DNA of 64,000 nt from assembly GCF_900258515.1 (NCBI RefSeq), contig NZ_LT984884.1, forward strand, positions 948,245-1,012,244, written 5' to 3'. A program made the translations under genes and the position numbers. The stretch is from Lentibacillus sp. Marseille-P4043 (GTDB lineage: Bacteria; Bacillota; Bacilli; Bacillales; Amphibacillaceae). How positions within the stretch are numbered: position 1 is the stretch's first letter; each line of letters opens with the position of its first letter. This document shows, one piece after another, positions 1 through 64,000 of this stretch. Below the pieces are notes generated by a model. It made no database searches, was not told where the DNA came from, and was given only the letters and a program-made list of their open reading frames with translations.

Positions 1-1
1 A

Positions 2-193
2 CAAAATGGCAATACAAACGAGATGTCCCTTTCCATCCCTTACCTTATCAGTTGGATTTCACAGGTGATGACACTTGAGCCTGGAGATGTTTTGGCTACT
101 GGATCACCTTCTGGAAGTAGTCCAATGAAGTCAGGGGATGTAGTGTCTGTAGAGGTCGAACATATCGGTAAACTGCGTAATTATGTAAAATAA
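2..193 (+). CDS. Fumarylacetoacetate hydrolase family protein, C-terminal end only
   Basis: This is the last 63 codons of a gene that starts before the window; frame 2 is open from base 2 to the TAA at 191-193. The string MTLEPGDVLATGSPSG followed by a short beta-rich tail ending in KLRNYVK is the typical C-terminus of the FAH fold, in which the TGTP/TGSP-like turn lies near the metal and substrate pocket. Such enzymes (2-keto-4-pentenoate hydratase, acylpyruvate hydrolase, 5-oxopent-3-ene decarboxylase) cut or isomerise C-C bonds of small keto acids. Substrate cannot be judged because the catalytic N-terminal half is missing. No clear terminator follows. Confidence 0.8.
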   Translation, partial: QNGNTNEMSLSIPYLISWISQVMTLEPGDVLATGSPSGSSPMKSGDVVSVEVEHIGKLRNYVK

Positions 194-371
194 CAGATGA
201 ATAAAATGTTGTATTAAGTCTTAGGCAATCAATGTATTTTTACAGTGGTTGCTTATTTATTTTTCATCATTTCATGTGCCTTTGTTATGTGGAAACGCTG
301 GGCTGAATATGTATTAATTATGCAACCTTTTTATGTAATAGTACGTAAAATAGATATAAAATGGCAATGAT

Positions 372-511
372 CATCAGCGCTAGCGGGGAATTATCTGCCC
401 TGTAGGAGAACTATCTGCGCTCGTGGGAAACCATCTGCCGTGACAGAGAACTATCAGCGCTAGCGGGAAACCATCTGCCCTCACGAGAAATTATCTGTAG
501 TAAAGGAAGGC
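372..511. repeat. Degenerate 20-bp tandem repeat array, locus 1 (7 units)
   Basis: Seven consecutive 20-base units begin at 372, 392, 412, 432, 452, 472 and 492. Typical units are TATCAGCGCTAGCGGGAAAC and CATCTGCCCTCACGAGAAAT, so YATCWGC at the start and GRGAAM at the end are conserved while the middle drifts. The period is not a multiple of three and there is no ORF, so it is non-coding. The same unit type recurs at 30161-30662 and, inverted, at 47861-48171. The rest of the gap between the FAH gene and DedA holds nothing else I recognise. Confidence 0.85.
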
Positions 512-556
512 TCGCTGACGGTGTTGTTTTTATTCTTATAAATGTAGGGAGGAAAT

Positions 557-1156
557 ATGGAAGATTGGTTAATCGAAATTATAAATGAATATGGCTATAT
601 GAGTATTGTATTTTTAATTGCAATCGAAAATATCTTTCCCCCAATACCTTCTGAAGTAATTCTTACGTTCGGAGGATTTATGACAACTACATCTAACCTA
701 AGTATTATTGGTGTCGTTATTTCTGCAACAGCAGGTTCAGTTATTGGAGCGATCGTTCTATACATAATTGGATTGCAACTGGGTGGAGAAAGACTGGAGA
801 AGATCGTTAACAGATGGGGGCATATTATTCGTTTGAAAGTCGATGATATTCACAAGGCATTTACATGGTTTGACAGATATGGCCTGTGGACGGTTTTCTT
901 TTGCCGTTTTGTTCCTCTCATTCGTAGTTTAATATCCATTCCTGCTGGTATCACGAAAATGAAAACAGGTTTATTTCTTCTGTTTACAATATTAGGAACT
1001 TTAATTTGGAATATTGCCCTTGTTTGGTTAGGTGCATCAGTTGGAACCTCCTGGGAAGCGATTGTCGGTTATATGGATATTTATTCAGATGCAATTTACG
1101 CGATGTTGTTTTTAATCGTAATTGGTTTGTATATTTTTGTTAAAAGAAGAAGATAA
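557..1156 (+). CDS. DedA family membrane protein
   Basis: A 199-residue integral membrane protein of the DedA/VTT family (SNARE-associated PF09335). Members are proposed to flip or scramble undecaprenyl phosphate and phospholipids and to support membrane homeostasis. The sequence has the family landmarks: an N-terminal ENIFPPIPSEVIL re-entrant segment (residues about 24-36), the central FCRFVPLIRSLISIPAG motif (about 115-131), and four to five hydrophobic segments ending in a short basic tail. The start has a good ribosome site (GGGAGGAAAT) directly before ATG. It stands alone; a second, divergent DedA paralogue lies at 33064-33639. Which lipid it moves cannot be told from sequence. Confidence 0.9.
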   Translation: MEDWLIEIINEYGYMSIVFLIAIENIFPPIPSEVILTFGGFMTTTSNLSIIGVVISATAGSVIGAIVLYIIGLQLGGERLEKIVNRWGHIIRLKVDDIHKAFTWFDRYGLWTVFFCRFVPLIRSLISIPAGITKMKTGLFLLFTILGTLIWNIALVWLGASVGTSWEAIVGYMDIYSDAIYAMLFLIVIGLYIFVKRRR

Positions 1157-1376
1157 GTTAGAGTTCAATTGGAGGAGTGTCCACTTGGCCTGAATAAAAA
1201 ATGCACATAGTCTGAGAGTCTTGTCAGGTATAAATGGGGTTTCACGGCATACAATTTTTATTACGATATATGCATATTTGGGCTAAATCTTCCTGCAATA
1301 ATGGGCAGTATACTCCCCGCTAGATGGCCATTTGTTACAACAAAAATATTAAAGAACATAAAGTAGAGGAATGTAT

Positions 1377-3752
1377 ATGATTAAGGAAAATGCAATAAAT
1401 GCTGATGCATGCTATTCCCATGCAGAGCGGAGGGCGATGAATTATTTTAATACACTTTATGATCAAGTCAAACAAAAGACTTATGCCTCTACCCTAACAC
1501 TGGATATAAATTTGTGGAAAAAGAGTCACATTCACCATTATCCATTCATATCCCTTTTTTCACGTAGAAAGGATAGTTCAAAAGGGTATCATGACTATAT
1601 CAAGTGGTTGAATTATGCAGGAAAACTAGATGATTACCTGGATCGTAGTATTTCCTATATTTTGATGAGAGATATGGGGAAAGACTTAAGCACACCTGAA
1701 ACACAGACGAAAGTTAGGGATGTAGTCAAAAACTTAAAAACACAACTGATTGATTCCAGTGAAAAAGGTGAAGCAGACGCTGGGATGTTTGGCATGGATT
1801 GGTTATATAAATCGGCTCAGAAAGATGGTATTGAAACCACCATGATTTGTTTAATTGATAAACTTAAGATTGTTTCTTCCCACATTCCAGAAGAAATTGA
1901 TGCTGATCGGGCCAAGGTAAAATTAATTAAAATCATTGCTGGTGTTGTAATGAATGAACTTGACGAAATTGGGGATGACATACCACCAGAAGAACGCACG
2001 CAACGGCTGGATAAAGCAATTAGGCTAGGTTATGCTTATGGGCTGACATACCCCTTCATTGATGATCTATTAGATAGCAAAGTATTATCAGCGGAAGAAG
2101 AGAAGCGATATTCTGATATGATACGTACCACACTGATTACCGGATCTGTACCCGGCTTGGGCAATTGGGATGGAAAGAATAAGGAATTAATTCATTTTGT
2201 ACACTCTGAATTGAAAAGTGCCTTTGAGTATATAAAGGATCACCAGCCTGAAGCGACAAAAAACAACTTTTTGGAGCAGGCTTATGTTTTTTTCCGTTCG
2301 CAGGAAGTGGACCGATTAAAGGATTTAACGAATCAATCCTACACGAATGAGGAACTTTATATCCCTGTCATATTGAAATCTGCTTCATCCCGATTAATTG
2401 TCCATTATATTACAAATGGACCAAAGGAAGAGGAATTTATCAATCGGACATTTTATTATGGTATTTATAATCAGCTATCTGATGATTTGACGGACATGTT
2501 CAGTGATCTGGAGGAAGGTTCGGTAACACCTTACACCTATTATTATAACTATCATACTCAGCGCCCGGATTTAATTAACCCATTTGAATTATACTGGGCG
2601 GTTGTCTGCAATTTAATTCATAACGTCTATCATGCAGACCCCAAGAGTCGTGAGGTAATATTGAATCGAGCAATAAATAGCCAGAAACGGTTAAAGGAGA
2701 ATTTTGGGGCAGAAAAGTACAAAGAGATAATGGAACTTTTTGCTGCGGATATTCCAGAGTTTAATAAACTGATCCAGAAGATGGTTAGAAAAGCGGACGA
2801 TGTCAATTTCTTTGATAAACTGATTCGGGACCATATGATAACAACTATGAAAAATGAAAGTAAGCAGAGGAAGCGATTTTCGGAAACGATTAAAACGGTG
2901 CGTCATCAAATCAATGATATTTTGAATATCCCTAAATCTGATGGGATTGCTTCTGTGGGTGAACCTATTATCGATGCAGCCAATTACAGTTTAAATGGTG
3001 GTGGAAAACGACTCCGCCCAATCGTCACTTGGATGATGGGTGTGAATGAATATGGGTTAAAGCGCTCAGCAATTGAACCACTAATTAAATCACTAGAATA
3101 CATGCACACAGCATCGTTAATTTTTGATGATCTTCCAGCGCAGGATAATGCGTCCATGCGCAGGGGGCGTCCAACAATACATCAAGTGTATAATACGAGC
3201 GTTGCCGAATTAACGGCTCTCTTTTTAACCCAGAAGGCTATAGAAGAGCAAACATCGCTTGATGAATTCGATCCGAAGACAGTGCTTCGGTTGATTCAAT
3301 ATACCGCGAAATCAACAGAGGACATGTGCAGGGGACAAATGATGGATCTGAATGCCAAGGGGAAACAATTAACATTAGACCAGCTAAACATGATTTGTTT
3401 TTATAAAACAGGGATCGGATTCGAAGCTTCCCTTGTCATGCCAGCAATTCTCTCTCAAGCAAATGAAAGTGAAATTGCAGCTTTAAAAAAGTTCTCCTAT
3501 CATTTTGGCATAGCTTTTCAAATTAAGGATGATTTACTTGATGTTGAGGGAGATGTTAACTTACTAGGAAAATCAATTGGAATCGATGCTGAAAATAACA
3601 ATTCAACGTTTGTGTCTATCTTAGGTTCAGAAGGTGCTAAGAAGGCAATGTGGGATCATTATTGTCTCGCGATGGAGGCCTTACAAAAGGTGCCTCGCAA
3701 TACAGCGTTTCTAAAATATTTATTAGATTATAGTATTAGCAGGGATCATTAG
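1377..3752 (+). CDS. Large two-domain polyprenyl synthetase / terpene-synthase-like protein
   Basis: About 791 residues, more than twice the usual length of a polyprenyl diphosphate synthase. The C-terminal ~290 residues (from about 505) form a complete trans-isoprenyl diphosphate synthase: GGGKRLRP, a first aspartate-rich motif DDLPAQDN followed by RRGRPT, and a second motif KDDLLDVEGD. This domain should condense IPP onto allylic diphosphates using Mg2+. The N-terminal ~480 residues are helical and carry two further aspartate-rich strings, DDLLD (about 229) and DDLTD (about 369), spaced as in an alpha-fold class I prenyl enzyme, so this may be a degenerate or terpene-synthase-like second domain. 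ATG 1371 is nearly touching the AGAGG site; ATG 1377 has 7-base spacing, so I chose it. It is monocistronic. Product chain length and the role of the N-terminal half are unknown. Confidence 0.75.
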   Translation: MIKENAINADACYSHAERRAMNYFNTLYDQVKQKTYASTLTLDINLWKKSHIHHYPFISLFSRRKDSSKGYHDYIKWLNYAGKLDDYLDRSISYILMRDMGKDLSTPETQTKVRDVVKNLKTQLIDSSEKGEADAGMFGMDWLYKSAQKDGIETTMICLIDKLKIVSSHIPEEIDADRAKVKLIKIIAGVVMNELDEIGDDIPPEERTQRLDKAIRLGYAYGLTYPFIDDLLDSKVLSAEEEKRYSDMIRTTLITGSVPGLGNWDGKNKELIHFVHSELKSAFEYIKDHQPEATKNNFLEQAYVFFRSQEVDRLKDLTNQSYTNEELYIPVILKSASSRLIVHYITNGPKEEEFINRTFYYGIYNQLSDDLTDMFSDLEEGSVTPYTYYYNYHTQRPDLINPFELYWAVVCNLIHNVYHADPKSREVILNRAINSQKRLKENFGAEKYKEIMELFAADIPEFNKLIQKMVRKADDVNFFDKLIRDHMITTMKNESKQRKRFSETIKTVRHQINDILNIPKSDGIASVGEPIIDAANYSLNGGGKRLRPIVTWMMGVNEYGLKRSAIEPLIKSLEYMHTASLIFDDLPAQDNASMRRGRPTIHQVYNTSVAELTALFLTQKAIEEQTSLDEFDPKTVLRLIQYTAKSTEDMCRGQMMDLNAKGKQLTLDQLNMICFYKTGIGFEASLVMPAILSQANESEIAALKKFSYHFGIAFQIKDDLLDVEGDVNLLGKSIGIDAENNNSTFVSILGSEGAKKAMWDHYCLAMEALQKVPRNTAFLKYLLDYSISRDH

Positions 3753-4020
3753 GGGTAAGATATTTCTTTGATGAATAAGATTAACATTAGGATACATTTA
3801 TTCATACATCTGAGTCTACAATTGTAAAGGAGAGGTTACATAATTCCTCTCCATTTCGTTATTTTACACTACAAGCCGAATACGAATATTGATTAGCCCT
3901 TTTTTGGTAACTAGGTCAATTGATTATACCCATAAGAATGTACTACTCTTGTCATCTATTTTATCAGGTATTTCCACAAGGCTTACCATTTGTTGCCACC
4001 GAGTTTAACCAAAGGATAAA
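3753..4020. other. Intergenic stretch after the polyprenyl synthetase
   Basis: It contains one inverted repeat, GGAGAGG/CCTCTCC at 3829-3852, followed by a T-containing stretch, which could be a weak terminator of the polyprenyl synthetase gene. I see no ORF, RNA gene or repeat in the rest. Confidence 0.5.
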
Positions 4021-4060
4021 AAGGCCAAATCCCTCGTTCTTTAAGTGAGGGGTTTGGCTT
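4021..4060 (-). terminator. Long GC-rich hairpin, terminator-like on the minus strand
   Basis: Arms GGCCAAATCCCTC and GTGAGGGGTTTGGC pair with one bulge. On the minus strand the stem is followed by TTTTTATCC, which suits termination of leftward transcripts coming from the ISLre2 region or the antisense RNA. Confidence 0.5.
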
Positions 4061-4243
4061 ATGATCTTCTACAAACGCTCCATTGATGCTATTTGAATAA
4101 AAATAACCTAGTAATTAAAGTATAAATGATAGCAATATGATATAATAAAATATAATAGACTGGCTTCGCATGAGGGGTTGGTGGCACTGTCGCTCGTCGG
4201 TAGTCAACGGTTAAGAGACTTCCCGGGGAGGGAGGTGTTGCGA

Positions 4244-4324
4244 ATGGAAATGACACATGTACTAACGCTTATGATATCCTTCGGGATGTTGGTGGCGTTT
4301 ATAATGTCGGACCATAAAAAATAA
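4244..4324 (+). CDS. Holin-like type I toxin peptide (module 1)
   Basis: A 26-residue hydrophobic peptide starting MEMTHVLTLMISFGMLVAF and ending in SDHKK. Short Bacillales peptides with an N-terminal acidic or polar start, one transmembrane helix and a charged C-terminus are toxins of type I toxin-antitoxin systems (TxpA/BsrG class, 'putative holin-like toxin' family); they insert in the membrane when not silenced. A very strong ribosome site (GGGGAGGGAGGTG) lies 8 bases before ATG, while the long leader upstream is GC-rich and could fold. A bidirectional terminator follows directly, and a convergent antisense promoter lies at 4474-4501. A near-identical module is inverted at 40.4-40.8 kb. 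Confidence 0.75.
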   Translation: MEMTHVLTLMISFGMLVAFIMSDHKK

Positions 4325-4366
4325 CCCCTCCTATGCGTTTGAGTGGCGCTGAGGGATTATTTTTTC
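4316..4366. terminator. Bidirectional terminator between toxin mRNA and its antisense RNA
   Basis: The stem AATAACCCCTC / GAGGGATTATT is flanked by an A run on the left and a T run on the right. It can end the toxin mRNA on the plus strand and the antitoxin RNA on the minus strand, so the two RNAs would overlap through this whole region. Confidence 0.7.
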
Positions 4367-4467
4367 CTAAATGCTGCCTGCCCCTCTTGATGGGGTTCAG
4401 TCTATTATGACCGTTCCATGCACCAGCATGGGCGGTCTTTATTAGTGTATGCACTTATTATCCTTCT
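4316..4467 (-). ncRNA. Predicted antisense antitoxin RNA (RatA-like), module 1
   Basis: The minus strand carries a promoter with -10 TATAAT (4474-4479) and -35 TGTACA (4496-4501), 16 bases apart. The transcript would start near 4467, cross two strong hairpins (GACCGT...CGGTC at about 4410-4438; CCCC...GGGG) and end at the bidirectional terminator, overlapping the 3' end of the toxin mRNA. This is the layout of TxpA/RatA-type antitoxins. Both ends are inferred from sequence, not measured. Confidence 0.6.
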
Positions 4468-4621
4468 ATGTTAATTATACCACGAAATCAATGTTTGTAC
4501 ACATTTTATTTATTATTTGTTTGTGTCAAGTTTTTCTCGACATAGCTATAATACCAATATTTCCAGCACTCTATTTTTGTACGCTTCTTTCGGCTACCGC
4601 ACGACACCTGTCGCTTGGTGG

Positions 4622-4675
4622 CCCTGATTTCCATGAAACGTTCTAAAAACCAAGAACGTTTCACAAAAATCAGGG
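4622..4675. repeat. Nested hairpin at the 3' side of the ISLre2 remnant
   Basis: Outer arms CCCTGATTT / AAATCAGGG enclose inner arms GAAACGTTCT / AGAACGTTTC. It lies immediately after the transposase stop on the minus strand and is either the terminator or the end structure of the insertion element. Confidence 0.55.
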
Positions 4676-4677
4676 TG

Positions 4678-6009
4678 TTATTTAAGAATCTTTCTTAGAT
4701 TTCCAATAGCTGACGAGTTTGCATCATATAGGCTTACTGTACCCTGTTTCGCGCCAATTGAAGGACGTACAGGCTGTTTTAAAATCTGTGACATCCGAAC
4801 TACCTGTTTTACTTCACGCTGTTTTCTTGCGCTTCTGTTTTGGTTTTTTAAGTATGCATCACGTAGGGTTTGATTCAGTATGCCCTGTTTCACTTTCACC
4901 ATGGCCTCTCCGCCTTCTTTACTCCAATGCATGCCCCTTTTCTTCATGCGGAAAGAGATATGTCGCTGATTGGATTCCATCGCCCCCAGGCTTCATGCAT
5001 CGGCTGGCGGATTTTCTACTTTCTCTCTCCAGTCAAAAATTCGATCCCAATTATTCACGATATAAGTCCGAAATGTATTTACTTTTTCAATTTCCTTTTT
5101 GCCTTCTAGCGTGCTTTCATATGTGTCTAGCCATAGGGTGAAATTATCGATATTGTGCTCTTTCATCGCCTTTTTGATGGCATCTTTATATTTACTCTTG
5201 CCACCACCTAAAGCACGATTTAAAGCTTGTGAAACATGATACGGGTCCAATTGATTTAAAACAGAATATTCGGATTGGGAAAACGCTTCCTGAAACCTCT
5301 CAGCAGTGTAACCCAGGCCGCCATCGCTATTTGTCACAACCTGTGTACTTTCTAATGAATAACGGTGGGCAGCAGAGGCCTGAACCTCACTCCAGAAATC
5401 TTGCGTTGATTTGGTAGTCATGATTACTTTGGGATCCTTTAGTGATATCCTTTTCCCATTCTTCTCCCAACCCTCATGAATCACCGCATGATGAACCTCA
5501 AGGCTCTTTTTCTTCTTCGTTCCTCGAACAAAGACTCCATCAGCCTCCGCATACAAATAATCAACTTTTTTCCCCTCTGGTAAAGAAGCAGCCTCGTCTA
5601 ACTCAATCACCATTTCCTCATCAGCTTTAGCTTGTATTTCTCCCACACGTTTCACAATACTTCCAACCGTTTGATGGCTAATCGTAACGGGCGTCCATTC
5701 GCTCAATATGCGTGCTGATTCACGATACGTACTTTCACTCGCCAATTCGGCCACTTTCACTTCCACCAAAGGACTAAGACGTTGGTGTTTCCTAAATCCC
5801 ATCCACGCATCAAAAGGATAAGAAGAATCGCCCTTTTCATCACTCATCAATGTATGGCGAAACCGAACTGCACCAAACGTAAATTGAATGGTTTTCCAAT
5901 CTTCTCTTTTCACCTTCCAGCCTATTTCTTGTTTCTTCTGTTTTACCACCCGATCCAGCGTTGAAAATACTTCACCCAGATGAGAAGCAAACACTTCATA
6001 CATAAACAA
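4678..6009 (-). pseudogene. ISLre2-family (UPF0236) transposase, interrupted by an in-frame TGA
   Basis: Two open stretches in the same minus-strand frame, 6009-4996 and 4980-4678, are separated by one TGA codon (4993-4995). Read through, the protein is about 443 residues, the normal size of an ISLre2 transposase, and carries the family strings GWKVKREDWKTIQFTFGAVR, the acidic VIELDEA and TNSDGGLGY patches, and the C-terminal HWSKEGGEAMVKVKQG. The reading frame is open a little further upstream than ATG 6009 but without a standard start next to a ribosome site, so the N-terminus may also be damaged. The element is therefore probably immobile unless the TGA is suppressed. Confidence 0.85.
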
Positions 6010-6334
6010 TCGAAGACTTTCTTCTATTTCAATTAAATTGTCAGTATCCTTTATTTAGTAGTTGTAATTCTGATATAATATTCCCCGTGAGAAGGTCTCT
6101 TTCTGAAATGTATTTGCCCGCAGAAACATACATTTTATGATAGATTGCCTTTTCTTTTTTGGCTATAAAATTGCTTTATATACCCTCAGGAAATATTTTA
6201 CACATAGTTCTCAACATGACTTCTATTTACCCACCTTATCCTTTCCTGATTACACAAAATTCCGCCCTATATCCGGAACTGACACCGTTTATTAATCAAG
6301 AAATGCACCCTTTTATTGAACAATTATAATCCAT
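6010..6334. other. Intergenic stretch between ISLre2 remnant and CPBP gene
   Basis: AT-rich sequence; I see no gene, repeat or convincing terminator. One end of the insertion element must lie here, but I could not find its inverted repeat. Confidence 0.4.
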
Positions 6335-7030
6335 TTACAAAACGATATTTACAGCAATAACATTTACTCCATTGGTAAACATATGTAAAATAATCGGAGC
6401 ATAAATACTTCTATATTTTTGATAAAGATAGGCAAACGACAGGCCCATCATAAATAATGCAGGGATGATAAGTGGTATCCCGTGTGCAAGTGTAAATAAA
6501 AATGAACTTCCAATCATCGCAACAGGAGCGTTAAATTTGTTTTCCAAAGCTTGTAACAACCCACCCCTAAATATAATTTCTTCCAAAATGGGAGTTAATA
6601 TGGCATAAGCCAGAAAAACCAAGACAAAAATAAAAGGAGTAAGCTCCATTATTTGTGCAGAACTTTGTGTATCTGGAAGATTACTGCTATCACCGAAAAA
6701 AACAACTAAAAAGACTAACTCTACCAAAAAAATAAAAAACCAACATAAAGGGACTTGCCAAGCCAACTTTAATAATTGCTTTTTCTTCAAGGGAATAAAA
6801 CCCAGTGAATCCCAACCTAAACCATTTTTTCTAAGGAGGTACTTATTAATTGTAAGCATTGTCATAATAAAAAATGGAATGAATATAATACCAACAGAAT
6901 ATAAGATGGTATCCGGATTATCAGGATTACCAAACAAAAATAATATGATAATACCCATTATGGAAATAGCTATTAACCATCCTAAGCTAATTATTATAGT
7001 TTTTATTATATCTTTAAAGCTAAATCTCAT
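6335..7030 (-). CDS. CPBP family intramembrane glutamic endopeptidase (CAAX protease / Abi)
   Basis: 231 residues with about six to seven hydrophobic helices. The C-terminal half carries the complete CPBP (PF02517) signature: EEIIFRG (about residue 148, two catalytic-type glutamates plus arginine), FTLAH (FxxxH, about 178) and LHMFTNGVN (His and Asn near the end). Family members are membrane proteases that cut within or next to transmembrane helices; in Firmicutes they serve in bacteriocin self-immunity and signalling. No bacteriocin gene is adjacent, so the role is open. The zinc-ribbon gene 7080-7289 lies just upstream on the same strand, 50 bases away. Confidence 0.85.
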   Translation of the reverse strand: MRFSFKDIIKTIIISLGWLIAISIMGIIILFLFGNPDNPDTILYSVGIIFIPFFIMTMLTINKYLLRKNGLGWDSLGFIPLKKKQLLKLAWQVPLCWFFIFLVELVFLVVFFGDSSNLPDTQSSAQIMELTPFIFVLVFLAYAILTPILEEIIFRGGLLQALENKFNAPVAMIGSSFLFTLAHGIPLIIPALFMMGLSFAYLYQKYRSIYAPIILHMFTNGVNVIAVNIVL

Positions 7031-7079
7031 TACGGAAGTCTCCCTGAATATAGAATATCAACAAATTTTGAATATAAGA

Positions 7080-7289
7080 TTAAACTAAGTCTTCGGGATT
7101 CTGTGCATACCATTCTGCAAAGCCACAGTTAGAACATATGAAGGGGTTTATACGGGTGTTTTTTTTATTTTTAAACAGCTGTTCTCCTTGTGGGTTTTTA
7201 ACGGGTACTCCTTTGAACCCTTGATCAACATAACACTCTATCATTTGACCCCCGCATTTCTCACAGTTCTTTTCACGGTTATTTATCAT
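7080..7289 (-). CDS. Small zinc-ribbon protein
   Basis: 69 residues with two CxxC knuckles, CEKCGG near the N-terminus and CSNCG near the C-terminus, separated by about 40 residues, the arrangement of a single zinc ribbon. It has no membrane segment. AAGGAG lies 7 bases before the ATG. It likely shares a transcript with the downstream CPBP protease. Function unknown; the fold suggests metal-stabilised protein or nucleic-acid contact. Confidence 0.7.
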   Translation of the reverse strand: MINNREKNCEKCGGQMIECYVDQGFKGVPVKNPQGEQLFKNKKNTRINPFICSNCGFAEWYAQNPEDLV

Positions 7290-7458
7290 TTAGATGCTCC
7301 TTATCATTAATTGCTTTATTTATTTTACGATAGCTAACTAGTCAAAGTTTCATATTTTATTATTAATCACTTATTGAATTACCTGCATTTAGAAGCTTTA
7401 ATTCAACTAACAACTAATGCCTGTCCTTATTCCGTTAAATGTCCCTATTGTTGAAGAC

Positions 7459-8337
7459 TTAGCTACTCAATTTATCTATTAAGTACTCTGCGCCTCTGCC
7501 AACACCACAAACAAGTGCAGAACCACGAGTGTGTTGCCAAGGTAGTCCAATATAATATAACCCATCAATAGGACTTACACCCCGATTATGTATAGGTCTG
7601 CCTTTTTTATCAATTGCTCCATCAATGTGGATCATTTCATAAGATGGAACAAAGCCAGTTGCCCAGATGATTTGATTTACTTTAAGTGTACTACCATCAG
7701 AAAAGGTCACCTTTTTCCCGTCAACCTCTGTTACCCGGGGTTTAAGTTTTACCTTCTGACTTTTAATGGCTTGTTTTAATTCCTTTCCAAATATAGGATC
7801 ATTTCTTTTTTGAAAGAGTCTGCCTCTAATTGTATCCGTACCGGCATATAAAAGTTGAAGTTTCTGTAGCCAATAAAAAAGGCTTTTCCCAAACACTCGT
7901 AAAGGAAGGAATTTTAACCTATGTGATATCGCAAGGATGACTTCTCTATCCTCCGACAGTTCTACCGCAATTTGCGCTCCTGAATTACCCCCTCCTACAA
8001 TCAATACATTTCCACTATTAAGATCTTTAGGTTCGGTATAGGAGGAAGAGTGGATATGTGATAATACATTATCATTATGGATTACGGGTGGTATATAGTT
8101 TTTTTAAAAAGGCTCCTGAGGCTACAATTACTTTTCTTGATTGAAGATTTCCACCTGTTGTAAATACGTAAAAATAATTATTTACTTTTTCAATCCCTGT
8201 AACCATGGTATTCATTTTGTGAGGCAAATTAAAATGTACTATGTAATCTTCTATGTAATCAGCCATTTCATCCTTTGTTGGATAAGAATTGGGATCACCT
8301 TTCAGTTCTTGTCCTGGAAGAGCAGAATATGCAAGCG
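7459..8337 (-). pseudogene. Flavin-containing monooxygenase / NAD(P)-binding oxidoreductase, decayed
   Basis: The minus strand encodes most of a CzcO/TrkA-like flavoprotein. The first part reads YSALPGQELKGDP, YPTKDEMADYIEDYI and KVIVASGAF (to about 8100). The frame then shifts at a T/A homopolymer (about 8097-8110) and continues to the second dinucleotide-binding motif VLIVGGGNSGAQIAVEL and the C-terminal IIWATGFVPSYE and GLPWQHTRGSALVCGVGRGA. The first ~55 residues, which should contain the FAD-binding GxGxxG, are missing altogether. Two independent lesions make this a pseudogene. The nearest intact relatives oxidise small organic substrates or act in metal/arsenic clusters, but no such cluster is present here. 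Confidence 0.85.
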
Positions 8338-8458
8338 ATAGATGATTTTAATATTATCACATAAAATTAAAAATGGGGCTTTTTTATTGGAAATAGTCCT
8401 CGTTTGGTTATATAATTTAAAAAAAGGACAATAATTTAAAATAGGGCAGGTGATAAAT

Positions 8459-9700
8459 GTGAAATACGAGAGACTATCAAAACTTTTTTATAAAAAGGGT
8501 AATGAATATTACAAGAATGAACTTGATAAAAGAACAAGTAGTTACGGCAGTTATTTAACATCATTAACGGTAAAAGGATTTCGAAGGGGACAAACATTAA
8601 GCGAACCTAACCAGTTATTCTATGTAAATACTCACCAGTTGATGTCTCTAAATAACAAAATATTACTAAATAGTTCAAGGATTTCTTCACTAATTAGCAA
8701 ATTGCCGAGTTTTGTTATTGAGCCCTATTTCCATAAACTAATAGTCAACGAAGCACAAAGTAATAATGAGATAGAGGGTATCCGTAGTACAAAAAAGGAA
8801 TTAAAAGAAGTTTTAAGCGATTTAATGAGATCTGAAAAAAAACAAAAACGTTTTAAAGGGTTAATGAAAACATATTTGTTTATCGATCAAATCAAGCCAT
8901 TCACGGAAATATCCGATTTTAGAAGGCTTTATGATGATTTAGTTTCGGATGAAATTGACAAGGAAAATGCACCTGATGGTGAATTATTTAGAAAAGGGTA
9001 TGTAGAGATAAATGATGGCACACAAACAACACATATAGGGATAAGTTCTGAGGTGAAAATAATTGAATCATTAAATGCGTTAGTAAATTTTCTTGATGAT
9101 GAACGACATTCAGAATTATACCGCTACATGGTTGCTCATTATTACTATGAATATATACACCCATTTTATGATGGAAATGGAAGGACTGGGCGTTTGTTAG
9201 TGTGTAGTTATTTATCTAGATATTTAGAGAGATATTCTGCTATCACTTTTTCTTATACGGTTAATAGGAATAAATCAAAGTATTATAAAGCGCTTGAGGA
9301 AATACCTTCTCCATTAAATAAAGGTGAAATGACGTTTTACTTGATAGATATGCTAGAATTGCTTTCGGCAGGTCAAGAAGGAATTATTGAAGATTTAGAA
9401 GTAAACTTATCAAAAATAGAACGAATCAAGGAATATTTTAAAAGTGATAATTGGTCTGAACAAATAGAAGAAGCCAATTTATTACGAATAATGACTTATT
9501 TAAGTGTGTTCGTTAATGATGAAGCAAATTTTTCAGTAATTAAGTTAATGGAACTAACCGATAAATCGAGGTATAAAGTAAATAAAATTATGAGTAAATT
9601 AGAAGATGATGCCCAAGTGAAATTAACTAGCCAAAGACCAAAAAAATATAAAGTAACGGATGAATTTTTGGAAAGTATTTTAGTCGTTGAAGTAGATTAA
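8459..9700 (+). CDS. Fic family protein (AMP-transferase type)
   Basis: 413 residues with the Fic core motif HPFYDGNGRTGR at about 234-245; the histidine and the NGR residues are those needed to transfer AMP from ATP to a hydroxyl group. N-terminal to it is a Fic/DOC_N-type region with NEIEGIRST (about 103), matching the inhibitory-helix glutamate that blocks ATP in class II Fic enzymes. The last ~70 residues look like a winged helix (FSVIKLMELTDKSRYKVNKI). The architecture is that of stand-alone, self-inhibited Fic proteins. GTG 8459 is preferred over GTG 8450 because AGGTGA lies 5-6 bases before it. Target protein unknown. Confidence 0.88.
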   Translation: MKYERLSKLFYKKGNEYYKNELDKRTSSYGSYLTSLTVKGFRRGQTLSEPNQLFYVNTHQLMSLNNKILLNSSRISSLISKLPSFVIEPYFHKLIVNEAQSNNEIEGIRSTKKELKEVLSDLMRSEKKQKRFKGLMKTYLFIDQIKPFTEISDFRRLYDDLVSDEIDKENAPDGELFRKGYVEINDGTQTTHIGISSEVKIIESLNALVNFLDDERHSELYRYMVAHYYYEYIHPFYDGNGRTGRLLVCSYLSRYLERYSAITFSYTVNRNKSKYYKALEEIPSPLNKGEMTFYLIDMLELLSAGQEGIIEDLEVNLSKIERIKEYFKSDNWSEQIEEANLLRIMTYLSVFVNDEANFSVIKLMELTDKSRYKVNKIMSKLEDDAQVKLTSQRPKKYKVTDEFLESILVVEVD

Positions 9701-9799
9701 TCTTATAAGTGTTTGGTACATTTAGAAGGCAAATACAGAGTCTGAATATTGCATGTATCATTGCTTTTCCTATTTTACTTTCACGCTGGAGGTGAACAC

Positions 9800-9946
9800 A
9801 TGACCAAGCCTTACAAAAACAATAAAAAACCATTGTTATTTTTAATGGCAGCTATCCTCTTCATTGCTGGTTTGGCTGACTTAAAATATAAAGGATTATT
9901 TTTTCGACTGTTACCTGATCCAATTAAAGCCTCTTTAGAAAAATAG
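9800..9946 (+). CDS. Small single-span membrane protein
   Basis: 48 residues: a basic N-terminus (TKPYKNNKK), a hydrophobic helix (LLFLMAAILFIAGLADL) and a charged tail. CTGGAGGTGAACAC gives an excellent ribosome site before ATG 9800, so I use this rather than the longer frame from 9749. Function unknown. Confidence 0.55.
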   Translation: MTKPYKNNKKPLLFLMAAILFIAGLADLKYKGLFFRLLPDPIKASLEK

Positions 9947-10030
9947 AAAGAGACGACATGAAAAAATTCCATGTTTCATTCTTAGTCAATGATTTTATGC
10001 TCCATAAAGGCAAGTAAATTCGCTTATTAA

Positions 10031-10073
10031 CAAGACTTTTCGTCAAAAGTTATTTTTTGTACGAAAAGTCTTG
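10031..10073. repeat. Perfect 13-bp inverted repeat
   Basis: CAAGACTTTTCGT and ACGAAAAGTCTTG flank a 17-base AT-rich spacer. It has only a short T tract after it, so it is a weak terminator for the small membrane gene or a regulatory hairpin ahead of nadC. Confidence 0.6.
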
Positions 10074-10095
10074 TTTTAGGTTTAAAAATGTGTAA

Positions 10096-10119
10096 ACATA
10101 TATGTAAAGACATATGTAT
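10096..10119. promoter_or_regulatory. Palindromic operator upstream of nadC, probable NiaR (YrxA) site
   Basis: Half-sites ACATATATGT and ACATATGTAT are inverted around AAAG, matching at 8 of 10 positions. A -10-like GATAAT follows at about 10125, so bound protein would cover the promoter. In Bacillales the nicotinate-responsive repressor NiaR controls nad operons through palindromes in this position; the assignment is inferred from location and symmetry. Confidence 0.55.
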
Positions 10120-10232
10120 ATATTGATAATAGCTGATGGGCTCATTTTTTGAAGCAAATTCCGTTTGAAGATGAAGGTAATGTACGTAAATAGTGATTAA
10201 ACAGAAGTACATAAAGGAAGTGATAATCAATC

Positions 10233-11066
10233 ATGAACACATTAAAACTACGATCGTTAATGGAGCGATTTTTTATGGAAGACCATGGGGAACACGATGT
10301 CACAACAGACTCGATTTTTCCAGGCGATGCGAAAGGACAGGTCGTTTTTTGGGCAAAGGAAAATGGCATTTTTTGTGGGGAAGAGGTTGTTAAGATAGGG
10401 TTCCACCTTTTGCATTCCCAAATTGACATACAGTTGCTGGTCAAAGATGGGGACCTAATTGAAACAGGTCAACAGTTGGCTATTGTTTCAGGAGAAATTT
10501 CAAGTCTTTTAAAAGGGGAACGCGTTATCCTTAACCTTATTCAGCGCATAAGCGGCATTGCGACATTAACTAGAAAAGCAGTGGACACGCTAGATAGTTC
10601 TTATACAAGAATTTGTGATACTAGAAAAACGACACCAGGCCTCCGGATGCTTGAAAAACACGCTGTACGCTGTGGTGGTGGCTACAATCATCGATTTGGC
10701 CTTTATGATGCAGTCATGATTAAAGATAATCATATTTCGTTTGCTGGCTCAATCAAGCGTGCGGTCGAGCTCGTACGTGAAAATATAGGACATATGGTCA
10801 AAGTAGAGGTGGAAACAGAGTCAAAGGCACAAGTAATCGAGGCGATCGAAGCAGGTGCGGACGTAATTATGTTTGATAATTGTACGCCAGATGAAATGAA
10901 GGAATATATAAAACTAGTACCTGCTCCTATTATTACGGAAGCGTCAGGTGGCATTCAATTAGACAACTTGGCTTCCTATCGTGATACGAGTGTGCATTAT
11001 ATTTCCCTTGGTTTTTTGACCCACTCGGTTAAAGCTCTTGATATCAGTGCGAAAGTCGTGATATGA
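10233..11066 (+). CDS. nadC: Nicotinate-nucleotide diphosphorylase (carboxylating)
   Basis: 277 residues, full length for NadC. It converts quinolinate and PRPP to nicotinate mononucleotide, CO2 and PPi in de novo NAD synthesis. Family residues are present: HDVTTDSIF at the N-terminus, the CDTRKTTPGLR quinolinate/PRPP-binding strand (about 130), KHAVRCGGGYNHRFGL, MIKDNH (about 172), and the barrel-end strings VEVETESKAQ, DVIMFDN and ITEASGGI. It is followed at 105 bases by nadA. In most Bacillales the order is nadB-nadC-nadA; here nadB is not upstream and is nowhere else in the window. Confidence 0.96.
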   Translation: MNTLKLRSLMERFFMEDHGEHDVTTDSIFPGDAKGQVVFWAKENGIFCGEEVVKIGFHLLHSQIDIQLLVKDGDLIETGQQLAIVSGEISSLLKGERVILNLIQRISGIATLTRKAVDTLDSSYTRICDTRKTTPGLRMLEKHAVRCGGGYNHRFGLYDAVMIKDNHISFAGSIKRAVELVRENIGHMVKVEVETESKAQVIEAIEAGADVIMFDNCTPDEMKEYIKLVPAPIITEASGGIQLDNLASYRDTSVHYISLGFLTHSVKALDISAKVVI

Positions 11067-11171
11067 AAGCACTCTAAAAATACAAATGACCGCAATAAAT
11101 GTTAATAGAGGATTCAAAACGACAAGGTATCCAGTTTTAAAATACATGAAGTAGTAGGGAGGAATTTTTAA

Positions 11172-12131
11172 ATGACAGTTACTAAAAGGCAAAGCCGCTT
11201 AGTTGAGGAAATTCAAGAATGGAAGGAAAAACGAAATGCCATTTTACTCGCTCACAATTATCAAATTCCAGAAATTCAGGATATTGCTGACGTATTAGGT
11301 GACTCCCTAGGTCTTGCGCGTGCAGCAGTTGACACTACTAAAGACGTCATCGTGTTCTGTGGTGTTCACTTTATGGCAGAAACAGCGGCTATATTAAACC
11401 CTGAGAAAACCGTGCTTCTTCCAGATCTTGAAGCGGGTTGCTCGTTAGCAGATTCAATTACAGTAGAACAGCTCCGTGAATGGAAAGCGAAACATCCGGG
11501 CGCAGTTGTGGTTTCTTATGTCAATACAACGGCAGAAGTTAAAGCAGAAAGCGACTATTGTTGTACCTCGTCCAATGCTGTTGATATCGTTCAATCCATC
11601 CCTAAGGAAAAAGAGATCCTATTCTTACCCGATATGTTCCTTGGCTCTTTTGTCAAAAATGAAACAGGTCGTGAAAATATGCATATTTGGATGGGAGAGT
11701 GTCATGTCCATGCAGGGATTGAACCATATCAGGTAGATGACGTTTTAACCCAGCATCCAGAAGCTGATCTGCTTGTTCATCCGGAATGTGGCTGCTCTAC
11801 TTCTAGCATGTACTTAAAGTCTGAAGGGGTACTGCCAAAGAATAAAACTCACATTCTATCAACGGGTAATATGCTTAAGCATTCCAAAAGTTCACAGGCC
11901 GATGAATTCATTGTCGCAACAGAGGTAGGAATTATCCATCAGATGGAAAAACAAAACCCTGATAAGCGATTTATGGCAGCCAATCCAGAGGCCGTTTGTC
12001 CATTTATGAAAATGATCACACTTGAAAAAGTTTTAGCTGCATTAAAGGAAAACAAGCATGTTATCACAGTCCCCGCCGATACGGCTAAGCAAGCGAAATT
12101 GGCTATTGAGCGTATGGTTTCTATTGGTTAG
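11172..12131 (+). CDS. nadA: Quinolinate synthase
   Basis: 319 residues. NadA condenses iminoaspartate with dihydroxyacetone phosphate to quinolinate using an oxygen-sensitive [4Fe-4S] cluster. The likely cluster cysteines are in GCSLADS (about 97), VHPECGCS (about 210-214) and VCPFMKM (about 281). LLAHNYQIPEIQDIADVLGDS, FCGVHFMAET, SYVNTTAEVKAESDYCCTSSNA and GECHVHAGI are classic NadA strings. AGGGAGGAATTT precedes the ATG. The iminoaspartate must come from an L-aspartate oxidase or dehydrogenase encoded elsewhere. A terminator follows at 12181-12215. Confidence 0.96.
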   Translation: MTVTKRQSRLVEEIQEWKEKRNAILLAHNYQIPEIQDIADVLGDSLGLARAAVDTTKDVIVFCGVHFMAETAAILNPEKTVLLPDLEAGCSLADSITVEQLREWKAKHPGAVVVSYVNTTAEVKAESDYCCTSSNAVDIVQSIPKEKEILFLPDMFLGSFVKNETGRENMHIWMGECHVHAGIEPYQVDDVLTQHPEADLLVHPECGCSTSSMYLKSEGVLPKNKTHILSTGNMLKHSKSSQADEFIVATEVGIIHQMEKQNPDKRFMAANPEAVCPFMKMITLEKVLAALKENKHVITVPADTAKQAKLAIERMVSIG

Positions 12132-12180
12132 GTTCAGGAAAACGACGTAGGTACAACAATCCATAGAAAAAGAGTCTTAA

Positions 12181-12215
12181 AAAAGTGTCAGTTTCCAAGA
12201 AAAACTGGCACTTTT
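12181..12215 (+). terminator. Intrinsic terminator of nadCA
   Basis: AAAAGTGTCAGTTT pairs with AAACTGGCACTTTT (one G-U pair) and is followed by CAATTTTC. Confidence 0.75.
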
Positions 12216-12286
12216 CAATTTTCAACATCAATGCCACCTTTCACCTTAGTCCATTCGATTGTAATGGTGAAAGGAGGGGATGAAAA

Positions 12287-12511
12287 ATGGCAGTAGCAGA
12301 AAAATATGATTCCACACTACGTCTAGTGCTAGATGATGGTGCGGATGTTTTGACTGGGAAACCACTTTATAAAACAAAAAGCTTCAACAATGTCAAAACG
12401 GCTGCAACAGCAGATCAGTTGTACGCGATTGCACATGCAATTGCACCATTACAGGAGCGCCCGCTTTACAACATTGAACGTAGGGATAGCTCAGAAATCA
12501 GAGATGCATAA
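12287..12511 (+). CDS. DUF1659 domain protein
   Basis: 74 residues, soluble and compact; the pattern LRLVLDDGADVLTGKPLYKTKSFNNVKTAATADQ matches DUF1659. AAAGGAGGGGATGAAA precedes ATG. It is followed at 35 bases by the DUF2922 gene; the two families nearly always occur as a pair in Bacillaceae, so a two-subunit small protein is likely. Biochemical role unknown. Confidence 0.8.
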   Translation: MAVAEKYDSTLRLVLDDGADVLTGKPLYKTKSFNNVKTAATADQLYAIAHAIAPLQERPLYNIERRDSSEIRDA

Positions 12512-12546
12512 GCCTCTCGTAAATAAGGTAGAAGGGAGGGAGAACC

Positions 12547-12762
12547 ATGAAAAAGCTTGAACTTAAATTTTTAAATAAAGAAGGGAAAACAGTTACGTAT
12601 TCCTTGGAAAAACCCGTTGAACCTGTTGATCCGGCAACAATCAAAAGTGCCATGGACGAAATCATTACTCAAAATGCTTTCACATCAACAGGCGGGGATC
12701 TCGTTTCGATCAAGAGTGCACGAATTGTAGAGCGAAATGTTGAGGAAATTGAACTTGGTTAA
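12547..12762 (+). CDS. DUF2922 domain protein
   Basis: 71 residues: KLELKFLNKEGKTVTYSLEKP, a central PVDPATIKSAMDEIITQNAF helix and a C-terminal SIKSARIVERNVEEIEL strand fit DUF2922. GAAGGGAGGGAGAACC is the ribosome site. It is the second gene of the pair with DUF1659 and ends 6 bases before an intrinsic terminator. Function unknown. Confidence 0.8.
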   Translation: MKKLELKFLNKEGKTVTYSLEKPVEPVDPATIKSAMDEIITQNAFTSTGGDLVSIKSARIVERNVEEIELG

Positions 12763-12768
12763 GGTTGA

Positions 12769-12794
12769 TAGACCCCATTCGAGGTGGGGTCTAT
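12769..12794 (+). terminator. Intrinsic terminator after the DUF1659/DUF2922 pair
   Basis: ATAGACCCCA and TGGGGTCTAT form a perfect stem; the T tract is short (TTTGG). Confidence 0.7.
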
Positions 12795-12982
12795 TTGGCG
12801 TGTTTAAATATAAATGTGTCATGGAACTACTCCAAGGAATGAACTTCAGGAAAAGGATATGTTCATTATTGATCAAGTGGTGGAAACTAGGTGAATTTTC
12901 AGTTTCATATCGTCTTGCAAGTACAGAATCACGAGCAATTTTGTAGCTTTTTGAACCGCTAATGACCATACGAACGACCGCC

Positions 12983-13132
12983 CTATGACCGACAATGTGG
13001 ACCACACTGCGGGCTACAACGCGGACCACTACCCGGCCTTAAATGATATCCGTGGGCGAAGTATGAACCACAATACGGACCACAGTATGGACCACTATCC
13101 GAACCACAGTATGAACCACACTGCGGCCCCAT
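12983..13132 (-). CDS. Possible cysteine/glycine-rich tetrapeptide-repeat mini-protein
   Basis: The DNA has a 12-bp tandem periodicity from about 12960 to 13130 (unit like AGTATGGACCAC). On the minus strand one frame from ATG 13132 to TAG 12983 stays open and reads as four-residue repeats: GPQCGSYCGSDSGPYCGPYC, then a degenerate middle, then SPQCGPHC. A 12-bp period equals four codons and the stop-free frame follows it, which favours a coding origin; small Cys/Gly-rich repeat proteins occur in spore coats. No ribosome site is seen before the ATG and the repeat continues past the stop, so this may be a decaying gene or non-coding satellite. Confidence 0.35.
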   Translation of the reverse strand: MGPQCGSYCGSDSGPYCGPYCGSYFAHGYHLRPGSGPRCSPQCGPHCRS

Positions 13133-13562
13133 TATTAAACAATACATAAACAAAACTAAAGAAAATAAAACAAAAAGAAATAATTACTGCAGATGCAGAT
13201 CCATCGCATTTTGCCAAAAAATTTTGATGCCATACATTCGTTTGTCTCCAGTGAAATGATGAACCGGATGAACGGAATGGCAGAATCCTAAAAATAATTT
13301 AGCTTGCGTATTGACAAATCATAAAAAATTCTAAATAATAGGACTAACCACAAAATAAAGGACCATTTAAACAGAAAAACCCTTTCGTAATATTGCTGAT
13401 TTTTAAGTTTGTAGTTGATATAGTATGCGCACTAATTACCGCTATGGAAATACACTTCGCCTTCCTTGTGCTAGGTGCTCATCACTGTTTTCGACATATC
13501 AAAAAAAGCCACACATAAAAATGTTTAGCCTATTTGATGTTATCGCAGAAAAGGATGTTTTT
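13133..13562. other. Intergenic stretch upstream of the lipoprotein
   Basis: AT-rich; a frame from 13425 is open into the lipoprotein gene but has no ribosome site or protein-like composition. I see nothing else. Confidence 0.4.
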
Positions 13563-14051
13563 ATGAGGAAATTATTTGTTTTACTGTGTTGTTCTGTTTC
13601 TCTTTTATTCTTGGTTAGTGCTTGCGAAAACCAAGAGGACGCGGCGACCGAACTTGGAGAGAAATTTATTAAAGAGCTATATAGTGTTGATGACCCAAGT
13701 GTTGATGCAAAGAAGATGGGCATTGAAGAGCTCATGGATTTTCAAGACAATTTTTCATCTTATTTTACGAAGAAGGAATTTGAGGATTTAGAAAAGATTA
13801 GATTTTTTACAATACCACAAGAAGTAGCAAATAAACTAAACAATAAAATTTCTGTTCAAAGGATCTCCATCAAAAAAAGTGATGGAGATCAAAATTTTGA
13901 ACATACCTTCACTTTGATATTTACGGACCAGGATGGAAACAAAGTGGATGAGGAAGAAATGAAGGGACAAATGACTATTGTAGATACGAAAAATGGGTTG
14001 AAAATCGACCGTTATTATGATGGTGCAGAAAAGACGTTGGTGAATAAGTAA
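13563..14051 (+). CDS. Predicted lipoprotein of unknown function
   Basis: 162 residues. The N-terminus MRKLFVLLCCSVSLLFLVSAC is a signal peptide ending in a lipobox (LVSAC), so the protein should be lipid-anchored on the outer face of the membrane. The mature part is charged, with an N-terminal helical segment (ATELGEKFIKELY) and a C-terminal beta-rich segment (HTFTLIFTDQDGNKVDEEE, DTKNGLKIDRYYDG). ATG 13563 is chosen over the upstream in-frame ATG because the signal peptide begins there and AAGGATG precedes it. No close family recognised. Confidence 0.75.
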   Translation: MRKLFVLLCCSVSLLFLVSACENQEDAATELGEKFIKELYSVDDPSVDAKKMGIEELMDFQDNFSSYFTKKEFEDLEKIRFFTIPQEVANKLNNKISVQRISIKKSDGDQNFEHTFTLIFTDQDGNKVDEEEMKGQMTIVDTKNGLKIDRYYDGAEKTLVNK

Positions 14052-14191
14052 GCATCTTGTACCGCAATCGGATGCAAGTATTACCTCACAATTATAAAAA
14101 ATCATTCTGCTGCGGAACTTGTTTCTGCTTTAAGATGATGTTTTATTTGCGGGTTTAGGCGAATCAGTATTTGTCTTTTAGCTCTCGGCAG

Positions 14192-14224
14192 AACTTTATA
14201 CTTTACATAGTAAAGTATAAAGTT
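14192..14224. promoter_or_regulatory. Perfect 14-bp inverted repeat upstream of the LiaF-like gene
   Basis: AACTTTATACTTTA and TAAAGTATAAAGTT are perfect inverts around CATAG. The symmetry, AT content and position 76 bases before the start suggest an operator for a dimeric regulator. The regulator is not identifiable. Confidence 0.55.
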
Positions 14225-14299
14225 CCAAATCGGCAAATCACTTTCCAATCATCATTTAAACACATCACGATACATAAAATGACTTTAGGAGGTGTGTCC

Positions 14300-14956
14300 A
14301 TGTCTGGCAGAGTCTGGCTAGGTCTATTTTTTCTATTGTTTGGTTTTGGCTTTCTCTTGCACCAAGGTAATATCATTGACTTGTCACAAATACTGTCTGT
14401 TTGGTGGCCGGTGATTCTAATTATCATCGGTATTATCCAGCTATTCAATCGTACATATTCCTCTACCGTCTCAGGTTTTGTGTTTTTATTAGTTGGGGTC
14501 TTTTTTTCCGTAAATCAATGGTTTGACTTGAATTTAATCGCTTATTTCTGGCCGCTAATTTTCATTTTTATTGGTATCGTTATTATTTTTACCCGATTCA
14601 AACGTGGAAAAACTCCTCATACGGGTGAGAATTTAAACACATTTGTGCTCTTTTCAGGTACGGAGATTAAGAGTCAATCGAAAAACTTTCAAGGTGGAAG
14701 TGTGGTGTCGATATTAGGTGGAGCAGAAATTGACCTCCGTGATGCGGTTATTGCAGAAGGGGCTTCACTTGATTTCACTTCTGTTTTGGGAGGGGTAAGC
14801 ATCATAGTTCCAGAAAATGTCCATGTTGAACTTTCAGGTATCCCAATATTGGGAGGCTGGGAAGATAAGACAAGAAACCTTGTGAAAAAGGAAGATGCCG
14901 TTGTATTGAAACTTAATTGTATTACGGTTCTTGGTGGGGCAGAGATTAGGAATTAA
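14300..14956 (+). CDS. LiaF-like membrane protein (DUF5668 plus LiaF C-terminal domain)
   Basis: 218 residues. Four hydrophobic helices in the first ~110 residues (LGLFFLLFGFGFLL; WWPVILIIIGIIQLF; GFVFLLVGVFF; FWPLIFIFIGIVIIF) are followed by a beta-helical domain with repeated LGGAEIDL, LGGVSI and LGGAEI turns, as in LiaF and related cell-wall-stress proteins. LiaF keeps the LiaS kinase off until the envelope is damaged. No liaRS genes are adjacent, so this is a stand-alone paralogue. The start at 14300 follows AGGAGGTGTGTCC; the longer upstream frame is not needed. The perfect inverted repeat upstream suggests its own regulation. Confidence 0.85.
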   Translation: MSGRVWLGLFFLLFGFGFLLHQGNIIDLSQILSVWWPVILIIIGIIQLFNRTYSSTVSGFVFLLVGVFFSVNQWFDLNLIAYFWPLIFIFIGIVIIFTRFKRGKTPHTGENLNTFVLFSGTEIKSQSKNFQGGSVVSILGGAEIDLRDAVIAEGASLDFTSVLGGVSIIVPENVHVELSGIPILGGWEDKTRNLVKKEDAVVLKLNCITVLGGAEIRN

Positions 14957-15712
14957 GGATCACTCACGAGAGAAACAAATCATTGCAGAGAACTTGTTTT
15001 GTCAACATCGAATTAAGTTTGCAGCCAATTCTGAAGGGCCATGTCATAAGCGATGGTAAAACTGAAAGGGACCGCACAATGTGTCCCTTCGCTCGTTCTC
15101 AGCCGTGGAATAATGATAACAGACCCTTGCGTACGCCTATTTCGTAAAACGATTGGCATAGCTAGAGGCTACAAAGGCATCCGGTTTTCTTGCAGATTTT
15201 GAAACAGGTAGTGATCATCCGAATCACTGTTCATTTCGCACATCTCACTTTCTCTATCGGTAAAGTATTAAAACCTTTGCATAGTATATGATATGCGAAA
15301 ATGCATGGTGAAAATAAGTAATAATTGTTGAAGTGATTTGGAGTGGCTTGCTAATAAAAGTAATGATTTAAGCAAATACGGATAAAATAATGAAATAGCA
15401 TCTTTAGGGAAAAAATTCAAGGATTAGTGTCACGCCTTTAGAGAGAGAAAACAATTGAACGTCCATTTTGCCCGAACCATGGCATCATATTACCAACCGT
15501 CACACTTCTTACCAGCTTTTTCATAGCCTATAACTATCATATAAAAAATAAATAAATATTTTAATCCATTAATAATAGTGATACACTAATATAAGATAAT
15601 ATTATATAACAATTGATCCAGAAAAGATGTGCGGCTAGATTGCGCCCTAACTTGCTGTGACGCCTAAGTGCCTACATCCTTTCTGCAAATCACAGGGATA
15701 AGGATGGAAAAA
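14957..15712. other. 750-bp intergenic region upstream of mqo
   Basis: It contains a short hairpin AAGGGAC/GTCCCTT at 15066-15089, without a T run, and an AT-rich stretch (15540-15620) that probably includes the mqo promoter. No ORF or repeat family recognised. Confidence 0.4.
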
Positions 15713-17218
15713 ATGAGTAACAGTAATACATCAACAGACGTTATCCTAATTGGCGCCGGAATTATGAGTGCAACATTAGGATCATTATTAAAAGAATTGG
15801 CACCAGATTGTAACATTACAATTTTTGAACAACTTGCAAAACCAGGAGAGGAAAGCTCTAACGAATGGAACAATGCAGGAACGGGGCATTCTGCATTATG
15901 CGAGCTAAACTACACTCCTGAAAAATCGGACGGTTCTATAGACATTAGCAAGGCGTTAAAGATTAATGAACAGTTTCAGGTTACCAAACAGTTCTGGTCT
16001 CACCTTGTAAACAGCAACCAGATAGATGATCCGAGTGATTTTATCATGCCATTGCCTCATATGAGTTTAGTACACGGGGAAGATAATGTAAGGTTTTTGA
16101 AGAAACGGGTTGAAGCGCTGTCAGATAATCCGTTGTTCCAAGGGATGGAATTTTCCGATGATCCAGAAAAATTAAAGGAATGGATCCCACTGATCATGGA
16201 AGATCGGTCAGTTGATCAACCGATAGCAGCAACCAGAATGGCAAGTGGAACCGATGTCAACTTTGGGGCCCTTACACGTAAATTGATGGGCAACCTAGAG
16301 AGTCAAAACGTTAATATAAATTACAATCACACTGTGGAAGATATCGAACGTACTGACGACGGCGCATGGGAAGTGAAAGTGCGCAACTTTGAACGTGGTA
16401 CACTTGAATACCATACTGCAAAATTTGTCTTTATCGGTGCCGGTGGGGGAGCTTTACCGTTACTACAAAAAACGGATATTCCTGAAAGTAAACATGTTGG
16501 GGGATTCCCTGTAAGCGGACTATTTATGGTATGTAATAATCCGGATATTGTGGCACAGCATCATGCGAAAGTATACGGCAAAGCTGCAGTTGGTGCCCCG
16601 CCAATGTCTGTACCGCATCTTGACACAAGATTTATTGATAACAAAAAATCACTGCTCTTTGGGCCGTTTGCAGGATTCTCACCAAAATTCCTGAAGACTG
16701 GTTCAAATATGGACTTAATAGGTTCTGTAAAACCAAATAATGTCTTTACGATGTTAGCGTCAGGTGCAAAAAACTTGCCACTAACAAAGTACTTAGTTCA
16801 ACAACTTATGTTATCAAAAGAACAGCGTATGGAAGAAATACGCGAGTTTATCCCAGATGCAAAAGCTGAGGACTGGGACATTGTTGTAGCAGGCCAGCGT
16901 GTACAAGTTATCAAAGATACAGAGGCAGGCGGTAAAGGAACACTTCAATTTGGTACCGAAGTAATTACTGGTGCTGAAGGATCGATAGCTGCATTGCTTG
17001 GTGCTTCTCCAGGTGCTTCTACGGCAGTTCCAATTATGCTGGAGATAATCGAAAAGTGCTTCCCACAACGTTTAGAAGAGTGGGAACCAAAAATAAAAGA
17101 AATGATTCCATCTTATGGCAAGTCACTAGTGGATAATCCAGAGCTTGTCGATGAAGTTCATACAAAAACGGATAAAGCGCTTGGCTTGGATAGCAGAAAG
17201 CAAACAAGTCTAGCATAA
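15713..17218 (+). CDS. mqo: Malate:quinone oxidoreductase
   Basis: 501 residues from ATG 15713. Mqo is a peripheral-membrane FAD enzyme that oxidises malate to oxaloacetate and passes electrons to the quinone pool, bypassing NAD-linked malate dehydrogenase in the TCA cycle. The sequence follows the Bacillus enzyme almost throughout: [20 protein letters not shown] (FAD-binding start), [81 protein letters not shown] and [18 protein letters not shown] lies 5 bases before the chosen ATG; ATG 15704 and GTG 15668 are in frame but less likely. Monocistronic, with a strong terminator. Confidence 0.95.
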
Positions 17219-17238
17219 CTGAAAAAGATGTATGTTAT

Positions 17239-17285
17239 AAGGAAGCATAAATTGTTATTTTGGCAATTTATGCTTCCTTTTTTGA
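17239..17285 (+). terminator. Intrinsic terminator of mqo
   Basis: AAGGAAGCATAAATTG pairs perfectly with CAATTTATGCTTCCTT and runs into TTTTTT. Confidence 0.9.
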
Positions 17286-17290
17286 TTGCG

Positions 17291-17391
17291 TGGGACATGG
17301 GGACAGGAGCCTTGTCCCAGTTATTAAAGCTGACTAAATTATGTCTCTATTGGTATAAGAAACCTGTCCCAATGCCCCACCATTAATTACT
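17291..17391. repeat. REP-like palindromic element 1
   Basis: Opens with GGGACATGGGGACAGG and CTTGTCCC and closes with CCTGTCCCAATGCCCC, so both ends share the GGGACA/TGTCCC core in opposite orientation around an unrelated 55-bp middle. Related copies are at 25803, 28321, 29037 and 34153. Confidence 0.7.
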
Positions 17392-17517
17392 ATTTTTTTA
17401 GTCTATCTTTTTGCTCTGAAATTTTGTAATCTATAGATGAAGTATATTGTATAAAGGCTGCAGGGCAGAAGGCAACAAACAATGGGAAAACAGTCTATAT
17501 AAAAGGGGGCTATCAAC

Positions 17518-18798
17518 ATGAATCCTGTTCAACTATACCGGCAAAAACTACGAACAAAAGAGGAAGCAATCACATTTATTCGGCCCGGAGTAGATATTAT
17601 TACCCCAATACTTGCTGGGGAACCATATGCATTGATGAAACAATTGGAAACCTACGCAGGCCTGGATGGAAACCGTCTTTTTCAAATGTTTACCACACGT
17701 GAAGTGCTAGATATAGATCCAGAGAAATTGAAAATCATTAGCATGTTTATGGGGACGACGGAGCGAAAAGCATTTAAGGAAGGGAAAATAGATCTATTAC
17801 CAAACCACTTTTCTGATATACCGAAGATTTTGAAACAAACTGCTAAGGACCCAGTTGTAATGGCAGTTGTCTCGCCAATGGATGAAGACGGTTATTTTTC
17901 ACTAGGAACAAATAGTGATCATGTAGCAGCGATGATTTCAACTGCGAGTACCGTGTTACTAGAGGTTAATGAATACATGCCTCGTACATTTGGGGAAAAT
18001 CAAGTACATGTTTCAGATGTAACCGCTTTAGTTGAGAATCACCAACCTATACCAGAGGCGCCGTCCGCTAAAGAATCAGAAAAGGATAAGCTAATTGGTG
18101 AATATGTCGCGAGTTTGATCAAGGATGGTGATACACTTCAGATTGGTTATGGATCCATTCCAAATGCAATCATCGATAATTTGAAGGACCATCGAAACTT
18201 AAGCATTCATACAGAAATGATACCTGAGAAAATTATTGAATTATATCGTAGTGGGGCAGTGACCAATGAAAATAACCCGTTCCAAAAGGGGAAAATAACG
18301 GCAACATTTGCATACGGATCGCGGGCGCTTTACGACTTTCTTCATGAAAATCAAGATGTGTATATGATGCCAGTGAACAAGACGAATCATATTAGTTGCT
18401 TGCAATCTGTTAAAAATCTAGTAACGGTAAATGCAGGAGTGGAAGTAGATTTCTTGGGTCAAGCAAACTCGGAAATGGTTGGCGATACGTATTGGTCATC
18501 CACAGGTGGCCAATCAGATTTCCAATTAGCCTCCCATATTTCAGAAGGCGGCCGGGGTGTACTTTGTCTGCACTCTACCGCAAAAGGGGATACGATTTCT
18601 AAAATAGTACCGACGCTAAACCCAGGTACACCTGTATCTACTTCGAAAAATGACATTGATTATTTGGTAACAGAGTATGGAATTGCAAGATTACGTGGTA
18701 AAACAATAAGAGAGCGGACGAAAGCACTTATTGAAATCGCCCATCCAACGTTTAAAGAAGAACTTACATTTGAAGCTAAAAAAATGGGATACCTTTAA
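17518..18798 (+). CDS. Acetyl-CoA hydrolase/transferase family protein (CoA transferase)
   Basis: 426 residues, the normal length for the acetyl-CoA hydrolase/4-hydroxybutyrate CoA-transferase family (class I). Characteristic strings: LQIGYGSIPNAI (about 204), the glutamate-containing HTEMIPE (about 239), ATFAYGSRALYDF, VNAGVEVDFLGQANSE, STGGQSDFQLASH and YLVTEYGIARLRGKTIRER near the end. These enzymes move CoA between acyl groups through a glutamyl-CoA intermediate; members use acetate, propionate, succinate or 4-hydroxybutyrate. Substrate is not decidable here. It is monocistronic; AAGGGGGC precedes the ATG. Confidence 0.9.
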   Translation: MNPVQLYRQKLRTKEEAITFIRPGVDIITPILAGEPYALMKQLETYAGLDGNRLFQMFTTREVLDIDPEKLKIISMFMGTTERKAFKEGKIDLLPNHFSDIPKILKQTAKDPVVMAVVSPMDEDGYFSLGTNSDHVAAMISTASTVLLEVNEYMPRTFGENQVHVSDVTALVENHQPIPEAPSAKESEKDKLIGEYVASLIKDGDTLQIGYGSIPNAIIDNLKDHRNLSIHTEMIPEKIIELYRSGAVTNENNPFQKGKITATFAYGSRALYDFLHENQDVYMMPVNKTNHISCLQSVKNLVTVNAGVEVDFLGQANSEMVGDTYWSSTGGQSDFQLASHISEGGRGVLCLHSTAKGDTISKIVPTLNPGTPVSTSKNDIDYLVTEYGIARLRGKTIRERTKALIEIAHPTFKEELTFEAKKMGYL

Positions 18799-18836
18799 GT
18801 TACACGGGAGCAGGATTTCCGCTCCCATAGCCATTA

Positions 18837-18880
18837 AGCTAACAAAAGCAAGAGAACAATTTATTCTGCTTTTGTTAGCT
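18837..18880 (+). terminator. Hairpin after the CoA-transferase gene
   Basis: AGCTAACAAAAGCA pairs with TGCTTTTGTTAGCT. A smaller stem GGGAGC/GCTCCC lies just before it at 18806-18826. The T run is weak, but no other terminator is seen. Confidence 0.6.
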
Positions 18881-18935
18881 GCTTAACTGAACAATGGAAT
18901 ATGATAGAAAAATAAAGGGACGTTAACTGAGGGAA

Positions 18936-18969
18936 GAAAAAATATCTCCCAATCATTTAGAATGGGAGA
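18936..18969 (-). terminator. Intrinsic terminator of the acyl-ACP thioesterase gene
   Basis: TCTCCCA/TGGGAGA stem (18945-18969) followed on the minus strand by ATATTTTTTC. Confidence 0.8.
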
Positions 18970-18975
18970 CAATTG

Positions 18976-19737
18976 CTAGCTGTTCTGTTTAATGTTGACT
19001 AATGATTTAAATGCCACATGATCATTTGTTTGATTAACGCCCTCAATGTATATAAAATTCTCATCTAATTTGGAAATATCTTTATAAAGTGTAATGGAAT
19101 CTCCAGGCAAGGCCTCGTGATTAAAACTAAGGTCAATTGTATGGATGGCATGGCTTTTATGATCATCTATGGGGAAGCAATCCATGATGTAATCAACATA
19201 CTTAGAATTATTCAAATGTCCATTAAAGTCGATATCGCTGTATCCGATTACTTTATTATATACTTCCTCTAACGTACCAAAGTCTTTTAATTTCTCTAGT
19301 TTTCCTTCAATCGCTCGTTCCGTTATATTTTCTGGATAGCGAATGCCGATTGTTTTACTTCGTTTTATTTTTCTCTCATGCAAGTCCATGATTACCCATT
19401 TGGAAACAGCTTTTATGATTATGTTTCCGTTTTCATCTTTAACAAGATAATCCCGATCAAAGTCAGCCTTACCTGGTTCAAGTGGCCAAGTTTCGATCGT
19501 AATTTCTTCATCCCAAATCGGGTTTCGTATGATATTAACGCGGATTCGGGTTAATACCCAGGCAACGCCGAACTCCTTCTCCAGTTTTTCTATTCCAAAA
19601 CCAATTTCTTCGGAAGCTAGGCTAGCAATATCTTGGAAGTAGCTGAACAAAGTGCTTAACTTTAGACTTTTTGTGAAATCAACATCTCTAAGATCAATAT
19701 GGTATTTTCTTTTAAAAACGGATGATACAGACGCCAT
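18976..19737 (-). CDS. Acyl-ACP thioesterase (FatA/FatB-like double hotdog)
   Basis: 253 residues matching the bacterial acyl-ACP thioesterase family (PF01643): N-terminal hotdog with YHIDLRDVDFTKSLKLSTLFS and WVLTRIRVNIIRNPIWDEEI, then a second hotdog containing VIGYSDIDFNGHLNNSKYVDYIMD (about residue 165), whose Asp/Asn/His residues are the catalytic type. It releases free fatty acids from acyl-ACP, a possible way to adjust lipid chain composition. AAGGAG lies 8 bases before ATG 19737, better than the ATG at 19743. It stands alone with its own terminator. Confidence 0.88.
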   Translation of the reverse strand: MASVSSVFKRKYHIDLRDVDFTKSLKLSTLFSYFQDIASLASEEIGFGIEKLEKEFGVAWVLTRIRVNIIRNPIWDEEITIETWPLEPGKADFDRDYLVKDENGNIIIKAVSKWVIMDLHERKIKRSKTIGIRYPENITERAIEGKLEKLKDFGTLEEVYNKVIGYSDIDFNGHLNNSKYVDYIMDCFPIDDHKSHAIHTIDLSFNHEALPGDSITLYKDISKLDENFIYIEGVNQTNDHVAFKSLVNIKQNS

Positions 19738-19914
19738 TTCCATTACTCCTTTGTATTCGTATCATCTAAATTGTACCATACATGTCGAACGAGCATTGAA
19801 TACAGTTCAAAGTTCCACTAAAATGCATGAAATACGATCTGATTTGCGTAAAATATGATTTAAATAAGAGCAAATACAATCAAAATCACTATATTTCATC
19901 TTAGATTTGTCTTG

Positions 19915-21333
19915 TTATTCTGTATATGGCAGTGTCACCTCTACCGTTGTTCCTTCTTTGCTGCTGTTAAATTGCAGTTTGCCGTTATGACTGTCGATAA
20001 TTTGTCTGGAGATCATTAGTCCTAATCCTGTGCCTTTGTCTTTAGTTGTTAAGAACGGTTCCCCAACCCGACCTAGTAAATGTTCTGGGATTCCATGTCC
20101 TTGATCAATAATGCGAATAATAATTGTTTTGTGGTTTCCCCTTTTTGCTTCAATATGTATTTCACCACCATCAGGCATGGCCTCAACGGCATTTTTTACA
20201 AAGTTAATGAATACTTGTTTGAGCTGGTTCTCATCACAAAAAATTTTGGGTAAATCTGATTCAATATTTTCGGTAATGATGATGTTGTTCAAATTTGGCA
20301 AAGCTTTGGACAATGTCATGACATGATTTAATATAACTGCAATCTTTTTTTGCTCGAACTTAACTGTTTGCGGTTTTGCAAGAATTAATAGTTCGCTTAA
20401 TATAGTCTCTATCCGATTCATTTCCTGAGAAATAACATTAAAATATGTTTTTTTGTCCGGTAAGTCATTTTCAATTATTTGCAGAAACCCTTTAATGGCA
20501 GTTAATGGGTTTTTAATTTCATGGGCAATTCCCGCTGCTAATTGCCCAGCTACGGTAAGTTTTTCTGTATTAATCATCAGTTCTTGTGTCCGCTTACGTT
20601 CGGTTATGTCTTCTATAATAGCGTGTACTGCTTGTTTTTCTTGATAAACTGTTGGAATTGTCTTTAATTCAATATCGACTTTTTCTCCTCCATAACGGAT
20701 AACTTTTCCTTCTAAAGGACCAACTGCCTCTGTGAAAACGTGCTTGTCAATTAGTTTTTCTTTGGTTTCCCGATCAATAAAATTAAACACATTTTCTCCA
20801 ATTACCTCATCTTTATGTTCGGCTCCAATAAGCTGAACTCCAGCTTCATTGATAAACAAACATTTTTGATTTCTTAGGATAAGTACTGCATCCGGCGTCT
20901 CATCAATAATCTGTTTGTATCTTTTTTCCCCATCGAGAAGTTTTTTTTGTGCATGTTTTTGATCGGTAATATCAAAAAGCTGACATACAAAATATAACGG
21001 TTGGCCTTGATCATTTTTGGCCAAGGTAATACTTAATGAAGCCCAAATTTCGGAATGATCCTTATGAATAAAGCGTTTTTCTGTTTGAACAGAGTCAGTC
21101 TTTCCGTTTAATAATGATGCCGTTTCGTTCCAAAGACTCTCCAAATCCTCAGGGTGAACAAAATGTCGAGACGGCAAGCTTAACAACTCATCTTCCTCAT
21201 AACCAAGACATGCACCTAACGAATGATTTACTTTAATGATACTACCATCTAGTTTTACCAATCCTTTCCCAATAGCTGCGTAATCAAACGCATGTTTTAA
21301 TAAATATGGATTTTTTAGTTTATGAAGTTTCAT
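19915..21333 (-). CDS. PAS-domain sensor histidine kinase, sporulation-kinase type
   Basis: 472 residues without membrane segments. Two PAS domains (about 12-125 and 137-245, the first followed by a PAC-like FDITDQKHAQKK) precede a HisKA domain with phospho-acceptor His271 in AAGIAHEIKNPLTAIKGFLQ and an HATPase domain with NFVKNAVEAMPDGG, DQGHGIP and GTGLGL. This domain order and the H-box closely resemble the KinA/KinE kinases that feed phosphate into the Spo0F-Spo0B-Spo0A relay. No response regulator is adjacent, as expected for that group. AGGGGGAG precedes the ATG. Calling it KinE specifically would need a tree. Confidence 0.85.
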   Translation of the reverse strand: MKLHKLKNPYLLKHAFDYAAIGKGLVKLDGSIIKVNHSLGACLGYEEDELLSLPSRHFVHPEDLESLWNETASLLNGKTDSVQTEKRFIHKDHSEIWASLSITLAKNDQGQPLYFVCQLFDITDQKHAQKKLLDGEKRYKQIIDETPDAVLILRNQKCLFINEAGVQLIGAEHKDEVIGENVFNFIDRETKEKLIDKHVFTEAVGPLEGKVIRYGGEKVDIELKTIPTVYQEKQAVHAIIEDITERKRTQELMINTEKLTVAGQLAAGIAHEIKNPLTAIKGFLQIIENDLPDKKTYFNVISQEMNRIETILSELLILAKPQTVKFEQKKIAVILNHVMTLSKALPNLNNIIITENIESDLPKIFCDENQLKQVFINFVKNAVEAMPDGGEIHIEAKRGNHKTIIIRIIDQGHGIPEHLLGRVGEPFLTTKDKGTGLGLMISRQIIDSHNGKLQFNSSKEGTTVEVTLPYTE

Positions 21334-21441
21334 ATACTCCCCCTATGTTTTGGAACAAAGGAACTCAGAATCCGTCTTAGTTCAGACTATATCCACCCCA
21401 ATGACCTTGGGTGCTGAACCCTCTGTTCTGAAAAATAAAAA

Positions 21442-21476
21442 AGCCAAATAAGAAGCCCTTTGCTTCTTATTTGGCT
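21442..21476 (-). terminator. Intrinsic terminator of the DUF2294 gene
   Basis: AGCCAAATAAGAAGC and GCTTCTTATTTGGCT pair perfectly; on the minus strand the stem runs into TTTTTATTTTT. Confidence 0.9.
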
Positions 21477-21513
21477 CATGTCTAACTCAATTGTTTAGCT
21501 CATTTCCGCCAGA

Positions 21514-22209
21514 TTATGTAGGTGGCTTCGTAATAAAAACGATAGCGCTCTTATTTTTATCAAAATCCCAGTCAACAAATATATCAATAACACTTGTATC
21601 CAGGATTGACTCAAAATGGTTATTATTATGAAGATACGTCTTTTCCAATGTTCTTTTAGTTATCCGCAGTATTTCCGCGTAACCCTGTCTAATTAATTCC
21701 TTTTCAATGTTGACCAAAATGTCATTCCGAAAGAGTAACAGTGTTCTTGGATTAAGTCGATGAGAATAGATTTCTGCAGGTGCTTTTTCAACTTGTTTGC
21801 TGAGACGCATGATTTCCTGATGAACTTGTTCTTTTCCTTCATAGCTTTCTGACAGCCAAAGGTTCTCCGTATCCAAATCTGCCCCGATACCGATAAATAT
21901 TCCTGATCGGTTATGCAGTCCCCAATCATAGTAAAATTCACTCATTTCCATTCCCGTAACAATCTTTATATAGGCTTTAATTTCAGGAATAAGCGTTTTC
22001 ATAAGTGAATCCCTTGTCTTCTGGAAAATTCCCACTTGGTCTTGATCAAGGAGAGCTTTTTCCATTGGCGACATGAAATTTCTTAGGTAAATGGTTACGA
22101 CCGACTTCTCAATGGTTACAAAAATTGATTCTGGACCTTTTCCGAAGCTATCCCTCAGCAATTTGCCAATATAGCTTGCCAGCTCTGTTTGTCGCTGATT
22201 ATCAGCCAT
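21514..22209 (-). CDS. DUF2294 domain protein (YbcI-like)
   Basis: 231 residues. It looks like two tandem DUF2294 units: GKLLRDSFGKGPESIFVTIEKSVVTIYLRNFMSP...EKALL in the first half and IYSHRLNPRTLLLFRNDILVNIEKELIRQG...RITKRTLEK in the second. The family is common near redox and sodium-transport genes in Firmicutes, and B. subtilis YbcI belongs to it, but its biochemical role is not established. It has its own terminator and lies just upstream of the histidine kinase on the same strand. Confidence 0.75.
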   Translation of the reverse strand: MADNQRQTELASYIGKLLRDSFGKGPESIFVTIEKSVVTIYLRNFMSPMEKALLDQDQVGIFQKTRDSLMKTLIPEIKAYIKIVTGMEMSEFYYDWGLHNRSGIFIGIGADLDTENLWLSESYEGKEQVHQEIMRLSKQVEKAPAEIYSHRLNPRTLLLFRNDILVNIEKELIRQGYAEILRITKRTLEKTYLHNNNHFESILDTSVIDIFVDWDFDKNKSAIVFITKPPT

Positions 22210-22433
22210 TTGTTCAAATCATTCCTTATTTTAGATAAAAGCATCATATCTTTTATCCTATTTTATATTCTAGAGTTAATTGGATAATTTTTCAAGGTGT
22301 AACTCCTAAAAGTATGTCACATTAGATCAATAAATATACAAAATTGGGTAACGAAGACTGTGGATTGTGATTTCTATAAATGAAAATAGGAAAAAAAGTC
22401 GGGTAAAATCGAAACGAGAACTTAAATGAATAA

Positions 22434-22458
22434 TACGGGCTTGAATTTCCAAGCCCGT
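22434..22458 (-). terminator. Hairpin downstream of the TetR gene
   Basis: ACGGGCTTG and CAAGCCCGT form a perfect stem 48 bases after the TetR stop on the minus strand. The T run is short. Confidence 0.55.
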
Positions 22459-22505
22459 TTAGAATTGCCCTGCTCTCCAACTACCATAGAAACAGTTAAA
22501 AATTT

Positions 22506-23090
22506 TTAGTCGTCCCTTTTTCCAACAATCCCATAAAAACACAATTTTGTAAGTTCTTCACTCAAGGGGAGTGCCTTTTTGTAAACTTCCTCTTTTGAAA
22601 GGTAATCATCAAACATCTGAATGAAGAATAAGATTGCTTCATTTGAAATGGTTGGATCGATATACCCCTGTTCCTTGCCTGTATTTAAAAACTCTGTTAG
22701 ACGGGATAAAGACTTTTCAATATATTTGTTAATGTACTGATTTTCGCTTGTATATGCCTTCATAAGATACTGATAAAAGTCTTCATGAATTTCATTTACT
22801 GCTTCTGTATTACGAAAAATGATCTGTTTAATTTTCTCTGAAAAAGAAAGGTCACTGTCAAGTAATTCTTCAGCCTTGGACCATTCCTTTTCTATATAGT
22901 AAACAATTACATCATCAGCTAATTTATGCTTGCTCTCGAAGTAGTTGTAGATCGTTACCTGTGAAACATTCGCTTCCTTGGCAATCTCCGCAATGGAAAC
23001 CTTCTGAATTCCGTATTTTTGAAATAAACGTAGTGCAGCATCTAGTATGTTGTTCTTTTTTTGTTCTCTGCGACGTTCAAAACCGTCCAT
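22506..23090 (-). CDS. TetR/AcrR family regulator, divergent from the first ABC exporter
   Basis: 194 residues. The N-terminal helix-turn-helix reads RRREQKKNNILDAALRLFQKYGIQKVSIAEIAKEANVSQVTIYNYFESKHKLA (given here only as its landmarks: AALRLFQKYG, IAKEANVSQ, TIYNYF), followed by an all-helical ligand domain. ATG 23090 has AGGTGA 6 bases before it; the longer frame to 23141 would place the start inside an AT-rich region. It faces the ABC pair at 23280-25795, which it most likely represses; imperfect inverted TTCATAATTA sequences lie at about 23147-23160 and 23210-23229 in the shared promoter region. Confidence 0.85.
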   Translation of the reverse strand: MDGFERRREQKKNNILDAALRLFQKYGIQKVSIAEIAKEANVSQVTIYNYFESKHKLADDVIVYYIEKEWSKAEELLDSDLSFSEKIKQIIFRNTEAVNEIHEDFYQYLMKAYTSENQYINKYIEKSLSRLTEFLNTGKEQGYIDPTISNEAILFFIQMFDDYLSKEEVYKKALPLSEELTKLCFYGIVGKRDD

Positions 23091-23279
23091 TTTGTTCACC
23101 TCATTCTTTAGTTTAATAAAAATTATGTAATAAAACAACAAAAATAATTCATAATTATATTGAAGGGAGATGTTGTTTTGTATATAATGAACTATACGGG
23201 TAAAAAAATTTCATAATTAATAATTATAATGCCAAAAGTGCCTTAAAATGATTTTTTATTAACATAAGGAGGGAACAAA

Positions 23280-24194
23280 ATGAGTGTATTACAGGTCAAC
23301 AATTTAACGAAAAGGTTTGGTAAGTTTACTGCTTTAGATGGCGTCAATTTAGAAATAAATAAAGGGGAAGTATTTGGCTTTATCGGTCCAAACGGCGCTG
23401 GAAAATCAACAACTATCCGGGTATTATTGGGGATTTTAAAAGCAACAGAGGGAGGCGCGAAAATTTTTGGCAAGGATGTATGGTCAGATGCAGTGGAGAT
23501 CCATAAACGTATTGCATATGTGCCAGGGGATGTTAATTTATGGCCTAATTTAACTGGTGGAGAGGTCATTGATTTATTTGTGAAATTGCGTGGCGTAAAT
23601 CATAAAACGAGACGAGAGGAACTGGTGAAACGATTTGACTTGGATCCATCAAAGAAATGCCGAACCTATTCAAAAGGTAATCGGCAGAAGGTTGCTCTAG
23701 TTGCTGCTTTTTCATCTGATGCGGATCTCTATATACTTGACGAACCAACATCCGGATTGGATCCGTTAATGGAGCAAGTTTTCCAACAGTGTGTCATGGA
23801 GGCAAAACAAGCAGGGAAAAGCGTCCTGTTATCGAGTCACATTTTATCGGAGGTAGAGAAATTATGTGACCGGGTTGGGATTATTCGACAGGGTAAAATG
23901 ATTGAAACCGGTTCTTTAAGCGAGTTGCGGCACTTAACGCGCATAAATCTGCTGATAGAAACAAAGAAACCAATTACAAATTTACATGAATTAAAAGGTG
24001 TTCATGAACTTGTAGAGAAAGATGGGAGAATGTCCTTCCAAGTAGATACCGAAGAATTGGATACTGTTATTAAACATGTAAGTTCGTTTGGTATTTTAAA
24101 ATTAGAAAGTACCCCACCGACATTGGAAGATTTATTCATGCGGCATTATGAGGAGAAAGGTCAAACGGGGACAGGTGCAGGGGGTAGATCGTAA
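23280..24194 (+). CDS. ABC transporter ATP-binding protein (drug-export type), system 1
   Basis: 304 residues. Walker A GPNGAGKST (about 38), Q-loop region ...YVPGDVNLWPNLTG, signature-like TYSKGNRQKVAL (SKGN in place of SGGQ), Walker B LYILDEPTSGLDP and the H-loop SSHILSEVEKL are all present, so it should hydrolyse ATP. The C-terminal ~85 residues form the DUF4162-like tail seen in antibiotic exporters. It overlaps the permease gene by one base (stop and start codons share bases), so the two are translationally coupled. The divergent TetR gene is the likely regulator. Exported compound unknown. Confidence 0.9.
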   Translation: MSVLQVNNLTKRFGKFTALDGVNLEINKGEVFGFIGPNGAGKSTTIRVLLGILKATEGGAKIFGKDVWSDAVEIHKRIAYVPGDVNLWPNLTGGEVIDLFVKLRGVNHKTRREELVKRFDLDPSKKCRTYSKGNRQKVALVAAFSSDADLYILDEPTSGLDPLMEQVFQQCVMEAKQAGKSVLLSSHILSEVEKLCDRVGIIRQGKMIETGSLSELRHLTRINLLIETKKPITNLHELKGVHELVEKDGRMSFQVDTEELDTVIKHVSSFGILKLESTPPTLEDLFMRHYEEKGQTGTGAGGRS

Positions 24195-25795
24195 TGGCTG
24201 GTACGTTTTATAAACGAAGTGGACGCCTTGCTCAATTAATTGTTAGGCGGGATCGGTTTCGTATTCCCATATGGTTAATTGGAATCTGCCTGTTTACTTT
24301 TATGGTACCAATATCCTTCAGTGAGTTATACGGCGCACAGCAAGATAGAGATGTCATGGCTGAAACAATGGAAAACCCTGCGATGACTGCTATGGTTGGA
24401 CCGGCCGATTTAAGTAACTATACCATTGGTGTGATGACAGCTCATCAGATGCTGCTTTTAACAGCTGTTGTGGTTGGGTTAATGTGTATTCTTCTTGTTG
24501 CACGCCATACAAGGGCCGATGAAGAGGAAGGACGTATTGAATTGATACGATCCTTACCAGTAGGGCGGTTATCCCATTTGAATGCAACGTTACTTGTTTA
24601 TACCATTGTCAATCTTCTTTTAGCACTCATCATTGGCATTGGATTATATGCACTAAACATAGAAAGTATGGATTTAGAGGGATCATTATTATATGGCGCA
24701 GCTTTAGGGATAACTGGTATCTTCTTTGTTGGCGTAACAGCGCTTTTGGCCCAAGTTTCGGAAAGTTCTCGTGGGACAATTGGCTTTTCAATTGCAGTTC
24801 TTCTCTTTGCTTATCTCGTTCGTGGGATTGGGGATGTTGGTAATGAAGCGTTAAGTTGGGTATCACCACTTGGTTGGATAACGAAAACGCAAACTTATGG
24901 TGAAAATAACTGGTGGCCAATTCTATTAATGGTTGGTGTATCTATTGTTCTATTTATAATTGCAAACTATTTAAATGCAATTCGAGATTTAGAGGCTGGC
25001 TTTTTACCATCAAAACCTGGTAGAAAGTTTGCTTCGGCATCTTTACAAAGTCCAATTGGTCTAGGGGCTAGATTACAGCGCACAGGTACGATTGCTTGGG
25101 CAATTGGAATGTTCATCATGGGGGTATCTTACGGTTCAGTGTTAGGGGATTTGGATACCTTTTTCGAAGGTAATGAATCGGTAATGGAGATACTAGCATC
25201 CGAGGAGGAATTCTCTTATACGGAACAGTTTGTGTCGATAATATTGATGGTAATGGCAATACTTGGTACGGTTCCACCACTAATGGCAATGAACAAACTG
25301 TACGGAGAGGAAAAGAAAGGACGTATGGAACACTTTTTAGGGAGGGCGGTTTCCCGCACACGGCTGATGGCAAGTTATCTAGTTATTTCTGTTGTTAATG
25401 GCTTTGTAATGTTGTCACTTGCTGCAGTGGGCATGTGGATAGCGGGTACCTCCGTAATGGAAGACGGCCTTGAATTTGGAACAATTTATGGAAACTCACT
25501 AGCGTATTATCCAGCGACACTTGTGATGATTAGTGTGGCCGTATTTTTAATTGGATATTTACCAAAGTTCACAAGTCTAATCTGGCTCTATATGCTTTAT
25601 TCTTTCTTCACTCTTTATTTAGGAGGAATGTTTCAACTTTCGGATTGGGTCGGCAAAATTTCTCCATTTGGACACATTCCAAGCCTTCCAGTAGATGACA
25701 TGTCATGGACGCCGATTGTGGTATTACCCCTTATAGCAGCCGTTATAACGACACTCGGGTTTATCGGATATAATAAAAGAGATATAGAAGGATGA
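24194..25795 (+). CDS. ABC transporter permease (tetronasin/polyketide exporter type), system 1
   Basis: 533 residues with about twelve hydrophobic helices in two halves, each starting with a large extracytoplasmic loop. The strings ARHTRADEEEGRIELIRSLPVGR (first half) and NKLYGEEKKGRMEHFLGRAVSRTRLMASY (second half) are the paired EExGRxE coupling helices typical of the TnrB2/'ABC transporter permease, tetronasin' group. This is a fused homodimer-like permease working with the ATPase just upstream. It should confer efflux of a hydrophobic antibiotic or lipid; substrate cannot be read from sequence. A REP element follows directly, with no other terminator. Confidence 0.85.
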   Translation: MAGTFYKRSGRLAQLIVRRDRFRIPIWLIGICLFTFMVPISFSELYGAQQDRDVMAETMENPAMTAMVGPADLSNYTIGVMTAHQMLLLTAVVVGLMCILLVARHTRADEEEGRIELIRSLPVGRLSHLNATLLVYTIVNLLLALIIGIGLYALNIESMDLEGSLLYGAALGITGIFFVGVTALLAQVSESSRGTIGFSIAVLLFAYLVRGIGDVGNEALSWVSPLGWITKTQTYGENNWWPILLMVGVSIVLFIIANYLNAIRDLEAGFLPSKPGRKFASASLQSPIGLGARLQRTGTIAWAIGMFIMGVSYGSVLGDLDTFFEGNESVMEILASEEEFSYTEQFVSIILMVMAILGTVPPLMAMNKLYGEEKKGRMEHFLGRAVSRTRLMASYLVISVVNGFVMLSLAAVGMWIAGTSVMEDGLEFGTIYGNSLAYYPATLVMISVAVFLIGYLPKFTSLIWLYMLYSFFTLYLGGMFQLSDWVGKISPFGHIPSLPVDDMSWTPIVVLPLIAAVITTLGFIGYNKRDIEG

Positions 25796-25802
25796 AGTTA
25801 TC

Positions 25803-25875
25803 GGGACATGGGGACAGGTTAGTTGTCCCGGTTATTGCTAAATATTCACGGCGGGAGAACAACTTGTCCCCATAC
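25803..25875. repeat. REP-like palindromic element 2
   Basis: Starts GGGACATGGGGACAGG then TTAGTTGTCCC, continues with a middle TTGCTAAATATTCACGGCGGG and closes ACTTGTCCCCAT in inverted orientation. The middle is shared in degenerate form with the element at 28321, so these are dispersed copies of one unit of about 75 bp. Confidence 0.75.
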
Positions 25876-25989
25876 TCAACTTACTATTCTGAAAATTAAT
25901 ATTGCAATGTTGTTTTTAAAATTGTATAATCATTATAAATCATTTGATATATATCAATTGTTCTATTTAATCGTACAGGGAGAGTTATT

Positions 25990-26598
25990 ATGGCACCGAA
26001 GAAAAAATTTTCTAAAGAAGATATCATTCATGCAGCATTTAACATAGCAAAGGTTGAAGGACTTGAGGCGATTACGATTAGGAGGGTTGCTAATGAGCTA
26101 GGAAGTTCCATAGCACCAATATATGTGAACTTTAGTGATGTTGATGAACTAATACAGGAGGTGGTAACGAAGACGAAGGAGATTTCAAGACAACTGTTAC
26201 AGGAGCAGAATTCTGGGGAGCCATTTCGTGATATTGGAATCGCTAGCCTTAGATTTGCAAAAGAGTATAGTGTGCTTTTTAGGGACTTAATTATGAAGAA
26301 AAATCCCCATATGGAGTATGAAACCAATGATATCGATATGGTAATGGTAATGGAGCAAATGGGAAAGGATCCAATGCTTGCCCGATTTTCTAATGAAGAA
26401 CTCAAGACTATTTTATTAAAAATGCAGATCTTTCAAATGGGTCTTTCTGTTATGGCGGCGAATGGATTACTTCCTAAAAATTTCAGTGATGAGATGATGA
26501 TTGAGACTCTAGATAGTGCAGCGGAGGATGTGATTGCTACAGCGCATTTTCGCAAAGACGGTATGTTGGATGAACTAAAACGAAAAATGAATTTATGA
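25990..26598 (+). CDS. TetR/AcrR family regulator of the second ABC exporter
   Basis: 202 residues. N-terminal HTH landmarks: IIHAAFNIAKVEGLEAITIR, VANELGSSIAPIYVNF; then a helical C-terminal ligand domain. Pro in the recognition region (APIYVNF) replaces the usual TLYRHF/TIYNYF. It lies 45 bases upstream of the ATPase gene on the same strand, so it probably autoregulates an operon with the ABC pair. AGGGAGAGTTATT precedes the ATG. Confidence 0.88.
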   Translation: MAPKKKFSKEDIIHAAFNIAKVEGLEAITIRRVANELGSSIAPIYVNFSDVDELIQEVVTKTKEISRQLLQEQNSGEPFRDIGIASLRFAKEYSVLFRDLIMKKNPHMEYETNDIDMVMVMEQMGKDPMLARFSNEELKTILLKMQIFQMGLSVMAANGLLPKNFSDEMMIETLDSAAEDVIATAHFRKDGMLDELKRKMNL

Positions 26599-26646
26599 AT
26601 AGCCTGCCATCGTTTGATTGGTAAATAAAATAGCTGGAGGTAAATG

Positions 26647-27606
26647 ATGATTCTTGATGTAAGAGGTGTGACGAAGGTTTTCTCTCGTTCAGGTAAGAGA
26701 AAGGTGATTGCCAATGATAATCTTACATTCAACATAAAAGAGGGACAGATTTTTGGTCTTTTGGGACATAATGGTGCAGGAAAAACGACTTTGGTAAACC
26801 AAATTCTAGGGTTGTTAACTCCTGATGAAGGTGAAATTAATTTACTAGGAAAACCTGTAGTCGAGTCAACAACTCGGGCGCGATCCATTTGTTCCGTACA
26901 GCCACAGTCTCAGGTACCGCTGGGGTTTCTTACTCCAAAACAAGCCGTTACACTTATGGGGAAGATGCGAGCGGGAAAAGGGTTTGATCCGAAGCGGGTG
27001 GAAATACTGTTTGAAGCGTTGGATATGGGTCAGTGGGCAAATACCGAGGGGGAAAAACTTTCAGGTGGTGCACGTCGGTTGACTGCCTTTTGTATGGCGG
27101 TGGTTGCCCCTGGTGATTTAGTCATACTTGATGAACCTACAAATGATGTAGATCCTGTACGTAGACGATATCTATGGCAAGTGATACGCGAACTGACGCA
27201 TGATGGAACTTCAGTTATTTTAGTGACGCATAATGTGGTTGAGGCCGAAAAGGTAGTTGATCGATTGGCTATATTGCATAAAGGGAAATTTCTTACCCAA
27301 GGAACGCCTTCAGAAGTAAAAATGTCAGTAAGTCATCAAATGCGAATGGAGGTCAGTTTGGCTGGGGAGTTAGATGGAATTGATCTACCTAGTTGGGCGC
27401 CTTCTTACCATCATAGTGGTTCCCGTTTGCTATTCTCAATAGATCCTTCAGAAGTACCATCAACAATTCAATGGGCAAGAGATCAAGTGGATAAAGGTCA
27501 TATTATGGATTACTCCTTGTCTCCTGCAACAATTGAAGATGTTTATGTGGAATTAACTTCAGGGAAGGGGGTATCGCATCATGGTGAATATGTTAAGTCA
27601 CTATAA
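26647..27606 (+). CDS. ABC transporter ATP-binding protein, system 2
   Basis: 319 residues. Walker A GHNGAGKTT (about 43), signature LSGGARR, Walker B LVILDEPTNDVDP and the H-loop VTHNVVEAEKV are intact. A ~90-residue C-terminal extension follows the ATPase core. ATG 26647 has GGAGG 6 bases upstream; ATG 26644 is also in frame. It overlaps the permease gene by 26 bases and probably shares a transcript with the TetR gene before it. Likely a drug or peptide exporter. Confidence 0.9.
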   Translation: MILDVRGVTKVFSRSGKRKVIANDNLTFNIKEGQIFGLLGHNGAGKTTLVNQILGLLTPDEGEINLLGKPVVESTTRARSICSVQPQSQVPLGFLTPKQAVTLMGKMRAGKGFDPKRVEILFEALDMGQWANTEGEKLSGGARRLTAFCMAVVAPGDLVILDEPTNDVDPVRRRYLWQVIRELTHDGTSVILVTHNVVEAEKVVDRLAILHKGKFLTQGTPSEVKMSVSHQMRMEVSLAGELDGIDLPSWAPSYHHSGSRLLFSIDPSEVPSTIQWARDQVDKGHIMDYSLSPATIEDVYVELTSGKGVSHHGEYVKSL

Positions 27607-28315
27607 ATACGTTTTTCAAATGCAGTTTATTAGAAATGCAGGTTTTTTTATCGTGATAGCTCTCATTCAAATATTGATATCGATTGGAATCGTTATTGGT
27701 TTTACCTACCTGATTCCAGACCCCAGTACAAACAGCATTCTCTACTTAGCGACGGGAGCACCCACCATCATCTTGATCGTCACAGGATTAGTTATTTTAC
27801 CTCAGCAGATCGGCACGGCCAAAGCTGATGGGTATATGGAGTTTATCAGGACGTGGCCTGTCAAGCGCTCTGTCATTCTAGGAGCTGATACAACTATATG
27901 GATACTTATAACTGTTCCAGGTATCGTTATTTCATCAATCGTTGCCCATTTTATGTTTAACCCCGGATATAGTGTCTCCTGGACTGTTATTCCAGCTTTA
28001 ATTTTGATTGCGCTGACATCCATTGGTGTTGGATACGGTTTTTCTTACATTCTACCTCCCGCAGCTTCACTTGGAATTTCTCAAGTAATCGTCTTTGGGG
28101 CTCTTATGTTTTCGCCAGTAAATTTCCCGATGGAGCGACTTCCAGAGTGGCTTCAAACGCTACATGAAGTACTGCCAATATACTCGATGGCTGAAATTAT
28201 GCGTGCATCAATGGCTGCCTCTACCTTCACTGCAAGTACAGGCAATTACATTAACCTCATTATATGGTGCTTATTAGGTTATGGAGGAGCAATTTTTATT
28301 TTAAATAAAAAGTGA
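27581..28315 (+). CDS. ABC-2 type permease, system 2
   Basis: 244 residues with six hydrophobic helices, the standard ABC-2 export topology. The cytoplasmic loop GTAKADGYMEFIRTWPVKRSVIL between helices 2 and 3 resembles the ExGx coupling loop, and FPMERLPEWLQTLHEVLPIYSMAEIMR is the amphipathic segment before the last helices. It begins inside the end of the ATPase gene (26-base overlap), so translation is coupled. Substrate unknown. Confidence 0.88.
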   Translation: MVNMLSHYKYVFQMQFIRNAGFFIVIALIQILISIGIVIGFTYLIPDPSTNSILYLATGAPTIILIVTGLVILPQQIGTAKADGYMEFIRTWPVKRSVILGADTTIWILITVPGIVISSIVAHFMFNPGYSVSWTVIPALILIALTSIGVGYGFSYILPPAASLGISQVIVFGALMFSPVNFPMERLPEWLQTLHEVLPIYSMAEIMRASMAASTFTASTGNYINLIIWCLLGYGGAIFILNKK

Positions 28316-28320
28316 CTTGC

Positions 28321-28500
28321 AGGGAGATGGGGGCAGGAGGTTTTCTGTACCGTTTGTTGCTAAACCTTCACGGTGGGATAACTAACCTGTTCGAGGCCAC
28401 TATATTTAGCGTCGTTATTAAATACAGTTATCTATATATCGTGGATAGTCATTTTTGTAACCGGACTTTTTCAGCGGCCTCAACCTGTCCCCATGTCTCA
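28321..28500. repeat. REP-like palindromic element 3, degenerate
   Basis: GGGAGATGGGGGCAGG, a middle TTGCTAAACCTTCACGGTGGG and TAACCTGTTCGAGG match element 2 with many changes; a separate half, ACCTGTCCCCATGTCTC, is at about 28484-28499. It may be two overlapping or split copies. Confidence 0.6.
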
Positions 28501-28563
28501 GAAGCATTGTAGTTGAAGTTGTCTGTTAATTGTAGCATAGTGGGTGTAAGGGAGGGACTTGAT

Positions 28564-29034
28564 ATGGGTACAATGGATGAAGTTGTAGAAGGATGGTTGA
28601 GACATCGTTTGGTTGTTCATGATTTGCTTGATTTAGTGGATGATGAGCATATTGATTTTAAACCATGGGATGGCGCCTATTCATTAGGTGATTTGGCGAT
28701 TCATATTGCAACGTCAATGGATATGTTCGCTAAAATGGTTGTGAATGGAAAGTTTGCACCACCAAAAGCGGAAGTTGATTATAAAACAATGGATGATGTG
28801 CGTGAGATTGTTAAGAAGTACACGGAAATGTCGAAGTGGGACTTGAAATCGCTGAATAAAGTAAAAGTAAATGCAGAGATTGAGTTCAACAATGATAAAG
28901 CACCTGGGAGCTTCTGGCTATCGAATGCAATCGATCATGAAATTCATCATAAAGGACAGCTATTTACGTATGTCCGGATGACCGGGGCTAAAGAAGTTCC
29001 GTTTTTTATGAAACATCCAACTGAAGTAAAATAA
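28564..29034 (+). CDS. DinB family protein
   Basis: 156 residues forming a four-helix-bundle DinB/YfiT-like protein. The three metal-binding histidines are visible: HIATS (about 50) and the pair in DHEIHHKGQLFTYVRM (about 130-134). DinB proteins are metal-dependent, thiol-linked transferases or hydrolases (several use bacillithiol), and some members are DNA-damage induced. ATG 28564 follows GGGAGGGACTTGAT; the longer frame from 28513 starts inside repeat DNA. A REP element lies on both sides. Confidence 0.85.
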   Translation: MGTMDEVVEGWLRHRLVVHDLLDLVDDEHIDFKPWDGAYSLGDLAIHIATSMDMFAKMVVNGKFAPPKAEVDYKTMDDVREIVKKYTEMSKWDLKSLNKVKVNAEIEFNNDKAPGSFWLSNAIDHEIHHKGQLFTYVRMTGAKEVPFFMKHPTEVK

Positions 29035-29036
29035 GT

Positions 29037-29091
29037 GGGACGAGGGGACAGGTTAGTTGTCCCAGCAGAGGAACACTAATCTGCCCCTCTG
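29037..29091. repeat. REP-like palindromic element 4
   Basis: GGGACGAGGGGACAGG with TTAGTTGTCCCA, then AGAGGAACACTAATCTGCCCC in the reverse sense. Same core as the other four copies; sits just after dinB. Confidence 0.7.
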
Positions 29092-29096
29092 TACCA

Positions 29097-29279
29097 TTAT
29101 TCACTCCAATTTCGTGGGCTCCACAGGGTACCGTCCAATTCGCCTTCCATTTGCGTAATTCGTTTTGCTTGTTCTTTTATAATGCCTCGTGCCGCTTCAA
29201 TAAGAGCTCTCTGTTTGTAGTCACTGCTATTGTGGTATACACGCTCCAATTCCTGAAGCATCCAATCTTCTTTTTCCAA
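29097..29279 (-). CDS. Small helical protein of unknown function
   Basis: 60 residues, strongly helical and charged (EDWMLQELERVYHNSSDYKQ, ARGIIKEQAKRITQMEGEL). It starts with TTG at 29277-29279, 7 bases after AGGAGGG, and lies 17 bases downstream of the oxidoreductase gene, so the two are probably co-transcribed. No family recognised. Confidence 0.6.
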   Translation of the reverse strand: MEKEDWMLQELERVYHNSSDYKQRALIEAARGIIKEQAKRITQMEGELDGTLWSPRNWSE

Positions 29280-29296
29280 TTTCGACCCTCCTGGAC

Positions 29297-29989
29297 TTAA
29301 TACATTTGTTCCAACACTAGTTTTAATTCGTCAATGGTTTCTCTATTTTCCTCGATAAGGTCGATCGCATGTATTAAAGTTGTATCGTCACCAGACTTCA
29401 ATGTTGCTTTATCTGTATTTTTAAGCTGTTTAATTAACCATTTCTCTCTTGACTCAAGACTACTATCATTTTCGTTTGTAAGCATTTGCTGGTAAGCTAC
29501 TAACATTTCCATCTTCTCTTCCTCGGTCATAAAGGAAAACTGAAAAATGGATAATGGCTTAAGATAAATCATTCCTGTTTTATAGGCCATTGCTTGATAT
29601 GGTTTTGTAAGTTCACTGATGCTGAATTGCTCTTTGCCGCCAGCTTGATAATCACTTTCATTAACCCCGATCATTAAAATTAAACCAAATTCCTTCCCGA
29701 CTAGAGCATTCCCTTTTTTCCCATGGGCGAAGTCATACGCTAAGACCTCATCTTGCCAATGCTTTAAGAGGGCCGGTGAACTGTACCAATAAAACGGAAA
29801 TTGGAAAAGAATACGATCATGCTGGTTCAGTAATTCCTGTTCTTTAGCAACATCAATCTTTCCATTTGGATACGTTTTTTCTAAATGATGAATCGTCACA
29901 TCTTCTTTATCGGGAACTGAATTTAAAAAGTATTGTTGACTACTGGATTCTAGAATATCTGGATGTGATACAATCACCAAAGTTTTCAT
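29297..29989 (-). CDS. NAD(P)H-dependent oxidoreductase, flavodoxin-like fold (quinone reductase type)
   Basis: 230 residues. The flavodoxin_2 (PF02525) landmarks are present: VIVSHPDILESSSQQYFL at the N-terminus, DRILFQFPFYWYSSPALLKHWQDEVL (about 58-83, FMN and quinone contacts) and a later YDFAHG-like segment. Such enzymes (YwrO, MdaB, KefF) use FMN to reduce quinones or electrophiles with two electrons. The C-terminal ~60 residues are an extra helical extension. It is first in a two-gene transcript with the small helical protein. Confidence 0.88.
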   Translation of the reverse strand: MKTLVIVSHPDILESSSQQYFLNSVPDKEDVTIHHLEKTYPNGKIDVAKEQELLNQHDRILFQFPFYWYSSPALLKHWQDEVLAYDFAHGKKGNALVGKEFGLILMIGVNESDYQAGGKEQFSISELTKPYQAMAYKTGMIYLKPLSIFQFSFMTEEEKMEMLVAYQQMLTNENDSSLESREKWLIKQLKNTDKATLKSGDDTTLIHAIDLIEENRETIDELKLVLEQMY

Positions 29990-30160
29990 CGTCTTTCCCC
30001 TACTTTCTATGTTCCTTCAATATTTGAACGCCTAACATGGCTGAAATAATGAATTATTCTTACTTTATCATAGCAATATGAGACACCTATTATCAAATGT
30101 CAGTGTTGCGGTTTTAGAAATTTTTATGTAAGGCCTTTTTTGTAGCATGAAGTGCGAGGG

Positions 30161-30662
30161 TATCAGCGCTAGGATGAAAACATCGTCCGGAACGCAGAAA
30201 CATCGGCCCGAGAGAGAAAACATCGTCCGGAACGCAGAAACATCGGCCCGGGGGCAGAAACATCGGCGCCAGGGAGAAAACATCAGCCCGAACGCAAGAA
30301 CATCAACCCGAGCGCGGGAACATCAGCCCGAGCGAGGAAACATCAGCCCGAATGCGAGAACATCAACCCGAGAGAGAAAACATCAGCCCGAACGCAAGAA
30401 CATCAACCCGAACGCGAGAACATCAACCCGAATCGCAAAACATCAACCCGAGCGAGGAAACATCAGCCCGAGCGAGGAAACATCGCCCCGAATCGCGAGA
30501 ACATCAACCCGAATCGCGAAAACATCAGCCCGAGCGAGGAAACATCAGCCCGAGCGCGAGAATATCGACCGGAAACGCGGGAACATCAACCCGAGCGCGG
30601 GAACATCAGCCCGAGCGAGGAAACATCAGCCCGAGCGAGGAAACATCGCCCCGAACGTGATC
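30161..30662. repeat. Degenerate 20-bp tandem repeat array, locus 2 (about 25 units)
   Basis: Units of 20 bases, three or four of 21, with the commonest form CATCAGCCCGAGCGAGGAAA. CATC at the start, CCCG in the middle and GAAA or GGAA at the end are best kept. The first unit, TATCAGCGCTAGGATGAAAA, closely matches units of the array at 372-511. Long open frames through the array (for example 30147-30704) are a by-product of its low stop content, because a 20-base period cycles all three frames. It fills the gap between the oxidoreductase and glycosyltransferase promoters; 29990-30160 holds nothing else I recognise. Confidence 0.9.
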
Positions 30663-30742
30663 AACTCCAGGAAGAAAACTGCTTTTTGTAAAACAGAAAT
30701 ATAAAGTATGGTATGATGAAGAAAAAATTAAGGTGAGTATCG

Positions 30743-31744
30743 ATGAAAAAAGTTGGACTCGTGATGAGAAAAATACAATTTACCGAAGCGCAAGGACCAC
30801 GCATTTTTGCTGATAGACTGAAGCAACTATGTAAAGAATTTGGTGTGGATATTGTCTTTATATCTCCTGAGCGGCATGTTAGCGGGTATGATTGGATTCC
30901 AGGATATGAGCATGAAAAAGGCGATCTGGTCAATTATGATATTGTTTTAGACAAAATTTACTCGGAAAATATTGATCATGTGATATATACAGTTTCTGGC
31001 TTTACCTATTTGAAAATGTTTATTGAAAATAGTGTTCTTTTCCCACATAGTTTTCCTGATCCGGCTTTGACTGGTTATGAAATGATGAGGCCATTTTACG
31101 AAATAGTGGATAAGGCCATTGTCCAAACGGAATATTTGAAGCGTGAATTGCATACAAATTTTGGTGTTACGGATGTTTCTGTTATCCCAATTGGTTTCAA
31201 TGAAAGGCTGGCGAGTAAACATTTCGATCCTTCGCAAGTCGTTGATAATCGTGTGCTTTGGATAGGTAGAGATGAAGCAAATAGGCGCCCTGATCTGGTG
31301 CTGGAATATGCACGAAGAAATCCGGATAAAGAAGTGTTTATGGTCTTTGGCGGGGAGCGGTACAGGGAGAGCATGAAAAAATATAACATACCTGATAATG
31401 TGAAACTGCAATTTGCTTTAACGCAAGATGACATCTTTGCGCTTATGAATTCTGCAAAAGTGTATTGGAGCTGTTCTAAATTTGATACATTTGCCATGCC
31501 GCTAACAGAAGCATTAGCAATGGGAAAAATGGTCGTGAAACCGGAGCATCCTTGTTATGACCATATCAGTTCCACACACTCCTTTTCTGGTAATGAGAAG
31601 AACTGGTTTGAACTCGTGAACATGGCTGCAGCTTCACCTAATAAAGTTTCAATGGAGAACCGGCAGTATGCTTTTGACAAATTTACAAGTGAAGTCATGA
31701 AGCAGGGGTATCGGGACTTTTTTGATCAATGGTTAAGGAAATAA
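30743..31744 (+). CDS. Glycosyltransferase, GT4/GT-B family
   Basis: 333 residues with a two-Rossmann GT-B layout. The second half has NRVLWIGRDEANRRPDLVLEYARRNPDKEVFMVFGG, then the donor-binding segment DTFAMPLTEALAMGKMVV (about 275-292), which corresponds to the E-x7-E motif with Asp in place of the first Glu. The first half is less typical (VLDKIYSENIDHVIYTVSGF). It should transfer a sugar from a nucleotide-sugar; acceptor unknown. It is monocistronic; AAGGTGAGTATCG precedes the ATG and a TATGGTATGAT -10-like sequence lies just before, directly after the repeat array. Confidence 0.75.
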   Translation: MKKVGLVMRKIQFTEAQGPRIFADRLKQLCKEFGVDIVFISPERHVSGYDWIPGYEHEKGDLVNYDIVLDKIYSENIDHVIYTVSGFTYLKMFIENSVLFPHSFPDPALTGYEMMRPFYEIVDKAIVQTEYLKRELHTNFGVTDVSVIPIGFNERLASKHFDPSQVVDNRVLWIGRDEANRRPDLVLEYARRNPDKEVFMVFGGERYRESMKKYNIPDNVKLQFALTQDDIFALMNSAKVYWSCSKFDTFAMPLTEALAMGKMVVKPEHPCYDHISSTHSFSGNEKNWFELVNMAAASPNKVSMENRQYAFDKFTSEVMKQGYRDFFDQWLRK

Positions 31745-31750
31745 CAAAAC

Positions 31751-31776
31751 CACTTTTACAGTAGGATGTAAAAGTG
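31751..31776 (+). terminator. Hairpin after the glycosyltransferase gene
   Basis: CACTTTTACA with TGTAAAAGTG forms a perfect stem 7 bases after the stop codon; little T run. Confidence 0.55.
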
Positions 31777-31803
31777 AGCGAAATACTTTTCAAAGATTAG
31801 TAG

Positions 31804-31846
31804 AAGGTCTATTATAGATTCTTCTATTATTTTTTAGACCTTTTTT
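31804..31846 (+). terminator. Intrinsic terminator upstream of lrgA
   Basis: AAGGTCT pairs with AGACCTT and is followed by TTTTTT; it insulates the lrgAB operon from the glycosyltransferase. Confidence 0.65.
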
Positions 31847-31875
31847 AGCTATCAAACTGGTAAAAAACCCACTGA

Positions 31876-32286
31876 ATGGAGTTCCACTTTATTAAGAAAG
31901 AAGTGTCATGTGAATTGCGGAGAATGTGTAAAATTATTATTCAAATTGTTATATTGTATTGTGTTTTTTTAGTCGGAAATTGGATTCAGCATTCCCTAAA
32001 CTTGTTTATACCGGGGAGTGTCATTGGGATGATTCTGCTATTTATCTTGCTCTCTACAAATATATTAAAAGCAAAGTGGATTGAGGAAGGGTCGAATTTT
32101 ATTATCAAAAATTTAACGCTCTTTTTTATCCCGGCAACTGCAGGGATCTTGAATTACTTTGACGTTTTTTCTGGCAAGGGGTTCCTTCTGGTCATCATTG
32201 TCCTCATAAGTACGGTTTTCGTTATGGGTGGTTCAGGATTTGTAAGTCAATGGATTATCAAAAGAAAGGAATTAAAACATGATTAA
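31876..32286 (+). CDS. CidA/LrgA family holin-like protein
   Basis: 136 residues with four hydrophobic helices; LNLFIPGSVIGMILLFILL and NLTLFFIPATAGILNYF are the conserved CidA/LrgA segments. These membrane proteins act with LrgB/CidB partners in controlling murein hydrolase activity and, in several bacilli, in pyruvate movement. It overlaps the lrgB gene by 8 bases. The start is uncertain: ATG 31876 has no good ribosome site, and the first helix begins near the internal MCKIIIQIVIL (ATG 31924). Confidence 0.85.
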   Translation: MEFHFIKKEVSCELRRMCKIIIQIVILYCVFLVGNWIQHSLNLFIPGSVIGMILLFILLSTNILKAKWIEEGSNFIIKNLTLFFIPATAGILNYFDVFSGKGFLLVIIVLISTVFVMGGSGFVSQWIIKRKELKHD

Positions 32287-32968
32287 TTTCCTTATTGGTT
32301 TAGCTGCGATTGTTGGCACACTTCTTATTTTTTTGTTTGCGACAAAAGTTCACAACAGATTCGATTATACCTTTACAGCACCTGTTATTATAGCAACTTT
32401 TATTATCATTGTTGGACTGCTCATTTTTGATATACCATATGAAACGTACATGATCGGCGGAGAATGGATTAATAAGCTGCTGGGACCGGCTGTTGTGGCG
32501 CTTGCTTACCCGCTTTATCAACAGCGTGGGGTACTAAAAAAGCTGATTATCCCTGTCTTTGGTGGTACACTTTTTGGAGCAATTGTTGGCGTGTCTACTG
32601 GCATACTACTGACAAAGTGGGCTGGATTTGATCGGCTAATTATTTATTCGCTAAGCCCTAAATCGGTAACTACTCCGGTTGCGATGGCGATTGCGGATTC
32701 AAATGGAGGGATCACACCATTGGCAGCTGTTTTTGTCATGATTGCCGGAATTGGTGGTGTTACGATTAGCTCCATTGTTTTGAAATATTTCCATGTTCAT
32801 CACTATCTAGGTCGTGGTGTGGGGATGGGGTGTGCATCGCATGCCATTGGAACTGCGGCCGCGATGGAGCACAATCAGCTTGAGGGCTCCATCAGTACGA
32901 TTGCAATGGTTGTTAGTGCAGTTGTGGTGTCGATCATAACACCGGGATTGATTGTACTGCTGATGTAA
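32279..32968 (+). CDS. LrgB/CidB family membrane protein
   Basis: 229 residues with about six to seven helices. LSPKSVTTPVAMAIADSNGGI (about residue 125) and RGVGMGCASHAIGTAAAMEHNQLEGSISTIAM (about 180) are the LrgB hallmarks. It is the partner of the upstream CidA/LrgA-like protein and is coupled to it by an 8-base overlap. Together they form the Lrg/Cid-type system that tunes autolysis and pyruvate flux. No LytSR or CidR regulator gene is adjacent. Confidence 0.9.
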   Translation: MINFLIGLAAIVGTLLIFLFATKVHNRFDYTFTAPVIIATFIIIVGLLIFDIPYETYMIGGEWINKLLGPAVVALAYPLYQQRGVLKKLIIPVFGGTLFGAIVGVSTGILLTKWAGFDRLIIYSLSPKSVTTPVAMAIADSNGGITPLAAVFVMIAGIGGVTISSIVLKYFHVHHYLGRGVGMGCASHAIGTAAAMEHNQLEGSISTIAMVVSAVVVSIITPGLIVLLM

Positions 32969-33063
32969 GATTGAAATGCATGCTTTTCGTTCATAACCTG
33001 TTTTTAAGTGTCGTTTTTTATCCATACTAAATATAGGTTTGAAATGGAAAGTAGGAAATATAA

Positions 33064-33639
33064 ATGATTCAACAGTTACTGGAATGGCTAAGTGCTTTTG
33101 GCAAGCCAGGTTTATATATTGTCATGTTGTTGGAAGGTTCATCCCTGCCTTTTCCAGGTGTGGTTCTGGTGCTTTCCTTCGGCTATATATTATCTCCGGG
33201 GTATTTAAATACGGCCTTGCTGGCAGTTAACATGAGCGTGTGTTACAGCCTTGCCAGCTTGATTCCTTATTTTTTAGGTATGAAGCTAGAGGGATTTTTT
33301 TCAAAAAAGCTAAAGAAGGGCTTGGACAAGGGAAAGTCATTCTTTAATCGGTATGGGGTATGGAGCATCGCTTTATCCCGTCCGCTTGGTGTCGGTAATT
33401 ATATTTCCTATATAGCGGGTATGAGCGGGATTAACATAGTCAAATACTTTATGTTGACGTTTGTAGGAATATATCCGTGGTCCTATATCATGATCATTTT
33501 AGGAGATTATTTCCAGGGCAATTATGACAAATTCAAAAGCTTTTTCGACTCCTATCGTATTTATGTTTATATAGCACTTCTAGTTGTTGTCATTGGGATT
33601 ATAATATTTTATATTTTAAAAAGGATAAGAAAAGACTAA
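33064..33639 (+). CDS. DedA family membrane protein (second paralogue)
   Basis: 191 residues: LEGSSLPFPGVVLVLSFGY is the N-terminal DedA re-entrant motif, followed by FNRYGVWSIALSRPLGVGNYISYIAGMSGI, equivalent to the conserved F-x-R-x-P region, though the usual RFxP arginine environment is altered to SRPLG. Several membrane helices follow. It is distinct from the DedA at 557-1156 and may serve another lipid. The start is ATG 33064, shortly after GGAAAGTAGGAAAT. It may be transcribed with lrgAB, 95 bases upstream. Confidence 0.85.
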   Translation: MIQQLLEWLSAFGKPGLYIVMLLEGSSLPFPGVVLVLSFGYILSPGYLNTALLAVNMSVCYSLASLIPYFLGMKLEGFFSKKLKKGLDKGKSFFNRYGVWSIALSRPLGVGNYISYIAGMSGINIVKYFMLTFVGIYPWSYIMIILGDYFQGNYDKFKSFFDSYRIYVYIALLVVVIGIIIFYILKRIRKD

Positions 33640-33661
33640 ATAAAGCTCAAATCAATCCTAA

Positions 33662-34069
33662 CTATCGCCAGCGAAGAGTCATAACTAATTTACAGCAGTC
33701 TGTCTTTTCTACTTTGGACGTCATTTCAAGTGTGATTGCATCCGGATTATAATCTATGTCGACTGTTTCTTTTACTCCGGTTGATTGGATCAATTTTTCA
33801 ACTTCATCTTTGTTGTTTTGTTGAGCAGCCTTCATTACTTGGTGGGCAAATTCCTTGGAATCGGCAAGTTTGTTTAACACGATCGTGGCGTCACTCATCA
33901 ACTTCTTAAAGGACCCAGCTGACTGATGAAAAAGGGTTGGGTCAGCTTCTGGGTATTGCGGACGAGCACTTAGCATATGTGGTGATACTGGATAGTACAT
34001 AATTGGATGGTAAACAGGTTGCATGTATGATGTGCAACATAATGGGTAGGAGCCAGTTGGGTAAAACAT
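33662..34069 (-). CDS. Tyr/Pro-rich small protein, probable spore coat component (YuzC-like)
   Basis: 135 residues. The N-terminal ~40 are rich in Tyr, Pro and Met (MFYPTGSYPLCC, YHPIMYYPVSPHML), followed by a helical domain (LFHQSAGSFKKLMSDATIVL, FAHQVMKAAQQNNKDEVEKL) and a C-terminal DCCKLVMTLRWR. This arrangement resembles B. subtilis YuzC, an inner spore coat protein, but the link is from memory of the fold pattern rather than alignment. It has no signal peptide. GGAGGGAATCATA precedes the ATG. Monocistronic, convergent with DedA. Confidence 0.55.
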   Translation of the reverse strand: MFYPTGSYPLCCTSYMQPVYHPIMYYPVSPHMLSARPQYPEADPTLFHQSAGSFKKLMSDATIVLNKLADSKEFAHQVMKAAQQNNKDEVEKLIQSTGVKETVDIDYNPDAITLEMTSKVEKTDCCKLVMTLRWR

Positions 34070-34152
34070 TATGATTCCCTCCAGGTTTGGAAAATTAGTA
34101 CACTATATGCTTGAAAAGTTATGATGTGAAAATGCACTACAAAAAACAGGGC

Positions 34153-34181
34153 TGGGACAACTAACCTGTCCCCATGTCCCG
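34153..34181. repeat. REP-like palindromic element 5
   Basis: The reverse complement reads GGGACATGGGGACAGG then TTAGTTGTCCCA, identical in its core to element 2 at 25803. It lies between the coat-like gene and the DUF4870 gene. Confidence 0.75.
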
Positions 34182-34190
34182 ATAATGGTG

Positions 34191-34502
34191 TCAGATGAAT
34201 ATCTTAATTCCTTGTACGATGTTCCAAATAAGATAGACAATATACAAAATGCCAGCAAGAAGATATCCAATTACGATAGACCCTGTTGCTAATCCAAATG
34301 AATTGGAAAGGCCAAAAATAATTCCTAATACAATCGCTAACAGAATGACGATAAATGGTATAATATGAGAAATTAATGCTCGTTTGGCGTGATACTTAAC
34401 GGGCTCTTCTACTACAAAATACACAATAAGCGGGAATAAAAAAGGTGCGAAAAAGATACTAAAGTAATTCAATGATGATAATACTTTGCTGCTTGTGTCC
34501 AT
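34191..34502 (-). CDS. DUF4870 domain membrane protein
   Basis: 103 residues with three hydrophobic helices; the segment YFSIFFAPFLFPLIVYFVVEE...YHAKRALISHI is the DUF4870 (Tic20-like) signature, with the cytoplasmic YHAKRAL-type loop after helix 1. Function unknown. ATG 34502 is chosen because AAAGGAGAA lies 7 bases before it; the frame is open to 34520. Confidence 0.8.
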   Translation of the reverse strand: MDTSSKVLSSLNYFSIFFAPFLFPLIVYFVVEEPVKYHAKRALISHIIPFIVILLAIVLGIIFGLSNSFGLATGSIVIGYLLAGILYIVYLIWNIVQGIKIFI

Positions 34503-34715
34503 GGCTTGTTCTCCTTTCATCCTATTCTAAGGTTATTATGCCCGTTTTGATTGGTTTAAGCTATTGAATGGTTTGAATAAACATGGGACATATTCGCATG
34601 TATATCACAAAACACACAAAATATAACATGAGTTACCAAACGCAGGTACATTAATAAAATATGATAAGCTATCAGTAGAAGATACGCAACTAACGGGATG
34701 GAAGGTGGGGTACTT

Positions 34716-35600
34716 ATGGAGATTAAACATTTGCAATACTTTATTGAGGCTACACGTGCTGGCAGTTTTACCCACGCAGCAGAAAACCTATACATAACGC
34801 AGCCAGCCCTAAGTAGAATTATCAAATCATTGGAAGATGATCTTGGTGCTCCGCTTTTTATTCGCTCCCGGAAAAAGCTAATTTTGACAGATGCAGGGCG
34901 TGTTCTTTACCAACATGCACAGGTTATTGAGAAACAATTTCACCTTTTAGAAACAGAGCTTAGTAATTTACTTACATTGAAAAAAGGGCATATCCGTATT
35001 GGGCTTCCTACAATCATCAATTCTTTTTTCTTTTCTCAGCTAATTGGGTCGTTTCACAAAGAATATCCAGAAGTGACGTTCCAATTGGAAGAGGATGGTT
35101 CGAAGCGGATTGAGGAAAAAATCATTAGTGATCAACTCGACTTTGGTGTTGTCGTTTTGCCAACTAATCACAATATGCTTGATTATTATACGTTTGTGAA
35201 TGAAAATTTGAAAGTAGTTGCGCCTTCATCTCACCCTATTGCGAACAGGAGTGACGTTTCACTTGATGAACTAAAAGGGGAGACGTTCATTATGTTTAAC
35301 CAAGACTTCTCATTAAGAAACCTTATTCTGAACGCGTGTGAAGGTGTTGGTTTTCAGCCGAAAATTATTTCTGAAACATCACAGTTGGACTTTATTGAGG
35401 AAATGGTAGCCTCCGGTTTAGGTGTCACCTTGTTACCGGAAAGTACTAGTCGGGAATTAACAAGCAATGTGCAAACTGTTGCAGTAATAAATCCGGAAAT
35501 CGAATGGAGTCTCGCAATTATCTGGAAAACAGATGCTTATCTATCGCAAATTAACAAAGAATTTATTCGCTTTGCCAAAGAAAAACTTGCACAAATCTAA
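34716..35600 (+). CDS. LysR family transcriptional regulator
   Basis: 294 residues: an N-terminal winged HTH (MEIKHLQYFIEATRAGSFTH, AAENLYITQPALSRIIKSLE) and a substrate-binding domain with IRIGLPTIINSFFFSQLIGSF and a GLGVTLLPEST loop. LysR proteins respond to small metabolites and usually control a neighbouring gene, but no target is obvious here: the upstream DUF4870 gene is divergent and the thioesterase downstream lies beyond a terminator. GGAAGGTGGGG precedes ATG 34716. Confidence 0.9.
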   Translation: MEIKHLQYFIEATRAGSFTHAAENLYITQPALSRIIKSLEDDLGAPLFIRSRKKLILTDAGRVLYQHAQVIEKQFHLLETELSNLLTLKKGHIRIGLPTIINSFFFSQLIGSFHKEYPEVTFQLEEDGSKRIEEKIISDQLDFGVVVLPTNHNMLDYYTFVNENLKVVAPSSHPIANRSDVSLDELKGETFIMFNQDFSLRNLILNACEGVGFQPKIISETSQLDFIEEMVASGLGVTLLPESTSRELTSNVQTVAVINPEIEWSLAIIWKTDAYLSQINKEFIRFAKEKLAQI

Positions 35601-35626
35601 TCGTTGATGATGATTTTTAGCAATAT

Positions 35627-35664
35627 AATAGGCTTCCTCCATATTGATGTGGAGGAAGCCTATT
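35627..35664 (+). terminator. Intrinsic terminator of the LysR gene
   Basis: AATAGGCTTCCTCCA and TGGAGGAAGCCTATT form a 15-bp perfect stem. Confidence 0.8.
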
Positions 35665-35846
35665 TGAATAGCCGAGATACAAAGCGCTTCCATAACAAAT
35701 CGTTATGAACCTCATGTACGATCGGCATTGTACTACATTTGATCGGGCGGTGTATACTATTCTTTGTGACAGGAGATATTACCCTGCCACCTTAACGTAA
35801 TAAAGCAAAGGGAATAGTCCCTATTATAGATAAGGTGATGTTTGGA

Positions 35847-36362
35847 ATGGAAGCTAAAAAAGTAAAGGAAACGCGCGTTATTCAAACAGACCAAGTACTC
35901 ACCAACGACTTGAATAATTATCATACATTATTCGGTGGGGTACTCATGAAAAAAATGGATGGATGTGCGACACTTTCTGCCAGAAGGCATTCTAGAGTCA
36001 GAGAATGTGTTACAGCATCAACAGACTCGGTAAATTTTATTGAACCGATACGAGTAAGTGATTCTGTTTGTCTTGAATCGTTTGTAACGTTTACCGGAAG
36101 AAGTTCCATGGAGATTTTTTGTAAAGTAATTGCCGAGGATTTAGAAACCGGTGAACGAAGATTGGCGGCAACTGCATTCTTGACTTTTGTTGCGATAGGT
36201 GAAGATAAAAGACCTGTTATGGTACCCGAAGTTATTCCTGAAACGGAAGAGGAAAAATATCTTTATGAAACCGGTCAAGAACGTGCAAAATTGCGCAAAC
36301 TCAAAAGACAAAAAAACAAAGATTTAGTATCAAAACTTACCCTGGAAAAACCTATTTTGTAA
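35847..36362 (+). CDS. Hotdog-fold acyl-CoA thioesterase
   Basis: 171 residues matching the YkhA/YciA acyl-CoA hydrolase family: VIQTDQVLTNDLNNYHTLFGGVLMKKMDGCA (Asn and Asp of the hotdog active site), VTASTDSVNFIEPIRVSDSVCLESFVTFTGRSSMEI and a GERRLAATAFLTFVAI strand. It hydrolyses acyl-CoAs to free acids and CoA. ATG 35847 has TAAGGTGA 8 bases upstream and is preferred to the GTG at 35835. It is followed 11 bases later by a small unknown gene, so they form an operon. Confidence 0.88.
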   Translation: MEAKKVKETRVIQTDQVLTNDLNNYHTLFGGVLMKKMDGCATLSARRHSRVRECVTASTDSVNFIEPIRVSDSVCLESFVTFTGRSSMEIFCKVIAEDLETGERRLAATAFLTFVAIGEDKRPVMVPEVIPETEEEKYLYETGQERAKLRKLKRQKNKDLVSKLTLEKPIL

Positions 36363-36373
36363 GGAGAGATCTT

Positions 36374-36745
36374 ATGCTTGCAACATCAAGCATCGATGAA
36401 TTATTACGTGCACAACGTGAAATTGAGAATTTAAAGATAGCAAAACCAGCATTATTTCAAAAGTTCATGAACGCCATTCATCTGACACGCCAGCTTCAGT
36501 ATGGATTTCAATATTTGGGGTGCCTTATTCTGGACGAAAACCCGAGTAAATTTCGCCCCGATGCGCAGGACGATTATGTATTATCTGTCTATCGACAAGA
36601 AATAGAAAAATTAAAAGCAGATAACAAGGCACATGATTTGAAACAATTACTGAGTTCCTACCAGCAAATTGGCTATAGCAAAGTATGTAAACTAGCATTA
36701 GGGATAAATCCAAAAGTATTGGTTGGTCCTTCTGTTGTCCGTTAA
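36374..36745 (+). CDS. Conserved-looking protein of unknown function
   Basis: 123 residues, soluble and mostly helical (SSIDELLRAQREIENLKIAK, ALFQKFMNAIHLTRQLQYGF, DYVLSVYRQEIEKLKADNKA). GGAGAGATCTT is a good ribosome site. It is the second gene of a two-gene unit with the acyl-CoA thioesterase and is followed by a strong terminator, so it may act in fatty-acid or acyl-CoA metabolism. No motif recognised. Confidence 0.7.
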   Translation: MLATSSIDELLRAQREIENLKIAKPALFQKFMNAIHLTRQLQYGFQYLGCLILDENPSKFRPDAQDDYVLSVYRQEIEKLKADNKAHDLKQLLSSYQQIGYSKVCKLALGINPKVLVGPSVVR

Positions 36746-36780
36746 ATAACAGTTTATTTTAACATAAATAATAGTAGTAT

Positions 36781-36819
36781 GAAAAGCCACAGGGGATTAT
36801 TATTGCCCTGTGGCTTTTC
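36781..36819 (+). terminator. Intrinsic terminator of the thioesterase operon
   Basis: GAAAAGCCACAGGG pairs with CCCTGTGGCTTTTC, followed by ATTTCTTTT. Confidence 0.85.
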
Positions 36820-36845
36820 ATTTCTTTTGAATAATCTGCAAACAG

Positions 36846-36897
36846 TTGACATATTGGGAATTAATATTATATAGTTGATTCAACAATGTTGAATCAA
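36846..36897 (+). promoter_or_regulatory. Promoter with perfect 23-bp palindromic operator for HMG-CoA lyase
   Basis: A -35 TTGACA (36846-36851) and a -10-like TATATA (36868-36873) are 16 bases apart. Starting two bases later, 36875-36897 is a perfect palindrome with arms TTGATTCAACA and TGTTGAATCAA around one A. A repressor bound here would sit on the transcription start. Symmetry and position suggest a TetR-type regulator of fatty/branched-chain acid catabolism; the regulator is not in the window. Confidence 0.7.
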
Positions 36898-37064
36898 AAT
36901 AAACATAAGTGAATAGTATGATATAGAGAAGGAATTATGTTCATCACAATTATTTTCCGGGAATCGTATTATAGGTATGATATGCCTGTTATTTGTTTTT
37001 TGTGAAAGCGCATTCCGAGCAAAGGAGCAATTGATTTTCTAAATGCTATCCAGGAGGGGAAAAC

Positions 37065-37970
37065 ATGGTACATTGGCCAAAACACGTTCAGATTAAAGAA
37101 GTAGGACCGCGGGATGGATTACAGAATGAGAAAAAACCGGTACCAACGGCTGACAAGGTTAATTGGATTAACATGTTGTCTGAATCAGGTGTTAAGGAAA
37201 TCGAGTATTCGTCATTTGTCCATCCAAAGTGGGTTCCACAACTATCCGATGCACATGAAGTAGGCAAGAAGATCAAGCGTAATCCCGATGTCCGTTACTC
37301 AGCACTGGTCCCTAACATGAAAGGATTGGAATTAGCACTAGAGACAGGGATTGATGGAGCATCGGTATTCATGTCTGCGAGTGAAACACATAATCAGAAA
37401 AACATCAACAAATCGATTGCGGAAACGTACCCGGTCTTAGGAGAAGTCATTAAAGAAGCTAAAAAGAACGATAAGCATGTTACTGGCTATGTTTCCACCG
37501 TGTTTGATTGCCCGTTTGAAGGAAAAGTCACGCCAGAACAGGTTATTCGAGTATGTGATAAGTTATTTGAATACGGTGTTGATGATATTTCGCTTGGCGA
37601 TACGATTGGTACAGCTGTCCCATCACAAGTGGACCAGTTGCTAGAGGCAGTACTTAGTCGTTATCCAAAAGAGAAAATTATTATGCACTTCCATGATACA
37701 AGGGGTATGGCTATTGCTAATATAACAAGATCACTTCCATATGGTATCACAAGGTTTGATAGTTCAATAGGTGGATTAGGCGGATGCCCATATGCCCCAG
37801 GAGCTGCCGGTAATGTAGCAACTAATGATGTGTTATACCTATTGCATGGATTAGGAATTCATACAGGGATTGATGAGAAGAAATTACAAGAAGCAGCATT
37901 TTATATCCAGCAAAAGTTAGGAAAGTCACTTCCAAGTAAATCGCTTGCGTATGCTGCTAGCCAGAACTGA
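37065..37970 (+). CDS. Hydroxymethylglutaryl-CoA lyase
   Basis: 301 residues, full length. It splits HMG-CoA into acetoacetate and acetyl-CoA, the last step of leucine breakdown. The DRE-TIM barrel is plain: KEVGPRDGLQNEKK (metal-binding Asp and catalytic Arg), SSFVHPKWVPQLSDA, DDISLGDTIG, IMHFHDTRGMAIANI (metal-binding HxH) and the mobile-loop cysteine in GGLGGCPYAPGAAGNVATND. B. subtilis YngG is the counterpart. Other leucine/isovalerate genes are not adjacent, so the gene is isolated here behind its own palindromic operator. AGGAGGGGAAAAC precedes ATG. Confidence 0.94.
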   Translation: MVHWPKHVQIKEVGPRDGLQNEKKPVPTADKVNWINMLSESGVKEIEYSSFVHPKWVPQLSDAHEVGKKIKRNPDVRYSALVPNMKGLELALETGIDGASVFMSASETHNQKNINKSIAETYPVLGEVIKEAKKNDKHVTGYVSTVFDCPFEGKVTPEQVIRVCDKLFEYGVDDISLGDTIGTAVPSQVDQLLEAVLSRYPKEKIIMHFHDTRGMAIANITRSLPYGITRFDSSIGGLGGCPYAPGAAGNVATNDVLYLLHGLGIHTGIDEKKLQEAAFYIQQKLGKSLPSKSLAYAASQN

Positions 37971-38170
37971 AAGAACCAGTCAAAAAATAGTAAAAAAGAG
38001 TAAGCCATCGTTTTCCTTGGTGTTTGTGGAAAATGAGGGCTCTTTTTTTTGATGTTTTTGTCGATTTGCTCTTTTACTACTATATCCCCCTATTCTGCCT
38101 TGACGGAAGGAAGGTGCTATTCTATGATAAAGGCACCCATATCTGTTCGGTGGGAAAGGGGAGAATAATC

Positions 38171-38728
38171 ATAAATCTTCATAATATAGGTAAAAAAATA
38201 AAACAAGCTCGCTTACGAAGCAAGAAAACGCAGCAGCAAATCGCGGATCAATGTAATATCTCCAAAAGCCTGTTATCTAAAATTGAAAACGGCCAAACGG
38301 CATCTGCTGTTGCGACATTATCAAAAATCAGTGAAGCATTGGATGTGCCGCTTTCTTGGGTATTGGATGGTCACTCAGAAACAGATCTCGTATTATTGCC
38401 AAAGTCAAACCGACAATTCAAAGTGGGCGATGAGAATATGGGCTACTCCTATGAGTTGCTCGCCAGGTCACGATTTTCTGGAATTGAACCAACCATTGTT
38501 CACGTCACACCAAAAGATGCGAATTTACGTCACGAACCCTATACCCATTCCCAGGATGAATTCATTTATATTTTAGAGGGGTCGATTTATTTACTGTATG
38601 ATGATCAGAAACATTATATGGAAACAGGTGATACCTCTTATTTTAAAGGAGTCAAGCCACATCTGTTCGTGCCAGTCGATAATGAAGGGGCAAAGGTATT
38701 GACCGTATTTGTTGATAGTGGAGTGTGA
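38171..38728 (+). CDS. XRE-family regulator with C-terminal cupin domain
   Basis: About 185 residues: an XRE helix-turn-helix (IGKKIKQARLRSKKTQQQIA, DQCNISKSLLSKIENGQTAS) joined to a cupin barrel (HEPYTHSQDEFIYILEGSIY, LYDDQKHYMETGDTSYF, PHLFVPV). Such proteins sense small ligands in the cupin and often regulate amino-acid or polyamine genes. The start is odd: AAGGGGAG is followed at 8 bases by ATA AAT CTT CAT AAT ATA GGT, where an ATG would be expected, so the start codon appears changed to ATA. The frame is open upstream to ATG 38024, but that part is not protein-like. The gene may be weakly translated or inactive. Confidence 0.75.
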   Translation: MNLHNIGKKIKQARLRSKKTQQQIADQCNISKSLLSKIENGQTASAVATLSKISEALDVPLSWVLDGHSETDLVLLPKSNRQFKVGDENMGYSYELLARSRFSGIEPTIVHVTPKDANLRHEPYTHSQDEFIYILEGSIYLLYDDQKHYMETGDTSYFKGVKPHLFVPVDNEGAKVLTVFVDSGV

Positions 38729-38847
38729 ATGATGCTGTAATTAGTTTTGGAAACCTAATAATAAGCAGACATTTGATAATAATGGGTGCTCTTTTGAGAT
38801 GCAAAACAAGGAAAAACAATACGTTTCACAAATATTCACAACAAAAG

Positions 38848-38890
38848 TAGCAGGGTAATTCGCACAGGGATTCGCTTCTGCTATTTTTTT
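38848..38890 (+). terminator. Intrinsic terminator downstream of the XRE-cupin gene
   Basis: TAGCAG and CTGCTA close a 36-base hairpin and are followed by TTTTTTT. Confidence 0.65.
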
Positions 38891-39077
38891 GATGAATGGA
38901 ATAGTTTATCGGAATATTCAACAAGTTATTGTATAGTTTGAATAGGTCATTTTTTATGTTTTTTTATACAACTAACGTGGCAAGTTAGTGGTAGAGTCCG
39001 GATTGATCTTTGTTCAGCAATCGGGCCAGATTGTGTAAGTTAATTTTTGTTTAATTATATATAGGGAGGTGATTTAA

Positions 39078-39266
39078 GTGAGTAAAAGAGACATGGGTCT
39101 TATCTTTGTTATGGTAGGGATTGCCTTCTTAATGGTTTCATTTGTGGCAACAACATCAACGGTATTATGGGGGATTTCTCTTGGTGTAAGCATTGTGTCA
39201 AACATAGCAGGTACAGCACTTATAATGCAGTTTTTAAATACACCAAAGGCAAAAGAAATCTTGTAA
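39078..39266 (+). CDS. Small two-helix membrane protein
   Basis: 62 residues from GTG 39078, preceded by AGGGAGGTGA at good spacing. Two hydrophobic stretches (MGLIFVMVGIAFLMVSFVA; VLWGISLGVSIVSNIAGTAL) are separated by a short polar TTST turn, and the protein ends in NTPKAKEIL. No family recognised. It is the first gene of the small-gene patch and is bracketed by the junction motif at 39011 and 39278. Confidence 0.6.
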   Translation: MSKRDMGLIFVMVGIAFLMVSFVATTSTVLWGISLGVSIVSNIAGTALIMQFLNTPKAKEIL

Positions 39267-39374
39267 TTTTGGAAGGTGTTCAAGAATAGGGCGCATTTCT
39301 GTAATAAGGATCTGCGCGTCCCGTATTGCGGAATCAGGTCATTTAGTAGGAGGGGAGAAGGAGGGGAGATTTTT

Positions 39375-39578
39375 TTGGTTGAGTTATTAGAAATAATATT
39401 CCAAGTATCAGGGGTAGCGTTGTTTATATGTGCAATTTATTATTATTTCCATTTCAAAAAAACCAAGAAGGAACGAAAACTGACCTCAGTTGAGCTTACA
39501 GTTTATGTTGTAACTCAAATTGCATTTTTTCTTTTGGGAGGTAGTTATCTACTTCTGCTTTTGGATAAAAACTATTAA
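39375..39578 (+). CDS. Small two-helix membrane protein
   Basis: 67 residues from TTG 39375, with GGAGGGGAG 7 bases upstream; the longer frame from 39276 runs through the junction motif and is unlikely. Helices: LLEIIFQVSGVALFICAIYY and LTVYVVTQIAFFLLGGSYLL, linked by a basic loop KKTKKERK. Function unknown. Bracketed by junction motifs at 39278 and 39575. Confidence 0.55.
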   Translation: MVELLEIIFQVSGVALFICAIYYYFHFKKTKKERKLTSVELTVYVVTQIAFFLLGGSYLLLLLDKNY

Positions 39579-39693
39579 ACAAAAGGACGCCTATCTGGAA
39601 TAAGGATTTTCGCCTGTATCCATAAATAAGGGAACAATTATTTAATATAATAAAGAGAGCTTCGAACGAACTGGAATGCGGAAGGAGAATTGG

Positions 39694-39958
39694 ATGAGTT
39701 TAATAAATATAATTGGCATATGCTCATTAATAATTGTGTTGACTATGATTTTATTTAATGCTTCTTTAAGTAAAAATAATAATAGCGGTATTTGCTAGTT
39801 CGCTTGTATTGTTTATTGCAAGAATAACTGTTGAACGTGAGAGCTTCTTTGATTCTTTTATAGATTCGTTTGGATTAATGACAATAGTTATGTTTGCAGT
39901 GGTTATGATCAACTTGTATAAAAAATATTCGTTTGATGGTCGTAGAAAGGAACGATAA
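39694..39958 (+). pseudogene. Small membrane protein gene broken by a frameshift
   Basis: AAGGAGAATTGG precedes ATG 39694, which reads MSLINIIGICSLIIVLTMIL and stops at a TAG near 39797. From the run of AAAAATAATAAT (about 39772-39783) the +1 frame continues as IIAVFASSLVLFIARITVER, then DSFGLMTIVMFAVVMINLYK, ending at TAA 39956-39958. Joined, the two parts make a plausible three-helix membrane protein of about 88 residues, so one frameshift in the A/T-rich run has inactivated it. Junction motifs flank it. Confidence 0.6.
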
Positions 39959-40040
39959 GGATTCAGCAATCGGGCCGGAATAAAGGAAAGAGTCCAAATT
40001 GTCATTGTAGGGCCAGTTTGCTGAACAAGGGGGGACTAAA

Positions 40041-40364
40041 ATGCCTACTTGCGAAAATTGTAGTAATAAATGGAGTTGGAAACAAACAGTTTAAAAGACG
40101 ACTACCTTGGATCTTCCAGCAATGATTTGTCCTTATTGCGGAGAAAAACAATATCAAACTCAGAAATCAAAAATGAAAGGTGGTTTTTTAACGGGCATTG
40201 TTGTTTTCTTAATGGTTTGGATACCAAATTTATTTGATATATCAGTAGCTGGCACACTTGGTTTTTTGCCTGTTTTAATTGCTATTATTTTAATTATATA
40301 TCCATACTTAGTGGAGTTAAGCAGCACAGAAGAATATATAAACTTTTTTCGGGATAAGCAATAA
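40041..40364 (+). pseudogene. TIGR04104-family zinc-finger membrane protein with premature stop
   Basis: The frame from ATG 40041 reads MPTCENCSNKWSWKQTV, then TAA (40092-40094), then in the same frame KTTTLDLPAMICPYCGEKQY and a C-terminal two-helix membrane part (GIVVFLMVWIPNLF; LPVLIAIILIIYPYL) to 40364. The two CxxC pairs and WSWKQT are those of the TIGR04104 (cxxc_20_cxxc) family, where the spacing to the second CxxC is fixed and matches here. In the family this place reads TFKKT, so an AAA lysine codon has probably become TAA. The downstream ORF from 40107 alone would lack one CxxC. GGGGGACTAAA is the ribosome site. Confidence 0.7.
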
Positions 40365-40477
40365 GAGTTTATTCCATAATAGGGCGCGCTAAACGATTAA
40401 AAGACTTTTTGGTAGCAAAGAGATGACAATAATAAATAAAATGTGTACAAACATTTATTTAGTGGTATAATTAACAT

Positions 40478-40627
40478 AGAAAGAGAATAAGTGCATACAC
40501 TAATAAAGACCGCCCATGCTAATACATGGAACGGTCATAATAGAACTGAACCCCGACAAGAGGGGTTGGCAGCTCAGGAAAATAATCCCTCACTTACCTG
40601 CTAAAGTGCATGAGGGATTATTTTTTA
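40478..40627 (+). ncRNA. Predicted antisense antitoxin RNA, module 2
   Basis: Promoter -35 TGTACA (40444-40449), 16-base spacer, -10 TATAAT (40466-40471). The RNA would contain GACCGCCCATGC...GGTC and CCCC...GGGG hairpins and end at the stem AATAATCCCTC/GAGGGATTATT plus T run (about 40580-40627), overlapping the 3' end of the toxin gene on the other strand. It is almost the same sequence as the antisense RNA at 4316-4467. Confidence 0.6.
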
Positions 40628-40704
40628 TGGTTATTATCAGAAACGATAAACGCCACTAACATCCCGAAGGATATCATAAGCGTTAGCGCACTAACAATGT
40701 CCAT
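40618..40704 (-). CDS. Holin-like type I toxin peptide (module 2)
   Basis: 28 residues: MDIVSALTLMISFGMLVAFI followed by VSDNNHKK. It shares LTLMISFGMLVAF with module 1 and has the same strong ribosome site (GGGGAGGGAGGTGATT) and the same upstream leader, promoter and convergent antisense RNA. Modules 1 and 2 are inverted relative to each other, 36 kb apart, and similar across about 350 bp, so one is a recent duplicate. All parts look intact. Confidence 0.75.
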   Translation of the reverse strand: MDIVSALTLMISFGMLVAFIVSDNNHKK

Positions 40705-41108
40705 AGGCAATCACCTCCCTCCCCGGGAAGTCTCCCACCGAAGACTACCGACGAGTGACAGTGCTGCCAAACCCCTCATGCGAAGCCAGTCTATTGTATT
40801 TTATTATAACATATTGCTATCATTTATACTTTAATTATTTGATTACTTTTGACTTTCAAATTGGATCAAAAGTTTAACAACAAATAGCTAATTCATTGTT
40901 CCATAAACGGGCGCGTTTGCGGAAAAGCGGTCTTCAAGACTCGGACCATTTAACGGAATAGGAAATTTTATTAAAAACTGCATCTTTTTATAAGGATGCA
41001 GTTTTTGTACGGAGAATTCTTTATAAAAATGTAAAGATTTATTTACATTAATTCAGATATGTATTATAATTAAGTAAAGATTCATTTACATTTTAGGCGG
41101 TGAAAGAA
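40705..41108. other. Toxin 2 leader and upstream gap before the XRE gene
   Basis: 40705-40830 is the leader and promoter region of toxin 2 on the minus strand (a TATAAT lies near 40805). 40898-40960 holds a junction motif. 40973-41006 is a hairpin, AAAAACTGCATC/GATGCAGTTTTT, good as a bidirectional terminator. Confidence 0.55.
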
Positions 41109-41402
41109 ATGCCCGTTATAAACAACATAAGAAAAATAAGGAAGGAAAAGGGGATTAAACAACTAAAAATGGCTGAAGATTTAGAAGTAACAAGACAAAC
41201 GTTCACAGCCATAGAAAGAAACAAATATAACCCAAGTCTTGAACTAGCTTTAAAAATTGTAAAGTATTTTGAATTACCAATTGACGATGTATTTATGCTG
41301 GAGGAGGATGAAAAAGAAAAAAACTTCCCAATGGTATCTTACGTATGGTGGTGTCGGCGGTTTGGTTGGTATGACAATCGGTCCAATTATCAAAAGGGGT
41401 GA
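41109..41402 (+). CDS. Small XRE-family transcriptional regulator
   Basis: 97 residues; the first ~67 are a complete HTH_3 domain (MPVINNIRKIRKEKGIKQLK, MAEDLEVTRQTFTAIERNKY, NPSLELALKIVKYFELPIDD) of the YozG/YvaO-like type. The last ~30 residues overlap the next gene by 95 bases and look like frame extension; most relatives end near VFMLEEDE. ATG 41109 follows GGCGGTGAAA. In such pairs the regulator represses itself and the adjacent membrane protein gene. Confidence 0.8.
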   Translation: MPVINNIRKIRKEKGIKQLKMAEDLEVTRQTFTAIERNKYNPSLELALKIVKYFELPIDDVFMLEEDEKEKNFPMVSYVWWCRRFGWYDNRSNYQKG

Positions 41403-41700
41403 ATTTGACCTAACCAATTTTCTTGCTGGCTTGACAGTGTTTGCCTTAGTATTTGTAATTGATTTAATTAGATTTCTGAACAAGAAAGATAAGACTCCAG
41501 ATTTTGATGAACGAACAATAGGCAACGTGCAGAAATTTTATGCCTATGTATCTAGTGCTTTTATTATGGTGATTTTTTTGTTGCTAATAATTTTGACTTC
41601 AATGGGATTTGATACAATTTCGCTGTCGTATGTTTGGATAGTTTTTATTACTTATTTTGTAATCAGTGGAATTAGTGCATTGATTGTAATTAAGAAGTAG
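41308..41700 (+). CDS. Membrane protein paired with the XRE regulator
   Basis: 130 residues starting at ATG 41308 just after GGAGGAGG. Four hydrophobic helices (YLTYGGVGGLVGMTIGPII; FLAGLTVFALVFVIDLIRFL; VSSAFIMVIFLLLIIL; VWIVFITYFVISGISALIVI), with a conserved-looking polar loop DKTPDFDERTIGNVQKFYAY between helices 2 and 3. Pairs of a short XRE regulator and a four-helix membrane protein with a DERxx loop (DUF2178/DUF3796-like) are common in Firmicutes. Role unknown. Confidence 0.65.
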   Translation: MKKKKTSQWYLTYGGVGGLVGMTIGPIIKRGEFDLTNFLAGLTVFALVFVIDLIRFLNKKDKTPDFDERTIGNVQKFYAYVSSAFIMVIFLLLIILTSMGFDTISLSYVWIVFITYFVISGISALIVIKK

Positions 41701-41948
41701 AACGATCTACTATGAATTACCGCAAACAGGCGCAATTCTTTAATATAATGGTCAAGAAGCAGAACAAAGGAAATAAGATTTTTTAGTCAAATAGTTTCTA
41801 AAGGAAAGTTTAAAAAATTCTTTAAACTCCTTAGGAAAGTGGTATAAAATAGATATATGCAATAGTCGCGTTTTCCTCAAGGGAGGTCGGCGCATTCCTG
41901 TCGGTTGTAGTGTCATACGATATGCTATAACAGAAGGGGGTGTTGCTC

Positions 41949-42026
41949 ATGTCTGTTTTTGAGACACTGGTTCTAATGATCGCTTTCGCAACACTCGTTG
42001 TAACGATTACAGACCAGAAAAAATAG
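41949..42026 (+). CDS. Holin-like type I toxin peptide (module 3)
   Basis: 25 residues: MSVFETLVLMIAFATLVVTI then TDQKK. Same family plan as modules 1 and 2 (xxLxLMIxFxxLV, charged end) but diverged in sequence. GAAGGGGGTGTTGCTC precedes the ATG. A bidirectional terminator (AATAGACCTC/GAGGTCTATT, 42020-42061) follows. Looks functional and independent of the module 1/2 duplication. Confidence 0.75.
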   Translation: MSVFETLVLMIAFATLVVTITDQKK

Positions 42027-42163
42027 ACCTCCCTGTGTTTAGCAGCCGGGTGAGGTCTATTCCTTGCTTGCGCTGACCCCTCTTGAAGGGGAGCGATTCA
42101 TTGCTGACCGGAGATATTAGCGTATCTTCGGTCTTTATTAGTTTATGCTTTTTTCTTGTCTCT
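42020..42163 (-). ncRNA. Predicted antisense antitoxin RNA, module 3
   Basis: Minus-strand -10 TATAAT at 42170-42175; the -35 (TTGCAA or TTTGCA near 42191-42197) is less certain. The RNA would carry a GACCGAAGATA...TATCTCCGGTC hairpin (about 42107-42134) and CCCC...GGGG, and end at the bidirectional terminator, convergent with toxin 3. Confidence 0.5.
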
Positions 42164-42516
42164 ATGTTTATTATAACACGAAAAAGCAATTTGCAAACAA
42201 AAAAATATGTGATGTTTTTGTTAGCGTTCTTATAACACAGCTCTCAGGTTGCTCCCATCAACGTACCGAACGTGGCGTTTTTCTAAAAGCGCTTTACAAT
42301 TTAACTTCCGCAACCAGCTAATATCAGAAAATTGTTCCACAAAGGGGCACAAATCAGGAATAAGGATTGGCGTACAAGGGCATTTATAAGTGGAATAATT
42401 AACATAGAAAGATTATAAATGAAAGACCGCCCATGCTGATACATGGAACGGTCGCAACAGATTGAACCCCGACAAGAGGGGCTGGCATCTTAGGAAAATA
42501 ATCCCTCACTTACCGG

Positions 42517-42618
42517 CTAAAGTGCATGAGGGATTCTTTTATGGTTATTATCAGAAACAATAAACGCCACTAACATCCTGAAGGATATCATGAGGGTGAG
42601 CGCACTAACAATGTCCAT
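42517..42618 (-). pseudogene. Degenerate holin-like toxin module 4
   Basis: ATG 42618 reads MDIVSALTLMISFRMLVAFI then VSDNNHK, almost the same as module 2 except Gly to Arg in the helix and loss of the stop, so it runs on RIPHAL into the terminator stem. The strong ribosome site and leader are missing (upstream is CAAAATGGAAAGCCA). The antisense side (42393-42520) keeps the hairpins and a TAATT remnant of the -10, but its -35 is gone. This is a decaying third copy of the module 1/2 element. Confidence 0.65.
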
Positions 42619-42697
42619 TGGCTTTCCATTTTGCACCTTGAAAGAGAACTATTACTAGAATAGAGTTGTTTTAACCAAATTTTTCTTTTATAATTCA

Positions 42698-43174
42698 CTA
42701 TAGATTCATTAATGATGAAACTAATCCTTCCGCCACAACAGATAATGTTGCCATTACTATAGCCAGTGTACTAACTCCTAGAATCGTCCAAATAAACACT
42801 TGACTTCTTGAGGCCCCAAGAGTAGTTATTGCACCAGCACCAACCTGACTACTAAACAAAATAGATGATAAAAAACATACTCCGGTTGCTCCAAAACGAT
42901 CGAAGGTTCTTTTTATTCGAGGATTAATTCCTATATGCGTTTTATCCCTCTTTCGAAGTTTATTAGATATTGTGGCAAAAAGTTTGTTAATTTCAGCTCC
43001 AAAAAACACAAACAGAAGGACACTAATTGCATTCCCGAGAATGGCTAGGATTAATGCTACAAGAGGCGGAAAGTTAAAAACGATGATTGCTGTTGGAACT
43101 GTTAAAAATACTTCAAGGAAAGGAACCATACTTACAAAAAATATAAAAACGCACTGTAGTAAAACATTTTCCAT
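42698..43174 (-). CDS. Small multidrug export family membrane protein
   Basis: 158 residues with four to five helices; matches the PF06695 'putative small multi-drug export' family, whose landmarks here are the N-terminal VSMVPFLEVFLTVPTAIIVF and a C-terminal VGAGAITTLGASRSQVFIWT. The family name rests on little experimental data. It is divergent from a TetR gene and has a good promoter on its strand: -35 TTGAGT (43242-43247), 17-base spacer, -10 TATAAT (43219-43224). TetR control is therefore likely. Confidence 0.8.
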   Translation of the reverse strand: MENVLLQCVFIFFVSMVPFLEVFLTVPTAIIVFNFPPLVALILAILGNAISVLLFVFFGAEINKLFATISNKLRKRDKTHIGINPRIKRTFDRFGATGVCFLSSILFSSQVGAGAITTLGASRSQVFIWTILGVSTLAIVMATLSVVAEGLVSSLMNL

Positions 43175-43206
43175 ATAAATATCTTCCCTTCTTTTGTTAG
43201 GTCGGT

Positions 43207-43247
43207 TGACTTAAAATAATTATAATACAGATGACTTAGAAACTCAA
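43207..43247 (-). promoter_or_regulatory. Divergent promoter region with TGACTTA direct repeats
   Basis: TGACTTA occurs at 43207-43213 and 43232-43238, on either side of and inside the minus-strand promoter. They may be binding sites for the divergent TetR protein. Confidence 0.4.
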
Positions 43248-43259
43248 AGGAGTTATAGT

Positions 43260-43862
43260 ATGCCTAAAAAAATAGATCATGCTGAAAGAAGAGATCAAAT
43301 TGTAGAAGCAATGTTTCGTATTATTCATCATTTGGGTTTTGAAAAGGCGACATCTCGCGAAATTGCCAAAGAAGCTGGATTATCTTTAGGTTCTGTTCAA
43401 TACTTTTTTCCAAAACAAAAAGACATATATATGTTTGCAATCAACGTTATCTATCAAAGATTTGAGGAGAGAATGCAAAAGGTCGTACAGGTGAATCAGG
43501 GTGGGATTGAAAACGCAGTCCGTATGATAAAACAAATTGTTCAAGCTAATACAGAAGAAGAAAGAATGGAAAATGATATATGGATGAAATTTTCCATAAT
43601 GGCAACGATGAACCCAGAATATCACGTGACAAAGAATAGATCTCGAGAAGTAAACCTTAATTTTGCAAAGGATGTATTAAGGATGCTTTATAAAAATGGG
43701 TATATTAAAAATTCCATAAGTATTGAAGACAACGCAAATTCGTTAATTATATTCATCCACGGCTTAGTATTCGAATCTGTCATTTATGCTAGTTTATACA
43801 ACGATCAAGTTATAGAAAAAGAAATCAGAGAATATTTACGAAGGATCTGTAACTACAATTAA
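43260..43862 (+). CDS. TetR/AcrR family transcriptional regulator
   Basis: 200 residues: HTH part with RRDQIVEAMFRIIHHLGFEK, ATSREIAKEAGLSLGSVQYF and FPKQKDIYMFAI, then a helical ligand domain of the TetR_C_6 type. It resembles PksA/BetI-like members. It is divergent from the small multidrug export gene and probably represses it. CAAAGGAGTTATAGT precedes the ATG. Confidence 0.9.
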   Translation: MPKKIDHAERRDQIVEAMFRIIHHLGFEKATSREIAKEAGLSLGSVQYFFPKQKDIYMFAINVIYQRFEERMQKVVQVNQGGIENAVRMIKQIVQANTEEERMENDIWMKFSIMATMNPEYHVTKNRSREVNLNFAKDVLRMLYKNGYIKNSISIEDNANSLIIFIHGLVFESVIYASLYNDQVIEKEIREYLRRICNYN

Positions 43863-44044
43863 TTATGCACAGTCGGTCTACCTTCAAATTCAAAAATTGA
43901 CCCTATAAGGGCGTAAACCTTAGATGCAAGGTTGCGCTCTTCAGAGTAGTATCTAATTCTGTATGGTTTTTTCAACATTATTTCGAAATCAATTCCTCCA
44001 CTATCTGGCCGATTGTTGAACTTAAGGTAAACAACACTTTCCAA
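43859..44044 (-). CDS. Possible small protein of unknown function
   Basis: 61 residues from TTG 44044, ending 4 bases inside the convergent TetR gene. Composition is protein-like (FEIMLKKPYRIRYYSEERNL, ASKVYALIGSIFEFEGRP) but the ribosome site is weak (GGCGGATTAG) and no family is recognised. It may be the tail of a lost gene. Confidence 0.35.
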   Translation of the reverse strand: MESVVYLKFNNRPDSGGIDFEIMLKKPYRIRYYSEERNLASKVYALIGSIFEFEGRPTVHN

Positions 44045-44156
44045 CTAATCCGCCATTTAAATTAAGTACATGTATTCACAATCTACTTCAATTGCCGCGG
44101 GATTCACCTGATTTGGACTATTCAACAGGCATTTTAACTAATATGGTCAATAAAAA

Positions 44157-44183
44157 GGCTCCGTCAAATATTGTGACGAAGCC
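44157..44183 (-). terminator. Intrinsic terminator of the tusA/yeeE pair
   Basis: GGCTTCGTCA and TGACGGAGCC (minus strand) form the stem, followed by TTTTTATTG. Confidence 0.8.
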
Positions 44184-44217
44184 AATGTTAATTCGAAGTT
44201 TATTTTACTTGTTTCAA

Positions 44218-44445
44218 CTAGGCAATAATATAAAACAAATACTCCGGACCGTTTTTAACGGGTTCTTGGGCAAATTGATAGCCATGGTTTGGCACATCTT
44301 CCGGTATATTACGGAAAGAGGAAGGGCAATCTGTGATTACCTTTAAAAGTTTTCCTTTTTCCATCCCTTCCAAAGCTTCCAGAGTATAAATTACTGGGTA
44401 TGGGCATGACTCCCCTCGTAAATCCAATGTATAATCAACCGACAT
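44218..44445 (-). CDS. TusA-family sulfurtransferase-like protein
   Basis: 75 residues. DLRGESCPYPVIYTLEALEG contains the single cysteine (about residue 14) and CPxP motif of TusA/YedF/SirA proteins, which carry sulfur as persulfide. ATG 44445 has AAGGAGTG 7 bases before it. It overlaps the end of the YeeE/YedE transporter gene by 11 bases. The pairing matches the TsuA-TsuB thiosulfate uptake system, where the TusA-like partner takes up the imported sulfur. Confidence 0.9.
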   Translation of the reverse strand: MSVDYTLDLRGESCPYPVIYTLEALEGMEKGKLLKVITDCPSSFRNIPEDVPNHGYQFAQEPVKNGPEYLFYIIA

Positions 44446-45634
44446 GTTTCTGCACTCCTTTCTTGAATTCAATTCTTGACTGATAATGTTTTTGCCAGTA
44501 ATGTGTAATACCAAAACAAATTGCCAGCATCACAAGCGTTGCGATAATCGCACCAACAGGGCCAATTGAAGCAACTAAGTTAACCTTATCTCCACTTTCA
44601 ACAAGTAGATGATAAATACCAAGATGATCCCAAGCATAGGCAAGCAAAGTCGCACCGGCTATGTTCCCAATGAATACGGTGAGGTAAAGGATTTGTCCTT
44701 CCATGAGCCGGTACATCATTCCTGTTTCACAGCTACTTGCTAAGACAATGCCAAGACCGAAGAGGGCACCACCGATAAACGTACTTATTGCTGCTATTTG
44801 TGTGATTGGTTCTAACCCATAAACACCGATAACAATAATTGTAATCACCGAACTGATGGCCATCCCAGCAATGATTGCCTTTGCCATTGTTCCCCGACCA
44901 AGCATCCACAAGTCACGGAATGCGGACGTAAAGCAGATCTGCCCCCGTTCGATTAAAATACCAAAAAATGCACCAAATAATGCAGCAACACCTAGCATTG
45001 TTTTACCAGTAATAAAAAGGTAGATAATGAGTGCGGCGTATGCTAGAGTTACGATGCCACCAACATAAGGTTGCACTTTTTTTGACTTTATAGCGGATGG
45101 TTCTGCATTTCCCTTTGTCAGCACTGGTTTTCCTTTCCACCAACGCGTTTTTACGATTTTCGTTCCAAGATAAGTACCAACACCAGTAGCAACGATAAAA
45201 ATCCAGGAATGAATAGAAAACTGTGGTACACCTGTAAAGAATGCTGCAAGGTTACATCCTAAGGCTAATCGTGCACCAAATCCCGCAATAATACCACCGA
45301 CTAATCCTTGCACAATCCGCCGTTTTTGCTTGGGAATTCGTATTCTAAAATTATTGCTGAATAAAACCATCATTAAGGTGCCAATAAACATTCCCCACAC
45401 AATCCAGCCACCAGTTCGATCAAATGTACCTCCTTCCATATGAATCATGTTAAAATAAGCCCAACCGGAAATATCAACGCCGAAAAATTGCAATATATGT
45501 CCACCCAGACGAGTAAATTCGCCTGTTACAGCCCAAACACTTTCGGTAATACCAAAATATATTGCACTCAAAATCCCCGCAATGATAAGAGCTACGTAGG
45601 GATTCCAATAGCTTGTTAATAATTTCTTAACCAT
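44435..45634 (-). CDS. YeeE/YedE family sulfur (thiosulfate) transporter
   Basis: 399 residues with about ten to twelve helices in two repeats. Each repeat has the cysteine-bearing turn of the family: GFGARLALGCNLAAFF (about 118-133), GILIERGQICFTSAFRDLW (about 225-243) and LASSCETGMMYRLMEGQ (about 304). In TsuA such cysteines pass thiosulfate through the pore. Coupled by overlap to the TusA-like gene. Together they import thiosulfate for cysteine synthesis; selenium-linked roles are also known for this family. No ribosome-site ambiguity of note. Confidence 0.88.
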   Translation of the reverse strand: MVKKLLTSYWNPYVALIIAGILSAIYFGITESVWAVTGEFTRLGGHILQFFGVDISGWAYFNMIHMEGGTFDRTGGWIVWGMFIGTLMMVLFSNNFRIRIPKQKRRIVQGLVGGIIAGFGARLALGCNLAAFFTGVPQFSIHSWIFIVATGVGTYLGTKIVKTRWWKGKPVLTKGNAEPSAIKSKKVQPYVGGIVTLAYAALIIYLFITGKTMLGVAALFGAFFGILIERGQICFTSAFRDLWMLGRGTMAKAIIAGMAISSVITIIVIGVYGLEPITQIAAISTFIGGALFGLGIVLASSCETGMMYRLMEGQILYLTVFIGNIAGATLLAYAWDHLGIYHLLVESGDKVNLVASIGPVGAIIATLVMLAICFGITHYWQKHYQSRIEFKKGVQKHVG

Positions 45635-45871
45635 TCGTTCTAAACTCCTTCACTTCCAGCAGAACAAGAATAAGTTCCAATTCCTTAGGATAATATATGT
45701 CCTTTTCTATTGTAATACTACTTGTTCATATCGCAAACTGTAAAATTTCCATTTCTCAAGGTATTCTCAAGGTATTATATGTAATTTGTTGTGTAGACCG
45801 AAACAATTCGGCATTACCAGCTCGTTTCAAGCATATGCTATATAAACCTTGCCCTGAATGGAGGAAATAAA

Positions 45872-47767
45872 ATGAGTATACTGGACAAAGTGAAGCATCA
45901 CCGGGAAGAGGAAAGGCAACTAGTGTGGGAAGGTACATTTGCGGAGTATTTGGAAATTGTGAAGGAACGACCAGAAGTTGCCCAAACAGCACATTCTCGC
46001 GTTTATAATATGATCAAAAGTTCTGGATTAACCGAAAAAGATGGTAAAAAAATGTATCAATTTTTTGGCGAAGAGATATTTGGGCTTGAAGATGCGATTG
46101 AAAAGCTTGTCGAGGAATACTTTCATCCGGCAGCAAAACGACTTGATGTTAGGAAGCGTATTTTACTATTAATGGGTCCGGTTAGCGGTGGGAAATCAAC
46201 AATTGTAACAATGCTAAAGCGAGGGCTTGAGGCTTATTCAAGAACGGATGAAGGAGCAGTTTATGCGATTAAAGGCTGTCCGATGCACGAGGATCCGCTT
46301 CATCTAATTCCAAACCATTTGCGGGAGGACTTTTATGAAGAATACGGTATTCGGGTTGAAGGAAGCTTGTCACCTCTGAATACGATGCGATTAGAAAAGG
46401 AATATGATGGGCGAGTTGAAGATGTGAAGGTAGAGCGGATTTTCTTCTCGGAAGACAAACGTGTTGGTGTTGGAACATTTAGTCCGTCTGATCCAAAGTC
46501 ACAGGATATTGCTGATTTAACAGGTAGCATTGATTTTTCAACGATTGCTGAATATGGTTCGGAATCAGATCCTCGGGCATACCGTTTTGATGGGGAATTG
46601 AACAAAGCGAACCGAGGAATGATGGAGTTCCAGGAGATGCTCAAGTGTGATGAAAAGTTTCTTTGGCACCTTTTATCACTCACGCAGGAGGGTAATTTTA
46701 AAGCGGGCAGGTTTGCTTTAATAAGTGCCGATGAACTCATTGTGGCACACACGAACGAAGCAGAGTACCGTTCCTTTATTTCCAATAAAAAGAATGAGGC
46801 ATTGCATTCAAGAATTATCGTGATGCCGATTCCTTACAATTTACGTGTGACTCAAGAAGAGCGTATTTACGATAAAATGATAAGGGAAAGTGATATGGCA
46901 CATGTCCACATTGCGCCACATGCACTACGGGTTGCTGCGATTTTTTCCATTTTGACAAGGCTTGAGGATTCTAAAAAGCAAGGTGTTGACCATGTTAAGA
47001 AGATGCGCCTTTATGATGGCGAAAGTGTTGAGGGGTTCAACCAACTTGATGTGGAGGAATTAAGAAAAGAGTTTCCTGAAGAAGGGATGAACGGGATTGA
47101 TCCACGTTATGTGATTAATCGAATTTCATCGACGATTATTCGTAAAGAAGTTCCATCGATTAATGCCCTTGATGTTCTGCGATCGCTAAAAGACGGCCTT
47201 GATCAGCATCCTTCAATTTCAGATGAAGACCGGGAAAACTATATGAACTATATTGCCGTTGCTAGACGTGAATACGATGAAATTGCTAAGAAGGAAGTTC
47301 AGAAAGCATTTGTCTATTCGTATGAGGAGTCGGCGAAAACGTTAATGGATAACTACCTAGATAATGTCGAGGCGTATTGTAACAAGAATAAGCTAAGGGA
47401 TCCGTTGACAGGAGAAGAAATGAATCCGGATGAAAAATTAATGCGCTCGATTGAGGAACAAATCGGTATTTCTGAAAATGCGAAAAAGGCCTTTCGCGAG
47501 GAAATTCTTATTCGTATTTCCGCCTATGCAAGAAAGGGGAAACGTTTTGAATATAACTCGCATGAGCGGTTGCGCGAGGCAATTCAAAAGAAATTATTTG
47601 CCGACTTAAAAGATGTTGTCAAAATTACAACGACATCAAAAACGCCTGACGAGTCACAACTTAAAAAGATCAATGAAGTGATTACTAGATTGATTGATGA
47701 ATATGGCTATAATTCTATTTCAGCTAACGAACTTTTACGGTATGTTGGAAGCTTGTTGAATCGATAA
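45872..47767 (+). CDS. prkA: PrkA serine protein kinase / AAA+ sporulation protein
   Basis: 631 residues, full length. PrkA has an N-terminal AAA+ domain with Walker A GPVSGGKST (about 102-110) and a C-terminal kinase-like domain; in B. subtilis it is made under sigma-E and influences sporulation, with Lon-like protease activity also reported. Strings such as VYAIKGCPMHEDPLHLIPNH, DIADLTGSIDFSTIAEYGSE and FNQLDVEELRKEFPEEGMNGIDPRYVINRI are highly typical. It lies with yhbH and spoVR, which are genomic partners across bacteria (prkA-yhbH-spoVR, yeaGH-ycgB). ATGGAGGAAATAAA precedes the ATG; the 5' region has the direct repeat CTCAAGGTATT twice at about 45756-45777. Confidence 0.96.
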   Translation: MSILDKVKHHREEERQLVWEGTFAEYLEIVKERPEVAQTAHSRVYNMIKSSGLTEKDGKKMYQFFGEEIFGLEDAIEKLVEEYFHPAAKRLDVRKRILLLMGPVSGGKSTIVTMLKRGLEAYSRTDEGAVYAIKGCPMHEDPLHLIPNHLREDFYEEYGIRVEGSLSPLNTMRLEKEYDGRVEDVKVERIFFSEDKRVGVGTFSPSDPKSQDIADLTGSIDFSTIAEYGSESDPRAYRFDGELNKANRGMMEFQEMLKCDEKFLWHLLSLTQEGNFKAGRFALISADELIVAHTNEAEYRSFISNKKNEALHSRIIVMPIPYNLRVTQEERIYDKMIRESDMAHVHIAPHALRVAAIFSILTRLEDSKKQGVDHVKKMRLYDGESVEGFNQLDVEELRKEFPEEGMNGIDPRYVINRISSTIIRKEVPSINALDVLRSLKDGLDQHPSISDEDRENYMNYIAVARREYDEIAKKEVQKAFVYSYEESAKTLMDNYLDNVEAYCNKNKLRDPLTGEEMNPDEKLMRSIEEQIGISENAKKAFREEILIRISAYARKGKRFEYNSHERLREAIQKKLFADLKDVVKITTTSKTPDESQLKKINEVITRLIDEYGYNSISANELLRYVGSLLNR

Positions 47768-47784
47768 ATAAGAGGTATGTAAAA

Positions 47785-47819
47785 AAACAAGGCTAATTAT
47801 GGAGTTAGTCTTGTTTTTT
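47785..47819 (+). terminator. Intrinsic terminator of prkA
   Basis: AACAAGGCTAA pairs with TTAGTCTTGTT (one G-U pair) and runs into TTTTTTT. Confidence 0.8.
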
Positions 47820-47860
47820 TATAGGCTAGAGTGTTGCTATCCACACTGCAGCCCGGAATC

Positions 47861-48171
47861 TCACGCCGATGATTCCACGCCCGGGCTGATGTTATCGCTT
47901 TCGGGCTGATGATTCGGTGCACGGGCTGATGTTATCGCTTTCGGGCCGATGATTCGGTGCACGGGCTGATGTTATCATTTTCGGGCCGATGATTCCGTGC
48001 CCGAGCCGATGTTATCGCTTTCGGGCTGATGATTCGGTGCACGGGCTGATGTTATCATTTTCGGGCCGATGATTCGGTGCACGGGCTGATGTTATCATTT
48101 TCGGGCTGATGATTCGGTGCACGGGCTGATGTTATCATTTTCGGGCCGATGATTCCACGCCCGGGCCGATG
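47861..48171. repeat. 20-bp tandem repeat array, locus 3, with 40-bp alternation
   Basis: About fifteen 20-base units in the opposite orientation to loci 1 and 2: each contains CGGGCTGATG or CGGGCCGATG, whose reverse complement is the CATCAGCCCG core seen at 30161. Two unit types alternate, ending ATTCGGTGCA and TTATCGCTTT (or TTATCATTTT), giving a 40-bp higher-order repeat. It fills the prkA-yhbH gap after the prkA terminator. Copies are more alike here than at the other loci, so this array is younger or more recently homogenised. Confidence 0.9.
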
Positions 48172-48304
48172 TAATACCAGTTTTGAATCATTGTTAATAA
48201 ATAATCTTAATGTTTAGCAATAACTCGTATACAACTGCATAGGATAAAGAAAGTGGTCAAATTATTTAATAATGTATAATATTCAAACAACAGGAGGGGA
48301 TAGT

Positions 48305-49471
48305 GTGAAGGAAGAAAAGGAAAACTTTGTCGTCTCCCAGGAAAATTGGTCCCTCCATCGTAAGGGTTATCAGGATCAGCAACGTCATATGGATAAAGTA
48401 AAGGAAGCTATTAAGAATAATTTACCAGATTTAATAACCGAAGAAAACATCATTATGTCCAATGGGCGTGATGTGATCAAGATTCCCATCCGTTCATTAG
48501 ACGAGTACAAAATCCGCTATAATTACAATAAATCAAAACATGTGGGTCAAGGAGATGGTGATAGTCAAGTCGGTGATGTCGTTGCCCGTGATCCAAACAG
48601 TAAGGATAAAGGAAAGGGTGCTGGTCAAGGGAAGCAAGCAGGAGACAAACCTGGAAGTGACTATTATGAAGCAGATGTGTCCATCGCTGAAATAGAAGCG
48701 GCCCTGTTTAAGGAACTCGAACTCCCCAACTTAGAACAAAAGGAACAAGCCGAAATTACCACGGAAAAAATAGAATTTAATGATGTCCGCAAAAAAGGAT
48801 TAATGGGAAATATTGATAAAAAGCGAACCATTTTAACCGCCCTCAAACGAAATGCAACAGAAGGAAAGCCTGGTATCACTCCTATTTATAATGATGATCT
48901 CCGTTTTAAAACCTGGAATGAAGTAATTAAACCCGATTCAAAAGCGGTTGTGCTGGCGATGATGGATACAAGTGCATCCATGGGGACATTTGCCAAATAC
49001 ATGGCGAGGAGTTTCTTTTTCTGGATGACCAAATTTTTACGGTCGAAATATGAAACCGTTGAAATTGATTTTATTGCGCATCATACAGAAGCAAAAGTTG
49101 TATCAGAAGAAGACTTTTTTTCAAAAGGGGAAAGTGGTGGTACGATTTGTTCATCAGCTTACTACAAAGCATTAGAGCTGATTGATCAAAAATACGATCC
49201 GCAACGTTTTAATATTTATCCTTTTCACTTTTCAGATGGAGAAAATATAACATCGGATAACCCGAAATGTATTGAACTTATTAATCAGATTATGGACGTT
49301 TCAAATATGTTTGGTTATGGTGAAGTGAATGAATACAATAGACGTTCAACACTTATGAATGCATATCAAACAATTGACAATCCGAAATTCCGGCACTACA
49401 TCTTGAAAGAGAAAAGTGACGTTTATCATGCGATGAAGAGCTTCTTTCAGAAAGAGGTTGCTACCGTATAA
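48305..49471 (+). CDS. yhbH: YhbH-type sporulation protein (DUF444)
   Basis: 388 residues from GTG 48305, 6 bases after AGGAGGGG. DUF444/YeaH family: N-terminal [20 protein letters not shown], a Gly/Lys-rich linker (about 95-125: [16 protein letters not shown]), and a von Willebrand A-like C-terminal domain with the metal-ion motif [13 protein letters not shown] (about 222) and [20 protein letters not shown]. It acts with PrkA and SpoVR; B. subtilis yhbH is sigma-E dependent. The exact biochemical role is unknown. Confidence 0.93.
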
Positions 49472-49475
49472 CTAG

Positions 49476-49506
49476 GAATGGCACTCCTTATTAAGGGGTG
49501 CCATTC
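49476..49506 (+). terminator. Hairpin terminator of yhbH
   Basis: GAATGGCACTCC and GGGGTGCCATTC pair 4 bases after the stop; the T run is short. Confidence 0.7.
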
Positions 49507-49557
49507 AATACTGTAAGCGGAAGAAAATTCTGCTGATTAATAGTAATGTCGGTTTCT

Positions 49558-49616
49558 ACTCGGGCCAAGTGTCGCGCAACTCAGGCCAAAAGCCGTGCAC
49601 CTCGGTCGAAACATTG
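49558..49616. repeat. Three 21-bp direct repeats
   Basis: CTCGGGCCAAGTGTCGCGCA, CTCAGGCCAAAAGCCGTGCA and CTCGGTCGAAACATTGC follow one another at a 21-base step. The length and GC-rich character are like the 20-bp arrays, but the sequence is not clearly the same unit. Confidence 0.55.
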
Positions 49617-49964
49617 CTAGACGAGTTCAATCTTATAAACACCACGTTCTGTACTTAATAAAAAGTGGGAACTATCAAATTCATAAAGCGAATTATCCTC
49701 AAGTGGTATTTCATACAAGGATGTTGGGAGTGACTGAGGATTCGTTGCATCCGTCTGAACGGCTCCACTACCGTTTAATTGTAAGGCGTGCATTGGTACA
49801 TAATCGTCAATCCTTCTCGTGTTTCGGGAATAGGAAATGTCCTGTAAGTTCATCACTGTTTCATCAATATCATCAAGTTCAAATTTTGAAACCTTAATCG
49901 TTTGTCCATTCCATTGTTTCAACAGTTCGTTAAATTCCTCAATTGATAAGAAATGTTGGTCCAT
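49617..49964 (-). CDS. Hypothetical protein
   Basis: 115 residues: HFLSIEEFNELLKQWNGQTI, KVSKFELDDIDETVMNLQDI, DDYVPMHALQLNGSGAVQTD and a C-terminal beta-rich SHFLLSTERGVYKIELV. Soluble, acidic, no motif I recognise. AGTAGGAGGAATCATA precedes the ATG, so it is probably real. It lies between yhbH and the first spoVR remnant and is convergent with yhbH. Confidence 0.65.
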   Translation of the reverse strand: MDQHFLSIEEFNELLKQWNGQTIKVSKFELDDIDETVMNLQDISYSRNTRRIDDYVPMHALQLNGSGAVQTDATNPQSLPTSLYEIPLEDNSLYEFDSSHFLLSTERGVYKIELV

Positions 49965-50022
49965 TATGATTCCTCCTACTGATTATATTTTCCCCTATTG
50001 GGAGTTATCATTCGGGGATTTG

Positions 50023-50180
50023 ACGCTCTTACAATGGTAAAGGTTGTCATAAATGAAAAGGTGAATAAGATCAGTATTTAAACACAACATAACGAAGGAC
50101 TTTTTATTATAAAAATATTCCTGGTTCATGATTCCCTCCTTTGCTCATAAACTATAAAAAGCACAATTGGAGGGATCATA
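50023..50180 (+). repeat. Duplicated spoVR leader, copy 1
   Basis: From ACGCTCTTACAATGGTAA to the GGAGGGATCATA ribosome site this is almost identical to 53677-53835, the leader of the intact spoVR. The shorter version before copy 3 (58960-59031) matches only from about ATATTCTTAGTTCATGATTC on. Confidence 0.85.
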
Positions 50181-50360
50181 TTGACGACGGAAACAAAGGC
50201 GCTCACACGTGCGATTGATGAAATTAATGAAATTGCATCTAGTCGGAAAAGGATCTTTTGCTATTTATTGAAGAGTATAGCCGTGAACTGGAGGACTGGC
50301 AACGTGATATTTTAACGATGATGCATGAGGAAATGCTTTATTTCATGCCGCAGTATCTAT
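50180..50360 (+). pseudogene. spoVR: spoVR remnant 1 with large internal deletion
   Basis: TTG start then ACGACGGAAACAAAGGCGCT and on to GAAATTGCATCT, as in the intact gene, after which about 590 bases are missing; the sequence resumes at CGGAAAAGGATCTTTTGC and continues through GAGGAAATGCTTTATTTC before it ends in unrelated DNA. Only the first ~20 codons and a ~35-codon middle piece remain. The break at its right end coincides with the start of the AbiE-carrying segment. Confidence 0.9.
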
Positions 50361-50375
50361 AATGCCATCATGGTA

Positions 50376-50827
50376 TTATTCTAAATTATTTGGGATTATT
50401 CCACTATCTAATATTTGAAAAATACTCTTTTTCACAGTTTCATAGTTTATTTTTGCGTCTCCGAATAATAATTTTGTCGTTATTTCCTGGTAATCACTTT
50501 TGTAATAATCTTCATTAGCTATATGCATTAGAACCCGCTTCAACTCATAACCCTTTTGGCTTGAAATATTAATATTTGGCTTTGTGCGACGTTCTTCTAC
50601 TATCTCATAAAAAAGGGCACCTATTTTTTCCGCCTCAATATTTTTGCTTGTCCAAATTTTATGGATATCATATAAATGCCTAGAGTTTTGGTGATAACCC
50701 TTATTTTCATGGTAGTCACAAATTGCAAACAATTTATCAAAAAATGTTCTTTCAATACTTTGTACATTTATTTCAAATGGTTCTAGGTTATATTTCTTAA
50801 TTAAATCAATTTGCTGTTCAGTGAGTC
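50376..50827 (-). pseudogene. AbiEii-type nucleotidyltransferase toxin, C-terminal part (cut off by IS)
   Basis: The minus strand from the IS edge reads LTEQQIDLIKKYNLEPFEIN, VQSIERTFFDKLFAICDYHE, then NSRHLYDIHKIW...EIVEERRTKPNINISSQKGY, to the stop at 50376. This is the C-terminal half of the AbiEii/AbiGii (DUF1814) toxin, the family with an ERTFxDK and SRHxYD signature. Its N-terminal half is on the other side of the insertion sequence at 52380-52877. Confidence 0.85.
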
Positions 50828-52379
50828 AATTTCATAATTGCTCTTTTTAAAAATACAAAGACCTACAGAATTTCTAAATTGTATTTTTAAAAACAGAAAT
50901 CATGCAACCTGTTGCTGGTTTAATTGTGCATTGATACGGTCTGCTGCTAGCTTTGAAGCATTGTAAATAAGCGTAACCATGTCAAAATGAATTTTGGCAC
51001 GTTTTCCTGTACGATAACGAACATTGTTAAGCTGAAAGAATTCCTTGAGATACGCATTCACCCGTTCAACAGCTGTACGACGTTTAAAAATGTTTTTCCA
51101 TGCCTGAGATCCACGAGCTGGCGCGGTATATTTTCGAAGGTCTTGAGTTATTTTCACTTTATAAACCTTTTGACAGATGCCTTCGTTGGCTAGCGGACAG
51201 TCGCTGCACTCCTTTGGTCTCGTATATTTTAATGTTTCATATTTAGAATCAAAGCTATCGTAACGATAAGAGTGCTCACGAAAACAGGTCGGTGCGAAGT
51301 ATTTGTCATAACCAAGGAGTTCTCCTTCGTTTCGCTTGTTGTATGCAATCACAGATTGTTGCCCCATTCGATGTACTTGTTCATATATTGGTTCATAATC
51401 ATACCCAGCATCCATTGTTTGATAACGTAAAGACAGCTGAGGAAAGCGTTCATTAAGCCCTTTAAGTAATGGGATAGCTGCTTTTCCATCATTTAGGCTG
51501 CCTGATGAAAAGAGAGAATCCAAAATGTATTGACTTGATGTGCCAACGACTAAGTGCGCCTTGTAGCCAAACCAAAATACATTCTTTCCTTCCGAATTCT
51601 TTTTCACGCCCCATTTAGGGTCTTGAGGAACTTCGGGACGTAGCTCAGCTAGAGGAACGTCTAATTGTGCTTCTATTTTCTTTTCATACAAAGGCAAGTT
51701 AGCTTCCTTTTCGGCTTCGTCTTTTAGCCATTGTTCACGTTCTTCTTTCGATTTGCGGCCACGTTTTTTAGGCTTGGACCTTGGCTTTTCTTCTTTTGGC
51801 GGTGCTTGATCTCGAGCTTCGAAATGGCAGGCATCAGTGGCGGCAGTGTCATCTGTAATAAAACCTTCTTCAATAGCTTGACGTACAATATTTTCCTTTT
51901 CAGTTTCTAATATGTCACACTCCATCAATTTCGTTACGAGCCGAGAATAAGAGGCCTCTGAAGGAACGGAGTCTGATACAAGGAAACCACAATTCAATTT
52001 AAAGGCAATATCATCACGAAGACGTTTAATTAGATCCTTTATCGTTGGGATTCGTTCCACATATCTCACCGCAAAGGAAATAATCATGGCTGCATAGTTC
52101 AATTCTTCTGGCGCACCTAGTCGTGATTTCTTAGTTACTTTGTGATAGATCTTATCCAAATCTATCGCTGAAATAACTGCTTCATATTTTTGGGTGGGTT
52201 CCATGTCGTATAATTCTTGGATGCCAAATAAGCTGGGTTGTCGTATAATGGTCAAAGGGAGCACTCCTTCTGTCTTTTTTGGTTGTTTTAGTCAACTACC
52301 ATTATACAAGATTTGGGGAGGTGCTTCCTTTTTCATGTCTCAGACTCATTGGGAGACAAGGGCTAAGAATTATGAAATT
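50828..52379 (-). mobile_element. Insertion sequence (IS1182/IS4-like) inside the abiEii gene
   Basis: The element holds one transposase gene and is bounded by the inverted repeat AATTTCATAATT (50828-50839) and AATTATGAAATT (52368-52379). Joining its two flanks would restore a continuous AbiEii reading region apart from a few residues. I could not see a clear target duplication, so the exact ends may be off by a few bases. Confidence 0.75.
50900..52264 (-). CDS. IS transposase, DDE type (IS1182/IS4-like)
   Basis: 454 residues, apparently intact. N-terminal DUF772-type domain (LGAPEELNYAAMIISFAVRY, VPSEASYSRLVTKLMECDIL), a first catalytic Asp region TDACHFEARD, a second at YQTMDAGYDYEPIYEQVHRM, a cysteine-rich DCPLANEGICQ patch and a C-terminal DDE_Tnp_1 segment with the glutamate in KRRTAVERVNAYLKEFFQLN. 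GGGAGCACTCCT-like sequence lies at the start side. The element has broken the abiEii toxin gene. Confidence 0.88.
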   Translation of the reverse strand: MLPLTIIRQPSLFGIQELYDMEPTQKYEAVISAIDLDKIYHKVTKKSRLGAPEELNYAAMIISFAVRYVERIPTIKDLIKRLRDDIAFKLNCGFLVSDSVPSEASYSRLVTKLMECDILETEKENIVRQAIEEGFITDDTAATDACHFEARDQAPPKEEKPRSKPKKRGRKSKEEREQWLKDEAEKEANLPLYEKKIEAQLDVPLAELRPEVPQDPKWGVKKNSEGKNVFWFGYKAHLVVGTSSQYILDSLFSSGSLNDGKAAIPLLKGLNERFPQLSLRYQTMDAGYDYEPIYEQVHRMGQQSVIAYNKRNEGELLGYDKYFAPTCFREHSYRYDSFDSKYETLKYTRPKECSDCPLANEGICQKVYKVKITQDLRKYTAPARGSQAWKNIFKRRTAVERVNAYLKEFFQLNNVRYRTGKRAKIHFDMVTLIYNASKLAADRINAQLNQQQVA

Positions 52380-52877
52380 CATTCCAGTATATAAAAAATT
52401 ATAAATATAATTCTTTACATACCGTCTTTCATAAGGGAATGACTTTAGTGATAAATAACTTTCCACTATTAGATTTTCTTTGAGAGCTTCATTTCGAGGA
52501 ACATTTGTTGTATACTCCACTTTATATTGGTTGAAATCCCTTCTCGACCTTATGTCGTTTGGATTTTTCAACACCATTTCAGACTTTTCTATCGCTTTTA
52601 TAATGGAACTTTTTAACTCCTTTCTATCTGCGTTTGATGGTTTATCTTCCACTTTGATATTTATATCAATATCTTCTGAAAAGCGGTTAATTACACCAAA
52701 GCATTTTGAAAGCGAGGTACCCCCTTTAAAAATTATTTCCGGTGACTCCTCGCTTATATTTTTAAGTAACAGTGAAACGAAATAATCCTTATCAATAAAT
52801 TACTCGGGTAAACCCATTTCTTCAGCAACTACTTCAACAATTTCTTGGTAAACTGCACTATCTTTGTGTAAGTTCAT
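52380..52877 (-). pseudogene. AbiEii-type toxin, N-terminal part, with premature stop
   Basis: ATG 52877 overlaps the antitoxin gene by 20 bases. The frame reads MNLHKDSAVYQEIVEVVAEE MGLPE, then TAA where the family has Gln (GLPEQ), then FIDKDYFVSLLLKNISEE, the nucleotidyltransferase core IIFKGGTSLSKCFGVINRFS EDIDI (GGTSLSK and the DID metal-binding pair), and on to YIYNFLYTGMN at the IS edge. So the toxin has both a nonsense change and an IS insertion. Confidence 0.85.
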
Positions 52878-53499
52878 TGTATAACTCGCTTCCCATAAGG
52901 ATTTTAGATGTTTTAGAGGGGTAATTTTCTAAGTAGGCATTTAAATTTTCTCCCGTTACATTAATACCCTTAAGATATTTCAAGATATTCTTAGTGGCAG
53001 ATGAAATAGGAACTGCACTTAACCTTTCAAAATTAGTTAAAAGGTCTAATACCTGTAAGATTTTGTAATTATCATTATTTATATCAACACGTGGTTTTCT
53101 TAGAGTGACTTTTCTTTTATTGTAATTTACAACTCTAATTGATCTTTTTTCAGCCTTGGTTACAAGCTCAATAGTTACAGGATTTTGTGTAGTTAAATTT
53201 AGCATATTAGAAAAGGATAACCCTGTTTCATATCCAATTCGCTCATTATTTTTAAACAAATACTTTTTATCGATTATCTTACTGACACTTAACGTATTTT
53301 TTTTAAGAAGAGAGTTTGGATCCGGGATGAAAAAAATGCCCTTGCTGTTATCGTAACGACATATTTTACCTTTATCAACTAATCTTTTTAGTGATTGTCT
53401 AAGAGCATTAGGACTTAAATCAACATCTTTTAATAAATCTTTTGAGAAGATTGGTTCATTGTAACCTATCCTAGACACTAAAAATTGGTATAAATCCAT
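52858..53499 (-). CDS. AbiEi-type antitoxin (DUF6088-like)
   Basis: 213 residues. An N-terminal winged helix (DLYQFLVSRIGYNEPIFSKD, LSPNALRQSLKRLVDKGKIC) is followed by the AbiEi C-terminal domain (YLFKNNERIGYETGLSFSNM, TQNPVTIELVTKAEKRSIRV). It is the antitoxin and autorepressor of the type IV AbiE system, which guards against phages. ATG 53499 has AGGAGGTG 6 bases upstream. The gene looks intact, while the overlapping toxin gene downstream is destroyed, so it is an orphan antitoxin. Confidence 0.88.
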   Translation of the reverse strand: MDLYQFLVSRIGYNEPIFSKDLLKDVDLSPNALRQSLKRLVDKGKICRYDNSKGIFFIPDPNSLLKKNTLSVSKIIDKKYLFKNNERIGYETGLSFSNMLNLTTQNPVTIELVTKAEKRSIRVVNYNKRKVTLRKPRVDINNDNYKILQVLDLLTNFERLSAVPISSATKNILKYLKGINVTGENLNAYLENYPSKTSKILMGSELYNELTQR

Positions 53500-53676
53500 T
53501 GTTAACACCTCCTAATCACATTGTAACACATTTTTATAAAAAATATTAAAAAACGTGACATTATTTCAGTGAAAAATAATAAATTAGCGTGCCAGAAACA
53601 AAATGATAACGCACCAGCAGCATAAATAAAACAATCAGTTAAACCATGGTTATAAGGCTTGGTCTTTTGTGAGATT

Positions 53677-53835
53677 AACGCTCCTACAATGGTAAAAGTT
53701 GTCATAAATGAAAAGGTGATTAAGATCAGTATTTAAACACAACATAACGAAGGACTTTTTATTACAATAATATTCCTGGTTCATGATTCCCTCCTTTGCT
53801 CATAAACTATAAAAAGCACAATTGGAGGGATCATA
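53677..53835 (+). repeat. Duplicated spoVR leader, copy 2
   Basis: Near-identical partner of 50023-50180; together they bracket the AbiE/IS segment as direct repeats about 3.65 kb apart. It contains the GGAGGGATCATA site of the intact spoVR. Confidence 0.85.
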
Positions 53836-55251
53836 TTGACGACGGAAACAAAGGCGCTCACACGTGCGATTGATGAAATCACGGAAATTGCATCTGAATT
53901 TGGCCTTGATTTTTATCCAATGCGTTATGAAATTTGCCCTGCTGATATTATTTATACATTTGGTGCATATGGTATGCCAACTCGATTTAGTCACTGGAGT
54001 TTTGGCAAACAGTTTCATAAAATGAAGCTTTATTATGATCTTGGCTTGAGTCAGATATACGAGCTTGTTATTAATTCCAATCCTTGCTATGCCTTCTTAC
54101 TTGATACGAATAGCCTCATTCAAAATAAATTAATTATTGCCCATGTACTTGCCCATTGCGATTTTTTCAAAAACAATGCGCGTTTTTCCAATACAAGAAG
54201 AGATATGGTGGAGAGTATGACAGCAACGGCAGAGCGAATTGAAAGCTATGAAATGATATATGGCAAGGATGAAGTAGAACATTTTTTGGATGCTGTGCTA
54301 TCCATTCAGGAACATATTGACCCATCGATTGTTAGGCCAAAATTGACCCCTTATGAGACCGATGAAAAGGAAGAAACATCAAAAACGGTGGCAAAAACAC
54401 CGTACGATGATTTATGGGACTTGGATAAGAAAGAAGCTGATCAAGAGTCTAAGCCAGACAAAACAAAGAAGAAGTTTCCGCCACAGCCGGAAAAGGATCT
54501 TTTGCTATTTATTGAAGAGTACAGTCGGGAACTGGAGGACTGGCAACGTGATATTTTAACGATGATGCGTGAGGAAATGCTCTATTTCTGGCCACAGCTG
54601 GAGACAAAAATCATGAACGAAGGCTGGGCTTCGTATTGGCATCAGCGGATTTTACGGGAAATGGATTTAACAACAAATGAAACGGTTGAATTCGCCACAT
54701 TGAACGCAGGGGTTGTGCAGCCATCAAAGACACAAATCAATCCGTATTACCTTGGTGTGAAAATGTTTGAGGACATTGAGGAACGTTATAATAATCCGAC
54801 AGAGGAAATGCAACGTTTTGGTGTTAAACCGGGGTCTGGCAGGGAAAAGATGTTTGAAGTACGTGAGATTGAATCAGACATTTCGTTCATCCGAAATTAT
54901 TTAACCAAAGAACTCGTGCAACGCGAAGATATGTACCTGTTTGAGAAGAAAGGCAGTAACTACCAAATCACGGAAAAAGATTATGAACAAGTGAGAGATC
55001 AACTTATATCTATCAGAGTGAATGGTGGCTTTCCGTATATAAGTGTGGAAAACGGTGATTATTTAAAGAATGGTGATCTTTATTTAGTACACGGTTATGA
55101 AGGTATTGAACTTGACCTTCATTATTTAGAAAATGTCCTCCCATATATTTATCAATTATGGGGGCGGACTGTGTATTTGGAAACGTATGTGGAGGATAAG
55201 CAGATTCTTTATTCGTATGATGGAAATAAGATCCATCGTCGGTATATGTAA
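53836..55251 (+). CDS. spoVR: SpoVR family sporulation protein (only full-length copy)
   Basis: 471 residues, the usual SpoVR size, from TTG 53836 with GGAGGG 7 bases upstream. SpoVR (YcgB family) is needed for normal spore cortex in B. subtilis and is a genomic partner of PrkA and YhbH. Landmarks: [96 protein letters not shown] and [16 protein letters not shown]. It ends just before a terminator hairpin. Two broken copies and a short fragment lie within 10 kb, so this is the one likely to work. Confidence 0.95.
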
Positions 55252-55256
55252 GAATT

Positions 55257-55291
55257 AAGGGAGCGGGATGACGATGTTATTCCGCTCCCTT
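55257..55291 (+). terminator. Terminator hairpin of spoVR copy 2
   Basis: AAGGGAGCGG and CCGCTCCCTT form the stem; a mutated version follows copy 3 at about 60450-60485. Confidence 0.75.
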
Positions 55292-55312
55292 ATAATATTT
55301 GTTCGCATGATG

Positions 55313-56051
55313 GGATTAACGGATCAAATATATAAAATCGATACTATGATACATACAATGAAGTCTGCACATCTTGAGCCTCCTCAATTTAAGGAAACTA
55401 GGAACAGTTTTATTGTTACATTTAAAAACCATAATTTTATTGACGAAGAGGCTATAAGTTGGCTGAATTCCTACACCGATTTATCGATGAATGATTGCCA
55501 AGTAGCTGCGCTTGTCTATATAAGAAATAATGAAAGAATTACTAATCGAGAGTATCAGGAATTAAATAGTACCGAAAGTGTAACTGCGACAAAGGAATTA
55601 AAATATTTGTTACAGAGTGATTTGATTATTCAAAATGGAACAAGGGGTGGAGCTTTTTATACATTAGCTAAAAACGATCAGAAAAAGAAAAATAACTCCG
55701 GTCCTAACGATAAGAGCTCCGTACCTAACGAGAGTAACTCCGGTCCTAACGGTAAGAGCTCCGTACCTAGTGAGCCAGAATTGTTAAATATTTCAGAGGT
55801 GGCAAAAAAAACGCCGATTAAGTTCAATACAAATGAATGAATTAATATTGAAGCTCTGCCAAATAAAAGCTCTAACACTACAGGAATTAAGTGATTTATT
55901 AGATAGGAAGCCTGAACCACTTAGGAAAAATTACCTTTCAAAATTAGTTAAAGATGAAAAGTTGGAATTACTTTATCCGGATCAAATAAATCATCCTAAA
56001 CAAGCGTATATAACAACAAAAAAGGGAAATGTTGAATACAAAAATAAATAA
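55313..56051 (+). pseudogene. AlbA_2/Schlafen-type ATP-binding protein, C-terminal remnant with frameshift
   Basis: From about 55335 the frame reads SAHLEPPQFKETRNSFIVTF, DEEAISWLNSYTDLSMNDCQ, NERITNREYQELNSTESVTA, LLQSDLIIQNGTRGGAFYTL, the well-known C-terminal half of AlbA_2/'divergent AAA-4' proteins, but the N-terminal AlbA domain is missing. A linker with a 48-bp tandem repeat (NSGPNDKSSVPNE, NSGPNGKSSVPSE) leads to a stop at 55840; the last domain (MNELILKLCQIKALTLQELS, NHPKQAYITTK) continues in another frame from 55833 to 56051. So it is both truncated and frameshifted. It begins in DNA duplicated after spoVR copy 3. Confidence 0.8.
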
Positions 56052-56213
56052 ATTCCTTCCTGAATTATTCACAGAAATAATGTAAAGAGTTGCTAACACT
56101 TGTCTCCCAAGCCAATTCAACCAGACCGATCATGCATCAAATAAATGAAAAAAGAACCCATTTCTGCTAAGGTTAAAAGTACCACCAAATAACCAACAGA
56201 AAGGGTTCTTATA

Positions 56214-57058
56214 ATGGCTACTTTACCGCAAATAACGCTTGATTTCAATCGTCAAATTAAATTGTCCAATGATGGAGACTCACTTTCCTCTGATACTGGT
56301 GAACTTTTGTATCGGGAATTCGATGAAAAGATAGGTTTCTTCAATACACTAGCTAAACACCTAGAATTAAAAGACAACAGACGTTATTTCGTTTATTCTA
56401 ATGAGCAGCTTCTGCGCCAAAAACTTTATCAAATTATTGTGGGGTACGCTGAAGATGATGCAGCTGATCAATTAACGAATGATCCTGTTTTTACACAGAT
56501 TGTTGATTCTGACGTACTAGCTTCCCAGCCCAGCTTATCTAGACTATATCCACGATTTGATGATCAATCCATCAAACAGCTAAATAAAGCGAATCAAGAA
56601 ATTTTGGATAAAGTACATCAATTCAGGGGATCAAAGGCGTTAATTTTCGATTTGGATTCCACTCATTCTGATACATATGGCGAACAGGAATCTGCTGCGT
56701 ATAATTCCCATTACGGTACTGTCGGATTTCACCCCTTAGTTGCCTTCGATGGCATAACAGGCGACTTTCTGAAAGCCAAACTACGACCGGGTAATGTCTA
56801 TACTTCCAATGGTGTCGTGGATTTCGTAAAGCCTCTGATCCAACACTACAACGAGAAATGTACTCCTTCTTTGTAATGAACTTGACAGACGCGTTTACAC
56901 CAAAAGATATCGTCCGTTCTTACCAGAAACGCGGGACAATGGAGAACTATATCAAGGAAGCCAAAGATGGTTTTAACCTAGATAAAATGTGCGGCCACTC
57001 CTTTCAGGTTAACGAAGTAAGGATGATGCTGAGTTTGAGGTTTTATCTATCACTTTAA
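56214..57058 (+). pseudogene. IS1380-family transposase remnant
   Basis: 56214-56876 encodes the N-terminal half (ITLDFNRQIKLSNDGDSLSS, ALIFDLDSTHSDTYGEQESA, FHPLVAFDGITGDFLKAKLR) with the first catalytic Asp region FDLDST. The stretch then jumps, out of frame at 56858, to a C-terminal piece (KDIVRSYQKRGTMENYIKEA, KDGFNLDKMCGHSFQVNEVR) that carries the GTMEN glutamate. Several hundred bases between are missing, so it is an internally deleted, dead element. Confidence 0.85.
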
Positions 57059-57089
57059 CGCTCCATCCGGAGAACGAGGAAGAGTGTGT

Positions 57090-57200
57090 TCTGGTAAGAT
57101 CCATGTGGAGCCTTATCAGGATGGAACTTATGCAGAACTTTATCTCAAAATGGATTCATACTATGAAACAGATAAAGTTTACGTCGAAATACAAGACTAA
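57090..57200 (+). pseudogene. Short coding remnant, unknown source
   Basis: One frame reads SGKIHVEPYQDGTYAELYLK then MDSYYETDKVYVEIQD and stop. It looks like the end of a real protein but has no start; it lies between the IS1380 remnant and AT-rich DNA. Confidence 0.35.
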
Positions 57201-57643
57201 AAATCAAATCATTTCATTAGATTTTAGCTAATGGTTTTAATATTGAATATTGCCATGGAGTTGACCCAGCTTGACATTTTTTTGACCCATCAATGACAGA
57301 AAATTGATCCAGCCGTAACATGGGTGATCCACACCTTGAGAAAAACCGTATAAATACAGCGAAGCTGATTATCCTTGACCGCCGTGCAACTCTTTAGTGT
57401 TTGTCCATAGTACGCTGACTGTGCGGATGTAGCCCTTAAGGCTGCTTTTTATCCCATCCGACACAAGAACACTACTATGAACAAAGACAAGGTCAAGGGT
57501 GGTGGTTTTGATATGTTTTAAGACTTGGAAAACGCTAAATTTAACTACACAACCGTGAATATTTTTAGTACTTATAACTGGATTTAGCCTTGTCACAAGT
57601 GGATCTAAAAGTTGACAACGACGGGATTATCCTATGTCTTTAT
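57201..57643. other. Intergenic remnant DNA
   Basis: 57256-57312 carries two TGACCCA direct repeats within TTGACCCAGCTTGAC and TTTTGACCCATC, reminiscent of an insertion-sequence end. Nothing else was recognised; the minus-strand frame 57369-57596 is not protein-like. Confidence 0.35.
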
Positions 57644-57976
57644 TCAAATATCAATTTTGATCGAAAATGATTCTAATTCATTTTTTTTCGCTAAATGTTT
57701 GATAATACTTCTGATATGATCATTATTCCGGTTTTCTTGTTCATTTTCAGGAGTTTCAATTGTAATTGTGATTTTTTTATTTTTTATATCACTTAACAAT
57801 TTTATACTGGAATCATGGCCTTCTTTTACCAGGCTATTAGTGATTTGATGAGTGAAACTTTTAATATCTTGTTTTGTATTCTGTACTGTATTTGCTTGTT
57901 TTAAATGATAAGAAACGGTGAATATTCCTACAAACAACACTAAACAATTTAAGATTATAAATATATTTTTTTTCAA
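57644..57976 (-). CDS. Small membrane-anchored or secreted protein, unknown
   Basis: 110 residues: an N-terminal signal-anchor (NIFIILNCLVLFVGIFTVSY), then a polar, lysine- and asparagine-rich domain (QDIKSFTHQITNSLVKEGHD, KLLSDIKNKKITITIETPEN). There is no lipobox or clear signal-peptidase site. AAGGAGGGAATCCCAA precedes the ATG. Unknown family. Confidence 0.6.
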   Translation of the reverse strand: MKKNIFIILNCLVLFVGIFTVSYHLKQANTVQNTKQDIKSFTHQITNSLVKEGHDSSIKLLSDIKNKKITITIETPENEQENRNNDHIRSIIKHLAKKNELESFSIKIDI

Positions 57977-58184
57977 ATTGGGATTCCCTCCTTAATTCAT
58001 TTTGTTATATTTTTATGCACATTAATCCCAAATTAGACGAGTATTTGTAACTACTCGTCATTTAATACCATCCTGCAGCATAAGTTTGTGTGCTGCAGGT
58101 ACAATAAAATAATAAAGTTACACTGTTTTGAGGAGGGCGAAAACTATTCGTGTTGATAAATCAGTAATCATAGTATATTTCTTG

Positions 58185-58381
58185 TCAAACTAAGTAACCG
58201 GTTATTTTATTCCTTATTTCCAAACATGAAATTGACTCGCCTTTTAAATCACTTTGAATACGATAAACAGTATTTCTGCTTACGTAAGTTTCATCAGCAA
58301 TATGTAAAATTGGTTTCATACACTGTACACATTTAGGATCCTTAAACTTCAATTTCTCTTTCAAAATCTGGAGGATCTTAA
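58185..58381 (-). pseudogene. Helix-turn-helix-like coding remnant
   Basis: A minus-strand frame without a start reads KILQILKEKLKFKDPKCVQC, MKPILHIADETYVSRNTVYR, IQSDLKGESISCLEIRNKIT and stops at 58185. DETYVSRNTVYR looks like a recognition helix. Both ends are truncated; source unknown. Confidence 0.4.
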
Positions 58382-58504
58382 TTTAATAGCTTCCATACAT
58401 AGTCAGTATCAAGATGGCACGGTCGAAAAAATGCAACAACAGCTATTAAGTGAATACCAATTGCATCTATAGCAAGAAAAAAGCATCGGATAAATCCAAG
58501 TCAA

Positions 58505-58717
58505 ATGAATGAATTGATATTAAGCCTTCGTGACATTAATCCACTTACACTAAAAGAGTTAAGTAACTTGTTAAACAGAAAGCCGGACTCTATTACAAGA
58601 ATGTATCTTTCAGGATTAGTAAAAGAAGGAAGATTAGAATTATTTTAATCAGACCAAACAAATCATCCAAAACAAGTATATATAACAAAATACAAAACAA
58701 TATTGAAAAATAATTAG
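58505..58717 (+). pseudogene. Second remnant of the AlbA_2/Schlafen C-terminal domain
   Basis: MNELILSLRDINPLTLKELS, NLLNRKPDSITRMYLSGLVK and, after an in-frame TAA (58646-58648), DQTNHPKQVYITKYK. It is a diverged copy of 55833-56051 (about half the residues identical by eye). It lies upstream of spoVR copy 3, so the Schlafen tail and spoVR were probably duplicated together. Confidence 0.7.
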
Positions 58718-59031
58718 GCTAAATGGAGGTAGTAGCATAAAACCACAAATAAATTGCTTGTACAAACTTCAAAGCAACTCCTACTCTCCCCTGATAATGA
58801 TGAAAAGCGATATGTTTACTATCATGACGCATCGGATTAATAAACGCACATTATGGATACGATCCTAGGATAGTACTAGCCGAACTCGCAGAAGCACAGT
58901 ATTTGTGGAAGGAATTTGGAAAAAAGAATAGCGTGGTTTCATCCTTCTAGACCTGGTTAACAAAAATATTCTTAGTTCATGATTCCCATCATTGCTCATA
59001 AACTATAAAAAGCACACTTGGAGGGATCATA
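58718..59031. other. Gap before spoVR copy 3
   Basis: The last ~70 bases are a shortened copy of the spoVR leader, with GGAGGGATCATA. The rest shows no gene. Confidence 0.5.
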
Positions 59032-60445
59032 TTGACGACGGAAACAAAGGCGCTCACACGTGCGATTGATGAAATTACGGAGATTGCCTCTGACTTTGGC
59101 CTTGATTTTTATCCAATGCGATATGAAATTTGTCCTGCCGATATTATTTATACATTTGGTGCATATGGTATGCTGACTCGATTTAGCCACTGGAGTTTCG
59201 GCAAACAGTTTCATAAAATGAAGCTGCATTATGACCTTGGCTTAAGTCAGATATACGAGCTTGTTATTAACTCGAACCCTTGTTATGCCTTCTTACTTGA
59301 TACGAATAGCCTCATTCAAAATAAACTAATCATTGCCCATGTACTTGCCCACTGCGATTTTTTCAAAAACAATGCTCGTTTTTCCAATACAAGAAGAGAT
59401 ATGGTGGAGAGTATGACAGCAACGGCAGAACGAATTGAAAGCTATGAAATGATGTATGGAAAGGATGAAGTAGAGCGTTTTCTGGATGCGGTGCTGTCCA
59501 TTCAAGAACATATTGACCCATCGATCGTCAGACCAAAATTAGCCTCCTATGAGACCGATGAGGGAGAAGAAACAACAAAAACAGTGGTTAGAACACCGTA
59601 TGATGATTTATGGGATTTGGATAAAAAAGAAGCGAATGAAAAGCCCCTGACAGATAAAGCGAAAAAAAAGTTCCCACCACAGCCGGAAAAGGATCTGTTG
59701 TTATTTATCGAAGAGCACAGTCGTGAACTGGAGGACTGGCAACGTGATATTTTAACGATGATGCGTGAGGAAATGCTCTATTTTTGGCCGCAATTGGAAA
59801 CAAAAATCATGAACGAAGGCTGGGCTTCGTATTGGCATCAGCGGATATTACGTGAAATGGATTTAACGACAAATGAAACGGTTGAATTCGCTACACTGAA
59901 CGCTGGGGTTGTGCAGCCGTCCAAGACGCAAATCAATCCCTATTACCTTGGTGTAAAAATGTTCGAGGACATCGAAGAACGTTTCAATAATCCGACAGAG
60001 GAAATGAAACGCTTCGGTGTGGAACCCGGATCAGGGAGAGAAAAAATGTTTGAAGTACGAGAGGTTGAGTCGGATATTTCATTTATCCGAAATTATTTAA
60101 CCAAAGAGCTTGTGCAGCGGGAAGATATGTATTTGTTTGAAAAGAAGGGCAGCAATTACCAAATTACGGAGAAAGATTATGAAAGTAAGAGATCAACTTA
60201 TTTCCATGAGGGTAAATGGCGGATTTCCATATATAAGTGTTGAAAATGGGGATTATTTAAAGAATGGTGATCTTTATTTAGTACATGGTTATGAGGGAAT
60301 TGAATTGGACCTTCATTATTTGGAAAATGTTCTGCCTTATATTTATCAGTTATGGGGTCGGACTGTGTATATGGAAACGTACGTGGAGGATAAGCAGATT
60401 CTCTATTCGTATGATGGGAATAAGGTTCATCGTCGGTATATGTAA
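59032..60445 (+). pseudogene. spoVR: spoVR copy 3, frameshifted near the 3' end
   Basis: From TTG 59032 it matches the intact copy closely for ~390 residues. At about 60183 two bases are missing (GAACAAGTGAGAG in copy 2, GAAAGTAAGAG here), after which the frame ends early at 60243, giving 403 residues with a wrong tail ([13 protein letters not shown]). The correct frame continues to 60445 and still encodes ...[20 protein letters not shown]. The truncated product would lack the last ~80 residues. Differences are mostly third-position, so it was under selection for some time before the frameshift. Confidence 0.9.
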
Positions 60446-60628
60446 GAATAAAGGGAGCGGGATGATGATGTCATTCTGCTTCCTTATATAACTGTTTGCA
60501 TGATGGGGTTAACGGATTAAATATATAGTTGAGAGGGTATTTCTGAAGGGGGTAAAATATAAGATGGCATATATAATTCACCACAAACTTTTCAGTGATG
60601 TTATTTGCACCACACTTATACGTAACGA

Positions 60629-60680
60629 GCTTGTGCAGTGGGAAGATTTGTATTTGTTTGAAAAGAAAGGAGCGGGAATA
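60629..60680 (+). pseudogene. spoVR: Fourth spoVR fragment
   Basis: The string NELVQWEDLYLFEKKG, from GAGCTTGTGCAGTGGGAAG on, matches [16 protein letters not shown] of the spoVR copies (residues about 356-371). About 50 bases of homology only. Confidence 0.7.
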
Positions 60681-60719
60681 TCCGCGCACCATGTAGTAAT
60701 TGGCTTAAGAATTAAGGTG

Positions 60720-60884
60720 TCATCTCGACAGAACAAGAAATTGCTCCATCTCACCTTGTGTTAAATGACTTGGTTTTTTTCCATGTTTTTTGCAATAGGC
60801 ATGGAGGGCACGAATTTTAACCCTTGATGCATTCGGATCTTTTGGAAGCGTATAAAGGCTATCGGGAAAAAGGCATCCTCTCAT
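60720..60884 (-). CDS. Small basic protein, unknown
   Basis: 54 residues not on the usual length cut-offs: MRGCLFPDSLYTLPKDPNAS, RVKIRALHAYCKKHGKKPSH, LTQGEMEQFLVLSR. GGAGAG lies 8 bases before ATG 60884, and the codon pattern and domain-like content (a helix-strand with KKHGKKPSHLT) make it look like a true gene. No family recognised. It faces the gene at 60964 divergently. Confidence 0.5.
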   Translation of the reverse strand: MRGCLFPDSLYTLPKDPNASRVKIRALHAYCKKHGKKPSHLTQGEMEQFLVLSR

Positions 60885-60963
60885 TCTAGATCTCTCCTCA
60901 TATTCTCTTCAACCACCTTTCGAATAATGTGATTAAAGATAAATTTGTATCGGAGGTGTTGTT

Positions 60964-61209
60964 ATGAGATGGTCCAAAGTTCGTGAAAATGTTCCAAACC
61001 GAATAGTAATAGTTGAGGCTTTTAATACAACATCTGAAAATAAGGTTAGGACAATCAATGAAATGGCAGTAATATCTGATTTCTATGAGAACATGGATGC
61101 TTGGCGCGTGTATAAAAAAATCCATAAACAAAACCCTGAAAAAGGGCTTTATATCTTCCACACCTCCAATGAGAATGCAGAAGTTATTGAGCAATTCTTG
61201 CAGGAATAA
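60964..61209 (+). CDS. Hypothetical small protein
   Basis: 81 residues: RWSKVRENVPNRIVIVEAFN, DFYENMDAWRVYKKIHKQNP, KGLYIFHTSNENAEVIEQFL. CGGAGGTGTTGTT precedes ATG. It has the look of a small alpha/beta protein. It is followed at 10 bases by the start of another gene (MKLSADDGLLLVELQV, ATG 61220) that soon loses its reading sense near 61270; that second gene resembles the start of a retropepsin-like protein but is only a remnant. Confidence 0.6.
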   Translation: MRWSKVRENVPNRIVIVEAFNTTSENKVRTINEMAVISDFYENMDAWRVYKKIHKQNPEKGLYIFHTSNENAEVIEQFLQE

Positions 61210-61219
61210 GGGGGCGCGC

Positions 61220-61270
61220 ATGAAACTAAGTGCTGATGATGGGCTGTTGCTTGTCGAGTTGCAAGTAAAC
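61220..61270 (+). pseudogene. 5' remnant of a gene after the 81-residue protein
   Basis: GGGGGCGCGC precedes ATG 61220; MKLSADDGLLLVELQVNFGN looks like the N-terminus of a small beta-rich, possibly aspartyl-protease-like protein. After this the frame enters the reverse complement of the convergent gene at 61325-61666, so the remainder is lost. Confidence 0.35.
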
Positions 61271-61324
61271 TTTGGGAACGAAAATAAAATGCTCTCAAAT
61301 GAACGACACTGTTCGCAGTTCCAA

Positions 61325-61666
61325 TTAAATTGCCTTTCCTTTGTCGGTCGAAACACCGAAATTGACCATGCCTTCAGCAATTTTATCCAGGTGCCACCAC
61401 CATTGTTCATTAGGGATATTATTTTCTTCCGATAATTTAAAGTCATATACATTTCGAAGGTGGTTAACCATTTCCTTTGCATTTTCAATTAGCTTTAAAT
61501 CGTAATATCCTAGCAAGATTTTTTCTTCAAAATCTAATTTACTTTGAACCTCATAAATGTTTGTTCTGTCATGTAACATCCGCAGACTTTCAAATGGACT
61601 GGAATCCAAATCATTAACATCATCACCGTAATTAAGAATGTCTTGTTTATATTTGCTCATTTCCAT
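61325..61666 (-). CDS. Possible immunity protein
   Basis: 113 residues, acidic and helical: YKQDILNYGDDVNDLDSSPF, ESLRMLHDRTNIYEVQSKLD, EEKILLGYYDLKLIENAKEM, EQWWWHLDKIAEGMVNFGVS. Its ATG lies inside the end of the upstream frame, overlapping by 10 bases, as is common for the immunity gene after a contact-dependent or polymorphic toxin. The acidic nature and the overlap suggest immunity, but no family is recognised. Confidence 0.55.
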   Translation of the reverse strand: MEMSKYKQDILNYGDDVNDLDSSPFESLRMLHDRTNIYEVQSKLDFEEKILLGYYDLKLIENAKEMVNHLRNVYDFKLSEENNIPNEQWWWHLDKIAEGMVNFGVSTDKGKAI

Positions 61667-61956
61667 ACATCCTTTACTTTCCCGAGATAGGTGTAACCCC
61701 GGTTATTGGCAAAATAGTTCTGAGTGAATGTTGGCAAAAAGTATAAGTGAACATCATTATTCTTCCCATTCATTATATTCAATATATGGTTTTTATAATC
61801 TTCAAGAGACCAGTCTTGTGGTAACTCAATCCTTCTTTTACGTTTTTCTAAGTGTGATTTTCCAAAGTGCTTTGCTTTTGTAACTTTTCAGATTACACCT
61901 GATTGATTGTATACTAGAATAATTCCTTTAATGATATCATTAAGTGAATGATCCAA
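61657..61956 (-). pseudogene. Toxin-like C-terminal domain with in-frame stop
   Basis: The minus-strand frame begins at TTG 61956, 7 bases after GGGAGG, reads LDHSLNDIIKGIILVYNQSG, meets TGA at 61888-61890, and continues in frame KVTKAKHFGKSHLEKRKRRI, ELPQDWSLEDYKNHILNIMN, LYFLPTFTQNYFANNRGYTY, LGKVKDVWK. It is basic and compact like the toxin domain of a polymorphic (LXG/WXG type) toxin, with the acidic gene overlapping its stop. Whether it is a small gene with a nonsense change or the tail of a lost large toxin is undecided. Confidence 0.5.
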
Positions 61957-62254
61957 CCAATTACCTCCCTAGTAATTAGCTAATTAATCTTATTATAGCA
62001 TCATTTGTCTGAAGACTGGTACAATGGCGGGCACAAATGATGAATCTAACGCAGAAGATTGAAATATTTACAATGCCAATGACGGAATGATAAGGACGGT
62101 TTATGTATGTTTGCCTACTCACTATTGTACTATTACCGCATAAAGGTATATTTATTGTTTTAAGTTCTATAAATAGTAATCTATTCATAATTTATAATAG
62201 GGAAGAAACCTATAGTTAAAAAGGAATAGTTTAAATAATTAGGCGGTGAATTTG

Positions 62255-63913
62255 ATGAATTGGGATTTTGAATATGATTTGGTTGTAGTGGGTTCAGGAG
62301 CATCTGGTTTTTCTGCGGCAATAACAGGTGCAAAAGAAAATTTGAAAACTATTTTAATTGAAAAGGAAAACTATTTTGGTGGAGCTTCAGCCCTTTCTGG
62401 CGGAGGCGTTTGGGTGCCGAATAACCGATATTTAATCGAAGCGGGATCGGATGATAGTTTTGAAGAGGCGAAGAAATATTTGGATTCAACCGTTGGAGAT
62501 AAAGTTTCAGACGAAATGAAAGAAACTTATTTAAAACGAGGAATCGAAATGCTTGATTATCTACATGAAACATCAAAACATATGAGGTTTTCCTATGCAA
62601 AGGATTATTCTGATTATTATCCTCATTTAGAAGGTGGCAAAGGGGAAGGACGCTCAATTGAACCTTTAATTTTTAACCTTAATAAACTTGGCGATTGGAG
62701 AGAATTGTTGAAACCACCGACTGTAGATACAAAAGGATTCGTTATGACAGGACAAGATTTTCGTCATGTCAACATGATTACCCGAACCTGGAAGGGGAGA
62801 TTAAGAAGTTTATCTTTGGGATGGAGATTGATTAACTATTTGATCTTTAAAATTCGTTATTCTGCTTTAGGGCAAGCGTTAATCGGAAGACTTGCTTTAA
62901 CTTATAAGGAATTAAACGGGGAACTTTGGTTAAATAGCCCATTTCTTGATTATATTGTTGAAAATGATAAAGTTACCGGAGTTAAAATTCTAAAAGATGG
63001 AAAGGAAACAACTGTTAAAGCGAATAAAGGTGTTATATTTGCTTCGGGTGGTTTTTCAAAAAATCAAGAATACCGAAAGAAATATCTTCCGTCTCCTACT
63101 GATAAAGCATGGACTTCTTCACCTGAAGGACAAACAGGGGATATATTGGACCCGACAACTAAATTAGGTGCAAGCCTTGGCTTTATGAATAAGGTGTGGG
63201 GTGCACCGTCTATTATTGACCATGAAGGAAAACCTTTCTTCTTAGTAGCGGATAGAGCGATTCCTTCTATGATTATTACGGACCACGACGGAAATCGATA
63301 TATAAACGAACCAACACCTTATCACGAATTCGTTGATAAAATGTATGAACATAACGATAAAACAAACGGAAAAGCAATTCATTCCTGGATTATTTTAGAC
63401 CATAAAGCAAAGAAAAGACATCTTTTTGCAGGTTTGTTCCCAGGGCAGGATTTCCCAAAAGAATATTACGAACATGACATTGTTTTAAAGGGGAACAGCA
63501 TTACTGAATTAGAAGGAAAATTGAATATGCCAAAAGGGAATTTGATGAAAACAGTTGAACGTTATAATGGTTTTGCAAAAACAGGCAAAGATTTGGATTT
63601 CAATAGAGGAGAGACACCTCATGACAGATATTACGGCGACCCGACTTTGAAAAATCCAAATCTTGATGAAATCAATAAGGGTCCGTTTTATGCTTTAAAA
63701 GTGTATCCAGGCGATATTGGAACAAAGGGTGGCGTCGCAATTGACAAATATGCCCGTGTTTTAAGAGAGGACGGAACCTCAATCAAAGGATTGTATGCTT
63801 GTGGCAACTGTTCTGCTGCTGTTATGGGGGAATCTTACCCAGGACCCGGTGCAACAATTGGACCTGGTATGACATTTGGACATATTGCAGCACTTCATTG
63901 TAGGGGTAACTAA
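62255..63913 (+). CDS. FAD-dependent oxidoreductase, 3-ketosteroid dehydrogenase / fumarate reductase type
   Basis: 552 residues. N-terminal FAD-binding DLVVVGSGASGFSAAITGAK and EKENYFGGASALSGGGVWVP, a central substrate domain, and C-terminal GGVAIDKYARVLREDGTSIK, LYACGNCSAAVMGESYPGPG, ATIGPGMTFGHIAA are those of the FAD_binding_2 family, closest in pattern to 3-ketosteroid delta-1-dehydrogenase and its relatives. No haem or signal peptide is present, so it is cytosolic or membrane-associated and needs an outside electron acceptor. ATG 62255 follows GGCGGTGAA; GTG 62246 is in frame. Substrate cannot be assigned; no steroid genes are nearby. It is not nadB, whose signature differs. Confidence 0.85.
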   Translation: MNWDFEYDLVVVGSGASGFSAAITGAKENLKTILIEKENYFGGASALSGGGVWVPNNRYLIEAGSDDSFEEAKKYLDSTVGDKVSDEMKETYLKRGIEMLDYLHETSKHMRFSYAKDYSDYYPHLEGGKGEGRSIEPLIFNLNKLGDWRELLKPPTVDTKGFVMTGQDFRHVNMITRTWKGRLRSLSLGWRLINYLIFKIRYSALGQALIGRLALTYKELNGELWLNSPFLDYIVENDKVTGVKILKDGKETTVKANKGVIFASGGFSKNQEYRKKYLPSPTDKAWTSSPEGQTGDILDPTTKLGASLGFMNKVWGAPSIIDHEGKPFFLVADRAIPSMIITDHDGNRYINEPTPYHEFVDKMYEHNDKTNGKAIHSWIILDHKAKKRHLFAGLFPGQDFPKEYYEHDIVLKGNSITELEGKLNMPKGNLMKTVERYNGFAKTGKDLDFNRGETPHDRYYGDPTLKNPNLDEINKGPFYALKVYPGDIGTKGGVAIDKYARVLREDGTSIKGLYACGNCSAAVMGESYPGPGATIGPGMTFGHIAALHCRGN

Positions 63914-63950
63914 AACACTTGCAAACCACACAGAAAATCGCAAGTGTTTT
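63912..63950 (+). terminator. Intrinsic terminator of the FAD oxidoreductase gene
   Basis: AAAACACTTGC pairs with GCAAGTGTTTT and runs into TTCTT. Confidence 0.85.
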
Positions 63951-64000
63951 TCTTAAAAGATAACACTAGCGTTGCATAAATATAATCAAAATGTTCTGTA

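Follow-up and report, generated by a model that had tools for sequence, protein, structure and literature searches.

The DNA analysed here, called the window, is a stretch of 64,000 nucleotides from the genome of Lentibacillus sp. Marseille-P4043 (the host). It carries three tandem arrays of 7, 25 and 16 units of 20-21 bp, read by eye and then split at a recurring core (Table 1), and the 20-bp repeat arrays claimed in an earlier note, made from the letters alone, are thus real. Successive cores stand 20 bp apart at all six steps of array 1 and all 15 of array 3, and at 21 of the 24 steps of array 2, the other three measuring 21 bp; Tandem Repeats Finder assigns array 3 a period of 40. The longest chain of cores in 100 simulated windows (Markov-1) was 3, versus 6, 25 and 16 for the real arrays with the same detector. 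All three arrays fall between annotated or predicted genes, and the five flanking genes examined by Pfam (the left neighbour of array 1 excluded) belong to unrelated Pfam families, with no partition gene among them. A hairpin similar to the one preceding array 3 was recognized by eye in the congener G002.

Table 1. Arrays in the window, their flanking genes and an associated hairpin (window coordinates)
Feature	Position	Strand	Description
Array 1	372..511	+	7 units, exactly 20 bp; core YATC(A/T)G; remainders diverse
VTT-domain (DedA-type) membrane protein gene	557..1156	+	Pfam family; array 1 lies upstream
Flavodoxin_2 family gene	29297..29989	-	Pfam family; flanks array 2
Array 2	30161..30662	+	25 units of 20-21 bp; class I (CATCRNCCCGA)
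Glycosyltransferase group 1 gene	30743..31744	+	Pfam family; flanks array 2
PrkA gene (AAA_PrkA and PrkA C-terminal domain)	45872..47767	+	Pfam families; flanks array 3
Terminator-like hairpin and T run	47785..47821	+	Read by eye; after the prkA-like gene, before array 3
Array 3	about 47852..48171	-	16 units of 20 bp; two mostly alternating subtypes
DUF444 protein gene	48272..49471	+	Pfam family; flanks array 3

Two mechanical ORFs, of 185 and 102 aa, cross array 2 because its units contain no stop codon in that direction. Where the step changes by 1 bp the frame shifts with it, and array 2 is therefore taken as non-coding and the ORFs as presumably accidental. As far as tested, the arrays are indeed non-coding and not CRISPR, as the earlier note had it. 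CRISPR arrays consist of repeats of about 21-50 bp split by unique spacers of similar length, whereas the units here are contiguous at a 20-21 bp step around a conserved core of about 7-9 bp, and Rfam returns no CRISPR match in the 64-kb window. The sole Rfam match lies away from the arrays, at 41860-42131, and is a BsrG-like type I toxin-antitoxin RNA (RF01412, 71.6 bits, cut-off 55). Several related copies of the window segments at about 41804-42232 and 40430-40926 occur in both G001, a further congener, and G002. A separate repeat of 21-bp period (55696-55763, 3.2 copies) lies within an ORF at 55268-55840, and its unit has no ATCRRC core.

The earlier note spoke of just three unrelated loci, which misjudged the scale. 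A two-unit pattern gives 1,015 matches in the host genome (453 plus, 562 minus) and none with the reversed-pattern control, and a systematic sample of 39 stretches of 20 kb, one every 100 kb, holds 17 loci in 780 kb, extrapolating to about 85 loci in 3.92 Mb. From the host stretches read, 20 of them picked for already-known arrays, we catalogued 56 arrays (1,358 units) spread round the chromosome, counting one 4-unit entry that sits on the opposite strand inside a longer array. Steps between chained cores measure 20 bp in 1,089 cases, 21 bp in 139, 19 bp in 8 and 22 bp in 4, with 50 further double steps of 39-42 bp. Gene overlap is at most 30 bp in 55 of the 56 arrays, the remaining one covering a gene end by about 70 bp, as judged by a simple codon-usage gene finder trained on the host, for which ‘intergenic’ may hide missed short genes.

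Within this gene-free DNA the arrays favour convergent gaps. Such gaps hold 17 of the 50 arrays with both flanks known and make up 39 of 297 background gaps at least 150 bp long (Fisher p 6e-4). Divergent ones hold 5 of the 50 and make up 61 of the 297 (Fisher p 0.08), so that their avoidance is only a tendency. A terminator-like hairpin precedes the array at 32 of 51 gene 3' ends facing arrays, as against 11 of 51 in the opposite-strand control and 110 of 300 in the general background. The frequency of arrays at gene ends, together with a terminator-like site detected within 33 of the 56 arrays, could point to an RNA-level element, transcribed as a structured 3' region or terminator. We consider this extremely unlikely: the internal sites are set aside because the finder is lenient, as its opposite-strand control indicates, the hairpins ahead of the arrays imply that many arrays should lie beyond the transcript, four array segments fold not significantly better than shuffled sequence on either strand (z -1.75 to 1.10), and the only Rfam match in the window lies elsewhere.

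Array orientation is linked to replication. Host GC skew flips sign from the stretch at 0.70-0.72 Mb to that at 0.80-0.82 Mb, and again between 2.82 and 2.90 Mb; the origin was placed at 790 kb from this skew, which leaves an array at 780,551 borderline. Among host arrays with at least six units, 46 of 55 lie on the leading strand, a proportion similar to that of genes (469 of 589). In convergent gaps, which have no preferred direction of transcription, 15 of 17 host arrays are still leading, as are three of four in gaps between lagging-strand genes; array 3, on the lagging strand, is an exception to the rule. Across the host and seven relatives, with clusters merged and the leading strand approximated from local GC skew, the array strand is leading at 93 of 113 loci and the purine-rich strand at 98 of 113, the latter measure having been adopted post hoc with the data already seen. 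At 35 convergent loci from seven genomes the counts are 31 and 32, respectively, and outside the host 17 and 18 of 19. Orientation therefore tracks replication more than transcription. Single relatives are not significant alone: G001 has 5 of 10 leading by array strand and 7 of 10 by purine-rich strand, G082 has 2 and 4 of 5, and G028 has 8 of 10 by both. Strand-biased slippage could underlie the bias, as could a function that is read directionally.

A directional function invites comparison with replication-polar marks of the KOPS/SRS or Chi kind, oriented arrays being read by a translocase or recombination enzyme. That orientation goes with replication where transcription is neutral, in the convergent gaps of the host and of the seven genomes together, speaks for such a reading, which we nevertheless regard as improbable. 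The core strand itself shows no leading bias in G001 and G082, where just the purine-rich strand tends to lead; known marks of this kind are single short motifs; and the array enrichment near the origin that the earlier note proposed as a check was not significant (17 loci, p 0.14).

The separation between what is kept and what is free emerges from G001, a congener with a one-contig genome. The strict class I pattern finds nothing in it and the class I model just four weak matches (best E 1.2e-4), but it has 298 triple-core matches against a control of 0. Its arrays retain the core ATC[A/G][A/G]C at a spacing of 21 bp, in places 20 bp, while the rest varies from unit to unit, and three local array classes are present (ATATCRACC, TATCAGCGATTT and CGATCAACTTT). 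Over 11 arrays with 79 units, mean within-array identity reaches 0.95 for columns +4 and +6 and 0.77 for column -1, all three left free by the detector, and falls to 0.22-0.30 at +11 to +16, where chance is 0.25. The corresponding columns in the host (G000), G002 and G177 show 0.48-0.77, with chance at 0.33-0.36. A purine occupies +3 in 79 of 79 G001 units, although the detector permits T, and +4 in 79 of 79, although it requires no base there. Beyond G001 the rule is less strict, with purines at +4 in 768 of 847 units from the other family genomes and in 153 of 180 from 12 further genomes. The YATCAGC(C/G)C core of the earlier note is too narrow: the core shared across species is ATC[A/G]NC, mostly ATC[A/G][A/G]C, with the CCCG part swapped in other species.

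The spacing is kept too. In 19 relatives, 962 of 977 steps are 20 or 21 bp, where the detector allows 19-22, and the mean step runs from 20.0 to 21.0; for same-strand ATCRRC sites in the G001 arrays and 120 bp to either side, 65 of 75 consecutive distances are 20-21 bp. A motif-free scan of 203 intergenic regions (151,038 bp) from a systematic G001 sample, for chains of at least four identical 5-mers with every step between 9 and 45, returned chains solely at 20/21, 21/22, 41/42 and 42/43 bp, all of them from 3 of the 20 sampled stretches. Of the 21 5-mers at 20/21, 19 map to the core, its complement or adjoining bases, the exceptions being TCGGG and CGGGA. The scan also caught a 10-unit G001 array (L180, about 1411-1610) that the detector had missed because alternate units read, on the complement strand, CTCAACTTT in place of ATCAACTTT.

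Slippage alone does not produce arrays such as those of G001, with core and step intact and the remainder at chance; a phased binding array does. The earlier note offered a phased binding array or a slippage satellite as alternatives, and both find support at different levels. The binding part, judged from the sequence, gains from the G001 arrays, whose pattern suggests sites for a protein. The slippage part gains from the long, fairly homogeneous arrays of the host and of Virgibacillus oceani, in which slippage is clearly also at work, and leaves the G001 arrays unexplained when taken alone. The same-face phasing proposed earlier stands for neighbours and not for whole arrays: with 10.5 bp per turn, a step of exactly 20.0 bp is 1 bp under two turns, so that adjacent cores are nearly co-facing while a long host array slowly winds round the helix and loses strict helical phase.

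A search of related genomes with a consensus profile, as recommended in the earlier note, had a positive outcome: the class I sequence-only model R1 matches 28 of 159 family genomes (10 of 46 genera), and a strict class I search finds 8 of 159, an undercount. Breadth was measured by triple-core matches against a control, with 40 or more taken as an excess. At least one match occurs in 131 of the 159 family genomes, many by chance or in coding repeats, and 40 or more in 34 of 159, from 10 genera; matches against control are, for example, 331/0 in G098 and 457/0 in G125, and the highest family controls are 21, 13 and 7. In a sample of 380 genomes from 46 other families of the same order, 40 or more matches are found in 29 genomes of 13 families (for instance G250, 479/1; G304, 333/0; G222, 162/0; G435, 166/0; G515, 128/0), three of the 29 having high controls (G259, 48; G405, 21; G489, 15). 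Many members of the family, some even in the same genus, have no excess, and any function of the arrays must therefore be dispensable or replaceable.

Arrays were also inspected individually. In seven relatives, 69 of 69 arrays are not mainly within predicted genes, and the reversed control is 0. In 12 further genomes, eight of other families, 20 small stretches picked because the pattern matched there hold 22 arrays. Their steps are 20-21 bp, their remainders differ between species, and some alternate in pairs; 11 of the 22 overlap an ORF of at least 80 aa, and some could be coding repeats, a 21-bp step equalling seven codons. A contig-wide pattern search returned 15 stretches, 12 of them in two Virgibacillus species, and single matches in Halostella, Fimbriimonadia and Phycisphaeraceae were taken as chance. 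One G003 stretch with a class I match holds no array of four units by the detector.

Comparison of matching sites between congeners reveals turnover together with partial positional conservation. At sites from host stretches picked for holding several arrays, G001 has an array of at least four units in 4 of 9 testable matching gaps, whereas 174 sampled gaps at least 100 bp long hold 6 (Fisher p 5e-4); counting the missed L180 array raises the background to 7. The G001 gap before the gene matching that beside array 2 holds a 4-unit array of a different class and opposite orientation. At site B the 44 units of the host correspond to nine from another class in G001 and, as judged by eye, to a single relic unit in G002. 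Site L077:12715 has 39 units in the host, eight of another class in G001 and, in G002, a decayed class I array (by eye; four cores by the detector) adjoining terminator-like hairpins. At site L057:460, G002 carries a class I array of four units and G001 an array of a third class; site C has an opposite-facing 4-unit array in G001 with the right flank alone conserved; the positional match at sites C and L077:12715 rests on one conserved G001 flank each.

Absences are visible too. At site A, the position of array 3, 59 bp separate the aligned flanks in G002 versus 456 bp in the host, an empty site, and G001 has no array there either. The other sites lacking a G001 array, making five of the nine, are L057:15472, L030:3440, L030:12887 (read over just the outer 0.5 kb or so on both sides of a rearranged gap of 4.7 kb) and L077:1562. 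Outside the nine-site count are L029:4592, L029:8815 and L057:9632, with rearranged flanks, and L057:2798, where an array is present in G002, the one congener judgeable there. A distinct dispersed element of about 105 bp, with two conserved blocks at 6155-6195 and 6219-6261, occurs at L077:6155-6262 (G000:C1 about 3626254-3626361), with dozens of copies in G001 and fewer in G002.

Empty sites and the patchy distribution among species are what neutral satellites would leave if slippage or unequal exchange altered their length and they spread by chance, functionless, into gene-free DNA. The fair internal uniformity of arrays in the host, G002 and G177, which differ between loci, agrees with this, as do the two-unit higher-order repeats of array 3 and of L196 and L199, and gaps at gene ends are where DNA accumulates most safely. 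We nonetheless judge this account unlikely, although it comes ahead of the other alternatives: neutral decay of a tandem array should erase core and remainder together and is not expected to yield the G001 pattern, one and the same core and step appear in many genera beside differing remainders, and arrays of different classes stand at matching positions. Since only the remainder is gone, selection on the core and the helical step would be the simplest account.

Gain and loss between species would also follow if the arrays were selfish, with a core-recognizing enzyme (for example, a nickase acting on single-stranded fork DNA) amplifying or copying units. Such an enzyme would explain both the conserved core and the replication-linked orientation, including the leading-strand placement of the purine-rich strand in convergent gaps and elsewhere. 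We give this idea only a small chance, comparable to that of polar marks. G001 arrays with wholly diverged remainders retain their cores, which therefore seem to be maintained after birth, and signs of phage, plasmid or viral carriage were not found, the class I pattern having no match in viral contigs and array 2 none in plasmids or phages.

Other properties of the repeats were weighed and set aside. In a wedge model, the arrays of five genomes are no more curved than permutations of the same period (mean fraction at or above the observed value, 0.38-0.72), which discounts intrinsic curvature. A 10-bp pair in L104 prompted a search for inverted complementarity between remainders, which yielded 5 cases against 2.9 expected from column-permuted controls, no significant excess, 36 of 200 shuffles reaching 5; direct matches between remainders, 12 against 7.8 expected, were not significant either (17 of 200 shuffles reaching 12). 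Self-palindromes in G001 remainders, 13 against 8.0 expected, were not significant (13 of 200 shuffles reaching 13). Slippage alone, RNA structure, curvature and CRISPR all fit the arrays poorly.

Among known systems, the arrays resemble plasmid centromere repeats and iterons in build and REP/BIME elements in distribution, each of these differing from them in a testable defining feature. Plasmid parC sites are centromeres beside partition genes, and the iterons of theta plasmids are direct repeats, each about two helical turns long, to which an initiator binds and which are confined to replication origins. The arrays share with both the helically phased direct repeats with a conserved core, the phase being approximate where the step is 20.0, and with iterons the repeat spacing; they differ from iterons in being dispersed, and from both in that the five flanking genes in the window include no partition or initiator gene of their own. 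They differ from parC further in occupying an estimated 85 chromosomal loci and in having, in some species, a free remainder. Intergenic VNTR/MIRU minisatellites are tandem repeats of varying copy number, and the arrays are likewise tandem and intergenic; we know of no VNTR/MIRU with a conserved core-plus-step and a free remainder across genera.

Published examples sharpen these comparisons. The parC of the pSK41 ParMRC system is reported to consist of tandem 20-bp direct repeats bound cooperatively along the DNA by ParR (PMC9426499), close to the 20-21 bp units described here. In pSM19035 parS, the ribbon-helix-helix protein Omega is described as binding a 5'-WATCACW-3' core in arrays of 7-10 repeats (PMC9499535). 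That core resembles the WATCRRC of our arrays, whereas the heptads are reported to be contiguous, with a gap between repeats blocking full activation (PMC9499535), giving a 7-bp step there versus 20-21 bp here. REP/BIME elements of enterobacteria are dispersed and intergenic protein-binding sites, some in regular series, the REPs being palindromes in alternating orientation (PMC2817692); the dispersed intergenic distribution is common to both, and our arrays consist of direct, non-palindromic units in a single orientation per array. For the genus Virgibacillus, 36 CRISPRs are listed in the Virgibacillus halodenitrificans genome (PMC10556750), some of which might be arrays of the present kind.

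Taken together, we think it probable that the arrays are phased cis-acting binding arrays, kept by selection and expanded by slippage. Motif and spacing, and sometimes location, outlast the other sequence, which suggests a docking strip for a protein, and a protein binding side by side on DNA would be the simplest agent. In the mechanism we propose, a sequence-specific protein would recognize one ATC[A/G][A/G]C core, in most cases with T or C in front of it, every two turns of the helix. Several to dozens of neighbouring cores would be bound side by side, presumably cooperatively, and the resulting nucleoprotein strip would occupy DNA free of genes, in many cases at the ends of genes and between convergent ones. 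Selection would preserve the core and its 20-21 bp spacing and let the remaining 12-14 bp drift; slippage or unequal exchange would raise or lower copy number, leaving some arrays long and homogeneous and a strand bias tied to replication. As a first guess at the cellular role, the strips might form a chromosome-organizing or supercoil-buffering boundary between transcription units.

Few sequences dedicated to architecture are generally credited to bacterial chromosomes. No description of such arrays was found in the open-access literature searched, mostly at the level of titles. We tentatively propose, at somewhat less than even confidence, that the arrays form an undescribed class of chromosomal element in several families of the order: helically phased arrays of a 6-8 bp core that can persist at particular gene ends while their remainder is replaced, are filamented by a putative protein, mark or insulate transcription-unit boundaries and are oriented by replication. 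Arrays of this kind could be mis-annotated as CRISPR or as plain minisatellites. They would also constitute a natural experiment in which selection on core and helical step could be told apart from slippage, and, with dozens of phased arrays per genome and some position-matched across species, they would offer a handle on gene ends, supercoiling and chromosome folding in the relatives of Bacillus.
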